Shown: positions 1 to 64,000 of the stretch, piece by piece
How the letters are laid out: each line of letters opens with the position of its first letter
How positions within the stretch are numbered: position 1 is the stretch's first letter
Source: Cavenderia fasciculata
Taxonomy: Eukaryota > Evosea > Eumycetozoa > Acytosteliales > Cavenderiaceae
Assembly (NCBI RefSeq): GCF_000203815.1
Contig: NW_004457723.1
Location: forward strand, 682,001 to 746,000
Length of the DNA stretch: 64,000 bases
Direction: 5' to 3'
Translations under genes and position numbers: made by a program
Notes under the pieces: model-generated
Databases searched by the model: none
Told to the model about the DNA's origin: nothing
The model's input: the letters and a program-made list of their open reading frames with translations, nothing else

Positions 1-1693
1 ACTGGTACCCAACCTGATATCCAATGGTCTCAAGTTGGTAAAAGTGATCGTATTGTTTTGGAAAACTTTTTAATAGTTGGTAAACAATTCATCTCCTCAA
101 TCCCAAATTTAAATAATGTAGAATTAAATTTTAATCATGATAATGAAGATGAAAATCAAAATCTACCAATTGAATCATCATCATCATCATCAAATCCAAC
201 TACTACTAGTACTACAACAACAAACATTTCTTCATCTTCCTCATCTTCAACAACTACAACTACAATTGATAAAATAATTAATAATAATGATTTAAATTTA
301 GAAAAAGGTAAATAAAAAAAATATATTATCCTTTTTTTATATTATATAATATGTTTGTTTTTGTGTTATTAATCATTTTCTTTTTAATATTAAGGATTAC
401 CTGAAATTTATTTAAAAAAAGGGATTGATTTTATAAATGAAGGAATATTTGGAAAGGATTTAATTTCTTTAAATGATAAAACCAAGGAAAGAATTGTACA
501 ATATAGTTTGGATAGATTGACAAGTTTTAATCTACTTCCAACAAATATCGATATTTTAAATAATCCACTTTCCAATCCATACCATAGTTCTATCATTGAA
601 TTGGATGAAAAGGCACCAACTCTTGCCATCATTGTTGGAAAGTTTAAATTAATGCATAATCATTTCTATCCATTCATGTCTGTTCGTTGTCAAGAAAATA
701 GACAACTAAACATAATTGGTATACATCATAGTTGGATTTAAAATTGAAAATAAGAAACCTCATGTTAACCGATGTATCACCATGTCAAAGGATGGAAACG
801 AGTTGATTGAATTTTCATCACTACGACCAATCCCATTTGACGCTTGTTATCTCGTGGAACTACCAAATAATATTGCAGGTGAAGAAGTAATGTTTCACAA
901 GAAACTAGATAACATGTTGGGAAGAGAATGTGGAATCCAAGTACTCAACCCAAGTGACACTAGTAATGAAACATGTGATGATAAATATTGGATGAAATCA
1001 AAGTTTACAAATCTCTTACCAGTCGCCACACTTGAAAGAGATAAATGTTTGACTGATTCTCATATCATCAAATTATTACCAGATTCAACAACTGGTTATA
1101 TTGTTCAAGCTAGAAGAGGTACTACAGAATCTGAAAGTGTTCAATTTATTGGTGAAACGGATAAAGAATCGGTAGCAAATCAAATAATGGATAGATTCGA
1201 TGGAAATGATCAAATATTGTCAGACGTGGAAGATGATGAATTATTAGTATCACCATTTGTAAAATCAATAGGATCAACTCCATTTGTTTTAAGACTAAAT
1301 GCTTGTATTGGTGGATTAACCACATGTGCTGTGGTTCAAGCTGGTAGTAATCGAGAAACTATCATATCTCCTCATATTAGAGGTTCAAAATGGATTAGAT
1401 TCTCATCCATCAAAGATATTCTTCAAGATCACAATGGTAAAAAGTTTAATTCTCAACATTGGCAAAGATGGTGTGACTTGGCTCAATCCATTCGATCACA
1501 AACCAATCTACCAATTGTTGGAATTGATTTTATTGTGATTGAAAATCAACTATCAATCATCCCACTGGAAGTTAATGCAAGACCTGGTAGTCTTGTAATG
1601 TCTGAACAACCAGAGTTTGATCAAAATGGTGATTTTATAGATTCTAAAATGATCTCTCCTATTTCAATTTCTTTCTTTTCATCTATAAATAAT

Positions 1694-1774
<81 letters not shown>

Positions 1775-3693
1775 GATTCAAACACCAACATTACAATTCA
1801 ACAACTACTTTTAAATCAATTATCAAATTTAGAAGAATTTAAAAGATTAGAGATTATTAATAATAGATATAGTTGTAATGAAAAGGAAAAGGAAAAAGAA
1901 GATGAAAGATATTTGGATAGATTTGAAATATTTAAACAATTGTGTCATGGAGCAATTGAAAATGGATTTGATCAAACTGTGAAATGTGTATTAATAGCTT
2001 CAAATGGTAGAGATCGAGTATTTATGGGTCATTCAGATCTAAAAGGTTTGGGTGGCTATACAATTGATGCAACCACTCCAAATGAAATTATATGTATTGC
2101 TCAAATTATCCAACGAACATCAGGAATGGGTCAAGGAGGAAACATTATATTAAATAATCAAGACCCTAATTATCCTTCACATCAATTCACAGTGCAATCA
2201 ATCATTGAACTTGTACAAAATGACAAAGAGTATTTTTCAACTCACAAAATCCTACCAAAATTATTTGATAAAAATAATTGGTACAATTATATCAAGTCTT
2301 GTTTATCTTTTATTCTATCACCATTGTATGTATAGAAAACAAAAAAAAAAAAAAATTATATAATACCACCAACTAACCTTTTATACTTTTTTCTAGAAAT
2401 AATTATAATTTAAATGATAAATTTAATTTAGATTTAATATTTAGATTTTCAGCAATGGGTAAATTAGGATTATCAACAAATGGTGGAGTTAGTTCAAGTT
2501 CAGCATTGACAGGTGCATTTAGTTTGGCCCTGAATAGTTTATTACAATTGAATCTTGGTATTGATGAATTGTGTAGAATGGATTATGGGGAATACTATTT
2601 GGGCAATAATGCTGGTGCTGCAGACAAGACATCACAGCTGTATGCAAAAAAGGGTGGTATATCAGTGATTGGATCGAATCCTGAAAGATTTATTAGAGCA
2701 TTACCTTTGGCCCCTTGTATCGATGTTTTCATGGCAACTAGTCCAACACCTAGACTATCAACTGTTAGTGGTAGAAAATGGTTACAACTTCAATTGGAAA
2801 ATGGGTCTCTCAAACCCAATAATGGACAAAGTACTGATGAATATTTAGAATCAATAGTAGAATGGGCCAATGGAATAATGAAATCTTTTGGATCAGATGT
2901 ATTTATTACTGCTGTCAATATTTTAAAAGAGAGTACATCATCAAGTCAGATTGACCATAGTATAGTAACGAGTGGAATAGATAAAAATACATTGGAAATG
3001 ATTCATACAATTCTCAATCGTTCACCATTATTGAGAGAATTGGGAAATAGAGGAGAATTGGAGAATTTAGATCCATCATACAAAGATAATCCAATCAAAC
3101 GTTATAAATTAATTTATAGATTAATGAAATTATTACCAATACGTTTGGAAAGAGATCATAACAATACACCATTATATGTTAGACAATCAGCATTGTATGG
3201 ATTATCAGAATTGGAAAGAGGTGATTTATATCAACAATTGATGAATCAATTAAATCAAAATAGTCAAGATCAAACATATGTTTATAAATTAATTAATATT
3301 ATAAAATTAGCACATGATGGTGACAGACAAATATTGGATTACAGAAATTCATTCAGACCAACGCCCAATCAATGGTCAATTAAAGTAGATAATGACAGTA
3401 TTGACGAATGGATAAAAGGATTGGATGAAAAGGACCAAGAGGATAGCAATGGACTAGCATATCGTGTTGGAGGATTCCAAAGATCACTGGTAGAGATTGA
3501 TGAATTGGCAGATAAAATGCAAACACAATTTGGTGGGTTGGCAGCCCTAAGAATTGCAGCTGCAGGACTAGGTGGTAGTGTTTGTGTACACTGTCATAAA
3601 TCAATTACCAATCAAGTTGTTCAATTCCTCGTTCAACACAATTATCAAATTCGTAAAGTTGATCCAAGTTGTTCATCCAATCAATTATTTTAA
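1..3693 (+). CDS. ATP-grasp / GHMP sugar-kinase fusion protein (5' partial, frame break near 718)
   Basis: Start lies beyond the left edge. Exons read 1-307, 395-~718, ~719-2325 and 2397-3693; donors GTAAAT and GTATGT and acceptors AAG and CTAG preserve frame at both ordinary introns. The middle part looks like an ATP-grasp ligase core: the stretch around 1515-1600 reads VGIDFIVIEN then LEVNARPGS, the usual metal and ATP-binding beta-strands. The last exon holds a GHMP kinase P-loop (LSTNGGVSSSSALTG, about 2464-2510) and ends with a GHMP C-terminal motif (AAAGLGGSV, about 3556-3582). Sugar or sugar-acid phosphorylation is therefore likely; the substrate cannot be read. An AAT microsatellite inserts about 27 Asn. 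Around 716-731 the frame changes from 1 to 2: one extra base, a duplicated CATAATTGG/CATAGTTGG segment, or a 13-nt intron would each explain it. Family assignment is by motif only. Confidence 0.65.
1694..1773 (+). repeat. AAT trinucleotide microsatellite in coding sequence
   Basis: About 27 consecutive AAT codons give a poly-Asn run between the ATP-grasp part and the following helical region. In-frame Asn tracts of this type are typical of dictyostelid proteins and are expected to be length-polymorphic. Confidence 0.95.
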
Positions 3694-3804
3694 AATAAAA
3701 TGTTTATTTATATTTCTTCTTATAAAAATATAAAGGTCTTTTGGTCGTTTTTTTTTACAAAAAGGTTTCTTTCTTCTTTCTTTTCTTTTCCTATTTCTTA
3801 TTTC

Positions 3805-5751
3805 TTATTCATCAGTTCCTTGGAAAAGAGTTTCAATTAATTTAATAGAAAATGCAGATGATGCATATGGATGGAAATCAATAATAGTCGATAATGCTTC
3901 ATCAACCTTTGGAATACCATTATATTGAATTGGAGTAAATGAAACTTCTTCCTCACTCTTTAATACTAATTCACCAATAATTGCTTAAAGATTAAAAAAT
4001 AATTTTAATTAATATATTAATCCTTTTTTCTTTTTTACTTTTTTTTTTCTTACTATACATACATCTATCTGAATATTTTGGATTTGGATGTTTAAGAGAA
4101 ATCTCAAATTTAGAATCTTTAATATGAGATGCTTCAATACAAGTCAAAACACGATAAAGATCAATTTCCTTTGAATCTGAATGAACTAAAAATAATATAG
4201 ATAAATTTGGTTAATTATATATATATTCTATTTCTTAAATATTTTCTTTTTTTCTTTTACCTTTTTTAGAGAAATTATCATTTTCTGATTTTAATTTTTG
4301 TAATTTATCATTTAGAATCTTTTGAGTTTTAATTGCTTCTTGATTTTCTTTGATTCTCTTTTCCTCTACTTCATCCAATTGATCATTTAATTTCTTTTCA
4401 ATGTCTGATATTTCAGCATTCTTTCTATCGATTAGATCGTCGCCAATAGACTTTGCCTTTCTCTCTACCAATTCAAACTCTTCTTGGTATTTACGTTTGC
4501 TTTCCTCAAACATGTGAGAGACTTGTTTTTCATAGGTAGCCTTCATCTCGCCAACCTTTCTTTCAAATTCCTGTTCTTTGAGTTTCTCTGATGCCAACCA
4601 ATCATCGACCAATTTTCTTTTCAACACTTCAAATCCATTCTCTCTGTCGTGGTTTTCTCTAATCGACTCTTGAATACGTTGTGACAAGAGACCATTGTCC
4701 TCTTGCAACTTGGCAATGATGTTTTGAGACTCTACCAATCTATTTTGAGCCTCTGATGTGTTGGAATGAGCCACCAATTCAAACTCTGAACGTTGTTTCT
4801 CCATTTCACCTGCCAACACACTGTATTGTTTATTGGCTTCAGACAATACATCGGCTTCGTGTTGTTTGACCTCTTTGACTTGGCCCTCCAACTGCTTGAC
4901 ACGTTCAATGAGACCATCACGCTCCTTTTTAGTCTCTTCAATCACCTTGTCCAACTCTACGACCTTGGCACCCCATACCTCCTTTACTTGTTCAATCTTA
5001 AAGTTGGCTTCCATCTCTTTGTCCTTGGTAATCTTGGTTTGGTACTCTTCATAGTCACAATTGAATTTTTGTTGGAATGCCTCTCCCAATAATTTATTCT
5101 TTCCTTGCAGCACATCAACTTGTAATTTTAATTGTGTTATATATTTCTTTGAATCTAAAACAAAAAGATAGTAAGTATATTAACATAAAGTATAGAGAGT
5201 TTCTTTTCATTTGACTATAGTTACCAGTATCTCTTTTTTCAGCAGCAATTTTAAAATCTTCAAATAGATTCTCTGTATCTGTAAATCTCATCTTTTTAAT
5301 TTGATTTAATTTTTCTTTTGTTTCAAGATACTAGTATGATACAAACAAGTAAGTAAATGTGAATATCATATTCAAATGTATTGTCTTCTTTTTTTTTCTT
5401 TACCTTTTTTTTATAATCTGTATTTGATGATAAAGATGGATTGTATGATAAAGATGATGATGAAGATGAAGAAGATTGAGATGATGAACCTCCATTTAAT
5501 GCATGTAATAGATTTCGGAGTATATTTTCTTTGTTGTTTTGTTGATTTTCTTTAGCATTTTGATCGGCATTCTTGTGTAGAATGTGATCAAATTTAGATT
5601 GTAATGATGTTACTACGATCGTTCCATCGCCGTCTTGTTCCATTTCATCATTTTCATGATCTTCGATATGACTAGGTTCCTCGACCTGTTGTTGTGGTGA
5701 TGGTGGTGGAATAGGTGCTTGTGTCCTTTTAGCTGTTGTCTTTCTAACCAT
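3805..5751 (-). CDS. Coiled-coil protein with Csm1/Pcs1-like C-terminal domain (549 aa)
   Basis: Five exons: 5751-5404, 5330-5225, 5154-4261, 4185-4063, 3983-3805, with consensus GTAAAG, GTAACT, GTAAAA and GTATGT donors. The N-terminus (MVRKTTAKRTQ, then Pro/Gln and acidic stretches, then a Ser run) is disordered. Residues about 150-445 form a long, heptad-rich coiled coil full of Glu, Lys and Gln. The last 100 residues form a small globular domain with the pattern LTCIEASH, FEISLKHPNP, VSFTPIQYNGIPKVDEAL and a final amphipathic helix. This layout matches monopolin Csm1/Pcs1, whose RWD-like tail binds kinetochore partners, so a chromosome-segregation or nucleolar cohesion role is inferred. 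An Spc24/Spc25-type kinetochore protein is the main alternative. The coiled coil is clear; the domain name is moderate. Confidence 0.6.
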
Positions 5752-7373
5752 TCCTTTCTATATTACTATAATACTATATGTATATTATATCTCCTGGAGA
5801 TTAAAATGAACAAATATACACAAGCAAGAGTTGAAAACTCATTTAAAAATTTTAAAAAAGGAGGGAAAATATTCAAAAAAAAAAAAAAAAAAAAAAAGGA
5901 GCCAAAAATTGGATGATAATAACTTATTTGATTACTAATAACTAATATTAAGTATATAAATATATATCTATAAATATAAATACTTTAAATATAATTATTA
6001 TTATTCATGTAAAATATTACTAACTATTAATCATTTTATGTCACACATAAAATCAATCAATGAATGATGGACTATACTATTATTATTATTATTTTTATTA
6101 ATATGTCCTCCAAAGTCAAAAAGAGGGTGTTGATGGATTATATTACATTCAAGTGATAATGATCGATGGATGGTTTTGGTTTGCTCCATCGCAATCAAAA
6201 TTATTAATAATACAACTCTACTCTAGCGAGTTGTGGTTTTGAATAGATAAAGAAGCCAGCCAACAACCCGCATCGAGATTTTTTGCCAAAGTAATTTTGG
6301 CTTTTGTTTTGTTTTTTTTTTTTTTTTTGATCGAACGCCAACAAAAGGGATCAAGATTTTTTGCAAAGTTATTTTAGCGCATTTATTTGTATCATTATCA
6401 TCCATCTACTATCTTTTTATATAATAGAAATAATATTTTTGTTATATATTAATATATCAACTCTCGATTGTACCATTACCCCTACCAGATTAAAACTCTA
6501 GTTTTTTTTTTTTTCCTCCCACCCCAACAACAAAATATTATTAAAATGTCAAAGGTATTGTATAAGTATACTTAGAGTTATCAAGAACACAAAGAACACA
6601 ATCAATCATCAAATTCCAAACAAATAAGAAAGGAGGAAGAAGAAGAAGAAGAGGAGGAGGAAGAAATGAATAAGTCTATTTTTGACATCCCAACCGATTC
6701 CAACACACAACAAACACATAAAGAATCTCAAACCAAACAAACAAACAAACGTTCTCCAACAACACACAAACTAATAATTTAGAGGTTAGAATCAATCAAT
6801 CAATCAAATCAATCGATCAATGTTTTTCAAACACACAAAGACAGGCAACGCAAAAGTTTTGGATCTAATCGTCGTGCGATACTACTCAACTCTTACTCGC
6901 TCGTCAATTTTTTGTTTTTTTTTTTTTTTCTAATACCACCAACCCCAATTTTCCAATCCAACCCATCTGAAACTACCCCGATCCATTCGATTTCAAATCA
7001 AACCACTCAGTGTTTCCAACACACACAATCTGTCATTTCATTTGAAAATACAAATAATTGCCCATCCTCCACAATAATCCTATGGAATCGAATTGGTAGT
7101 CCAACCCAACCAACCAAACCACCCACACACTCGCATACACAAATGTGTAGTACACACACACAAAGACAAGTTTGTCGACTGTCTCTTACATTGTTTTAAA
7201 TTGTAATCCGAAATTAGATTCTCACATTTATTTGTTTATTCTTTTTCCTCTTCCTCTCTTATTATTTTCATTTTTTTTTTTTTTCTATAAATACAAAATA
7301 TATTATTTATTTTTTTTGATCAAAATATTTATATTAATACTCTCGAACCCTTTTTTTAAATTATATTTATAAT
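5752..7373. other. 1.6-kb intergenic region upstream of the LIM gene
   Basis: No supportable gene. Short ORFs here are made of homopolymer runs and lack splice or codon support. The stretch holds poly-A and poly-T runs, CA/AACC-rich sequence (about 6700-7190) and an imperfect direct repeat (near 6272-6302 and 6350-6380, core AGATTTTTTGC). It separates two divergent genes and probably contains both promoters and a long LIM 5' leader. Confidence 0.6.
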
Positions 7374-8117
7374 ATGGTGGAAATTAAAAAGTCATTTGGA
7401 TCACAAGAAAAATGCGTTGCATGCTCAAAGACTGTATACCCAACCGAACGTTTAGCATCTGATGAACGTGTTTACCACAAGGCATGTTTCCGTTGCACTC
7501 TTTGTAACAGTACCTTGAAGCTTGGTAACTATGCCAGTATGGAGTCCAAGGGATACTGCAAACCATGTTTCAAGAAACTCTTTTTCACCAAGGGTAACTA
7601 CAGTGAAGGTTTCGGTAAATTGAAGCCACAACACGAACACGATCTCAAAAAGGGTACTCCAACCGTCACTGAAGTCACTCCAGTCCCACCACCAGTCAAC
7701 TCTACCAAGACTGTTGTCGAACCAGTTCGTGCTTCACCAGATGTTGTTACCAAGACCGCTCCAGCTCCAGCTGCTGCTGCCTCTACCCCAGCTGCCTCCT
7801 CTGCTGCCACCACCGCTCCAGCCAAAAAATACGTACCAAACACTTTCCAAGGTTTCACTCCAGCTCCATCCAAGCCGGTTGCCAAGGTTGCTGCTCCCAA
7901 GCCAGCTGCTGCCACCCCATCCAAACCAGTCGAAGAAAAATTATCCGAATTGGCTGTTCAAGAAGATGCTCCAATCGAACCAGAACAAGTTCAAGAAGAT
8001 GCTCCAGTTGAACCAGAACAAGAACCAGAGCAAGAACAAGAACAAGAACAAGAAGAAGAAATTGTCGAACCATCAGTTGTTACTCCAGCTGAACCAGAGC
8101 CAGTCCCAACTGCTTAA
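7374..8117 (+). CDS. Single LIM-domain protein with Pro/Ala- and Glu-rich tail (247 aa)
   Basis: Intronless. One LIM domain sits at residues about 14-68 with complete zinc ligands: CVAC, then HKAC, CTLC, and CKPC. The conserved GNYASME segment and following F-F-KGNYSEGFG are typical of CRP/LimE-like cytoskeletal LIM proteins. Residues 90-200 are low-complexity Pro/Ala/Thr with several PxxP motifs, and the C-terminus alternates Glu, Gln and Pro. Codon use is unusually rich in C-ending codons (ACC, GCC, AAG) compared with neighbours, as expected for a highly expressed gene. The start follows an A/T-rich leader and is the first ATG in frame. Family knowledge suggests an actin-associated role in motility or Rac signalling; orthology to a particular D. 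discoideum lim gene cannot be decided. Confidence 0.9.
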   Translation: MVEIKKSFGSQEKCVACSKTVYPTERLASDERVYHKACFRCTLCNSTLKLGNYASMESKGYCKPCFKKLFFTKGNYSEGFGKLKPQHEHDLKKGTPTVTEVTPVPPPVNSTKTVVEPVRASPDVVTKTAPAPAAAASTPAASSAATTAPAKKYVPNTFQGFTPAPSKPVAKVAAPKPAAATPSKPVEEKLSELAVQEDAPIEPEQVQEDAPVEPEQEPEQEQEQEQEEEIVEPSVVTPAEPEPVPTA

Positions 8118-8392
8118 ATATCAAAAATTATAATATATATATATATAATATTTACATATGCTCCATAACAATATAATATAATAAATAAAATCAATTTGTA
8201 TTTTTAATAATAATAATCGTAATAGTAATCATCATTAGTAGTTTGTGTATTTTTCCAAGTTCCTCCTCCTTGAAAAGTGGATTTTTTGTGTTTGAAAAAA
8301 AGGGATGTTCAAGAAAGAGAGACGAGGTACAGACACATGAATTATAATTCATTGATTTTGATATATTATAGATAGATAGAGATACGGAGAGA

Positions 8393-10109
8393 ATGGGAGA
8401 TCCTTTAACATTATTAAGAGATTATATCTCTACTAGTCAACAAATAGTACAAGAAGGAGATGATTATGTATTTGGAAAGACTAAATTCAACAAGAATACA
8501 CCTACAGCCTTTAAATCGAGTACTGGTGGTAACTATACTCTACAAGCTGTTCATTTCTTTTATGTAAACCGTGATGTAAGTCGTGGTGTTTATGTTCTTC
8601 AAACTACTAGAGTTGGTACAAATGCTGTTGCTGTGTATGTATTAGATAGAGAGAGAAATAGATAGATAGATAGATAGATATAGATGATAGATGATCATTA
8701 ACATCATATTCTTGTTCTTCTTCATCTTCTAATAGAAATGATAGAAAGAAATTATTAGCATATCTAGAGGGATCTAGTTTAGATATAGGTGAAGATATGT
8801 TTCAAGCACCACCTATTACTCAATCTATACCATCCTATACCTCTGATGCAATGGATATTGAAGATGTAGATATGAATAAACGTATTGGTGGAGAGATTCA
8901 AGAAATTGAATTAACATTGGATTTACAAACTGAAAAGGATTCACTTGCACTTAGAATTGATACTGTTAAATCAATCTTACCCGAAGGATAGTAAGAAGAA
9001 CAAAACAAAACAAAAAAAAGAAAAAGATTACTAATAACCTTTTGTTTTGTTGTAGTAATGAAAATGAAAGTGATTTTATTGAATCTATAAAGAATAAGAG
9101 AAAACTTGGAAACTTGGAAAAGAATGGATTTGTTTTGGCCGATGAAAATGTAACAAAGAATATTGTACAAAGAGAAAAATTGGGTTCAGATAGAAGTTCT
9201 ATATTATCAATTACAACTGTATGTTACAACACAACAGAATATTATAATAATATAATAATAATAATAATAATATAATAATAATAATAATAATATTTGTTAT
9301 TTTCTAGAATATTGGGGATAGTATATTGGAAAGTTATAAAAAGTTTAAAAAAGAAGAAGAAGAAGAGAAAAAGAGAAAATCTCATGGTAAATCAGATCAT
9401 CATCATCATGGTAAACCATCATCTTCATCACAATCATCCTCACAACAATCTTCATCTTCATCTTTGACTTCATCATCATCATCATCATCATCAACAAATA
9501 TAAAGAATAGAACACCAATTATCATTGTACCATCATCAATGACATCACCAATTTCAATTTACAATGTAAAAGATTTACTTCAAAGCTCAAAATACATTTC
9601 ATCGTTGGAGAAAAAAGAGGAAATGTCTGCACAAAATATTTCAAAACCATCCATGTCGTCGTTTGATCGTTTGGTTGGTACACAAAAGGTTGCCTACGAG
9701 GTATTTGATAATACCAGACTGCTGAAACCAGAGGATTGGATGAGAGTGGCAGCTGTCTTTGTTCAAGGTGAGGCTTGGCAATTCAAAGATTGGAAGTGGA
9801 GTAACCCAGTCGATCTACTTTCAAATGTAAAGGGTTATTATCTAAAGTATGATGATCATGCCACTCCAGATGTTGTTAAATCTTGGGATGTAAAAATTTT
9901 AAATGTAAATTATAATCACAAAAAAATAATATAATGATTAGATGATGATGATTCAAAAAATGATTATTAATAATCATTCCCTTCTTTCGTTTATTCAAAA
10001 TTAATAGATTAGTAAACAAAAAAGACATTTGGATCAAACTGCTCAAATTGAATTTTGGAATTCATTTGATGAATATATTTTGACAAAGAAACCTTATTTA
10101 AATCATTAA
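8393..10109 (+). CDS. cdc73: CDC73/parafibromin, Paf1 complex subunit (452 aa)
   Basis: Five exons: 8393-8634, 8736-8990, 9056-9218, 9308-9904, 10008-10109. The N-terminus MGDPLTLLRDYI and the following KTKFNKNTPTAFKS region match parafibromin. The C-terminal Ras-like CDC73 domain is clear from PIIIVPSSMTSPISIYNV through SFDRL, RLLKPEDWMRVAAVFVQGEAWQFK and the ending EFWNSFDEYIL. A basic, Ser/His-rich linker (residues about 225-300) joins the two. CDC73 is a subunit of the nuclear Paf1 complex, which travels with RNA polymerase II and supports H2B ubiquitylation, H3K4 methylation and 3' end processing. Length is shorter than human (531 aa) and near yeast (393 aa). All splice junctions conserve frame, including a split Val codon and a split Tyr codon. 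Confidence 0.93.
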
Positions 10110-10366
10110 AACAAAAAACAAAAAAGTATAAAGTAAAAAGTAAAAATAAATCATAAATCTTGATGATAAAAATAAGTAACAAACATATTTATAACAAATA
10201 TTTGGAGAAAAGTAAAACGAAATAATTTTAATTTCTTTTTTAAAATTTCATTATTAATTTATTGAATTTGATTTAATACAATTTTTACAATTTTTAAATA
10301 TTTTTACATTTTGCTTTACTGCAGTGTGCACAAATAGATTTATTTATATATATATATATAATAATA

Positions 10367-13300
10367 ATGGATACAAATAATCATATCGGTATTACCAAGT
10401 CACTGGTGTTTGATGGTAAAACACTGTCTATCGGAGAATTACCATCATTACAATCATTAAAGTTTAGTGAGGAATATAATCAACCTCTTTCAGTTGGAGT
10501 GTTGCCATCATTATTACAATCATTGGAGTTTGGCGATGACTTTAATCAACCAATATCAGTTGGAGTGTTACCATCATCATTACAATCATTGACATTTGGT
10601 TATGATTATAACCAACCTCTATCAGTTGGAGTATTACCTTTATCATTACAATCATTAAAGTTTGGTGGTGGATATAATCAACCTCTATCAGTTGGAGTAT
10701 TACCTTTATCATTACAATCATTGGTGTTTGGTTGTTGCTATGATCAACCTCTATCGGTTGGAGTATTACCAACATCATTACAAGCATTGAAGTTTGATAA
10801 TGAATATAATCAACCACTATCAGTTGGAGTATTACCATCATCATTACAATCGTTGGTGTTTCATTGGAAATTTAATCAACCTCTGTCCCCTGGAGTATTA
10901 CCATTATCATTACAATCATTATCATTTGGTGATGACTTTAATCAACCAATATCAGTTGGAGTATTATCAACATTATTACAATCATTAAAGTTTGGTGATG
11001 CATATAATCAGGCAATCCCAGTAGGAGTATTACCATTTTCGTTACAATCATTGGTGTTTGGTAATGGATATAACCAACCTCTATCGGTAAGAGTACTACC
11101 AACATCATTACAATCATTAAAGTTTGGTCTCGGATTTAATCTACCCCTATCAGTTGAAGTATTACCATCATCAATACGATCATTGACATTTGGAGGTAGA
11201 TATGATCAACCACTATCAGTTGGAGTATTACCATCATCATTACAATTATTAGAGTTTGGTGGTAGATATAATCAACCTCTATCAGTTGGAGTATTACCAT
11301 CATCACTACAATCATTAAAGTTTGGTCCAATGTATGCCCAACCACTATCAGCTCGGGTATTACCCTCATCATTACTATCACTAGAGTTTGGTGATGACTT
11401 TAATCAATCACTGTCAGTTGGGATATTACCAACATCATTACAATCGTTGAAATTTGGAGGTAGATATGATCAACCTCTATCAGTTGGAGTATTACCATCA
11501 TCATTACAATCGTTGAAATTTGGTGATAGATATAATCAACCTCTGTCAGTTGGAGTATTACCTTTATCATTACAATTATTAGAGTTTGGTCGAGATTATA
11601 ATCAACCACTGTCTCATGGAGTATTACCACCATCATTACTATCATTGGTGTTTGGTTGTTGTTTTAATCAACCAATATTAGTTGGGGTATTACCATCATC
11701 GTTACAATCATTGACATTAAGCAGAGACTATGATCAACCATTATCGATTAGAGTATTTCCGCGATCAATAAGGTCGGTCATATTTCATTGGTTTCTTGTA
11801 AAAAACCCCTATCTAAAAAAACAACAAAGACCATTAACCATCCAATCCGATTTCAAGAAATCAATTAAAGTTGGAAGATACTATCTTGAAATAGGACCTT
11901 ATCAATTATTAAAGCTTCCATCAAAAAAGGATTCAATCATCTTTACATATACTGGATCACCGAGTGATATCGATATTACCAATTGTTTTAATCAACCATT
12001 GCCACTTTTGAATGTGTTATCTAATCCCAACTCTATCAACTACGATCCAAAATATGTAGTGCCTTACCCATTTAAAAAGTGTAATTTTGTTACTGTCAAC
12101 AACCACAAATATTTCAAACTATACTCATTTCCATGTACATTAAACAAAGTATTTTTAGTAATATCTGCTTCTTCTAGTGAGTTGGTATGTTTTTGATTTA
12201 AAACTCGAGTTGAAAGATCAACCTCCTAACCCAATTTTCATTCCAACCAAACAATAGTGCGTTTACAAAGAAATAGATTACTCTCAATGTCCCAAAATAT
12301 ATTCTCGAGCATTGTTGGAAGTAGAGTGTATGAAACTATTCATCGGTGATGATTTGTTTGTCCAATACAAAGACCATCAGGATTGTACAGATAAACATAT
12401 ATTTTGTTTGGTGACTCTTTATTGTCAAGGCGGTGATCTTGAACAATTATGTCAATCTAAAACATTATGGTAAGCTACATCATTCCAATTTAAATTATAG
12501 CATTATAGATTAAATTATTTGTTCTTTTCTAATTCTGGATGATACTTAAGGAACAACACGCAGATCCAAAATAATAATCAAGATCTTGGGTTTAAATATA
12601 AACATATTAAAGAAAGAGTCATATGGAGTTACATTGATCGATTATTCCTCATACTTGAAAAACTAGCTCAACACAATCTTGCACATCTTGATATCAAACC
12701 ACTCAATCTATTTATTGGAAACAATGGTGAAATAGTTCTTGGCGATTTTGGTTGTTGCCGATACGTCATGGAACGAAATCAAACCTTACCAACAATTATT
12801 GTTGAAAATAATCCTTTGACAAATCCAACAAATCGTATAATCAAACAAGAATCAATTAGCGTTACCCCGCTTACTGATTTAACTCGTGGGACACAAGGGT
12901 ATTACCCACCAGTAAGTATTATCATGTTTAAAAACTATCATTGCCAATTTACTAAATTAATTTTTTTAGGAATCAAAATTTAAGGAATATCACTCTAAAA
13001 GTGATGCCTATTCGGTTGGAAGTACCCTCCTCAAGCTGCTTTCGTGGTAAACAAAAAAAATAGTATTATTATTTTGATTATTTTTAACACTCTCAATATT
13101 ATTAAATAGTCATCCAGATGATGCTTCCAACAGGGATGAATTTGTAGAGAATCATAGAAATAGCAAGTATAATCCAGATCTTGTTAAAATATCCCCAATC
13201 AGATACTCTTTAGCTTTGATTCAATTTGTCAAGAAACTATTAACTGTCACACCTCAAGATCGACTTTCATCAGATGATTTAACAGTTGAGTCACTAGAAC

Positions 13301-14178
13301 CAGGCACACAGATAATCACATCGCCATTTTTAGTTGACAAAAGTAAATTTCTTCCAAATACCACCAAATTGATATTTGATGGAGACTACAACTGCCCTCT
13401 CAATGGGCTACTTTCACCTACACTTGTAAAAATATTATTACTTGGAAAATTTAATCAACCAATCAAACAAGGTGATATTCCTCGACTAGCTGAAACATTG
13501 ATATTTGGACCATCATTTAATAGTGAAATTGAACCCAGGTGTTTACAAAATAATTCCCTAAAAGTAGTTGTTTTTGGTAGATCATTTAATCACCAAATAT
13601 CTGTTGGGCATGGTACATATTGGTCAGGTGGCCCTTTCAACAAGTCCAGATATTTTCCTTCCAGGCCTACCATTAATATAACCACTGATATTTGGAATCA
13701 AGAAAAAGAGTCAAATATCTTTTCAAAGAATTCAAAAGAGGAGTATAAACGAATTAATATTTACCATACTGGGAGATTAAATGTACATTACATAGACACT
13801 ATCAATTCATTTACAAAAGTTTATTTGGAATCTAAAATCATTTTGACAATTGGTGAAAAATGTTATGGAATTGGAGAAATTAAAAGAGAAATCAATTTAT
13901 TATCATGGAAGAATAATGATATTGAATTCAAGATGGATTTAAAAGATGTTAGTGTCATATCATTTGTAGAGTCTTCAATTTATCAACATTTATTTTATCA
14001 AATTGAAAAGAAAATATTTAAAGAAATGAATCAAGTGGATTTGGATGGACATGTCGTTGATGGATATCCATTAAAAGATATGGAGCAATTATTTGAATTG
14101 GACAATGATAATATTCATCAAATATTTCAGCATAATAATCAATATTTAAATATTAGATTTATTCCATTTCCAAATTAA
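10367..14178 (+). CDS. FNIP-repeat protein kinase, fnk family (1178 aa)
   Basis: Exons: 10367-12184, 12258-12469, 12551-12911, 12970-13046, 13110-14178. About 20 tandem FNIP/IP22 repeats of 22 residues (pattern LPSSLQSLKFG-x3-NQPLSVGV) fill residues 20-470. A protein kinase domain follows: VAIK-type lysine in VYKEID (about K610), catalytic loop HLDIKPLNLF (D724, K726, N729), GDFG (D742), and a GTQGYYPPE activation-segment end. The glycine loop is poor (no GxGxxG). After the kinase more degenerate FNIP repeats appear (about 13375-13600), then an unrecognised tail. Dictyostelids have a known fnk family of FNIP-repeat kinases; a kinase placed between two repeat blocks is worth noting. The substrate is unknown. 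FNIP repeats are thought to mediate protein binding. Confidence 0.85.
10430..11775 (+). repeat. Tandem 66-bp FNIP coding repeats
   Basis: About 20 copies of a 66-nt unit (TTACCATCATCATTACAATC and its continuation) differ by a few bases each. The DNA-level similarity suggests ongoing unequal exchange or conversion. Antisense frames stay open because the unit is a multiple of three; they are not genes. Confidence 0.9.
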
Positions 14179-14681
14179 TGGAAATACAAAAATAAAAAAC
14201 ATCTTTTTTCCTTGAAGAATTTTCAAGCTATTTTTTTTAAAAAACAACAATGTTATTATTACTTGTTTCGAAATTAATAAACATAGATCATAAACTAGAA
14301 TCTAGTAGTATATATAACCAATCTTGGGAAAAGATTCAAAAGAAAGAGGTCTGAAAACCCCCAAACGGATTTTTTAAACTCTGAATTATTTTTGATCAGG
14401 TTTTGTTGGATATCGATCAAACCTAGTCCACTCTTTAGCCAACTACGAGTAAAACCAGAATACAGCAAAAAGAATGAAATCCATCCGAAACACGGCAAAA
14501 AGTGTGGACCAGGTGAACTGGAAAAAAAAAAAAAAAACTGGAACAGATTTTTTAAAATTATTGTTTTGGTGATCCAGTTTTCTTGGAAATCAACCAAACC
14601 TAGTTCTTTCGATAGCCAACTACGAGTAAAACCAGAATACAGCAAAAAGAATGAAATCCATCCGAAACACGGCAAAAAGTG
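14179..14681. repeat. Duplicated 3' flank of the tRNA-Ala gene
   Basis: A 72-bp sequence is present twice without a mismatch, at 14437-14508 and 14614-14685 (offset 177). Weaker similarity runs upstream to a shared GATTTTTTAAA at about 14367 and 14545. On the minus strand each copy starts with TCCACAC, and in the tRNA-proximal copy TCCA is the 3' end of the tRNA. The rest of this interval holds no gene; the long ORFs here are by-products of the duplication. Confidence 0.85.
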
Positions 14682-14754
14682 TGGACTAGAAGGGTATCGA
14701 TCCCTTTACCTCTCGCATGCTAAGCGAGCGCTCTACCATCTGAGCTACAAGCCC
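14682..14754 (-). tRNA. tRNA-Ala (anticodon AGC)
   Basis: Read on the minus strand this is 73 nt with discriminator A. The acceptor arm GGGCTTG/CTAGTCC has G3:U70, the alanine identity pair, and one T6:T67 mismatch. The D arm is GCTC AGATGGTA GAGC, the anticodon stem is GCTCGC / GCGAG around loop TTAGCAT, and the T arm is AAGGG ATCGATA CCCTT. The A box TAGCTCAGATGG and B box GATCGATAC fit pol III consensus. No intron is present. A TTTTT terminator lies three bases past the 3' end. Dictyostelid tRNA genes are the insertion targets of TRE retrotransposons, which makes the duplicated downstream flank of interest. Confidence 0.95.
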
Positions 14755-15945
14755 AATTTTTTGGATGAGATCAAAAACAGTTTCGCGGTATTTATACCGC
14801 CAACAAAAATACATATTGTCCCAGTTTACAAATGGAATATATATGTCGCATATCATTTAGCAATCTAGCTCGGAGATATTGTTCGTTGAATGATTCATCT
14901 CTTTGGTCAGGTAGATTAGAACCAGTGTTGCAGGATCAAGTTGAATTAATAATTATTTATGATGGCAAGTCAAACAACAATCCCTTTCCTCTGGCACGCC
15001 ATTTTTTTTAAGGGAGTGTTGCATTTACAGCCAGTAAAATAAACCGATCTTTTTAAACTGATATTTTCTGAAGAATTAATTTGTCAGACTTACAATAACA
15101 ATCATGCAAGGCGATAATGAAATGAAGGAAATTCATAACAATAGTTCAAAGAGTAGTTTTTGCAGGGACGAAAAGAATCAAGTATTACATCATGTCGAAT
15201 CTATCTGTTTAATTGCTCCTTGGAAAAGGGCGAGCATGTTGACAACGCTAATAGTAATTCTATTCAAGACAAAAGAGATCATGAATTTTTTGAAGTAATA
15301 GCAACAACAATGACAAGGGTATTGGTCGGAAAGAAAGTCAACTAAAAATGGTATTGACAGGTTTAATCGTTTGTATTCAATCTGTCTGGTGCATATAATA
15401 TCTTTGATGGATGCAGTCAGAAAGTCTTGGAAAGGATTTTGAATTGGTTTTTTTTTCCCAATACTGAATTATTATTTTTTTAACCAAAAAATAAATGAAC
15501 AAAAATCCTAGGAGAGACAACCAATAAATCTATTATTGAATTGGCAAAAGATTCCAACAATTTGAATTAATGACTCTATAGGTTCAATAGTGGAAAAAGA
15601 AAAAAAAGGAAAGAAAAAGAAAAATATTACTTGTACTTCAATGGAACTTTTTCTGACCATCTCTGAGACATTCCTGATAAGTGTAATCATTAACCAAAGG
15701 GGGATGAACATCTAAAAGATTTATAGTGCCTTGGGCAAAAAATAGTTGTATAATCATTCAATAATAAATCGATCAATGAATTTTGGTAGATTAGAACATT
15801 TAATATAAAAATAAAAAAAGCATTTTCCACCCCTTTTTAATTTCATTGATACTTTTCGTACTTTGGCTTGAAAGTTCATTTTATTTGTTATAAACAGAGA
15901 ACCAACATGAACAGCAAACCAACAACAAAATAAAAGAAAAGAGAT
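14755..15945. other. 1.2-kb region between tRNA and the RING gene, no clear gene
   Basis: Base composition at 14860-15400 is less AT-skewed than ordinary spacer and several short open stretches occur (for example a run reading NLARRYCSLNDSSLWSGR near 14864), but each is stopped quickly and no splice model joins them. It may be a decayed gene. The last 450 bp are normal AT-rich spacer. Confidence 0.35.
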
Positions 15946-16266
15946 ATGCTAACTAATAATGATACTATGACGTCGATTAGCAACAATAGTAGTAGTAGTA
16001 CTAGTAGCAACACTAGCACAAATAACCAACAGAATCTGAATCATCATACTCCAAGTCGAACCAACAATCCAACCGTTCAATTAAGGATATCAAAGAAACC
16101 GACCATATCTCTATCAATTGCAAATACATTGTCGTCTTCTTCTTCATTGTCCAACAACAACAACAACAACAACAACACTATAGTTACAAGCAGATCGTCT
16201 ATCAATGATAAACCAACTACAAAGATTTCATTGTTGAATAATAATAATCATAACAACAATAATACC

Positions 16267-16321
<55 letters not shown>

Positions 16322-19116
16322 TTAGTAGTAGTAGGATACCCGCAAAGACATTTACATCTACACCAAAGCTATCACTCAACAACAACTTACAAACAAACAT
16401 AGCTAGTAATAGTACTACTAGTAGTAATAAGGTTACACCACCTACTGTGAATAGTCCACTTTCGACCAATTCTCCACAACCTCTGATTCAACCTACTACT
16501 ACTTCTACTCCTCCACTTAAACAAACACCCGGAACGACTCGACTTTCACTCAAAGGTACATCTACGCAGACAAAGCAGTGGAATAATACACCTAATAATA
16601 ACAATAACAACAACAATGTTGTTTCTAGTAATGGTATTAAAGGTAATACTATACCCACACCTATACTTATACCTCAACCTACGACAATGGCTCCAACGAT
16701 GACATCAGCTGCTTTGATACTCGAAACCACAACACCTCTTAATAACAGCGATGAAGATGAATTTGAATGGGATCTCACAGATTTATCTCAACAATCAACA
16801 GCAACGATAGCTAGTACATGTTCGACAGTTATACCTAATAGTTTTGACGAAACACTATTACAACAAGAACAAAATCAACCAACTACATCCACTACATCAA
16901 CTACGACATCTACTACGACAACACCTGCTGCTACTACATCCACTACATCAACTACTACCACAACATCATCATCAACAACATCTAGGCATACCGATTTTCA
17001 AAATACCAATTCAAACAATTCCAATATAAATAATAATCAAATAGCGCATCAACCAATAATACAACCGATACAACAACAACAACAACAACAACAACCAATT
17101 CAAATACAAAATAATAATATTAATAATGGTCAATCTGAAATTATAAACTCTGCCATCACAACAACAACAACAACAACAACATTACCTAATCCACCTCAAT
17201 CATTAAAATCCATTTTAAATAATCATTTTCAGCAACCATCACCTCCACCATCACCTCAAAAGCCCAAACCACCACCACAACAACCCAAACTATTATTTCA
17301 AGCTAGTACAATAGCTGCACCAACAACGACATTAGAAGTTAAAAAAAGAAAACAAGAAATAGTTCAAGAAGAAGATGATGGAGATTGTTCAATTTGTTTG
17401 GAATTATTTTATTCATCATCAAATCCCAAGGAAGATCATGGAGCTGTTGCATTAAAGTGTGGACACGTTTTTGGTAAAAAGTGTATCAATATATGGATCA
17501 GTGATAAAAAGACTTGTCCAATATGCAAGAGAAAATCACTTTCCAAAGATGTTTTGACACTTTTTTTGCAACCTGGTACACGACAGATTTCACTAAACGA
17601 AGAGACTATCAAATTGAGAAACCAACTAGCACTATTGGAAAAGGAGAAAATGTCACTCAAGAAAAAGAATACAGCATTAAAATCAATTATTGAACAAAAG
17701 AATATTCCTCAACTATTTTCAAACAATCGTAATCCAAATGAAGCCATTGTAAGACCATACCAAATGTCTGCGCAGTCATCGGCTCATAGAGTATCTAAAC
17801 AATTGGCAGCTGTATTGCCACCTTTAAAAACAACTCCATTATCCTTTTCATCCTCGTCCACGTCCAGCTCCAACTCACCACTTGCCATTACACCTATAAA
17901 TAATAATCAATCATTTAGTGTCGATGGTAGTCTAAATGGAGACCATACAATCAAATTTGAACCACTCTCCTATGTCAAACTCAAAGGAGCCAATGTATTT
18001 GATTACTCTAAAGGTTTTGGTATCATTGTAACTAGTTATTCAAAAAGTTATGATGAATTTTGTCTTGTAACCATCTCTTCCTTGGATTCAAATACTTCAG
18101 ATTTTATTCCAAGAGTTCATAAAGAGTAAATAAGAAAAAAAACAAAAAACAAATAATAATGTTTTATTAATTTATTTATTCTTTATTTTTTATTTAGTAT
18201 TATAAGAGATGTTAAAGTTAATTATCATAATCAAGCAATAGTATGTTCAGTATCACAAGACAAGACAGTTAAACTTTTCAACATTCATACAAAGAGTTTG
18301 GTTTGTAACTATACTCTTGATGTTGCGGGTAGATCATGTGAATTTGATCGTACAGATCCAAATATTTTCTATGCATCTGGTGATAAAACAACCTTTGTTT
18401 TTGATATTAGAAATACCTTTAAACCAACAGGATCATTTGATTCACCAACAACGCTGGGATTAACAACATATAGATTATTATGTCAACCAAATGCTGAAAG
18501 TCAACCAACACCACCACTTTCAGCTGGTTCACAAACTGGAGAAACTGGTCTTTTTGTTGCAAACAATGATTTAACCTATTGGAATATTGGTATTCAAAAT
18601 AATATAAATGAAATGACAGACAATGATAATAATAATAATAATAATAATGTAATTACAAGACCTTATCCACTTGGATTTAAAGGTCAATGTATAGATGTTG
18701 GCTATGACCCAATATCAACCAATTATTTTGCAACCTTTAGAAGTACACCTGGATACCCTAAAAATAGTCATTTTATTTTTAAACATTTGGGCAAGGGATA
18801 TACTCAACCCATCAAAACCATCTATACCGACTCTGTGCAATCATCATTGTCACGGTCCATCATTTTCACCTCTTCGAATCGAAATCACAACAATCACAAT
18901 GACCCATCGGAAAAGATGTGTTACACGGCATCGAGCAACGAGTTGATCAAAGGTGTCAATATTTGGAATGTACATACTGGACGATTGACACAATCCATCA
19001 AAACAGGTGACACTCCATGTGACCTTTTATTTTTTAATCATCATCAACAAGAAGAATTCCTCTTGACATTATCACCTCAAATGCTTCATGTATTTAAAAA
19101 TAATCCACAATCATAA
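15946..19116 (+). CDS. RFWD3-like RING finger / WD-repeat E3 ubiquitin ligase (1032 aa)
   Basis: Two exons, 15946-18125 and 18198-19116 (donor GTAAAT, acceptor TTTAG). The first 470 residues are low complexity (Asn, Thr, Ser, Gln tracts). A RING finger follows at about 481-530: CSIC, then CGHVFGKKC, then CPIC, closely resembling the RFWD3 pattern CGHLFGYRC. A coiled coil (residues about 545-585) comes next, and the C-terminus is a WD40 propeller (DVKVNYHNQAIVCSVSQDKTVKLFN starts one clear blade; see about 18200-18290). In animals RFWD3 ubiquitylates RPA and RAD51 at stalled forks and crosslinks. The order RING, coiled coil, WD40 is diagnostic. The acidic DEDEFEWDL patch near residue 270 could be a binding motif; that is inference. 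Confidence 0.85.
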
Positions 19117-19424
19117 TTATATAATAAAGATAAAGAGATTAGTTGAATTTAATTATTTATAACTAATCCAATAAATCAATCCAAACCAAGTCAATCAAAT
19201 CAATCATAATTATTTCCTTTTTTTTTTTTGAGCGTCAAAAAAAAAACATCGTCGATTGCCCTATTTTGTGAATCATTCTGATAACAAGTTAGATATCTAG
19301 TTTTAAAATATCTTACTCTCATACTTGTATTACTACGTCCTTTCTTTATATTTGTTGTAGCAAAGTTTGTAGTTTTATAAAGTAAAAGAGAGAGAGAGAA
19401 GAGAGAGATAGATTGTTTCAAAAA
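19117..19424. other. Short intergenic spacer
   Basis: About 300 bp of AT-rich spacer between two genes in the same direction; it ends in an AG-rich leader (AGAGAGAGAGAAG) just before the TOG gene start. No gene seen. Confidence 0.7.
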
Positions 19425-22400
19425 ATGACAGTAGGAGGAGTTGGTAGTTATAATTGGACTGTTCAAAGTGCAAATGCAGCAGCAACATCAACTATAGCAA
19501 AGATAAAGTCAAAAGACTTTAAAGATAGAATGACGGGTTATGAAGAGATGTTGCACATGTTTATGACGTTGCCCGATACCAACGCTCCCGAGTTTTCTCG
19601 TCTATCACCTGCCTTTGAAAAGATCCTCTTGCCCGATCCGATGGCAACCAACAAGGAAAAAGGACTTCAAGTGTTATTAGTATTCCTAGATAGAGCTTCA
19701 TTCCTTCAAAATCCTTCAACTCCTCAACAGTATGTACTAAAAGGAAAAGAAAACAAAAAGACATTGACTCTACATACATTTGCTCATTCTTATTTCTCTT
19801 TTTAGATACTTTATTGATTTATGTAATGGTATAATTGAAAATGGATTATCAGGTAGAGATACTATAAAAGCAAAGGCTATAGATTGTATATTAATGATTG
19901 TTGAAATCATAGGTCCCGATATTATTTTGGTATGTTGGCAACAACAAAAAAAAAAGATAGAGAGAGAGGTCAATCAGCTGATATTAACTTGTTTTAAATT
20001 TGTTTAGCCTGTAATATTATCAAGTTGTTCACATAAAGTATACAAGATTGCAACGTATTCAGTGTTTACAATCAAAGAGATTGTTAGACAATTTGGAACG
20101 TCGATATTGAGTAGTGCACAAATCGATGCCATCCAGGTGCAACTGTCATTGGCATTTGAGTATCAAATCAAAGAGGTTAGGGCTGAAGCGTTGACTTTGG
20201 CAACCGAGTTGTATGCATGGCTTGGTGATACAGTACTCAGTCACCTCAAATCATTGCGTCCAGCTCAACTTAAAGAACTAGAGACTGCAATTCAACAAAT
20301 CAACAAAAATGTAGCTCCAACACCTTTGAGAACTATTAGAAATAATAGACCTAAATCTGGATCCAATGGTACTAGTACGAATACTGGATCACCTGCAGTA
20401 CCAACAATGAGTTTTTCACCTCAATCTCCAAATTCACCAACTCTTGCTTCTCAAACCAACACTACAACTGTATCACCACCACCACCATCTCAACCATTAC
20501 AACCATCACAACCATCACCAAATGGAAAGAAATCATCTGGTATACCATTACCACCATCTGGATTAAATCCAAATCAACAAATACAATCAAACATTGCAAC
20601 AACCATGTCATCATCTCCAACTTCATCGACATCATCCAATTCCTCATTGTCATCACTCAATGATAGTATGCAAATTAAATTGAGTGATTTCTATAAAATG
20701 TCAGAGGAATCGAGTTGGAGTGCCAGAAAACATGCAATTACCGATGTATTTATACCATTAATATCACACGACAAGATGTCATTGTTGGGAGACAAAGACT
20801 ATGCCAAAATATCATCCACCTTGGCCAAACTCCTAGGTGATAACAACTTGTTTGTAGTCCTAACTTGTATCAATGCTCTCGAACTTTTGGTTAAAAAATT
20901 ATCAAAAGATATTTTCTTTAATCATATTATTGTATTAGTACCAATTATGGTAAGAAAACAAAAGAATATATATACAAAAGAGGAGAAGTATATAATTAAT
21001 CAATTTTTATTTTTATTAGTTGGATAGTTTTAAAGAAAAAAGACCACAATTATGTGATTCAATTCATGCCTGCTTAAATACTATAATGGATAAACAATTA
21101 CAAATCAATGATGTCATGGACTTTATATTAGAGATTTTACTAAATAGTAAAGTGTCCAAACTAAGATATGAAATTTTGTTTTGGTTTAAAAGATTGATTT
21201 TAAATTCTAATCAAATGTTGTATAAAAATGAATTACCAATTATTATTAATGCTTTATTTATGGTAAGAAAGAAAAAGAAAAAAAAGTTAAATTATACTAT
21301 ATTAATTAATTTATTTATTTTTTAGATTTTAATTGATGAACCACCAAAAGAAAATAGAGATATCTGTCTTGTAAATATATGTACAATTTATTTAATTTTT
21401 GGAGAACAAGAGGTTATACCATTATTGGAACAATCAGGTTGTGATGAAGCAACATTAAACATTATCAAGGAAGGGACAAAAGATATAGTTTTCCCTTCTC
21501 ATTGGTCAAGATCTAAAAAGGAAGGTTCACCACTTCAATTTTCTCCAAATTCAACATTTAAATCTAAAATACCAAGTCCTATTACTCCAAATAACAACAA
21601 CAATAACAACAATAACAATAACAACAATAACAACAAAACAAATGGGATTTCTCCTACTACATCTGACAAGACCTATTTAAATATTTCACAATATAGAAAT
21701 GCAAGAGCATCTTCTATAGTATCAAATAATAATAATAATAATTTGAATTTGGTAACAGGAGATTCAAACAAATTATTAAAAGATTTACAATCAGAGATTG
21801 ATCTATTTACACAAAAGATGAATATAAAGATAAAAACACTTACCAAGACTGTTCAAGAGGAAAATGAAAAGGAACAGGCAAAGGTAAAGGCCAACAACAA
21901 TAATAATAATAATAATAACGCACCAAATCAAATTGCCATCCCACAACAACAGGATAATAATCAACACAATACAACTCAAGATACCAAGTTTTTTGAAACC
22001 TTGAATATGGAACTTTCCAAAGAATTACAAATGGAAAAATCTAAAAACAAGGACCTATTACAAAAATTAAATGAAATGGAATCAATCATATTTGGTAAAG
22101 AAAAAGACAAAAGAAAAAGAACAAAAAGAATAACTTTGCTAATTATTCTTTTTTTATTTATTTATTAGATATTCAAACAGAGAATAATGAATTTAAAGAA
22201 CAATCAAAATCAAATGTAGAGAAATTGGAATTTCAAAAAGAAGAGATTGAAGAATTGAATGAAATGTTGTTTAGTGAGGAACAAATGAGAGAAGAGCTGA
22301 TGGATGAAATTGATAGACTTAAAGGCAGCACTATTACAGTGGGTTCCATCTCTGACCCCAATCGATTCCTTGTTGAAGTGCCAAAGCACCTCATTGAAAC

Positions 22401-22488
22401 TTTACCACTTGATGAATTGGAATTATTCGAAGAAGTATATATGGAGAATCTTCGTATCATTCGAGAAGCAAAGAAACTTCATCAATAA
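19425..22488 (+). CDS. Two-TOG-domain, coiled-coil microtubule-associated protein (900 aa)
   Basis: Six exons: 19425-19729, 19806-19929, 20008-20949, 21020-21262, 21326-22094, 22169-22488. Residues 1-250 form HEAT-like TOG repeats (KSKDFKDRMTGYEEML; HKVYKIATYSVFTIKEIVRQFG; VRAEALTLATELYAWLG). A Ser/Pro/Gln-rich linker follows, and a second TOG array begins at SEESSWSARKHAITDVFIPLI (about residue 425). Asn-rich linkers and a coiled coil (ELSKELQMEKSKNKDLLQKL and later) close the protein. Two TOGs plus a coiled coil and about 900 residues is the layout of yeast Stu2, not the five-TOG DdCP224/XMAP215 form. The likely role is tubulin binding and control of microtubule growth at plus ends or centrosomes. 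A CLASP-like role is the alternative. Confidence 0.8.
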
Positions 22489-22558
22489 ACCGCGTAAACC
22501 GTAAACTTCAAACTACAATAATTATTTATTGTTTTATTTATTTTTTTGTAAAGTTTGA

Positions 22559-23185
22559 TTAATCACTACTACTTGAACCATCAACAATAAATGGACCATT
22601 CTTACCAGGAGTATTACAACCCATTCTTTGATTGGCACTCCATGCACCGCAGTAAGTGTTGTATTGGAAGTTCTTGCCGCCAGTGGGTGAGCCACTGCAG
22701 GAAGCGTCGTTGCCAAATTGTTGAGCCTCGGCCATATTTTGGTTCTTGGCGCATGAAAAGATGGCGTAGCCGTCTTGTGGTCTATCGGCGTCATAGACGA
22801 TGCATTTGCCAGTCGTGTAGAATCCAGTATAGTAGATGGTCTGGTTACACTTTCCCCATGCATTGTCATAGCTGACCCACCAGTAACTGTTTGTTGGGAA
22901 CACAACATCATCGATATTGGCCATCGAGTAGGTTGTACCATTATAGTCTTGACCAATCTTGTAATTGTCAGAGTGCAAGTAGACACCACAGTCACTAAAG
23001 TCATAGACTCTCTTCTCTGCCACATTATTTCTAACAACCCATTTCTCCATACCAAAACAATAGTCTGGTAGAATAAACTCTTCAACTCCTTGTGATGATA
23101 TTGATAAATATAATTGTCCTTCTGTAACTGATAATGTCATCATCATGATAACCATCATAGTTGCCAATACTAAATAGTTATACAT
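22559..23185 (-). CDS. Small secreted cysteine-rich protein, unknown function (208 aa)
   Basis: Single exon. The N-terminus MYNYLVLATMMVIMMMTLSVTEG is a strong signal peptide with likely cleavage near residue 23. The mature part is rich in Tyr, Gly, Asn and Trp and has about ten cysteines spread through it, which suggests an extracellular disulphide-bonded fold. NxT sequons (NQT, NGT) are possible glycosylation sites. No family was recognised. It converges tail to tail on the TOG gene with about 70 bp between stops. The other long frames over this interval are antisense shadows. Confidence 0.75.
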   Translation of the reverse strand: MYNYLVLATMMVIMMMTLSVTEGQLYLSISSQGVEEFILPDYCFGMEKWVVRNNVAEKRVYDFSDCGVYLHSDNYKIGQDYNGTTYSMANIDDVVFPTNSYWWVSYDNAWGKCNQTIYYTGFYTTGKCIVYDADRPQDGYAIFSCAKNQNMAEAQQFGNDASCSGSPTGGKNFQYNTYCGAWSANQRMGCNTPGKNGPFIVDGSSSSD

Positions 23186-23997
23186 TTTTAATTATCTGTT
23201 TGTTTGTTTGCTAGGTGATTAAAAAGAAAGAGGAATAAGAAAAATAACAACATCATCTCTCTCTCGCGACCTCTCTCTCTCACTCACTCGGAAGTAGTTA
23301 CGAATAGCGCGGATCTCTCACTCTATTCATAAGGATTCATCGAGGTGATTAAGTTATTTTGAGTGATCCACCAAAATATCTGGATTGCTTTAAAAATTTT
23401 ATAATAATCATAATATCCTCTCTACAATGAATAAAATTCGTTGTGTACAAACCTTAAAGTTTACATGTATCCTTTAACAATCTTGTTATTCATAACTGAT
23501 TTGGTTGATGTAGGTAGTATGTAGATCTGTTTTACAAGATATATAATATATCTCTGCTGACAAAACCTTATCGATGAGCTTGGAAAACTTGGAGGGGGAA
23601 AGACCTTTTTGGTTTTTTTTTTTTTTTTTTTTCTATTTTTTTTTGAATAACGACAAACTTTTGAAAACATTGAAGGAGAAAATTTAAAGGGATAATAGTA
23701 TTAGTAGTAGTAAGAATAGGATAGAGTTTTGATAGATAGAGTATACAAGTACACAGACAGATATAGTTTTAAAAAGAATATATAGACCATTTCTTTTTTT
23801 TAAACTTTTTGTAGTCATATCATCAATTTTCGATTTAGGCGCCAACATTATCATCACATCATCTCCTTCCTTCTTCATCTTCTTCTTCTTCTCCTCTTCT
23901 TTTTGTCAAATTGCGATAAGATTGATCGACAAGTTATAATAACCTTGGAGTAATCGAATCGAATCGAATCGAATAGACAAATCAACCAATCATCATC
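23186..23997. other. 0.8-kb divergent promoter region
   Basis: Lies between the secreted-protein gene and CK2. It contains CT-rich tracts (about 23255-23290), a poly-T run (about 23618-23632) and a pentanucleotide repeat of GAATC (about 23955-23974) just upstream of the CK2 start. No gene seen. Confidence 0.6.
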
Positions 23998-25298
23998 ATG
24001 TCTAGTCACTCAAAGAAAAACAAGAATCGTATCTTGAGAAACAAAGCAAGAATATACTGCGATGCAAACTATAACAAACCAAAAGACTATTGGAACTATG
24101 AAGCTTTAGTAGTTGAATGGGGGTAAATATACATACAACAACTAAACTACGATGAAATATTTCATATGATACGTATATATTAATCATTTATTATTATTTA
24201 TTATTAAATCTTTTCTTTTAGTCAACAAGATGATTATGAAATTGTTAGAAAGATTGGTAGAGGAAAATACTCTGAAGTATTTGAAGGATTCAATCTAAAG
24301 ACCAACGATAAATGTGTCATTAAAGTACTCAAGCCAGTCAAGAAAAAGAAGATCAAGAGAGAGATCAAGATTCTTCAAAACCTTAGTGGAGGACCAAACA
24401 TTATCAAGTTGTTGGATGTTGTACGTGACCCACAATCAAAAACACCAAGTCTTATCTGCGAATATATCAACAACACCGACTTTAAACATCTTGCACCAAC
24501 CCTTACAGATTTTGATGTCAGATATTATATATTGGAATTGTTGCATGCTCTCGATTACTGTCACTCTAATGGTATCATGCATCGTGACGTCAAGCCAAGC
24601 AACGTCATGATTGATCATCAAAAGAGAAAATTGTATCTTATCGATTGGGGTCTTGCCGAATTCTATCATCCAAATCAAGATTATAACGTTAGAGTAGCTT
24701 CAAGACCATACAAGGGTCCAGAACTTCTCGTCGATATGGAAGATTATGATTATAGTTTGGATATGTGGAGTCTTGGTTGTATGTTTGCTGGAATGGTAAG
24801 AAAAAAGAAAAAGAAAAAACAAGAAAAGAAAAGAAAAGAAAGGCAAATAATTAATTAAATTGATTGTTGTTTCTATTTATTTTATTTAGTTATTCCAAAA
24901 GGATCCATTCTTCCACGGACACGATAATATTGATCAATTAGTTAAAATAGTCAAAGTTTTGGGAACTGAAGATTTCTATGCCTATTTACAGAAATATGGA
25001 ATCGTCATTGATAATACTTTACAAAATATTTTAGGAAAGTAAGTAAATCATATCAATGAATAATTATTATTAGATAGACAGATAAATTAATTTATTCTTT
25101 TTTTTGTTTTTTTATAGACATCCAAAGAAACCATGGGCTAAATTTATTACCCACGAAAACAAGAACCTTGCTGTTCCAGAGGCCATTGACTTTTTGGATA
25201 AATTATTGAGATATGATCCAGCTGAAAGATTAACAACCAAGGAAGCTATGGAACACCCATACTTTAAGTTATTAGTACACCCACACAACAATATTTAA
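23998..25298 (+). CDS. casK: Casein kinase 2 catalytic subunit alpha (342 aa)
   Basis: Four exons: 23998-24122, 24222-24795, 24890-25038, 25118-25298. It carries the full CK2-alpha set: [12 protein letters not shown] glycine loop, [18 protein letters not shown] basic cluster, [10 protein letters not shown] catalytic loop, DWG in place of DFG (a CK2 hallmark), and [19 protein letters not shown] at the end. The N-terminal segment [12 protein letters not shown] that packs on the activation loop is also present. CK2 is a constitutive acidophilic Ser/Thr kinase of nucleus and cytosol. The length fits the catalytic core without the long animal C-terminal tail. The symbol follows Dictyostelium usage for the orthologue. 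Confidence 0.96.
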
Positions 25299-25667
25299 AC
25301 AACAAATACAACAAGTAGCAACAACAACAACCAAGCAATATTAGTAGTAACACCACACCATACACAAAAGACAACTAGAACCATGAACAACAATATAACA
25401 ACTAGAATTAAAATTATACCAATAACTTTTTCATTATCAATTAACTTTTCCATAAAAAAAAAAAAAGCAAGTCCCTCTTAAATTTGAAAATAATAAATCA
25501 AAATATTTTAAAAACATTAAATATTATTATTATTATTATTAAACATCCCTTTCCAAAAGGATGATCTTTTTACCAAGTTTTATTTCCCCACAAAGTATTT
25601 ATATATTATATGATCCCACAAAATTATTTCCATTTATATATCTATCTATCTATTTCCAATTCATTTT
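25299..25667. other. 3' spacer between convergent genes
   Basis: About 370 bp of A-rich sequence with ACAACA-rich 3' UTR-like text after CK2, AATAAA-like hexamers and a TATC repeat (about 25640-25652). No gene seen. Confidence 0.6.
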
Positions 25668-26379
25668 TTACAATTCCATTGATTCATTATCAGCAGAGAG
25701 TGGTACAGTTGCATAACTGTCTACTGGTCCATTATTATCCTTGTATGCTTGATATTTGACAATTAACAAACCCCAAATCTTTAATATTAAAGAGAGAGAA
25801 GAGATTAGTATTATTATGTTGGATTATTATTATTTTTAAAATTACCAATGCAAAACCCATTGTTGTAAGAGACCAAGCAATATATTTGTATTGAGTGAAA
25901 TCAATGTACCACATTAAAGAGATACCACTAATTATAATCAATGAAATACAAATAAACAACTTCATATTGATATATAATCTAAATCTTGATGGATGTGCTG
26001 TCAATGCATCATATCCAGGGTTGGTTCTAAAATAATGCTGTGAATGATGATTATGATGATTAGTAACCATACTACCTCTGCTATCCTGTTGTTGTTGTTG
26101 TTGTTCATACCCAAATATCATATGTTAAAACCAATGAGGCTATAGAAGCCATCAAAGGTAAATATAGAACTCCTGTATTCCCTGTTACTGCATAATACAA
26201 GAATGAAATAAAACATGATATCTATATAGAAAGAAAAGGAAAAGAAAAAGAGATTGAATGTTTAGACCAACAAGCTTGTTTCATATTGATTTTTTAAAGT
26301 AAAGAGTACTTACACCCCATGCCAAAGGTATACCCAACTTGATTAGATCAAGTTTCGTTAAGTTGTATGGTAATTGCAT
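25668..26379 (-). CDS. Four-transmembrane-segment protein, unknown (159 aa)
   Basis: Four exons, 26379-26314, 26221-26111, 26037-25846 and 25778-25668, all of length divisible by three (phase-0 introns). The protein starts MQLPYNLTKLDLIKLG. Predicted membrane spans are at about residues 15-33, 38-58, 80-100 and 110-130, with a charged loop RTNPGYDALTAHPSRFR after the second. The C-terminal tail is acidic and cytosolic-looking (VDSYATVPLSADNESMEL). A longer single ORF reading through a CAA-repeat intron was discarded because it carries a stop upstream and breaks the membrane pattern. The family was not recognised; small size and even hydrophobic helices suggest an organelle membrane protein. 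Confidence 0.65.
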
Positions 26380-27044
26380 TATATATTGTCTATATTATCT
26401 AATCTAATCTATCTGTATGTTAGTATCTATCTGTTTAGTAAAGTAAATTAAAATGAAATTATTAAAATTTTAATTAAAGTTTTTGAACTTTGCATGGCAA
26501 AATTCCTCGCTTGGTGCCCAGAGAAACAGATGACTCAGGTCAAATGGCCTACCTTATAAAGTTTAATAATTAATTAATTATTTCTATATACTCTCAACTC
26601 AAAGGAAATAACCGAGTGGTCAGAGTGAGTAGAGGTGGAACAGGGGAAAAAGGGGAAACGTAATTGTTTATCAACCAACCAAAGTTTAAAACATTTCTAC
26701 CAGAATAATTATTTTTTTAATTAAAAAAGATGGATTGATAAACTATTTAACAGAGAGAGTTTTTAAACAAATGAAATAATATCACAAAGGTAAAATCTAA
26801 AACCTGTTACTCAACTCTCAATATAAGCAACAATCTCAAGATCTTTAAGATTCGTGACTTAATGCAAACAGTTCGCGTCCGAAGCACATTATTTTTAAAC
26901 GAATAACAATTGCATTATTATTTTTATTGTTGTTCAAAACGACTAATTATTAAAACTTTAATTTGTTTGTTCTCTTTATCTATCTATTTATTAGTATTAG
27001 TAGTTGAAGTATAGTAAACGACAACATATAAAGATAAATATATA
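26380..27044. other. 0.67-kb divergent intergenic region
   Basis: AT-rich spacer with a less AT-rich patch at about 26500-26660. A D-arm-like text (AACCGAGTGGTCAGAG, about 26608) occurs without the rest of a tRNA. No gene seen. Confidence 0.55.
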
Positions 27045-28116
27045 ATGTCGAGTAATAATAATTCATCAAATGCAGCGATTCAAGGCGCAAAGGATAGTAT
27101 AGCAGGTACTATAGCAGGTGCTGCTTGCTTGTTCACAGGGTATGATTAAACACACTACTCATAGAATCTTTCTTTCTCTCACTTATTAATAATAAAATGA
27201 TCCTCATCGATCACGAACTGATTATTCAATTCTTTCTAGTCATCCATTTGATACGATCAGAGTTAGATTACAAACATCTAGAGCACCACTTGGTATTATG
27301 GAATGTTTAAGAAATACAGTTCAAAAAGAAGGTGCCATGGCATTATACAAGGGTGTAACATCACCATTGGTAGGCATGATGTTTGAGACGGCTGTACTAT
27401 TTGTTGGTTATGGACAGATGAAAAATTTACTTCAAAAAGACCCAAACATTCCACTTACACTGCCACAATGCAGTCTTGCTGGTGCTGGTGCTGGTATATG
27501 CGCATCGTTTGTATTGACACCAGTCGAATTGATTAAATGTAGATTACAAATCCAAACTACTGGACCTCAAAAATACAAGGGTTCATTTGATTGTTTGGTT
27601 CAGGTCATGAAAGAGTCTGGACTACGTGGACTCTACCGTGGTTTGGGTCCAACTCTCGCTAGAGAAATCCCAGGTAATATGGCTTTCTTTGGTGTATACG
27701 AAGGTTTAAAGAGACACTTTAGAAAAACTACTGGTCAAGAAGATTTACCATTACGTTATTTAATTGTCTCTGGTGGTATTGGTGGTATTGCTTATTGTAT
27801 GTAAAATTTAAGAAAGAAAGAGAAAGAGAATAGTCGTGATGAATCAATTAATTAATTTATTTATTTTATTATTTTTTTTGTAGGGAGTATTTTTTATCCA
27901 GCAGATGTCGCAAAGTCTAGCATTCAAGTGTCAGAAGGAGCTGTATCACCAACTTTATTATCAACACTTAAAAATATTTATCGTGCTGATGGTATCAAAG
28001 GTTTATATCGAGGTTATATCCCAACAGTACTTAGAGCTTTCCCTGCCAACGCTGCCATGTTTTCAGTTTACGAGATTGTATATAAATTTTTAGATCAACA
28101 ATATCCTCATAAATAA
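27045..28116 (+). CDS. Mitochondrial carrier family (SLC25) protein (294 aa)
   Basis: Three exons: 27045-27139, 27240-27796, 27884-28116. It shows the three-fold carrier repeat with signatures HPFDTIRVRLQ, TPVELIKCRLQ and YPADVAKSSIQ, each followed by a GLYRG-type loop (ALYKG, GLYRG, GLYRG). Six membrane spans are expected in the inner mitochondrial membrane. The first matrix helix after repeat 1 (FETAVLFVGYGQMKNLL) and the GNMAFFGVYEGLKR segment resemble carnitine/acylcarnitine and basic amino acid carriers, so one of these substrates is the best guess. The third signature is slightly degenerate (no Arg). The first intron falls directly before the first signature motif. Confidence 0.92.
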
Positions 28117-28248
28117 TAACAAAAAAACAACCGAGACCCTTCCAAATGTAATAAATCGATCGAAAATATATCGCAATATTGATTTTATTATTATATGGTT
28201 AGTAATTATGAATTATTATTATTATTAATTATTATTTTTAATTTGTAT

Positions 28249-31200
28249 TTACAAACCTCCAACTTCATCAGCTGATGCAAGCATAGCTTGAAGTCTGAGG
28301 AAATGGGAACGTATCCAATTTGGATCATCTAAAAAGTGATTGACAATGTCGACGGGTTCAGAGTCTTGATTGTCTTGCATGAATCTCTTGACTTGGCCAC
28401 GAATATTTATGTACATGGTGTAGGGATAATGATGTAGTTGATGAAAGATTTCCGAACGCTTTAGACAAAATGATCCAACTTCGTAGCGAGTATGATCAGT
28501 CTCTGCATCATCATCATAAGACTTGGGTTTGGTAAAATCACCCTTCCAATATTGTGATACTTCGTAAGAGGGGCCTGCCAATGTAGCAGTAAAGGTTACA
28601 GAGTGAGTAGCACGTTTGCAAGATTGACATCTATTAGTGGTTGCCTCATAAGATGCAGCCTGGTAAATGGGTCTATACAATAAATCATCTACAAAATTTT
28701 GTTGCCAAACACTACTTCTAACTAAAATATCCTTTTTTCCAACTACTACATCTTCTATTCTTTGTAATGATTCTTTAAAATAATTGAAATCCTCTAGAGA
28801 AAAAAGAAAAAGAAAAATATTAATATATTTTTATTTAATCAATGACTTTTTTTCTAGATTACATACCCTTATTACTTTTAACTGATCGAATAAAATCTTT
28901 ATCAACAATACAACTGACAATATATTGTAAAAATACTTCAAATGATTCTTTGATTGTTAATTTCTTTGTAAATAAATAATCAACTAATAGAAAGAAAAAT
29001 AATAAAATTAATATTAATTCCGAATATATCTTGTAAATATTATACTACTAACCTTCTTTTTTAATAGATAATGGATCTTGACCTCTCCATTTTTCTTTTG
29101 ATCTTTGTTTCTTTTTCTTTTTCTTTTTTTCCTCTTGATCCGATTCCTCTTCTTCCACTTGTTCTTCTTCTTTACCATTAACAATAAAATCATCCAAATC
29201 CAAATCATCATTATCATTTTCTTGATCATCATCAAATTCTGATACTGGCTTTTGTTTTCTAAGACTTTTCTTTCTTCTTTTTGGTTTTTCTCCTTCTTTC
29301 TCGTGTTCAGAGTCATCTTGTTCTTCATTTTCTTCTTGACTTGATAAATCAATGTCTGATTTTGTTTCTGGTGATTTCTTTTTTGGTGGAGCTTTTGGTT
29401 TTACAATTTCATCAAGATATCCATCATCGTCGTCGTCGTCATCATCTTCATTTCTTCTATTTCTTCTTGGTGATACTTTTTTTGTCTTTTTTACATTCTT
29501 TCTTTTCTTTTGTACAATTTCTTCTTCTTGGCTAGTATCAGAATTTGAAGCATCTTGAACAACAAAATCATCCAATAGATAATTTTCATTGTCATCCTCA
29601 TCATCACTTTTGGCATCATCAAAAAAGTATGCCCTTCTTTTGAGAGGAGAAGTTCGACTAGTAGGTTCTTGAGTATAAATCATATCATCGTCATTATCCT
29701 TTTTCGATTTATAATTTCTTTTGGTTGGTGTCTCTTGTTGTTGTGGTTCTTTTTCTTCTTGTGAATCCAAATCGATATTATAAATATCTACAATTGGTTG
29801 TTTATCCATTGTAGAAGTAGACTTGCCAGACGATCTTTTTCTTTGTTGTTGACTAGCCTTTTTCCTTGCTTCTTTGTTTTGTTGTTTGTTGTAAGCATCT
29901 TGTTGCATTCTTTCCCTTTCTCTCTCTTGTTCAATCTCTAATTGTTCTTCATCAATATCACTAGACGATGAAGATCTTCTTATCGACGACAAAGGAGGGG
30001 GGTCGGGTTGCTTTTTTTGTTGTTGGTACAAGAATCTCATTGCTGAAGATACTGTTGGTGATGGTAAAATGATGTTGCTTGAATCGATAGAAGATGGAAT
30101 AGGATCTACAAATACCAACTTTTTCTTTGGGCTTTTAAATGGATTGGTGACCTGTTGTTGTTGATCTGCAAATCCACTATTCATCCATTTCATCTTTGAA
30201 TCTTCAATATTCCATTTATCCTCTTCTGTCAACACAAATGTCACTACATCTTTTTTGGGTGGTGGTGTCAAACTTTGTGATGGTCGGAATATCTTTTGGT
30301 TTGCTCTTTTTTGTTGTGTTGCTGCTTGACTTGACAAATTATCATTTAAAAAGTTGTCCATATGGAATAAATCATTATAATGATTTGTATCGGTTGATGA
30401 CTTTGTGGTATTTGTAGAAGTTGGTTGACTTGTTGGTGGAGAATCAACATTAAAGTAATCGTGTGCTGGTGGTGGTCCTTTTTGACCGTCATCATATTGT
30501 AATATTCCAACTCCTTCATCTTCATCCAATTCAATAGGTGTTGATTTTTGACCAAGATCTTGAGATGGTTTTTCTTGTGATTGTGGTCTTTGTAAATGTT
30601 CCTCTTTTTCTTCTTGTTGTTCTTCTTGTTGTTCCTCTTCTTTTTCTTGTTCCATTTCCTCCATCTCCTCTTCTTCTTCTTTTTCTTCAATAATCATCTT
30701 TTTTTTAGGTGATTTAATTTCAATTTTTTCATCATCACTTGAAGAATCCAAAACTAAAATTTCGTTATCATCACTATCGTCACTATTATGTTGTTTCATC
30801 AACTCCATATCTTCTTGATCACCTTGCTTTTTTAATCTCTTTTTAGATCTCTTTTCCTTTAATTGATCGAGTGCTTCTTTTTTCTTTGATTTTTGTCTTC
30901 TTGATGATTCCAAAACACGATCCAATCCTTCAATATCCATTATAGCATTTTCTTTTTCTTCCTCGTCTAGATTTTGAATCTTTTTAAGTCCATTGAATGC
31001 ATCCATTTTTTCATTTTCTTGTTTATCAAATGATTTCATTATATCATCATCATCATCGTCGGTTTGATCCATAGTTGTAAAATCTAGAGAAAGAGAATCC
31101 CTTGTTGTTGTTGAGGATGATTGTTTCTTTTCAACATTCTTTCTCTTTTTTCCAATTGGTAGACTGATACCTTCAGAAGAATTGAAAGATTCCAAACTTG

Positions 31201-32346
31201 AACTGACATTTGGTGGTGCTGGTGGTGTAGTAATATATGGGTTTTCATTTAGAGGTTGAAGAGGAATGGTAAAAACACCATCATACTCTAGTCTTTTGAA
31301 CCCTTTAGTCATCATGATTTCATAGTCTTTGTCTTGACAATAAAAGGAGTTTGGTGGATAACTAGTTCTACTCATCCATTGCGTGTATTTCTCTACTGTA
31401 CAAAACATCATCTTTCTAATAGTCGATATCTTTTTAATGACACATTCTATCGATGGCAAGAGTTGTTTCTCGCCATGATACGCCTTTCTTCCAAGTGGTG
31501 TCTCTTCTGGTCTCTGTATAGGTATTAATTCTATAAAACATTGTGATGATTTATCTTTTGTCTCCCAAAAACTTGATATTTTATAAACTCTATCTTGACC
31601 CCTAAAGATAAATAAACAATCGAAACAAGTTAGATATATATATTTATATATAAATACTTATGATTTTGATTTACTATTACTTACGGATATTGAGTATCTT
31701 GAATCATTACAATTGAATCAGTGTAATAATCAACTCCATTAAATTTCATGATTGAATAGAATATCATTGATTTTACAGATGCTACAGGTGGTCCAACCCA
31801 AAGAGTATTACTACCACGACTCTTTAATACTTGTACACCTTTTTGTTGTTGTTGTTGTTGTTTATGTTGTTGATGTTGTTGTAAAGATTGTGTACTTCCA
31901 AAATCAATATCAATGATATCAGTTGTATCGAAATCCAATGGTTGTGTAGGTACTAATTCCTCATTTGTCGTATTTGTTGTAGTTGTAGTTGTATTAATCA
32001 TTGGTTGGGTTGTTACCAATTCTTCTTCTTCTTGTTGTTGTTGTATTATTGATGCAGGTAATCGTATTGGTTGTGAAAATGATTGATCGTTAAGAGTAAC
32101 AGCACCAACAGTTTGACTACTTGTTGGTGTAGTAATCAATCCATCGTCCATATCAATAGGTGGGCCTGTAGGTTGACCTATATCACTAATATTCTTTGCT
32201 GTGGTTGTTGTAGTTGTCATTATTGGTGTTGTTGATTCTAATAGTACATCTTGTTGTTTCCTACTGTCGCCAATGTCATCATCTTTAAAACTATATAAAT
32301 CTATATCATTTGTCTTTGTATCACCCAACTTTCTTAATCTTCCCAT
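28249..32346 (-). CDS. BAH-domain and DUF4211-domain chromatin protein (1290 aa)
   Basis: Exons: 32346-31685, 31601-29053, 28983-28867, 28793-28249. A BAH (bromo-adjacent homology) domain spans residues about 195-330: GVDYYTDSIVMIQD, then VYKISSFWET, RPEETPLGR, EKQLL and a KISTIRKMMFCT end. A very long charged disordered region (residues 400-1060; Glu/Asp/Lys/Gln/Ser, with basic KRRKKSLRKQK clusters) follows. The C-terminal 230 residues fit DUF4211 with its CQSC pair, the YKGDFT-type region (SQYWKGDFTKPKSY) and an HFLDDPNWI ending. BAH modules bind nucleosomes or modified histone tails, so nuclear chromatin reading is inferred. No catalytic domain was found. Overlapping plus-strand ORFs are mirror images of the Glu/Asp repeats. 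Confidence 0.75.
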
Positions 32347-32570
32347 TATTATTATGTGATACTATATATATATGAGATAATCTTTCTTTTCTATCCGTAC
32401 ATGAAAAATACGATATACTATATTAATTAAAATATCGACAGAATCATTATAAAATGCCAAATTCGAAGAAATTAATATGGTGGCGCCAATCATCTTGGCA
32501 CTTTGGTTTGTTTTTTTTTTTGGATTGATTTTTGAATTTTATTTTATTTATTTATTGATTTAGTATTGTG

Positions 32571-32610
<40 letters not shown>

Positions 32611-32816
32611 TAATATATGTTTTATGTATTTTGGTTAAAAAAAAAAAAAAAAAAAAGTGTTTGTTTAAAAAAAAAAAAAATAGTATTAAAATGTATAGAT
32701 TGAAATAAATAATAGATCAGTTTGATGAATTATTATTATTATTATTATACAATCTATGGATTAATACAAAAATAAAAAAAAAGGATTCACTAAAAAAAAA
32801 TTAAGATAGGTATTTT
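32347..32816. repeat. AT-rich spacer with ATT microsatellite and poly-A runs
   Basis: Holds a (ATT)n run at about 32572-32608 and two A-runs (32638-32656 and about 32669-32681), consistent with 3' UTR and spacer. No gene seen. Confidence 0.7.
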
Positions 32817-33890
32817 TTAGGCATCAGTTGGTGGAGTGGTTGGTTTGGTTGAACAATTGGTGTTTCTGGAATTCTTCCAATCGTCAAATGATAAGATTGG
32901 GGATGCATTGATTGACTCGGCGGTTTGCTTGGTGTTGTTCTTCTTGTTGACCTTTTCAACGTATCTTGAATAGTTTAGATTCAATTTGAGTGTCTTTTGT
33001 TCTTGACTGACTGGTGGTTTGGTAACAACAACAACAACATCATCGGATACTGGATAAAGTCTATTGTTATTCTTTCTTTCAAACTTTGCCAATTTTCTAT
33101 CTTCCTTTTGTTCAAGACGTGCCAATTGTTTGGATTGTTTGGTTTCCAACTTTTCTTGTTTTCTTTGTTCTTTGATCTTGATTCTTTCCTCTTTGGTCAA
33201 TCTATCCTTCTTCTTCTCCTTCTTCTTTTCAATACTTGGTTCTTCTTGTTCAGTAATCACCTCCAAAGTTTCATGGTTGTCTCTGTGATCCAATTTAACT
33301 CTCTTGATGACTGGTTGTTCTAGTTCTAGTTCTTGTTCAGATACAGATGGCTCGGTAATAGTAGATACGATAAGTTTGTTATTCTTTCTTTCAAACTTGG
33401 CCAATACCTTTTCCTCCTTTTGGCCAAGACCATTCAATTTTCTACACTTCTTGGTATCCAAATTAGTTTGTTTTCTTTGACCTCTGACCTTGACTCTATC
33501 TTGCTTGTTTAATCTCTTGCATTGATTAGAGATTGATTTGGTGATCAATTGGTCATTCTTTCTTTCAAATTTGGCCAATACCCTTTCCTCCTTTTGACCA
33601 AGACCCTTTAACTTTCTAGATTGCTTAGAGTCCAACTTTAATTGTTTTCTTTGGTTTCTAATCTTGGTTCTTTCTTCCTTGGAGACCAACGATGATCTCT
33701 TCTCAATCGAGTTTGTTGGTAGTTGTTGTTGTTGTTGTTGTTGTTCATTGTTAATTTGAATGGCACTCAATTGACTTTCAAGTTGATGAATTCTATTCAA
33801 AAGAATTGAACTATCTTGATCGTTATTGTTATTGTTGTTGTTGTTGTTATTATTATTGTTGTTGAAGTAGTTGATATGATTAATTGTCAT
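32817..33890 (-). CDS. Basic protein with three internal ~55-residue repeats, unknown (357 aa)
   Basis: Single exon; the ATG at 33890 is chosen because the two preceding in-frame codons use a non-ATG start. After a poly-Asn run and a short coiled coil (ILLNRIHQLESQLSAIQI) the protein repeats one unit three times: S/T-KEERxKIRxQRKQ, L-D/E-TKQSRKL, LGQKEERVLAKFERKN. The units differ mainly in their linkers. Very high Lys/Arg and Gln content and lack of hydrophobic core suggest long basic helices that bind nucleic acid or ribosomal subunits; this is inference. The tail SPILSFDDWKNSRNT is more acidic. No family was recognised. Confidence 0.7.
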   Translation of the reverse strand: MTINHINYFNNNNNNNNNNNNNNDQDSSILLNRIHQLESQLSAIQINNEQQQQQQQLPTNSIEKRSSLVSKEERTKIRNQRKQLKLDSKQSRKLKGLGQKEERVLAKFERKNDQLITKSISNQCKRLNKQDRVKVRGQRKQTNLDTKKCRKLNGLGQKEEKVLAKFERKNNKLIVSTITEPSVSEQELELEQPVIKRVKLDHRDNHETLEVITEQEEPSIEKKKEKKKDRLTKEERIKIKEQRKQEKLETKQSKQLARLEQKEDRKLAKFERKNNNRLYPVSDDVVVVVTKPPVSQEQKTLKLNLNYSRYVEKVNKKNNTKQTAESINASPILSFDDWKNSRNTNCSTKPTTPPTDA

Positions 33891-34256
33891 TTTCAATGGT
33901 TGGTTTGATTGTTGTTGTTAATTAAAATTGATGTTATTATTAATATTTATTTGATTGATTGTTTGTTTGTTTGTTAATGGAAATGTTGTAATGAAAATAG
34001 ATTGATTGATTGTCATCCTTTTAATAGACACCATTCCTTAGTTTGTGAGTTATACAATAACTTTGATTTTGAAGAGTAGTGGTAGTCTTTGCAAATAATA
34101 ATGGGCAAACTTTGAAGTTCTCTCAAGTCTCAAAAATGGAAGAAAATTAAATTATTTTAATTTAAATTTAATTTTCTTTTCGATAGAGGTAGTAGTAGTA
34201 GTATATGTTATGTTATGTGATGTATACATATGTTTATAAAGTTAATTTTTAGTTAT
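33891..34256. other. Spacer between two minus-strand genes
   Basis: About 365 bp of AT-rich sequence with TTGTTTGTTTGTTTG and GTAGTAGTAGTA short repeats. No gene seen; it should hold the promoter of the upstream-lying repeat-protein gene. Confidence 0.55.
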
Positions 34257-35255
34257 TTATTCATCATCTTCCATATCACCATCTTGAGATGGTTCAGCGA
34301 AAGCTTCAAAAGCATCATCACTCCAAACTCCGACAACTCTGAAACTAAACTCTGAAATTTTCTTGTCAAACAATTGCTATAAAATATTAAAAGAAATGAA
34401 TGAATGAATGAATGAATGAATTAGAAATGATATGGTTCATTCATATATTATATATAAATCGATCGATAGCTATCAATCTATCAATTAGTTGTAATATAGT
34501 TTCATACCATTAACTTGGCTTGGTCTGGTGTAACTGGGATACCTTCTTCACAAAGGTTAAAATCTGACTCGAGAGAGATGATACCAGCCTTTAATAAGGT
34601 TGGCATACCGAGTTTACGTAAATATGGTTCTTGTGAGTGAAGCATGTCGATAGTGCCAGCTGGAATGACAACAGTCTCCTTTGGAACAAAACCAGCACGA
34701 GCATGGTCCTCTTCTTTGAAATTTTCAAAATATGTCATAACAGTATCCTTTGAATCATTGGTAAAGAACAATGCACATTCTCCACTTAAATACTAATAAT
34801 AATATTATAGGAATCGCAGATAGATATCGATATCGATTGGATTGATTAACCATTCATTATAGGATAGATATTGTGTGTTGTTAATGTAACAATTATTATT
34901 GAAAGAGAGGAGGAGTAATAATTGTTAATATCATTCGATGAGTTTGTTTTGTTTCTATCTATCTCTTATTTACCTTTGTAACCTTTGAAAGATTTGGTCT
35001 TAATTCTTCTTCGAGGGTTCTACCGAGACCGACGGCCAAGACCTGCTTCTTGCCATAGAGGAACTTGCTTGCTGGCCAATCGGTACGAGCTTGCTTTAAG
35101 TGACTATTTCTGGCATTGTCAAAAGAGACAACATAGATACTCTTGTATTCGTCTATCAATTCTCTGACGTTTGCTACTAAACGCTTCTTCTTTTCTCCTG
35201 GGTTCTTTACGACGGTTGTGAGTGATACAACTTTACTTCTCTTTGATCTGGCCAT
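34257..35255 (-). CDS. mrto4: Mrt4/MRTO4, ribosome assembly factor (P0-like) (228 aa)
   Basis: Exons: 35255-34974, 34792-34508, 34376-34257, all phase 0. The N-terminus MARSKRSKVVSLTTV followed by KKRLVANVRELIDEYKSIYVVSF and the GKKQVLAVGLGRT motif are typical of Mrt4. The uL10-type central domain continues with LFFTNDSKDTVMTYF, HARAGFVPKETVVIPAG and LLKAGIISLE. The protein ends in a short acidic tail instead of the P-protein binding tail of P0. Mrt4 occupies the stalk base of the pre-60S particle in the nucleolus until P0 replaces it. Length fits (yeast 236, human 239). Codon bias is strong, as in other ribosome genes. Confidence 0.94.
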
Positions 35256-36187
35256 CTCTTAATATATATATATATGAATTATTATTATTTATGTGTGTAA
35301 GTAATAATAAACAACAAAACTCGATCAAAAGAGCACAACGAGGTTTGAAAAAAACGAACGAAGAAAACGTTATAAAAATTTTTTCAAAATGACAAGAGAG
35401 AGAATTGCCCAAATCTTATAAGAGTGAGAGAGAGCATGTTGGAGATACATTGTTCATTCTGTCTTGTGTGTATTATTTATATATATATATATATATCCGA
35501 TCAGACAACATGATGTGTCATTCATTAATTCAATTTCTCTCACTCTATTCCATCTTCAAAGATACATTTGTTTGTCACTGATCCGCGGATGCAGCTGATA
35601 AAGTGATATATCAAGACAGTCATCATATATTTGCACAGTCAATGTGATAGATACATCTTGACGTACAGAGAATCGAGCTAGTTTTCAAAGTAGATGACGT
35701 GGGTTTATTCGAAAAAAATGATATCTTCTTTCATTCCGCCTTTTTGAGTGTTTGTCTCACAAAAAATAAATAAAAAAAATTAAAAAAAACAACCTCTCCC
35801 TTTCTCACTTGAACAATTTAAGAAAAAAAATTTTGAGTTTTATTTTTATTGTAACACAATATAACTGTAAGTCAGAGAGAGATAGATAAATAATTAATCT
35901 ATAGCAACAACCTTTTTCCTCCATCTTCTTTCTCCTCTTCTGCGAATCAACTCAATCTAGGCTTAGCTCATCGTTTAAAGGGGTTAAATATAATATAATC
36001 TACTGCTATAGAAAGCTAAAAACCTCTTCCTTCATCCTTTTTTCCTCTCTCTCTTTCAACTTCACCAATTTAACAATATAATATAATCACACAAAGCTTT
36101 CTTTTCATTTATTCATTCACTAACTAATATTGTATACATATTCATCTTTATATTCATATATATAACAACAGACAAATATAATATAGA
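35256..36187. promoter_or_regulatory. 0.93-kb divergent promoter region of mrto4 and skp1
   Basis: No gene seen. The region holds AT dinucleotide runs (about 35474-35493), CT-rich leader text (about 36030-36060) and AGAGAGA patches (about 35392-35436). It must contain both promoters; no specific binding site can be named. Confidence 0.5.
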
Positions 36188-37145
36188 ATGTCAACCATTA
36201 AACTTGAATCTGCCGATGAGAAGGTTTTCGAAGTCGAACGTGATATCGCCTGTATGGCCGTCACCATCAAAAACATGTTAGAAGGTATGTGTCTCAAAAC
36301 AAAGCAGTAGAGTTTTATTCTACAGCCAATCAATTCTCCTCTTTACAAGTCAACAACATTCAAGTTCCTCAATCTTCTTATTCTTTCCCTCCAAAAAAAA
36401 AAAACAATTTAACTTGGTGTGGTGGTATTCGTAGTGGTAGTGGTAGAGAACCACTAAAAAGACAGTTTTATTTTATACACGTAAACCCACACCTCTTCTC
36501 TATCTAGATAGATTGATCATAGTCACTACTATCACACATTCATCTCTCCTTTCTTCCTATTGTCGATCTTTCACACGTTGTTGGACAGTCTCTAGAGTGG
36601 TGAGGACGGCGAGGTTTTAGTTTGCAAAAAGATTTTTAGGAGAAAAAAAAAAAAACAAAAAAAAGATATTTTTGTGTGGACATCAATGCTGATCTCAATT
36701 ACCATGTTTTATCTCTCTCTAATCCTTTTCATTTCTTTTTCTTTTTATTTTTTTAGATATTGGTGAAACCGATACTGCTATCCCACTCCCAAATGTTACT
36801 TCTAACATTTTGGAAAAGGTTCTCGAATACTGCAAGCACCACAAGGAGCACCCAACCCCACAACAAGACGAAAAGAAGGACGAGAAGCGTTTGGATGACA
36901 TTCCACCATGGGATCGTGAATTCTGCAAGGTTGACCAACCAACCCTCTTTGAATTGATTTTGGCTGCCAACTATTTGGACATCAAGCCACTCTTGGACGT
37001 TACATGCAAGACCGTTGCCAACATGATCCGTGGCAAGACCCCAGAGGAAATCAGAAAGATTTTCAATATCAAGAACGACTTTACCCCAGAAGAAGAAGAA
37101 CAAATTAGAAAGGAAAACGAATGGTGTGAAGACAAGGGTAACTAA
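36188..37145 (+). CDS. fpaA/fpaB-like: Skp1, SCF ubiquitin ligase adaptor (161 aa)
   Basis: Two exons, 36188-36284 and 36757-37145. The sequence is full-length Skp1: [79 protein letters not shown] and the C-terminal WCEDKG. Pro143 in NDFTPEEEE is present; in Dictyostelium this proline is hydroxylated by PhyA and then glycosylated, an oxygen-sensing modification that affects F-box protein binding. The intron is 472 nt, far longer than the usual 60-100 nt here, and splits the gene after codon 32. The clean, C-ending codon use fits high expression. D. discoideum has two fpa loci; which one this corresponds to cannot be told. Confidence 0.96.
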
Positions 37146-37386
37146 ACTAATAGTAGTTTAATCAAACAAACCTACAAACCTACCAACAAAACACAGATAG
37201 ACTTATATGGGACGATATATTATTAGTAGTAGTAGTTGTGCAAAAAAAATATTGTTATCTTATCTTTACTTCAAAATAAAAACTTGATGTTGATCAAGTT
37301 CTTGTATTTAATATAAATAATCGTATTGTTTTAAGAATATTTTGAAACATTTCTTATTATTATTACTATTTATTTAGTTATTTAGT

Positions 37387-39827
37387 TTATTTTTGAGCTT
37401 TTTTATAACTAATAAATCTTGTTAGATTGATTCTTGATTCATCTAGACGATCTAATAGGTGACGATCAAGAGTCTTTTTCTCGGTTTTGATTTTGTTTCT
37501 GAGGATTGGAACAAATTGTTCGAGTACTTGGAGCATACCCAATTGCTTAAAGATGGCATTGACAGGTGGTTCGGCGTAAATGTCAAAGATAGAGTTGAGC
37601 GTTTCACCAACTACTTGTGCGTTGCTATCTTTGAGACATTGAATCAATAATTGTCCAATATCAGACAACATTGGTTGACAAATTGGTCTTTGACCTAAAA
37701 TACCAACCATTCCAATTAAATTGGTCTTGATTGAAACTGGTGCACTCAGAGTTAAAAGGAATAAATTCTTAATTTCTTCAATATTATTCTAAGAGTGGAA
37801 AATAAAGGTTAGTATATATATATTACCTATTGTTAAATGTTATTTGTTTGTTATTTAGTTTACATACAAAACCAATTTGATTATTAATTCTTAATAATGA
37901 CCAAAGAGATGCGGTAGCAGTTTCAAATTGATCCAAATCGACCTTGGCTTGTGAAAGTTGACCATTCTTGATTGAATGGGAGGCAATCTTGATTAATAGA
38001 TTCCAAATGGTTTCTTGGTGTGGTTGTACCATTGCTGGTTTATAAGAGATTAAAAGATTAGAAAGACAGGTAAGTGATCTTTTATGACAATTCTTGAGTG
38101 CAACAACCAATGATACCAATTCACTATATTTCTTTGCATATTCATTTCCATCAAATTCATCAATCACTTTAATAATTTCGATCAACTAAAATAGAAAAAG
38201 AAAGTAGGTTAATAAATAAATAAAATAAGTTCATTTCCATTATTTTATCTTTCTATCTATCATTTTACTTACATTTTGTAATAAAGTAGTAGAAGCCAAA
38301 TATTTAATTAATGATGATTCAGATTCTTCAACCATGGTAGTATTACCATCCTCAACATCTAAAAACTTATCATCATCATCATAGGTATTATCCATTTCAT
38401 CATTATTTGATTCTTCACCATCTTGTGAAACAATATTTGTAAATAATTCAACGGTCGATTGAATGGCTGCTACAACATCTTTCCATTGTTCTTCAACCGT
38501 TTCAAGTTGTTTTTCCAATACTTGAATCTCCTTTAATATGTTATTTTTACCAGTCAATTTGTTGTTGTTATTACCATTCTTTTCTCCACCACCCATTTCT
38601 TCATCTTCATCTTCATCATCGTCATCGTCATCATCTCGTTCATCGATTTGTTCTTGTTCTTGATCTTCAATTGGTTTCATCTTCATGATGATTTCATCTT
38701 TATCTTCTTTTTTAATGTCTGCCATTTCCTTTAGTTTCACCATGTTGTCAACGATTTGACTGATTTCAATGAGACCTTGAACAGGGTTGGTTGAAAAGGA
38801 GGTCAAAAGGATGGGAGTCAATGTTTCAATAACCTTGTCACGCGATTGATAGTGAGCACCAATATTTAACAACGATGAAGATGCCAATGATTTGATACGG
38901 ATTGACATGGTGGTCGATTGTGATACACTTTGATACAATCCAATCAACACATCTTGACCAATCGACAATGCCAATGGTGGATTGTTTTCAGTAATCACTG
39001 CCAAGAATTCAGCAACATGATATGAAAGGTTTTCAATCAAACCACCATCTCTACCCAACACCTTGAATAATAATGGGAATTGTGCCAACAATGATTTTGA
39101 TACAAATTCAAATGCTTTATCTGATTCTTCACTATAAAATAGAAATAAGGAAATTAGAAACTATTACAAAGCATATATCTTTCTTCAAGCATACCAAATA
39201 TTTGTTAAAAGTGAAATAGATTGTAAAAGAATATGTTGAGCACCAATAATGTTATTATTAGCCCTAAGTTCAATTGATTTTGAAATGGTATCAATTGAAA
39301 TGGTAATATTTGATAGTGTTGGTGTAAGAATATCAAGTTGTAATAATGTTTCAATTGATTTTGGTTCAATGATTGTTAAGTTTCTAGAAAATATTTCATA
39401 AATTGTAAATATTAGTATCATATATATTTGTGACAATTTAGTATCTTCTCTCTCTATTCTCTATTTACCTAAGTGCACCAATAGCAGATACTCTAACTTG
39501 AACATCAGAATCTACAAAATGTTGAATAACCTTTGTAAGGTTCTGTGCGGTGATTGATTTCAAGAATTGAGGGTTTTCGAGGATAAGTTCACAGAGTGTA
39601 CGGAATGCAACATCTCTTTCATTTGAACTTGGGTCATCCATCAACTCGAATACTTGTTGTGGATTAGCAGTTGAACAATTGTAGAGAGCTTGAGCAATAT
39701 CATCGTTTCTAATGGCATCAACCAATGATGAATCTTGTTGTTGTTGTTGATTGTTGTTGTTGGTTGCTCCTCCCAATGATGTTGGATCTACTCTATATAC
39801 CTTTTTATTTGTTGGAATTTTACCCAT
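37387..39827 (-). CDS. Syo1/HEATR3-like symportin, ribosomal protein import adaptor (708 aa)
   Basis: Exons: 39827-39469, 39383-39195, 39131-38273, 38185-37868, 37788-37387. ARM/HEAT repeats run through the whole protein (DVAFRTLCELILENPQFL; VSAIGALRNLTI; SLLTNIC; ALVVALKNCHKRSLTCLSNLL). A long acidic loop (poly-Asp/Glu, residues about 335-365) interrupts the solenoid, exactly as in Syo1, where the acidic loop binds Rpl5/Rpl11 and the N-terminus binds the importin. The N-terminal MGKIPTNKK basic stretch fits an import signal. Role by family: co-import of uL18 and uL5 (with 5S RNP) into the nucleus. Length matches Syo1 and HEATR3 (about 620-680). Confidence in the family is moderate because ARM repeats are degenerate. 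Confidence 0.75.
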
Positions 39828-40203
39828 TCTCTCTCTCTATCTCTCTATCTCTGATTCTTTGTATGTAAAAAGATACTAAACAATAAAACAAAAAGCAATT
39901 AATCGATAAGAGACAAAAAACGAATGCGACGACCGAAACAGGTAGTTTTTTTTTTTTTTTTTTTCATAGATTATTAGTTTGGCTATTATTACATTTCATT
40001 CATTCCTTTATTGTTATTATTATTATTATTCAATCAAATTCGATTGAATTTAATATATCTATCTATCTATTATTATTATTACTTTTTTTAAAAGTTACAA
40101 TTCATTCATTATTATTATTACTGTTATTATAATTGGATTCCCCAACATGTTGTGTTTTTGATTATTATTATTACTATTATAAAAGATGATTCGTTTTCTT
40201 CTT
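39828..40203. other. Spacer between two minus-strand genes
   Basis: About 375 bp with a poly-T run (about 39945-39964) and several ATT microsatellites (about 40013-40030, 40064-40080). No gene seen. Confidence 0.6.
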
Positions 40204-43200
40204 TTAGGAAGCTTTATGAGTCATTTCTATGATTCCTTGTACTTGGAAGAATGGATTTGAAATGAGATTTTCATCATTGTTTTCACGAGCCTTTGAAAGT
40301 AAACGAGTTAAAATGCTTCTATATTGTTCTGGACTTTCAGATTCCAATTGAGTTAATAAAAAGTAACTGGAATGACTATTATTAAAAATATCGAGGTTAG
40401 TTATATTTATATTTCCATGAATTAATTATGTTATACATACTAGGCAATTTGAGTACAAGAATCATTTAATAAACTCTTGAAAAATCCAATACCTCCAACA
40501 CGAGCCAAATCTTCTGGATCATGACAACGAAGAATCAAAAGATGAACCAATACCAATCTTTGTTCGCTGAATCTTTCAATTGGACTAATATTATTAAAAA
40601 GATATTGAAGAATACTAATGTTGATCGATTTTAATAATGGCGCTGATATTATAAATTGATTCTTTAAAAATAATGAAAAATTGGTATCTGGTGCCCATGA
40701 TTCTCTTATATATAATTGTTTTGTTCCTATAAAAAAAAAGAAAAAAAGAGAGATTAATAAAATATATTATAATGTTTTTAATTTTCTCTTTCTTTCTATT
40801 TACCATTGCGACTATAAATCATATCAAAAATGATATCATTTATAGTTAATAGATTATTTTCATCCTTTTCACCAGAGGCAGTGATTCTAAGTATACATTC
40901 GTTTAACATGTCAAAGACTTCTTGACTCTTTGTTTCGCCAGTCTTTAGTTTGTACTTTGACATTAAAATCAATCTTTCAGTCAGCGATATATAAACCTTT
41001 CTAACCTTTGGATTTGGATGACTGGCCAATTGTACAAATAGATTGACTGAAAAATTAATATTTGCATTATTATCCTTATCAATTAATACTCTTTTTAATA
41101 AATTAAATAACCAATTCTAAAATAGATAGATAGAAAGTTTAGTTTGTTAGTTAAAAATTCTTATGATTGTTTTTCTGATCTATTTATCTTACTTCAGCAT
41201 TAAATCTTAAATATTCATCAGCATCATTTGTTATCCAATCATAAAGAAGAGAGGTTGTTTTTTCTATACTATCTTGTTGTTCAAGTACGAGATACTTTTC
41301 GCATTGTTGATCTACCATTTGATGTCTGATGGCATGTTCGCGAATCTTCATTGTGAATTTAATAATTAGATCTTCATAGGAATAGGATGCATCGTGTTTG
41401 GCACTATCATTGGAAGTGAAAAGGAAGAAATCCGATACAAAGTCCTTTTCTGGTATACATTTAAATATTTGAACAAAGTAATGTGGTGCATCTGCTCTTT
41501 TAAATAATTCTAATAATAATGGTGATTCCTAAGAGAGTAGAAATGGAAAAGGAAGGAAGGATTAATAAACTGCTATATAATATTGTTAATTATATTACTT
41601 ACTTGAGTTAATTGAGTATCTACAATAGTTTGAGATTTAAGAGCAGTTTGTAATACATAATCAAATATTACAACAAATAAATTATTTTTAGCTTCGTTTG
41701 ATCTGATACTAGTATAGAGATTTAGAATAAAATCAATTCCACCAATCTTGTTTAATTCCTCTTCATTTAAAAACATATTTGATGTTGATGATGAATTTGT
41801 ATTTGATTCTTTGTATCTAAAAAAATAAATAAAAAAAAGATATATTAGTTTTTTAATATTTGTATTATTTGTTTTTTTTACGTACAAGAAATTACATAAC
41901 ATTCTAACCAACATTCTTTTAGTTTGATCACTTGAATCTTGAATAAATTTAAGAAAACAACCAATGATTTGAGAATTTAATTGGAGTAGTCTGTGACGAA
42001 TGACATTTCCTTGTTCGACGATAAAAACTAGTACGCAGTTGAGAGCCTCTGCCCAAACGTCATTATCTTTTTCTCCAACTTGGGTCATTTGATTGAGACA
42101 GTCTCGAAGTAGAGAGAATACAGAATCTTGTAATTCTCCAATAGTTCCTTGTGTTCCATCCTCTAATCTTAATTCGCTATAAATATTAACATGTACTGAA
42201 AGATTAAATATAATATTAAAGAGATGGATTCTTGTATCACGATTTGGACTCTCTAATATTTGTTTTAAATAACCAAAAATGATCTTTTCTCCATCTACTC
42301 CATTTTTACAATAAATATCAGATATTATCTAATATAAACAAAAATAAGAATATTGAGTAAGTATTAATCATATTCATTTCAATATATTCTCTTTTATCTT
42401 TTACATACTTTAATAAATATTTTAGTTGCAATTGATCTATCTTGTGGTGTTGCAGGATTAAGTATAACTTTTAAAACTTGTTGTTTTTCAGTATCTTTAA
42501 TCTTTAGAGGTTCTTGTTCACTATAATACTTGTATTGGAACAATGCTGGTGCTTTTCTTCTTCTCAATGTGAATTGTAAAGTTAAATCTTTTTGTTCCGC
42601 TCTAAAAAGTTGAAAGTGTATATAAGTATTTCATCAATTATATTATATATATTATATATATTTTGAGCTTACTTCTTTTTTGCTTGTTGTACAATATTAA
42701 TTGATTGAGAATTGACTGAATCATCAGGACATTTAAACAATTCTTTTCCTTTTAATTCACTTGATTTCATACCTCCAAATGGAGAATGAGTTAATAAGCT
42801 TTGGATTTCTAAATAGAAATAAATAAATAAATAAATATGGAATGGTTAATATTATATTATATTATATTGATCTAATCATTTAATCTAATCTATATTTCTA
42901 CATACTTGGAGATTGTTTTGAAGAGGAAGAAGAAGATGAAGCAGAAGATTGATTGATATTGATGTTGTTTGTTTTCATTGACATTAGATCACAAATATAA
43001 CCATCTTCATTGAATGCTCTTCGTAAGAGGGTTGGGGAGGTGGAGAAACCATTGCTACTTGAAAATACAGTGTTGCTACTCGACGCTATCGATGCGTTGC
43101 TATCTCTAAGAGTACCGGCTAGATTCGAGACACCCAGCAACTGTGGATGATGGAGTGTGTGGTGAACCGATCCAATACCAGCCGGCGCAGATGCAGTCGA

Positions 43201-44257
43201 CGTGGTGAGTTGAGGTGCTTGTTGAAGATCGTGCAAGATTGAGATGGGGTTGTTGGGTGCTGATGATGCCAAGTTGGGAGATGTTAAATTGTTGTTGATG
43301 TTGTGACCACTGCTACCGCCACCACCACCACCTCCAACACCACCATTACTATGATTCAATAAAGTCGTACGTATAGGTGAATCATTGGCAGATTGTGGTG
43401 AAGAGGATGCAGAGGATGAAATCGAATTGGTAGTTGTAGTTGTCGTGACAGCAGGTTGTTGTAGCATATTAGTGAGGTCTAGTGATGTACGTGGTTGAAG
43501 GGAATTTGCTATGTCTTGGTCTCGAGGACTGCCAATCGTCGTCGATGCCGATTGACTACGTGTACGCAACAGCCCTACATTGTTGGCCCGTCTCGTACTC
43601 GGGTCTGTCATTGATCCCGTACTCGACCCAATCCCAGTCGACCCCGCATTCTTACCTCCCATTCCCATATCATTTACATAGTTTGGATGTTGTTTAACTT
43701 GATTTGCAATCAATGCTCTAATATATGTTATTGACTAAGAGTGCGAGAAAAAGAGAGAAAGAGGGTAGAAAAAAGGTTGTTAACAACTTTTGAACTGTAC
43801 TACTACTACTACTACTACTACTACCAACTATGTGTCATTACCTTTTGTAACAATATACTAGAGGATGTAATACCAAGACAAAAAGTATCGAGATCCAACA
43901 GTATTTGAAGAGATGGTGGATGCAGTGCTATATTATTCTTTACAAGTTTCAATATTCTTGATAGTACCTGTTCATAGTGTGATTTCTCATTTCTAACTCT
44001 TTCCATCATATTTAAATAAACTATAAAGGAGAAGGGAAGGGAAGGGAATAGACATACATATTGTATGTATGTTAGGGATGATGATTCTTTTGTCTCGATT
44101 GATTGAACATACCTAAATCAACAGTATTTGGATCATCAAAGTATTTGTTGAGATTGAATTGGGCATCGGCGGATGGCATAGTACCATCAGGTATACTATT
44201 CTGTTGAACTACATTTCTAATGATATGATTCACAAACTTTCTATTGGTTGTACTCAT
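40204..44257 (-). CDS. Large helical-repeat protein of unknown function (1081 aa)
   Basis: Eleven exons: 44257-44113, 44020-43842, 43734-42906, 42808-42673, 42601-42409, 42328-41886, 41816-41603, 41528-41193, 41116-40804, 40726-40441, 40375-40204. All donors are GT with A/T-rich consensus and the sum is in frame. The N-terminal 105 residues are helical (MERVRNEKSHYEQVLSRILK). Residues 110-380 form a low-complexity, Gly/Ser/Asn-rich linker (a seven-Gly run is present). The rest is an all-helical solenoid of ARM/HEAT type (RDTRIHLFNIIFNLSVHV; WAEALNCVLVFIVEQG; EAKNNLFVVIFDYVLQT; NPKVRKVYISLTERL). I do not recognise the family. No membrane segment or catalytic motif is visible, so a scaffold role is likely. 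Confidence 0.75.
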
Positions 44258-44847
44258 TTTTGATCGTGTCTAGTCTATCGTGTAGTGTAAAGAAAGAAGA
44301 AGTGTAGTGTAGTGTAGTGTAGTGTAGTCTAGTAGTTAACTACTACTTTGTCTATAGTGGTGTTTATCGTCGCGGTTGTTGTCGTAGTATTATCAGTCGT
44401 CGATCTATCCTATCCTATCCTATCTAATCTATTATGACCCTCCTCAAAAGGAAGGATTGTTGTAATGGTTATATATGTAAATAATATGAATGACTGTGAC
44501 GATGATGATGATGACGACGAGATGTGATTTATATCTGTCTACTATAGAATAATAAATAAAGATGATAAAGATGATATTTTCGCTTGTATATGTATGTGTA
44601 TATGTATAGGTTATTCTACTGAAAGTCTAAAGAGAGAACAGAAACAGAGGAAAGCCAATAAATTGGTTGGTTGTCCCTTTAAAAAAAAATATTTGGATTG
44701 TCACCAAAGGTTTGCATATTTTCCTCTTTATGTAATCCTTGCTTGATTATAATATATTTATAGTATATTTAATCATATGTAACATAGCTTATAAATATAA
44801 ATCAAAGAGAAGAGAAGAGAAGAGAAGAGAGAAGAGAAAAGAGAGAG
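44258..44847. promoter_or_regulatory. 0.6-kb divergent promoter region with pentanucleotide repeats
   Basis: Contains a GTGTA-type 5-bp tandem run at about 44302-44327, a CTATC 5-bp run at about 44406-44425, and a purine tract AGAGA/AGAGAAG at about 44806-44845 ending at the HPS1 start. No gene seen. Confidence 0.6.
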
Positions 44848-47584
44848 ATGAAATGTTTAATTATTCTAGATCCTAGTACAACTAGTGCACTCTATATCGA
44901 ACACATCTTTGAAGGTGTATTGGCACCACAACTACAAACAATCATCAACTTTATATCAGGTACGATTGGACAGAGACCTCAATTTATTAAAGCTGGAAAG
45001 TTGAAGTTTGTATTTCAATATGTATGTATAGAGAGAGAGACATAGAGAGTAGAAGAGAGAGAACACTCAAATATGCGTTTCAGATCTCTGAGATGTTCAG
45101 ATTGAAATTTTAATCTTATCATCTCCACAACTTACACTTTATTCTTCTTCTCCTTTTGTGTTGTGTTATATATATATATCATTAATACAAATATTCTAGA
45201 ATGATTACATTAATAATAATCAAAAGAATTCAGATTTATTATGGTTTGTTTTGGTATCAGACGATGATGATTCAGAAACGTTGCTTCGTAATAGATTGAC
45301 ACTTCTCAATCATCTCTATTCAATGGTGTTGGGAAACCAACTGATCGACAGAAAGAATGGAGTCAAGATCAATATGAGAGTACTCAAACAAAAGATGTCT
45401 ACCATTTCAGCAACTGTCAATGCACTCTTTGACGAATCTCAAAGTGTCCTATGTCAAGCTTTCGAGTACTTAGAATTAAATGAAAGAATTCGTACTCGTG
45501 TATCACATGCTCTAACTGATCTATTAAATGAATATCCTCAAGTATGTTGTTATAATATAATCATATGGAATATGATGGTGGAAACCAATGGATGAATGAA
45601 TGGAAAAGTTTAAGGAAATATTATTTATTGACACCCCTTTATTTTTCTTTTTTTTTTCTTTTCCATTTTCACCAACAAAGACATCTTATGCAGCCATTTA
45701 TATTGGTCAAAAATTAATCACCTTTCATTGTAAACAAAAACCTCATCTTCAAAACTTTGATTTATTCCTTTTATCTATTTATTGTCAAATTCAACTTAAA
45801 CCAAGAGGTTTGTATAATAATAATAATAATAATAATAATTATTTAATTTATTAATATATTTTTTATTATTTATTTATTTATTTTTTAGAAAGATTTACTT
45901 ATAAAAGAGAAGAAGATGAAATTTTGGAAGAACAAACAACACCAGCATCGATTGCACAGGAAATATCATCATTTGAAAATGTATCACCAAGAAATTTAGA
46001 TGAAGGAAATCAAAGTTTTAATTCACCACCAACAGGTGGTCTTGGTGACGATCGGTCAAGTGGAGAAGATGATATGTTTGAAACGGCACCAGAGGATTTT
46101 GAAGAGCCAATATCATTTTTAGCTTCTCCATTCCTTAGTCAATTAATAGATGATACCAATAACCAAAATTCAGATAATATCCCTACATTATCAAAATCAA
46201 AGGTAAAAAAAAAAAGACAAACTAATCATTTATTCATATCTCTTTAATATTAATAATGTGATGATTTTATTTATTTATAGAGACATAAATTATCAATATT
46301 GATGGATTCATTAAAAGAAGGAGTTAAATCATCATCACCACCAGAAGCCATATCAGTTTTAAATTACTCACTTTTATTTATTGGGTATATGGAAGATACT
46401 TTATCAAAGGAAATGTACACTTCAAATACAGAGTTTGCCATTAAAAAGTTCCAACTTGACAATGGGTTCCCTGAAACTGGTATTGCAGATTTCCCAACAA
46501 TGAAATCAATACTTTATAAAGTTAAAAATTCACCTGTAAATATCTTAAAAAAGAAAGAAAGAAATTGATAACAAAAACTTTTATTAATAATCAAATCATT
46601 ATTTTTCTCTTTGTCTCTTAGACATTATTAACAAGAAAAAAATTAATGTCAGCATCATATGAAGATAACCTAAGTAGTTTAAAGGATATTAGTTTAGGAA
46701 GTAAAAAGAGTGATAGCTCACTTGATGATAATACATCAACAACTTCTACCAATACCAATAACAATAACAATAACAATACTACTTCTACTTCTACTACTTC
46801 TACAGCTACACCAACAACACCATCAAAACCAAATCCATTAATGGCAATGTCATTTGATGAGAATTGGGTATCGGCAGCATCAACATTGGAAATGATTTAT
46901 TTTAGAAATGCAAATGCAACTCCAACACCAATTTGGGCCTATTGTGCCGAGATTCAAGAAAACACATTCCTTTTACTACTCAACAAGGAAAAGATACAAA
47001 AAGACACAAAGCAAGAGATTGAGCGTCTAGAAGCATCCAAGCGTATCCTATACGATCGTATTTGCAAGCAATATGGAAAGTTTTTGCTCGTCAAGGAAAA
47101 GACCAATATTGCCATCTCGAGATTCTCACATATCCCAGGTCTCGTCCATTTCATCTTGATCGATCGTACCAACCATCGAATCAAGGCACCCACGATATCT
47201 CAGTTGAACGGTCCACGAAACACACTCAATGTACAGCCAGAGGACATGGTCCAGTTTATCAAGAAACGTGTTTGGAATATGTACAGTCACTGTTGTCATC
47301 AACTCAAAAAGGGATACAGCTACCAAGTCATCAAAGACAAGGATTTCCAATACAGTTATCGTCTCTGGGTAGAAGACGATGAGAGCAAAGAACAAATTGT
47401 TGAACGTGACACTCGTATCTACAACTCTCGTTCAATCTACTCTGAATTGGTCAAACGTTATTATCCACAACCCGTCAAATGTCTAGAGCTTCTCACTCTC
47501 TATATTGGTGCTCTTCCAGTTTCTTTAATCTATAAAAATGATCGTGTTTTATGTTCATTATTATTTGATAAAGAACAAGAATAA
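44848..47584 (+). CDS. hps1: HPS1 homologue, BLOC-3 Rab-GEF subunit (724 aa)
   Basis: Six exons: 44848-45021, 45200-45541, 45681-45807, 45889-46202, 46281-46535, 46622-47584. The N-terminal longin domain begins MKCLIILDPST, as HPS1 begins MKCVLVA. It continues with LLWFVLVSDDD, ETLLRNRLTLLNHLYSMVLG and DRKNGVKINMR. Acidic and Ser-rich linkers follow, and the C-terminal longin-like region includes FLLVKEKTNIAISRF, LVHFILIDRT and CLELLTLYIGALPVSLI. With HPS4, HPS1 forms BLOC-3, the GEF for Rab32/38 on lysosome-related organelles; dictyostelids have Rab32 and contractile vacuole/lysosome traffic. An unexpected segment in exon 5 (FAIKKFQLDNGFPETGIADF) looks like a peptidoglycan-binding helix motif. 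Length fits human HPS1 (700). Confidence 0.75.
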
Positions 47585-47705
47585 GACAAAAGTAATAGTA
47601 ATAGTAATAGTAGTAGTCGTAGTAGTAGCTATAGTTTTATATTAATAATAATAATAAATATAAAGAGAGAGGGTTATTTATTTATTTATTTTTTAAATTG
47701 TTTAT

Positions 47706-48703
47706 TTACAATTCCCCTTTATTTATATACCTTATTAATTCTCCTGCTGTTGTATCTAAACTATAAATATTATATATTAAATTAAATTAGTAAATATATT
47801 TTTATATTCTATATATTCTATATATTTTATACCTTTTAATATCACCACTAATTAAAAGATCTTTTAATAATAATGATATGGACATGTTTGAATACCTTAA
47901 TTTCTTTTTATTCAAATCCTTTAATAATATTTCCTTGTATTTTAGTTTTGATATCATTCCAAGTAATTCCTTTCTACCTTTTGATAGATTTGTTATGTAT
48001 CCACCCGATCCAGGTACATTTAATAAATAATTTCCATCATCATTTAATAATAATAAATTAGATTGTACTAATATCCTATATAATGAATAATAAATTAAAA
48101 GATTAGAACAATACGTATTGTATACAAAATACTTGTATATATCTCCATACGTTATAGCATTTTCAATATGTTGAGGAGATAATTGTAAAATTTGTTGTAA
48201 TTTTGATCTGAATATACTAACATCTGTAAAGGATGGTATTAACAAATTGATGAATTGATCCAATACTTGGTTATGAAAAGGTTGTTGGTGGTGGTCTTGT
48301 GTAGCTGTAGAAGTGGCAGTGTTGGTGGTGTTTAGTTTAAGTGATTCAATCTTCTTTATATAATCACTTGTCATCAATATTCCATAATCATTTTGTCCTG
48401 TCAATAATTTCATTACTCTTATTTTTCCTTGTTTCTTTAAATTAAACTATCAATATTGAGAGTGAGAAGTTAGTTATATAAATAGAGGTTTCTATTATGA
48501 TGATACAAATTATTTTACATACTAGATTCTTATCAACTTTTGATTTATTTTTCTCTACATAGTATAGATGTGATTGTAATATAAAAGGAGGACATTGTTT
48601 ATAGAGTGTCTTGTCAAACTCGATTTCAACAAGTGATTGTATAGAAGCCAATATCGATTCTTCTTCAGTTAATTGAATTTCTATTTCTCCAGTAAATGGT
48701 TCA

Positions 48704-48734
<31 letters not shown>

Positions 48735-48963
48735 CATTTAGATCATCATCATCATCATTATCTAAACTATTATTGCGAGTAGTTGTAGATGCTGTAGATG
48801 TTGTCGTAGTTGTAGTTGTTGTTGTTGATTTATATCTCTTTATATCTTGTACAGCAGTTGATTGTTCTTCATCTTCATCTTGTTCATCTATATCTTTTGG
48901 AGCTTGAGGTTTATCATCATCACCATCCAAATCATCTAAATCTGTATTTGTTCGTTTTGTCAT
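47706..48963 (-). CDS. stk19: STK19-like winged-helix protein (369 aa)
   Basis: Exons: 48963-48523, 48446-47833, 47760-47706. The acceptor of the last intron was set at TATAG because it gives the ending SLDTTAGELIRYI, matching the STTSGTLLRL end of STK19. The N-terminal 100 residues are acidic, Thr-rich and Asn-rich. The rest holds three winged-helix modules, with YVEKNKSKVDKNLFNLKKQGKIR, ENAITYGDI, and VPGSGGYITNLSKGRKELLGMISKLKYKEIL, the last closely following STK19 PGAGRFIK and KGRQAVLSMVRKAKYRELAL. Despite its name STK19 is not a kinase; it binds DNA and acts in transcription-coupled repair. The gene converges with hps1. Confidence 0.85.
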
Positions 48964-49113
48964 TGTTAGAGGGGCAATTAAATTTACATACAAGCATAAA
49001 AACCCAAGGTTGTCTAGCTCTAGAATTTCTAATTTATTATTATTATTATGTAATTTTAATTCATTATGTTATACTAGTATAGTATATCTGTATAGACAAG
49101 AGATAAGAAAGGA

Positions 49114-51353
49114 ATGGAAGAGGATGATGACAATAATAATAATGATAACAATGTTGTATCTATGCCAATCTTTATAACATTTCAAAGTATATTTAGAATA
49201 AGTGTTATAAGAAACAAAGTGTTTGGTATGATGAAAGAATTACCACATGGTTGTAACAGAGTTGATGATAATAATAATAATAATCATAATGGCCAGTATA
49301 TTAAAGGAAAGGAGTTACTTAGACTATCACCAATGACATGGCTCGCAAAGTATGGTTTGTCATGGGACTATGTTAAACATTATCTACCGATAAAGACACT
49401 GGACAACATCGATTTGGAGTGTCGTAGTGCAATGATAAATGCTTATATATGTCACAAGAATGCAACCATTGACACTCTCAAACAACTATTGCAATGGTCA
49501 CCCGACTTTGCATTCAATGATTACGTTTGGCAAGAACAGTTGTTAAGGGGTAACGAGGCGATAACAAAGTTTCTCGTTCAAAACTACCCAGATCAAGTCA
49601 AGTTTGATCATGTTCAAGCAATACAAGCATGTGCATCTGGTAGTGTTCCATTGGTTTGTTGGTTACATGAATCTATGCATTTAAACGACGAATGGTTTTC
49701 ACTTGATTGTGCTTGTACTGGTAGTAGTACCAGTACCTCTTGTTCAACCACGTCGTTGGAGATGGTCAAATGGTTACACTTTAACATTAAACGAGCAATT
49801 TGTACAGTGCGGGCAATAGATGCAGCTGCCTATCATGGAATGTATGATGTTGTTTCTTTTCTTTTAGAAAATCGTACAGAGGGATATTCAACACGCTATC
49901 GATGGTGCAGCTGCAAATGGTCATATGAATATTATAAAGGTAAAGAAAACAATAGATACAGACAGATCTGTAGATATACACTCTTTCTTTCTTTATTAAA
50001 ACATTAATGTTTTTTTATTTAATAATGATGGATGTATCTAGTTAATTCATAATCATTTTCTCTCTAAAGGTAAAGATCTTAGTAAAAAGAATCTTTGGTC
50101 TCAAAAGGGATTGGATATGGCAGCATCAAATAACCATCTTGATATTTTAAGATATCTAGTAGTAAATAATAGTAGTGTAGATTGTACAACTGTTGCATTT
50201 CACAATGCTTCAAAAAATGGACATCTTTGTATGGTGGAATGGTTGCATGAGAATCAAAGTCATGTTTGTTGTGAACCTAAAAAATCTATTGACCAAGTGG
50301 CTAGAAATGGGCATTTAAACATGATAAAGGTTTATATATATATATCTGTAGAAAATCAAAACATTATTATTATTATTTATTTACCTAAATTTCTCTTTTA
50401 ACAAATTTTAGTATTTTTATGAAAAATTAAACTGTACAGGAGGACAACCTCTTCTAAGTGCTTCTGTTGGCGGACATTTACATATAGTATCGTATCTTTT
50501 AGAAAATAGTAAAACAAGTACGTGTTTGTTTAATTATTGATCAAATTGATTGACGTTCATTAATCCTTTTTTTTTTTTTTCTACCAAGATGAAAATAATT
50601 TAAAAATGGATGCTATAGCTGCTAACGGACATTTACATATTTTACATTATTTATTAGAGAATGGAATCAAGTTATATGCTTTAAACACTATTGTTCATGC
50701 TATTCGTGGTGGTCCACATTTAGATGTTATTCGATTTATAGTTTCCAATCATTTGCAATGGATTTGTCGTTTGGAAGAGGTAAAAGAAAAGAATAGAGCA
50801 AATCATGCATTTTGTTTGGCTATCATGAGTGGTCACCTTGGCATGGTCGAATTTATTCACTCTATAATCCAATCAACCGAATTATTATCATTGACCGAAC
50901 CTTTAGATATTGCTTGTGGTAGTGGTCATTTTGAAATTGTAAAGGTAGTTAAATCAAAACATCATCATCCATTGTATTATTATTATTAATATTATTAATA
51001 TTACTTAATTATTACTGATTTTATTTATTATTTATTATTTATTATTTCAGTATCTACACTCAAAAGGTTTCAAATGTACAACTAATGCAATGGACAATGC
51101 AGCTAGCATAGGTGCCACTGATATTGTCAAATTCCTTCATGAGAATAGGAGTGAAGGATGTACTATGAAAGCACTTGGATCTGTAACATTGGGACGTTGT
51201 TGGGATATTGAAATTGTGAAATTCTTGCATAGCAATAGGTCAGAAGGTTGTTTACCTGATGCTATGGACAGATCTTTACAACTCGGTTTCCTACATATAG
51301 CTCATTTCCTTTATAATAATAGACATCAAGTCAATCTACAAGTACACAAATAA
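49114..51353 (+). CDS. Dictyostelid ankyrin-like repeat protein with F-box-like N-terminus (about 625 aa, one-base frame break)
   Basis: Exons: 49114-49939, 50042-50329, 50412-50517, 50589-50944, 51051-51353. The N-terminus has the SIFRISVIRNKVFGMM motif seen at the head of many dictyostelid ankyrin-like proteins. About ten ankyrin-type repeats follow (AIDGAAANGHMNII; LDMAASNNHLDILRYLV; VARNGHLNMIK; MDAIAANGHLHILHYLLENG; IACGSGHFEIVK). At about 49879-49884 the frame moves by one base: upstream reads ENRTEG in one frame and the repeat resumes as AIDGAAANGH in the next; a surplus G in a GGG run explains it. Either an assembly error or a real break. These families are greatly expanded in dictyostelids and their roles are unknown. 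Confidence 0.75.
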
Positions 51354-51572
51354 ATATATTTTTATTTCAACACCCATCCACCATTCCATTCCAAACATTG
51401 TCTGCATACCAAATCATATGATAATTTGTTCTTAATAGTAGTAATCTAATAATTTATATAAATAAAATTTAATTCAAAAATTTTCTAAAGAGTAACAAAC
51501 ATTTTTAAATGTTTATTTTTAATTTGATTTATTTAATTTTCTTCCAAGTTTAATTTAACAAATTGGAGGAAT

Positions 51573-51613
51573 TCAGATAAATAGATTTGGTTTATCTTGT
51601 TTTTCTTCTTTGT

Positions 51614-51667
<54 letters not shown>

Positions 51668-52803
51668 GTTGTTGATACATTGTATGGATGAATCCATTTG
51701 TAATGGTATTCTTATGAATGTTGTGATTATAGATATCATGAACAAACCTAACCAAATCCATATCATTTTTTATATATACCAGTCGTAGTATGGAAGGTGT
51801 TATTTCAATCTTGTTGCCTTGATACAAATAGTTGAACAAATCCTTGTTTGGACATTCCATCATTGCTACTATATCATTATCTGTTAAAATGTATGGTTTC
51901 CTATATATATATATATTTCTTTGTTGTTGTTGTTGTGGTAGTAATTATTTTCTTTTTTCCTCCTTTACTTTTTGTTGTTTGAAGCTTTTCAACTTTCTTT
52001 TGTTGTTTCTCTTGAAATGATTCTAAAACTTTATAGATTTCCAAATCACCAGTCTCTACAATTCTCTTGAAATCTACTTTTTCAAGCCAATCAACAACGT
52101 TGTTGTTGTTGTTATCGATTGCCAAACAATCTTGTAGTACTGCTTCCAACACTTTTGTGCCACGTGGAAGAGGAATGAGATGTCTGTCGACCACATATTC
52201 CTTTAGATGGTTGGGTGTTGTTGCCAAACGTATCAACAGTAATCCAAAGTCAGATTGGGGTGTTGGGAATTCAATGTGACCACAATCGCGCATATATTGG
52301 TAGAATTCAATGTTGTTTGATCTGACTGCTTCCATCCAAAATTCGTAGCATTGTGATACATCCACTTTCAAATCTTGTTTGAGTGTAACCAGTACTTGTC
52401 GTAACAGTGCAATGTCAACCCTTAGTATTGGATTCCGAGCCAAGTAATAATTGATTGGACGTCTTGTGAATGGCTCGACGCCCTTTACTGCAATCATTTG
52501 TTTAAAATGATTGATATTTAACAATGGACATGTTAAAAAGTCATACAATGCATTGTATCCGCCGTCAACGTCAGAAGGTGACATCCTATTTTTGAGCTTT
52601 GGTAAGGTTGCTAACAAGTGTTGTCTATATGGTACTGTCTCTTTGATCCAAGAGAAAATGGATGCTCTCAGTACTTTATTCCTCCATATACATTGAAATA
52701 ATCTTTCTTTTGTTATCTCTATTTCTTTTCTTTGTTCTTGTCTTTGTTGTCGTTGTTGTAGTTTCTCTTTCTTTTTTTTAACATTATTCTTTCGTCTTGC
52801 CAT
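51573..52803 (-). CDS. Dictyostelid ankyrin-like/F-box-like protein (380 aa)
   Basis: Two exons, 52803-51969 and 51880-51573, joined by GTAAAG...TTTTAACAG; this splice keeps frame and gives KNNDIVAMMECPNKDLFNYLYQGNK. The basic start MARRKNNVKKKKEKLQQRQ is followed by the LFQCIWRNKVLRASIFSWI motif, the same N-terminal signature as the convergent neighbour on the plus strand. Helical repeat pairs follow (FYQYMRDCGHIEF; VVDWLEKVDFKRIVETGDLEIYKVLESF; MDLVRFVHDIYNH). A Gln-rich tract lies near the end. If the intron is not spliced the first exon would end at a stop after a Thr run. The function is unknown. Confidence 0.6.
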
Positions 52804-53012
52804 CTAGAAATATAAATATAAAAATAGAAATCGATAACCTATAAGAATGATATCATATCACTGATCATCACATCATTGTTCTCTTTATGCAATGTGAACA
52901 AAATAAGAAATTAATCTTCACTGTTTTGTGCACCGAAAAAAAAGAGAACAAATAATATTATTCATTATTTAATTATTTATTTAATTATTTATTGAATTAT
53001 TTATTTAATATA

Positions 53013-56000
53013 TTATTGAGTAATATAAATAATCATATTTCTTTGATATGATGTTTGGGATGGTAAGATTGTGAATATTTGACTATTATTTGGTACGATT
53101 AACATGGGTGTTAGGGTGTCAATGTGGATAGAGTACTGACCAGGCGAAGAGACTGTAAAGTTGTAATGACCAGGATTATTTGGGTCAAATGAACCTGCAA
53201 TGATTAGTCCACTAGACAATTGCTTTAAACTAAACTGACACTCTGTAAATATCTTGTCGGATGGTGGATTAAAGAGATTGTTGTAATCTGATTCTCTCCA
53301 AAAGAATCCATAAATACTGATGGGAAGAGAGATGTTGTTTGATAGTTGACCACCAACTTGTACTTGAATATTTGTAATCGAGGTGAGGTCTGTCGAACTA
53401 TAATGGACACATTGGGTAGTAGTGTCATTAAAGTAATAGTTGTAGGGACAATTAATTGATGGTTTGTTGTTGTTGGAGTAGTGGACAATCGATGCCGAGC
53501 TAGGGTTTATCGAATACGGTGGATTCTCTGGTACAAGGTTGGTACCACGAATAATATAGGTTCCGCCGATAGCAACAGCATGTGAAATGGTTGGAGGAGC
53601 ATAGGAAAAGGTTATCTTTGATGGAAGAAGTATTTGACCATTGACAGATGCATTGATCACCATATTACCTCCTACTCCACGTGGAACTCTACACTCTACA
53701 AACGTCTCAAATGGACGACAGTTACCTAGTATGATTGGAGGTTCGCTGGTCAGAGGTTGCTGGATAGAGACAAAGTCAATGCCCAATGGAGAATTACCCC
53801 AACCATATCCACTAAATGCAATTATACCACCGGTATTGGTCGACAATAGTGAAGAGACGTTGGTGATAATTGGAGCAAGATACTTGAATTGATTAGATGC
53901 ACCTGCAGTCATACCACCAGCTACAACCCATACCTTTGGTGCGATTGGGAATGGTTTTCCAATTGGTACCTTTGCCATTACATAATTATTGGTGTAATTG
54001 ACAATATCCAATATAGTATCTTCCAGAGCTACGATTGGTGCTACTCCTTGACCACTATCAACAAAAGCATCACCATGAATAACAATATAATCTCTTGGGT
54101 CACCTTGTGAAGGGAGGACATCATCGATTCTTGGTGGTTCGTAGAATATCAATGGTGATCCGATTGATAGTTGAGTGTGTTGGTTGGCTACACCGACCGA
54201 TACAAGTGTAAACTTTGTAACCATTGGTGGTGATCGACAAAGAATAATGTATCGTGAGACAGACTGTGGCGTGCAAACATACGTGTTGTCAAACAATACT
54301 TTAACATCTGACAATGAGGTTCCAAAGTTATCTCCGGTTACTGTAATGAGTTGATTACCATTACTGTTGATCATATTGGATGGAGTCACTGACTCTATTT
54401 CAGGTGCATTTAGGTCAAATGTAAATGTTGATCTTTGTAGATTATAACCTCTAATCTTGACGAGATTGTTTGTTCCGACCACCGACAAGGGTAGTTTGAC
54501 GTGTGCACTGGTCGAATCAAACAGTTGGACGGATGGACTTGGCACACCTCCCACTTCAAACACATGCGATGTGTTGAACCCATTACCCATGATGGTCAGA
54601 GTAGTTGACGCGTCTCCAGAGGGCGGGTTAATCAACTCGATGACCGGGCCTGTGAATCGCGTGCAAATAGGGTAGGTTGGATAATTGTCAAATTGCGAAA
54701 AGTTGGCCATTTGAATATCACATAGTTTCGAGTTGAGTGTTGCAATAGCCAGTCCCTCATAATACTTTATGTAACCACTTCCACTGTCTTGGTACGATGA
54801 TGCTGGTTTGGGGATATAGTAAATCTCCAAGTCTCCAAACGATAATAGATCCCAACTGTGTTGATTAGATACCATCATTTGCTTGAGTAGTTGAGTGATG
54901 GTGTAGATGGACATTGGTGAGCATATTTGGATGGATCCAGGTGTTTGGTCATCCAACACACCATCTCGATAACACAATTCAATTGGATGGGTAGAGATAT
55001 GGTCACGATTCATCTCCTCGAGGAATTTGATCACCTGGTTACCAGACTGTGTCTTTGGTTCAACTAGTAATAGTTTGATCGCTTGATTGACTCCTGCAAT
55101 GGTTTGCCAATCATCAAGTGATCCAACAAGCTTCATAATATTACGTTGACTCTGATTTAAAATATCAGATTGTTTAATATAATCGGTTGGATCATTAAAC
55201 AATTGTACAAGTGCTGGTGTTACTAAATCTTCTTTTAACCAATCATACATTTGTATGTGTTCTTGATTATTTTTACCAAGGTGGAGTGAAGAAAACATTG
55301 TTGTAACCGTTGTAGTTGTAGTTGTAGTTGTAGTTGGTAGAGGTGGACGAATTTGAATATACCGATTATAAAGAATATTTTTGTTGGTTTCAGTATGAGT
55401 TGGTGCTGGAAGTGTTGGTAATAATAGAGTCATACTATTAATATTTTGAGCAGTGGTAAGAGTTGCAATGGAATTGAATAGATCAACCCATTGAACATTA
55501 ATATCACCAACTTGCTTGCCTACAGATGCTCCATGTTCATCGGCATAGTCATTATTTAACCAATCCCATGCTGCACTTGCACTTCTATAGAATAATTCCT
55601 CGTCACTTGGATTATTCATATTTGGTTGATTCTCTTCATAACCAAAAATATTTAAAATGTTGGTCGTAGGTGTTTTAAATTTATCAAAGTATGTAAAACA
55701 TACTTGGAAATCTGTTGTCCCAATAGTTCCTGTTAATTCCTTTAAAAAAAAAAAAGATAAATATCAGTTAGTAAAATAATAATCAATATGTTTTCTTTTA
55801 AAATACATTAAAAATGAATTTAGAAATAGCAAATATAATTCCATTTGCCCAATTTGGTTGGATTTCATCGGTTTTGAATATAGATTGAATAGCTTGTTGA
55901 GGGAATATAGAGGCAATTTTGAGGAGTGCTAAATAGGTCAATTCCTCTGGACAATAGGTACCAGTGTTTCTCATTAAAACCTTGTGTGAATGTTTATAAA

Positions 56001-59000
56001 ATGGCGAGTCAATGTCTGGCTTGACGATGGTTTGGAATTGAGTATTTGTCAAGTCAACAGATGCAATTAATAGAGGTTGGATGTGATCAACTAGTTTCTC
56101 TAAATAAACGATGGTGTGGTAGTCGGGGATGAGTGTCACGTCATAGTCACGGGTATATGTTTGTAGACGAAGATAGCTGTATTTGTCAACCCTTTGATTG
56201 GGTCTAGTGTTGGGAGGAAGAAGAGGGTAGTCTGGAATAGGGAGGGGGGTGGTCTCGGTGATTTGTGTAGTTCTTGCTTGTGATAATTGAACACATTCTG
56301 TTTGATCACCATCAATGTCAAAAATACCATCATAGTAATCACAAACAATGGCTCTACTATTCTTTGCTACAAAATCCAATGCCATGGTGTCGTGTGCGTG
56401 AAAGTCGACAATATCCCTGACAGCTGTTCCAACTGGCAAAGTTGATTCTTCTTGACCAATTTCATTTGGATCGAGGTGAGTACGAATAGCAAGTACTTTA
56501 ACTTCATGCACCGGTGTTGTAAACCCACTGTCAAAGTGTCTTGGAATCATCCTCGTACTCGGTCCATTGACAAGTACTTCTTTCACCTCGACTGTGATTT
56601 CTCCCTGGTCACCAACCGGACGGTTTAATTGAACCGGTTGACGAATCCAATTAGAGTAAAACAATCCGTTGTTTTTAGTATGAGGGGTACCCAGTATACC
56701 AGCAGAGTTTGGAACTCTAGTCGAGTAAATATGGACCATTCTATTGAGTTGGTATGACAACTCTGGATGTTGAATACATAGTGCACCACCACCTCTTCTA
56801 CCCTGATTATTATGACGATTCAAATCACCAAAACAAACCATGTTTTCATTTTCGTCATGCCAAAAAGCAGGGTCCATTTGTGGCCGCACTGGAAAAAGTA
56901 ATTTGACATGACTTCCTCCTTGATGAACATGTGGTTTATAACCAGAGGGAGCTGTTACATCTTCGGCAATATAGGGAGCATAACGAATGGTTGAAACATC
57001 GACCAAATACTCTGTTACAGGGGTCTGTTTACCAGCCAAATAATAATATGAAAACATTTTCCTCTGGAATTCACTAGCTACAATACTCCAAAGATCAATT
57101 CCATCATAAAACTAAATAAATATTGATAATAAATAAATATTAATATTTAAAACTATGGTCAATTATTATTATTAATTAACTTCAATTTTATCGTTTACAT
57201 ACCTGACCACGACGACTACCACGATTAACAGATAAATAATCTGAGAGAACTAGGCCAGCAGGTATATTATTTAGATCTAATCTAAAAGTTGAAGTAGTCT
57301 TTGAAATTAAACTAGTCTTGTAGAAAAGTTTGGCTCTCATTCCAGATATTCTAAATTCTGGTGATACCCAATAACAAATATCGAGAAGATTTTGTTGGAT
57401 GGGTAGTGCAGCTCTACAGAGATTGATTTGGTCTTGTCTGTTGGGAGCATACACCAGAGGTGGGCCAGCACTCAGAATACGTCTGTTCCAGCGCCCAGAT
57501 GGTTGCAAAAAGTCATATAAATAGGGATTGGCATCGATACGTTGTTGGTCCCATGACTCTAACCCATTTTGTACGAGGTGAGGGATATTTGGATACTTTG
57601 AGAATGGTAACATATAGACATCATTCTTGAAAAGATATTCACCCGCATTATTTAAATCATCTATTCCATAACAAAAGAAATGTTGATTATTTCTTGCTGT
57701 TCCAAGCCAATATATACCTTTATCTGGTGTTCTAAAAAAATTAAAATAATAAAAATTAAAATAATAAAAATAATTAATATTATTAATATGCATATATTTG
57801 ATATATATATTGTTTATATGACATACGCAAATTTTAATGGACCATTTGAATGAGATGAGGGGAAACCAGGGTTAGAGTGAATAATATGAATACCACGTAT
57901 ACCAGCACCATTTGGTAAATCCTCCCAAATAAATATTCCTTTTGAATGACCTATAAGCTTCTCTGGCCATTCATGAGCGAAATCACCATTGGCTGCTCTT
58001 TGTGCAGGTTGGTCATTGTAGAATATGTAATAGTAACCGTCGTCTGTCAGCTGATCAAAGGTTGCAGCTAGTAGATTGTATGGTCGATGGTCGCTAGTAC
58101 GTTCAGCTCCAAGGTTGTAGCCAACCGTCAGTTCTTTGGTCGAATCATCTATCCACATATACTTTTGTTCCGATGATGCCCAATTCATCTTGAGTACCAA
58201 GAACCAATCCCTTGAAGGATTAGATCCATCCGCTTCATCTTGACCCAGACAAGACAATGTTTGAGCGTTGAATGTCACGCTGTCTCCATCGGTTGCTACG
58301 ATATTGGTGGTAGGATGAGTGACGGTTACTTTAACGTCTAACGGTCCAATATCATCTCCTCCATCTCTTGTACATTTGACATTTGTATCGGGTATCGTGA
58401 TCACTGGATTAGTACAAACATGACCACCAATAGTAATTTGAATTAAATTATTAGCAGTTCCAAACCCTTGACCTACAATCTCAACCTTGACCTTTTTCCT
58501 TCTTGGCCATTGTCTTGGTGCGACAGAGTTAACGATCGGTCCCGCATACACAAGTGTTTGGGCTGCTGTAACTACAACTTGATTGTCTTGTAATTGTAAG
58601 GTAACTGGATAGTTACCTGGACGACTTGCAGGTCTCTTACATTTGAGTGTTGTAGTAGTTTGTAATGTGCAATCGGTTGCAATAGGGATTTGAATCGAAT
58701 TCACAACTACACCCAAAACTTGATCCAAACTTGTTCCAGTCATTGTAAAATAATCACCTCCTGATGGTGATTCCGAATCTGATACAATATTAGTTACAGT
58801 CACATCTAATTGGAATTAAAATAAAAAATGATTAATAAATTGAGTGATCCTCAAGTAGACCTTTTAATTTGTATCATACCATAATAAGTAAAATCGATAA
58901 AAGTGTTAAATGATTGACCAAACAAATCAAATGTGATTGGAAAGGTACCAACCTGACGGTATTGAACATCTGCCAATTTACATTTAAATTTGGTGTCTTC

Positions 59001-61182
59001 ACCGTCTGCGACGGGAGCCATTTCAATCTCTTGACATCCCTGTCCATTGATTTTAAATTGATAGTATTTTTGTAAAAGTTGACTATCAACAATAATAGTA
59101 GTAATGTCTGGAATAGGAATAAAGTTTGAAACTTGAATGACAATAGATTTAGATAGAGTATTGATAAAACTCTTGTCATTATCAATATTCAAGATTTTAG
59201 GTTCTAAATAAATAAATAAAAATATTTTTAATTCATTAATAAAAAAGGTAATAATATAATATAATATTATTCAATAATTATTGAATTCATACCTTTAAAT
59301 AATAAAGATAAAGTTGAAGTGGAAATTTGATCATCAACCTCACCAGTGATAAGGATTGGTTGATCTAGAATAGCATTTGTTTGTAATGAAGAATCTAGTT
59401 TAACGGTCAAGAATCCACCACTACCTTGATTTAAAAGATCATCATGATCCAAATCATCTCTTGTAAATTCTTGTTGACCAACTATTAGTTTTGTCAATTG
59501 ATCTAAATTCTCTCCACGTATTCTAATTGATGTAAATCCCTTATTCACCATAAACAAAGGTTCAATTTTACTAAAATGAGTTTCTTTAAAGATAGATAAA
59601 TATAAATATTATACTTTTTGTTTTTTTTTTGTTACTTTTCTATATTTTTACAACATACCAAAATAATTAAATCTAACTTGGTCTGATGATTGAATATCAA
59701 TACTATCAATAGTTGCTTGAATATTAAATTCTAATGAATAAATATCTGTTGGGAATGGTTGAGTGTAGGGACCAGTCGTACATAATACACTCGTTTCAGA
59801 TACAGATAGTGTATCAATATCGCAACCAACCCCACCAATATTGATAGATGAAACTAATTCCAAATGAGCTCCTTCAATTTGAATTTGTCTACCTTTGGTT
59901 TTTAATCCATTTGATGGATTGATTTGTGAAATAATTGGTACTATAATTCAATTAAATAATACTAACATTAGATTATAATTAGATGTTTGTTATGTTTCAA
60001 AAATTTACATACCAAATGATTTATAAAAAATATCACCAACAACTCTAATGGTTGGAAGAGGACTTGGTTGAGGTACAGATACAGCAATTTGATATAATTT
60101 TTGGTGACCGGCTTCGATACCAGTGATGATTGGAATTATGCATTCAATCTGATCAAAACGATGATTGACGATTGCACTTTCACAAGCTACCGTTTGGGTA
60201 CTATCCAAACTATCAATAAATGTTACTGTTATAGCATCAACTATACTAGTATCGGGAACAATAAAATGTTCTCCAAATATTGTAAGTGTATGACTATTTA
60301 AACAAATTCCATTTTTTGATACACCTTGAATAATTGGAACTAAATAAATAATAATTAATTAGTAAAATACTTTAAATTTAATAAAGAAGTTAAGATGTTG
60401 TTGTGGGTACTTACTGACATAAGAGAATGGATCATATGCAACAACAGTTTGACCGGTATAGACAGTCAAGATAATTGGGACATCTTCAACTTTTTGAGAG
60501 ACGGGTGCTTCTACCACAATCAAATTACTATGAGCTATTTGGACGGGTGCATCGTATCCTCCAATCGTAACGGTTGGATCATCATCAGTTGGATTAATCT
60601 TAAAGTCATCTCCTATAATAGTAACCAATCCACCAAATGGTTTTCCACCAACATAAGCTCTATCATTTTCAACTTCATCAATAAATGGTTCTTTTTTTTT
60701 TTAATAATAAATATAAATAAACAACTTTAAAAGTTAGTATATAATAATATTATTTTGTTTAAAATAGAGAATAAATGTGTCATACCAAGATAAATGAATT
60801 CTCTTTGATCGACAATAGCAGAATTGACAATGATTTCAAGTTTGAGTGTTGCTTTTGCCAAACCATTGAGTTTACGCTTTCTATTGATCGAAGTTGGATC
60901 TGCCCAAATACCTGGTGGAGCAGGTGGCGAGCTATAGACTAGCCAACCATCAACCGATGTTTCTACAAACGTACAGAGATATTCTAATTGTGCAAATGTG
61001 ATTCTAACCTTTTCAATGGTCGATTGATCAATACCTGATATTTTAATCAGTGATCCTCCATTGGTGTAGGCAGCTGCACTCTGTACAACGATTTGTGCAT
61101 GCACCAATACTAGTACTTGACTACTTGACAATAATCCTATTAGCAACAACCCTAACAGCCTGTGTGCCAATAAAGATATCAT
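53013..61182 (-). CDS. Giant secreted IPT/TIG-repeat protein with embedded DNase II domain (2478 aa)
   Basis: Ten exons: 61182-60786, 60690-60415, 60339-60013, 59940-59659, 59583-59293, 59203-58880, 58805-57827, 57731-57203, 57111-55807, 55739-53013. A signal peptide of about 29 residues opens the protein. IPT/TIG domains occupy residues about 30-815, mostly one per exon. Residues about 818-1250 form a DNase II domain: CLGQDE and DWFLVLKM start, YYYIFYNDQP, first HxK in GHSKGIFIW (H919, K921), IIHSNPGFP, second HxK in GSHVKLLF (H1203, K1205), and CFGDLNRH...RRGGGALC. Both phospholipase-D-like catalytic pairs are therefore intact. An unrecognised part (about 1270-1880) follows, then at least five more TIG domains to the end. 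No membrane anchor is seen. Likely an extracellular or phagolysosomal acid DNase. Confidence 0.85.
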
Positions 61183-62059
61183 CTTTATTCTCTCTATAAC
61201 TCTTTTCTAATGTAATGTAATTTACAATACAAGAAATATATTTTTGTTTGTTCTTCTACTGTACAACTAGAAATGATGTGATAGGAACCTAGGTCCTATC
61301 ACATCCACCTAACTGCCTACCAACCTACACCTAAGAAGATATGAGGTGATCCTTGTCGTTTGTACATCTTTTGCCAATCTCCCAACATGGCCACCAACGC
61401 TATGATGATGTTATTGGATGGGTATAATCTTTGCTCTGGTTTGTTAATCTACTTTAAGGAAACAAGATAGTAGAGTGCCAATCCGCATTTGGATGATTGA
61501 TTGGCCATTAGCACTAGCACTTCCTCTTTTGTCATCGTCCTTGTCGTCCATGGGGAGATATTTGCATCATTCATTGAATTTTTGTTTGGCCATCGTTTGG
61601 TTTGTTTGTTGATTGATGGAACATTCGTTGCTTGCATTTTCTAGTTGTGTCCCATTAAGTTGGTGTGGCACTTAACTCTTGCGTCTTTTGATTATCTCGT
61701 TGTATCTCGAGAGAATTATAAGGAAGCAGCTGACCACCAAATCTAATTTGATTTACTACTACTTTGGTGGCGCATGATAATGAATATGAATGCAATCACC
61801 ATCTACTCGCCGCATGATGGATGCTGCAGCTACTAATAGTAGGTAAGTTGTAGATTCGTTTCTACCCTTCTCTTTCCATCTTCCTTATTTGATAGTACTA
61901 TCTATCATAATTAATAATTAATAATAAACAAACAGACATACAGAGCAGAGATATATAATAATATAATATAATAATATAATAATATAATACAAAGAAGCAA
62001 TAAATAAATTAAAAAGGGTGAACTTCACAATAGAGTGCTTTTGAAAAGAATTGACAAAA
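61183..62059. promoter_or_regulatory. 877-bp divergent promoter of the two DNase II-family genes
   Basis: No gene seen; the short open frame at about 61449-61637 has no support. The interval is less AT-rich than most spacers here at 61260-61860, then becomes AT-rich with TAATA runs before the plus-strand start. It contains the palindrome listed separately. Confidence 0.6.
61275..61305. promoter_or_regulatory. 31-bp near-perfect palindrome (possible shared operator)
   Basis: Perfect 11-bp arms GATGTGATAGG and CCTATCACATC flank AACCTAGGT, itself an ACCTAGGT palindrome with one extra A. It lies about 90 bp from the minus-strand start codon. It could be a site for a dimeric factor. Confidence 0.7.
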
Positions 62060-64000
62060 ATGAGGTGGGGTACATTATGTTCACCGCCCTTTTCTTTTGC
62101 ACTATTATTGTTTAATATAGTTATATTATTATCAATAACAAATGTAAATGCACGTATGTAATCAAAGTCGGTTGAAGAATGTATTATTATTATTAACTTA
62201 CTCTGTTCTTATCATTTGAAGAAATCAAATGTATATCACCTGGTGGAGACAAGGTAACATGGTGGTTAGCAAGAAAACTACCGTTTACACAAAAGTATAT
62301 CTATTGGAGTAGTGCCAGCAATGATATTCAGGTGTACAACTCGATTAGTGATGATGACAGTTGTCTCGGACGTACACTCGACCAGCTGACAAACACTGTC
62401 ATTGCAAACACTTCGTCTACAGGGACCGCCTATTTGGCATTCAATAATGAACCATACTATGACGACGGCTCGGGTGACATTGCACCTGCAATGATGGGTG
62501 TTCTACCCTTAGATACACAACAATGGGGAAAGGGTCTACTCATCTACCGAAAGGAGCAAGGTGGAGGTGTCTTTATCAAACATTCTCTGCCATCGTTTCC
62601 CATCCCTATCAGAGGGTCTATCACATCTGTCAAGAAACCATCAGATAATCCTAATGGATTATGGTACCCTAAAGAGTATTTAGTCGGTACACCACCACTA
62701 GAGTTTGATCAACAAGATGATGTATCTCTTGGTCACTCGTTTATGTGTGCACCCAGTGCCCCGATTGCCGATATGGCCGATATCATCAAGTATGGGTATC
62801 CACATGTCTATGCCTCTAATCTCGGGCTGGCACCTACCGCCATTCCAGAACTAGACACTATTATTCGAAATGATCCAATCAACTCTTATTCAAGAGCAAC
62901 GTCGACTGTCCAATTCTATTATATTGGTGCACTTGGGTTCCCAGGATTCTATAGTACTGCTCCAAACTTTAATGTTACTATTCCAGTATGTTTAGGTTAT
63001 AAACTCCTCAAAATATAAATATACATATATGTTATAAATATACTTACCACTATCTATTATCTAACTAATTTAGAGCAGATATAATATTAAAAGTAGTATT
63101 AATGCAATCACTGAAATAAGATTACCAGAGGATTTTATCAAACAATACAATATATCAAGATCACTGGCTCATTGGAGTATGGATGTTGATATGTCACGTC
63201 TAATGTTTTCAAAGGATCAAATTTGTATTATGGATTATACAAATGAAGGTGTAAGTTAAGTTAATCATATAAACCAACAAGATCGATATTAATATTTCTA
63301 TTTTTATTTTTCTTTTAGAATGGAAATTATATGCTTTGTGTAATTGGGTTACCATTTAATGATAAAGGAAAACCTTGGTCACAGTTTATTCAACGATCAA
63401 CTGTCAGGTATATTACTGGTTGTGTGGGTACATCATGTTCAACCAATCAATTGCTAGTCAACTTTTTAACAACGTTTAGTGGAAAGGTATTGTTTGATAT
63501 TAGTGCATTCACCACCAACTCTGATGCCGAGCAAATTGGTGATATTAGATCATATGCAAGACTTGTAGAAACCACCTTTTTACCAAATACAACCATTACC
63601 ATTGGTAGTAGTGATGTGCAAGCATGTGACGAAACATGTTTGAGTAGATTCTCTGAAAGATATATCTACCAAACAGACTCTACCGGTTTATTGCATTTTG
63701 AAAAAGCAATGGAGAAATCAATACTCTTTTCATTACAATTGTCAAGTAGTAGTAATGGTGGTACTGGTAGTGTCAGTGTCTACTGGAATGATAATAGAGA
63801 ATCTCCACAACTCGTATCAATTCCAATCGATCGTTCAACAGGAGTTGCCATAGTTGGCAGTCAATCGTCGTTGACCTATGCCATATTTATTTACAAGGTA
63901 TTATGTATCTTTGAACCAATTCGTCAACAATGGTTAAGTACTAGTAGTGGTGTTGGTATTAATATATCAACTGTTCAAGTTCATCTTGACCGTATCAATC
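62060..64000 (+). CDS. Secreted DNase II-like protein, probably inactive (3' partial)
   Basis: Exons: 62060-62153, 62222-62985, 63074-63250, 63319->64000; the last remains open at the right edge. The signal peptide ends near VNA/QIKC. The DNase II fold is seen in CISPGGDKVTWWLARKLP, LGRTLDQL, AYLAFNNEPYYD, GKGLLIY, FIKHSLPSFP and a weak MDYTNEGNGNYMLCV equivalent of the GDLNRH/RGGG block. The catalytic pairs are broken: the first HxK is WGK (Trp codon 62524-62526) and the second is HWS (63170-63178). A C-terminal extension with Ser/Gly-rich text and a beta-rich region has no clear family. It is likely a binding or regulatory relative of the neighbouring enzyme. Confidence 0.75.

Follow-up and report, generated by a model that had tools for sequence, protein, structure and literature searches.

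Known members of the DNase II family are small stand-alone proteins, thought of as digestive enzymes. Can such a domain also be part of a giant multidomain protein, and what would a protein of this kind do? These questions are raised by a locus in a 64,000-nucleotide stretch of the Cavenderia fasciculata genome (the window), for which a first-pass annotation had proposed an in-frame ten-exon gene encoding 2478 aa, with a DNase II domain embedded between TIG domains. In this work, splice searches, Pfam and profile comparisons, family alignments, trees and estimates of selection were applied to this gene and to its relatives across the genome. Two types of giant are distinguished below: type B, to which this gene belongs, and type A, represented by its neighbor.

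One gene or several

The type B gene (53013..61182, minus strand) was reproduced exactly. A GT..AG/codon-usage search from the noted start codon, using a codon table that included two long ORFs of the giant itself and hence not fully independent, returned the identical ten-exon, 2478-aa gene at 61182..53013 (-). The same gene was obtained in a free-start splice search of the region, likewise not fully independent, as its codon table included the whole coding sequence of the giant. Exons 1-5 occupy 61182-60786, 60690-60415, 60339-60013, 59940-59659 and 59583-59293, and exons 6-10 occupy 59203-58880, 58805-57827, 57731-57203, 57111-55807 and 55739-53013, all on the minus strand; introns 1-6 are all of phase 1.

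A model of this length could be an artefact in which two or more neighboring genes are fused through false introns. Consistent with this, the start codons and the paralogue models are ab initio predictions, and four related genes (C13a-A, C13c-A, C13b-B and C13c-B) were modelled as two pieces each, whose translations were put together before the alignments and trees were made. Against it, the uninterrupted ORF 57814-58815 holds both a TIG match and the first part of the DNase II domain, so that the two are joined within one exon. The positions of introns 2 and 5-9 each fall inside a single uninterrupted exon of some paralogue model, and the paralogue C2_g2, on a different contig, matches the giant colinearly over aa 172-2302 (E 3.5e-139). 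On the strength of the colinear paralogue and the crossed intron places the fusion was rejected and is considered highly improbable, and the giant is confirmed, at the level of predicted sequence, as one gene with a DNase II domain between TIG arrays.

Domain architecture

The signal peptide of the first-pass annotation was retained as an N-terminal hydrophobic, signal-like segment (approximately 61084..61182, -) recognized by hydropathy. In a simple hydropathy scan of the giant this segment alone exceeded the threshold, and no transmembrane anchor was found.

The protein was submitted to Pfam as three pieces. TIG (PF01833) was matched in four stretches upstream of the DNase II domain (E 4.1e-30) and in five downstream (E 3.8e-24), scoring 104 and 84.9 bits, respectively (cut-off 20.9). 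Pairwise profile comparison, which is partly circular because its seed contained four units of the giant itself together with paralogue units, resolved seven TIG-like units in an N-terminal array (aa 133-812; 58267..60690, -), where at least six had been claimed, and five in a C-terminal array (aa 1933-2385; 53295..54653, -), also anticipated in that annotation, all with E 5.8e-6 or better. Exons 2-6 carry one unit apiece; the weakest unit is aa 428-524 (probability 85%). The likeness of aa 31-132 to TIG was marginal, and the tail (aa 2385-2478) and the control segments 1300-1420 and 1700-1800 gave no TIG profile match. Genome-wide, Pfam returned at least 150 scored TIG matches, an abundance comparable to published dictyostelid figures.

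Between the DNase II domain and the C-terminal array lies a conserved middle region without a Pfam match (aa 1263-1932; 54654..56730, -), the second part of which is similar to the type A middle (hhalign E 1.2e-4, probability 55%). A hidden second DNase II domain was rejected, as hhalign against DNase II gave nothing for the first part of the type B middle or for the whole type A middle.

The DNase II domain

The DNase II domain (about aa 815-1262; 56731..58260, -), split by introns 7 and 8, matched PF03265 with E 8.5e-27, scoring 94.6 bits where the cut-off is 23; the sub-threshold DNase_II score that would have spoken against the first-pass annotation did not occur. Both of the catalytic motifs named in the first-pass annotation, H919-S-K921 (57940..57948, -) and H1203-V-K1205 (56902..56910, -), align in register with the paralogues in a 23-sequence family alignment, and the GDLNRH...RGGG block was located by alignment at aa 1230-1247 (56776..56829, -). 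The domain also matches the sequence of PDB 5i3e (phmmer, E 8.2e-4), which, with 5unb, we take to be the Burkholderia DNase II; the first HxK faces GHTKG of 5i3e in a weak stretch of that alignment. Loss of the second HxK, where phmmer set 'DPAFW' opposite in the 5i3e alignment, was rejected, since H1203/K1205 fall into the DHxK column once the whole family is aligned. The residue preceding this motif is S in the giant, and D in the other eight HxK-bearing type B copies and in all four stand-alone copies. The distance between the second His and the GD block is 27 residues in the giant, versus 15 in 5i3e and 18 in the genome's stand-alone copy.

With both HxK motifs and the HS.P.FP and GD.NR...RGGG blocks, the giant resembles DNase II proteins at large (PF03265; e.g. 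human DNase II alpha, PDB 5i3e/5unb). It differs from the small known members, and from two bacterial relatives of 354 and 380 aa, in that its domain lies within a 2478-aa TIG protein and beside an HxK-less partner gene. These two relatives came from one prokaryotic scan with two short peptide patterns, in which 2 of 44 candidate stretches were confirmed, with open frames of these lengths, and no relative of the same architecture was found. In the collection of papers searched, none contained both 'DNase II' and 'TIG domain'.

A family of paired genes

Upstream of the giant, beyond an 877-bp intergenic region between divergent start codons (61183..62059, unstranded), begins the type A partner (62060..64000 within the window, +; PF03265 E 1.7e-22). 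Its model comprises seven exons and 2302 aa and extends beyond the window to contig position 751478. In the family alignment neither HxK motif is present in its DNase II domain.

A DNase_II profile search of the genome gave 33 matches; one each on C16, C1, C18 and C21 lie outside the resolved set, that on C16 being covered by no gene model of its stretch. Ten type B genes (layout TIG array-DNase II-middle-TIGs) and nine type A genes (DNase II-middle-TIGs) were modelled. They are spread over seven contigs and stand side by side in nine places, in eight of which, the giant and its neighbor included, the two are divergent (a raw count); the C17 pair is in tandem. Both HxK motifs are kept in nine of the ten type B copies, in none of the nine type A copies and in four of four stand-alone copies. 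The exceptional type B copy, on C5, has lost both catalytic His, and the first-HxK exons absent from the C13a-B and C17-B models were detected by frame scan.

The type A framework is conserved despite long branches: W45, W46, K135, G136, H152, S153 and several cysteines are common to eight or nine of the nine copies. For seven copies the model is a single open gene, with products of 1579-4607 aa; C17_g1 (4607 aa) may be a merger of two genes. C13a-A and C13c-A shift frame downstream of the segment used for dN/dS, where the C13b-A model has no intron; these two copies may be genuinely broken, or the sequence may be in error. The RGGG block is also absent from the stand-alone C12 trio, so its loss in type A is by itself no sign of inactivity. 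The genome further encodes an ordinary-looking stand-alone DNase II at C7:1359541 (299 bits), and lysosomal duty therefore need not rest on the giants.

The A and B trees are concordant on both well-supported locus groupings, which argues that the pair multiplied as a unit; C2, C5 and C7 are unplaced in both trees. The A-domains cluster together (99%), separate from the stand-alone copies. An exact 8-10-mer count between the paired genes gave no position-fixed promoter word, and AACTTCACA, found in four of six intergenic regions compared, was rejected as a common promoter motif, its position not being fixed.

Among close copies, dN/dS is 0.24-0.46 for the type B DNase II domain (the C13 values from 104 codons) and 0.33, 0.34 and 0.51 for that of type A, the latter being less secure because two of its three close copies (C13a, C13c) have a downstream frame break. 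In the type B copies this domain is the main dip in identity: between the C9 copies amino acid identity is 0.73 in DNase II versus 0.90 in the N-terminal TIGs, 0.85 in the middle and 0.97 in the C-terminal TIGs, and between C13 b/c nucleotide identity is 0.67-0.85 in DNase II versus 0.90-1.00 across the greater part of the N-terminal TIGs. C13 b/c show further low-identity stretches, e.g. the C-terminal end, and the 100-codon windows in which their dN/dS exceeds 1 (1.16-1.35, based on few changes) fall outside DNase II. Positive selection on the type B domain was rejected, the segment dN/dS being below 1; since dS is raised as well, old or exchanged sequence is favored.

Interpretation

The architecture, the retention of HxK in B and its loss in A, the conserved A framework and the repeated pairing are properties of the predicted sequences; secretion, activity, substrate, site of action and any A-B contact are what we infer from them. 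We consider it slightly more likely than not that the giant is an exported DNase II, competent for catalysis and mounted in a long TIG stalk, that is co-inherited with a divergently encoded non-catalytic type A partner. Both proteins would be exported, and their TIG arms would anchor them to matrix, cell surfaces or each other. DNase II builds one centre from two HKD-type motifs and does not require a divalent metal (PMC4148230); the type B domain would cleave DNA by this metal-independent two-HxK chemistry, and the type A domain might bind DNA or B, for docking or restraint. Contact between the two is purely conjectural. The arrangement is reminiscent of tgrB1/tgrC1, but with no membrane anchor seen by hydropathy. 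The first-pass annotation had suggested an adhesive or matrix-bound acid nuclease acting perhaps on food, biofilm or trap DNA; of this, the sequence supports the combination of a DNase II domain bearing the two catalytic motifs, TIG arms and a signal-like N-terminus. Its entry dealt with one gene, naming neither the related HxK-less giant next to it nor the nine places where such genes adjoin. Several observations count against the preferred reading: the His loss in the C5 type B copy, the S before the second HxK, the tandem C17 pair, the frame breaks in C13a-A and C13c-A, the negative promoter search and the unplaced C2, C5 and C7.

A simple digestive role is a less likely alternative, though one to be taken seriously. 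Type B would be a nuclease that degrades bacterial DNA after export or in the phagosome, its TIG domains only spacers or binders of bacterial surfaces, and type A a lingering relative without function. DNase II cuts DNA to oligonucleotides, a tested member working best at slightly acid pH (PMC4148230), and Dictyostelium discoideum feeds on bacteria (PMC5758549); the wide occurrence of TIG in the genome and the frame breaks in two of nine type A copies also fit. However, the seven open type A genes, their near-invariant framework residues and a dN/dS below 1 upstream of the frame breaks speak against a relic, and the repeated co-retention of A and B is left without explanation. It is unlikely that the pairs serve for recognition in the manner of tgrB1/tgrC1, with DNase II mainly a variable binding module and catalysis secondary. 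Divergent TIG-gene pairs recall tgrB/tgrC (PMC12324515), and DNase II is the main identity dip between close type B copies (C9, C13 b/c). Yet the domain dN/dS with raised dS points to old or exchanged sequence, C13 b/c are dissimilar elsewhere too, HxK is retained in nine of ten type B copies and hydropathy reveals no membrane anchor. The A/B giants share TIG domains and paired divergent genes with TgrB1/TgrC1 (Tiger) of D. discoideum, but the latter are described as transmembrane proteins with cytoplasmic parts (PMC12324515), and the giants contain DNase II.

The presence in one genome of ten type B genes with TIG arms, of which nine retain both catalytic motifs and nine adjoin an HxK-less gene, suggests two-component extracellular DNA handling. 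This would be of interest for a lineage whose sentinel cells cast nets of antibacterial DNA (PMC4773522), and the giants offer natural active/inactive enzyme pairs for probing the role of a pseudo-nuclease partner. A bolder version, which we hold to be rather unlikely, is a secreted two-part system for DNA handling and recognition, in which catalytic and pseudo-DNase II giants, inherited as divergent pairs, would be joined via TIG arms and DNase II domains, and the catalytic domain would be diversified between copies by exchange, so that the DNA structures processed or recognized outside the cell would differ from pair to pair (prey biofilm, the amoeba's own nets, or non-kin).

The DNase II-like family of Trichinella (e.g. 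TsDNase II-7) is also expanded and partly secreted, with one member inactive (PMC10249883, PMC4148230), and the descriptions given in the cited passages mention neither TIG domains nor gene pairing. In contrast to that expansion, HxK loss in the A/B giants tracks one partner type, with a single exception among the type B copies.

A single gene encoding a TIG-DNase II-TIG protein

The giant gene is located on the reverse strand at 61182..53013. A dynamic-programming splice search (GT..AG introns, AT-richness, and codon usage) from the start codon at 61182 yielded a ten-exon gene for 2478 aa that matches exactly the model proposed in the first-pass annotation, and a second search with free start sites recovered the same gene; the codon tables were trained partly (first search) or largely (free-start search) on the giant gene itself, and the tests are therefore not blind. 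The nine introns are 67-95 bp long and 77-92% AT. Introns 1-6 are all in phase 1 and each lies between TIG units, which makes exons 2-6 symmetric, with one domain apiece; the phases of introns 7-9 are 2, 0, and 0. Symmetric exons of this kind are linked to exon shuffling in animals; here the run of phase 1 introns occupies 58806-60785 in a protist, and each of exons 2-6 holds a single TIG.

The Pfam search, in which the protein was given in three pieces, bore out the previously proposed domain layout: TIG (104 bits) N-terminal to DNase_II (94.6 bits, cut-off 23), and TIG (84.9 bits) C-terminal to it, with no Pfam match for aa 1263-1932. In pairwise profile comparison, with a TIG seed including four of the protein's own units and many paralogue units, seven TIG-like units were found before the DNase II domain and five after it; aa 31-132 matched marginally, and no TIG match was obtained in the tail (2385-2478) or in the control segments 1300-1420 and 1700-1800. 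In a simple hydropathy scan the sole hydrophobic segment is the N-terminal one, so predicted secretion is the natural reading. The protein has a computed pI of 5.1 and 10 N-glycosylation sequons.

Three lines of evidence argue for a single gene rather than several. One ORF (57814-58815) carries a TIG match as well as the initial portion of DNase II. The paralogue C2_g2, from another contig, is colinear with the giant protein over aa 172-2302 (25% identity, E 3.5e-139). Finally, paralogue introns, from ab initio models, were mapped on the alignment as a stand-in for transcript evidence. The sites of introns 2, 7, and 9 are each spanned by an uninterrupted exon in C2_g2, those of introns 5, 6, and 7 each by one in C9_g2 (a paralogue on contig C9), and that of intron 8 by one in both; the giant gene has intron 9 in common, in place and phase, with C9_g2, C9_g3, and the copy on contig C5.

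A family of paired A and B genes

IPT/TIG proteins are reported to number 55, 76, and 110 in three dictyostelids (PMC4931340). The genome studied here (31 Mb, 21 contigs) contains 33 DNase_II matches and at least 150 TIG matches. Nine neighbourhoods, the window included, were read and gene-modelled. The giant gene, described previously as a single DNase II-TIG gene, is real, and belongs to a larger set than described: ten type B genes (TIG-DNase II-middle-TIG; one each on contigs C7, the giant gene itself, C2, C17, C14, and C5, two on C9, three on C13) and nine type A genes (DNase II-middle-TIG; one each on C7, C2, C9, C17, C14, and C5, three on C13). TIG profile matches were present in 18/18 A and B genes examined (split C13 models counted together), and the position of the C5 type B copy, a later model, coincides with Pfam TIG matches. 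The A and B DNase domains are related (hhalign E 5.7e-15, probability 98%), as are the middle regions over ~100 columns (E 1.2e-4, probability 55%).

Eight of the nine A/B neighbours are in divergent order, their modelled start codons being 610-1335 bp apart, and the C17 pair is in tandem; since the C13 pairs, three in number, arose by recent copying, the count by contig is 6/7 divergent. The tgrB/tgrC genes are described as paired and diverging, with one promoter (PMC12324515).

In the literature collection searched, no publication joining DNase II with a TIG domain or IPT TIG was found, nor one on deoxyribonuclease II domain architecture in Dictyostelium; proteins of this kind may already carry automatic annotation. 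What appears to be new is the architecture into which a known enzyme domain is built, together with the recurrence of a predicted non-catalytic partner. The function of these giants is inferred.

Weak SdrD B-like matches, below cut-off (E 2.9e-6 to 3.9e-5), were observed in the C17, C5, and C14 giants, within their C-terminal parts or close by.

Predicted catalytic and non-catalytic partners

The bacterial DNase II enzyme is a dimer. DNase II is described as a pseudodimer (PMC4148230). Both HxK motifs claimed for the giant protein were recovered: H919/K921 lies opposite the HxK of the bacterial DNase II PDB 5i3e, at a point where that alignment is weak, and H1203/K1205 is in the DH[SA]K column of a 23-sequence alignment (10 type B, 9 type A, and 4 stand-alone DNase II copies). 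For the second motif the alignment to 5i3e is misleading, owing to a difference in spacing: the histidine, or the residue replacing it, is separated from the GD block by 21-27 residues in the ten type B copies, by 18 in this genome's stand-alone enzyme, and by 15 in 5i3e.

Both motifs are present in 9/10 type B genes (seven by the 23-sequence alignment; the first motif of C13a and C17 was seen separately) and in 4/4 stand-alone copies. In the C5 type B copy the catalytic histidines are replaced by Q and Y; this model also lacks nearly all of the N-terminal TIG array. In type A, the first catalytic histidine is absent and the second HxK broken in all nine genes, the C2 copy retaining the histidine but having R in place of K. 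Type A also lacks the RGGG block, as does the stand-alone C12 trio, which retains both HxK. These three tandem DNase II-like genes (C12:1287001-1297000), modelled at 568-788 aa, carry HEKG and DHSK and gave no match to the local TIG profile.

Type A may be read as a maintained pseudo-enzyme, since W45, W46, K135, G136, H152, and S153 are retained in at least 8/9 copies and dN/dS is 0.33, 0.34, and 0.51 over 252-254 codons (three close copies; few changes, rough values). The certainty of this reading is lowered because two of these three copies, C13a and C13c, change frame downstream of the dN/dS segment, at sites that are intron-free in C13b; either the genes are broken or the sequence may be in error.

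Probable co-inheritance, and divergence between copies

The type A domains form one group (99%) in the DNase tree. In separate A and B trees, C9 with C17 and C14 with the C13 trio are each grouped at 100%, and the placement of C2, C5, and C7 is unresolved in both; the same supported groupings make it most likely that the A/B pair multiplied as a unit.

Of four segments compared between the C9 type B copies, DNase II has diverged most, with an aa identity of 0.73 and a dS of 0.41; the corresponding values are 0.90 and 0.12 for the N-terminal TIGs, 0.85 and 0.21 for the middle, and 0.97 and 0.18 for the C-terminal TIGs. The same identity dip is seen among the C13 type B copies, of which b and c diverge near the C-terminal end too. 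When recent copies are compared, dS and dN both peak locally in the DNase II domain of type B, and the flanking TIG arrays are mostly more alike. Positive selection on the domain is not evidenced: its dN/dS is 0.24-0.46, below 1, and the single C13 b/c windows at 1.16-1.35 are located outside it. The C13 copies are grouped as a+c (94%) in the DNase tree versus b+c (72%) in the longer tree, a conflict that hints at exchange among them.
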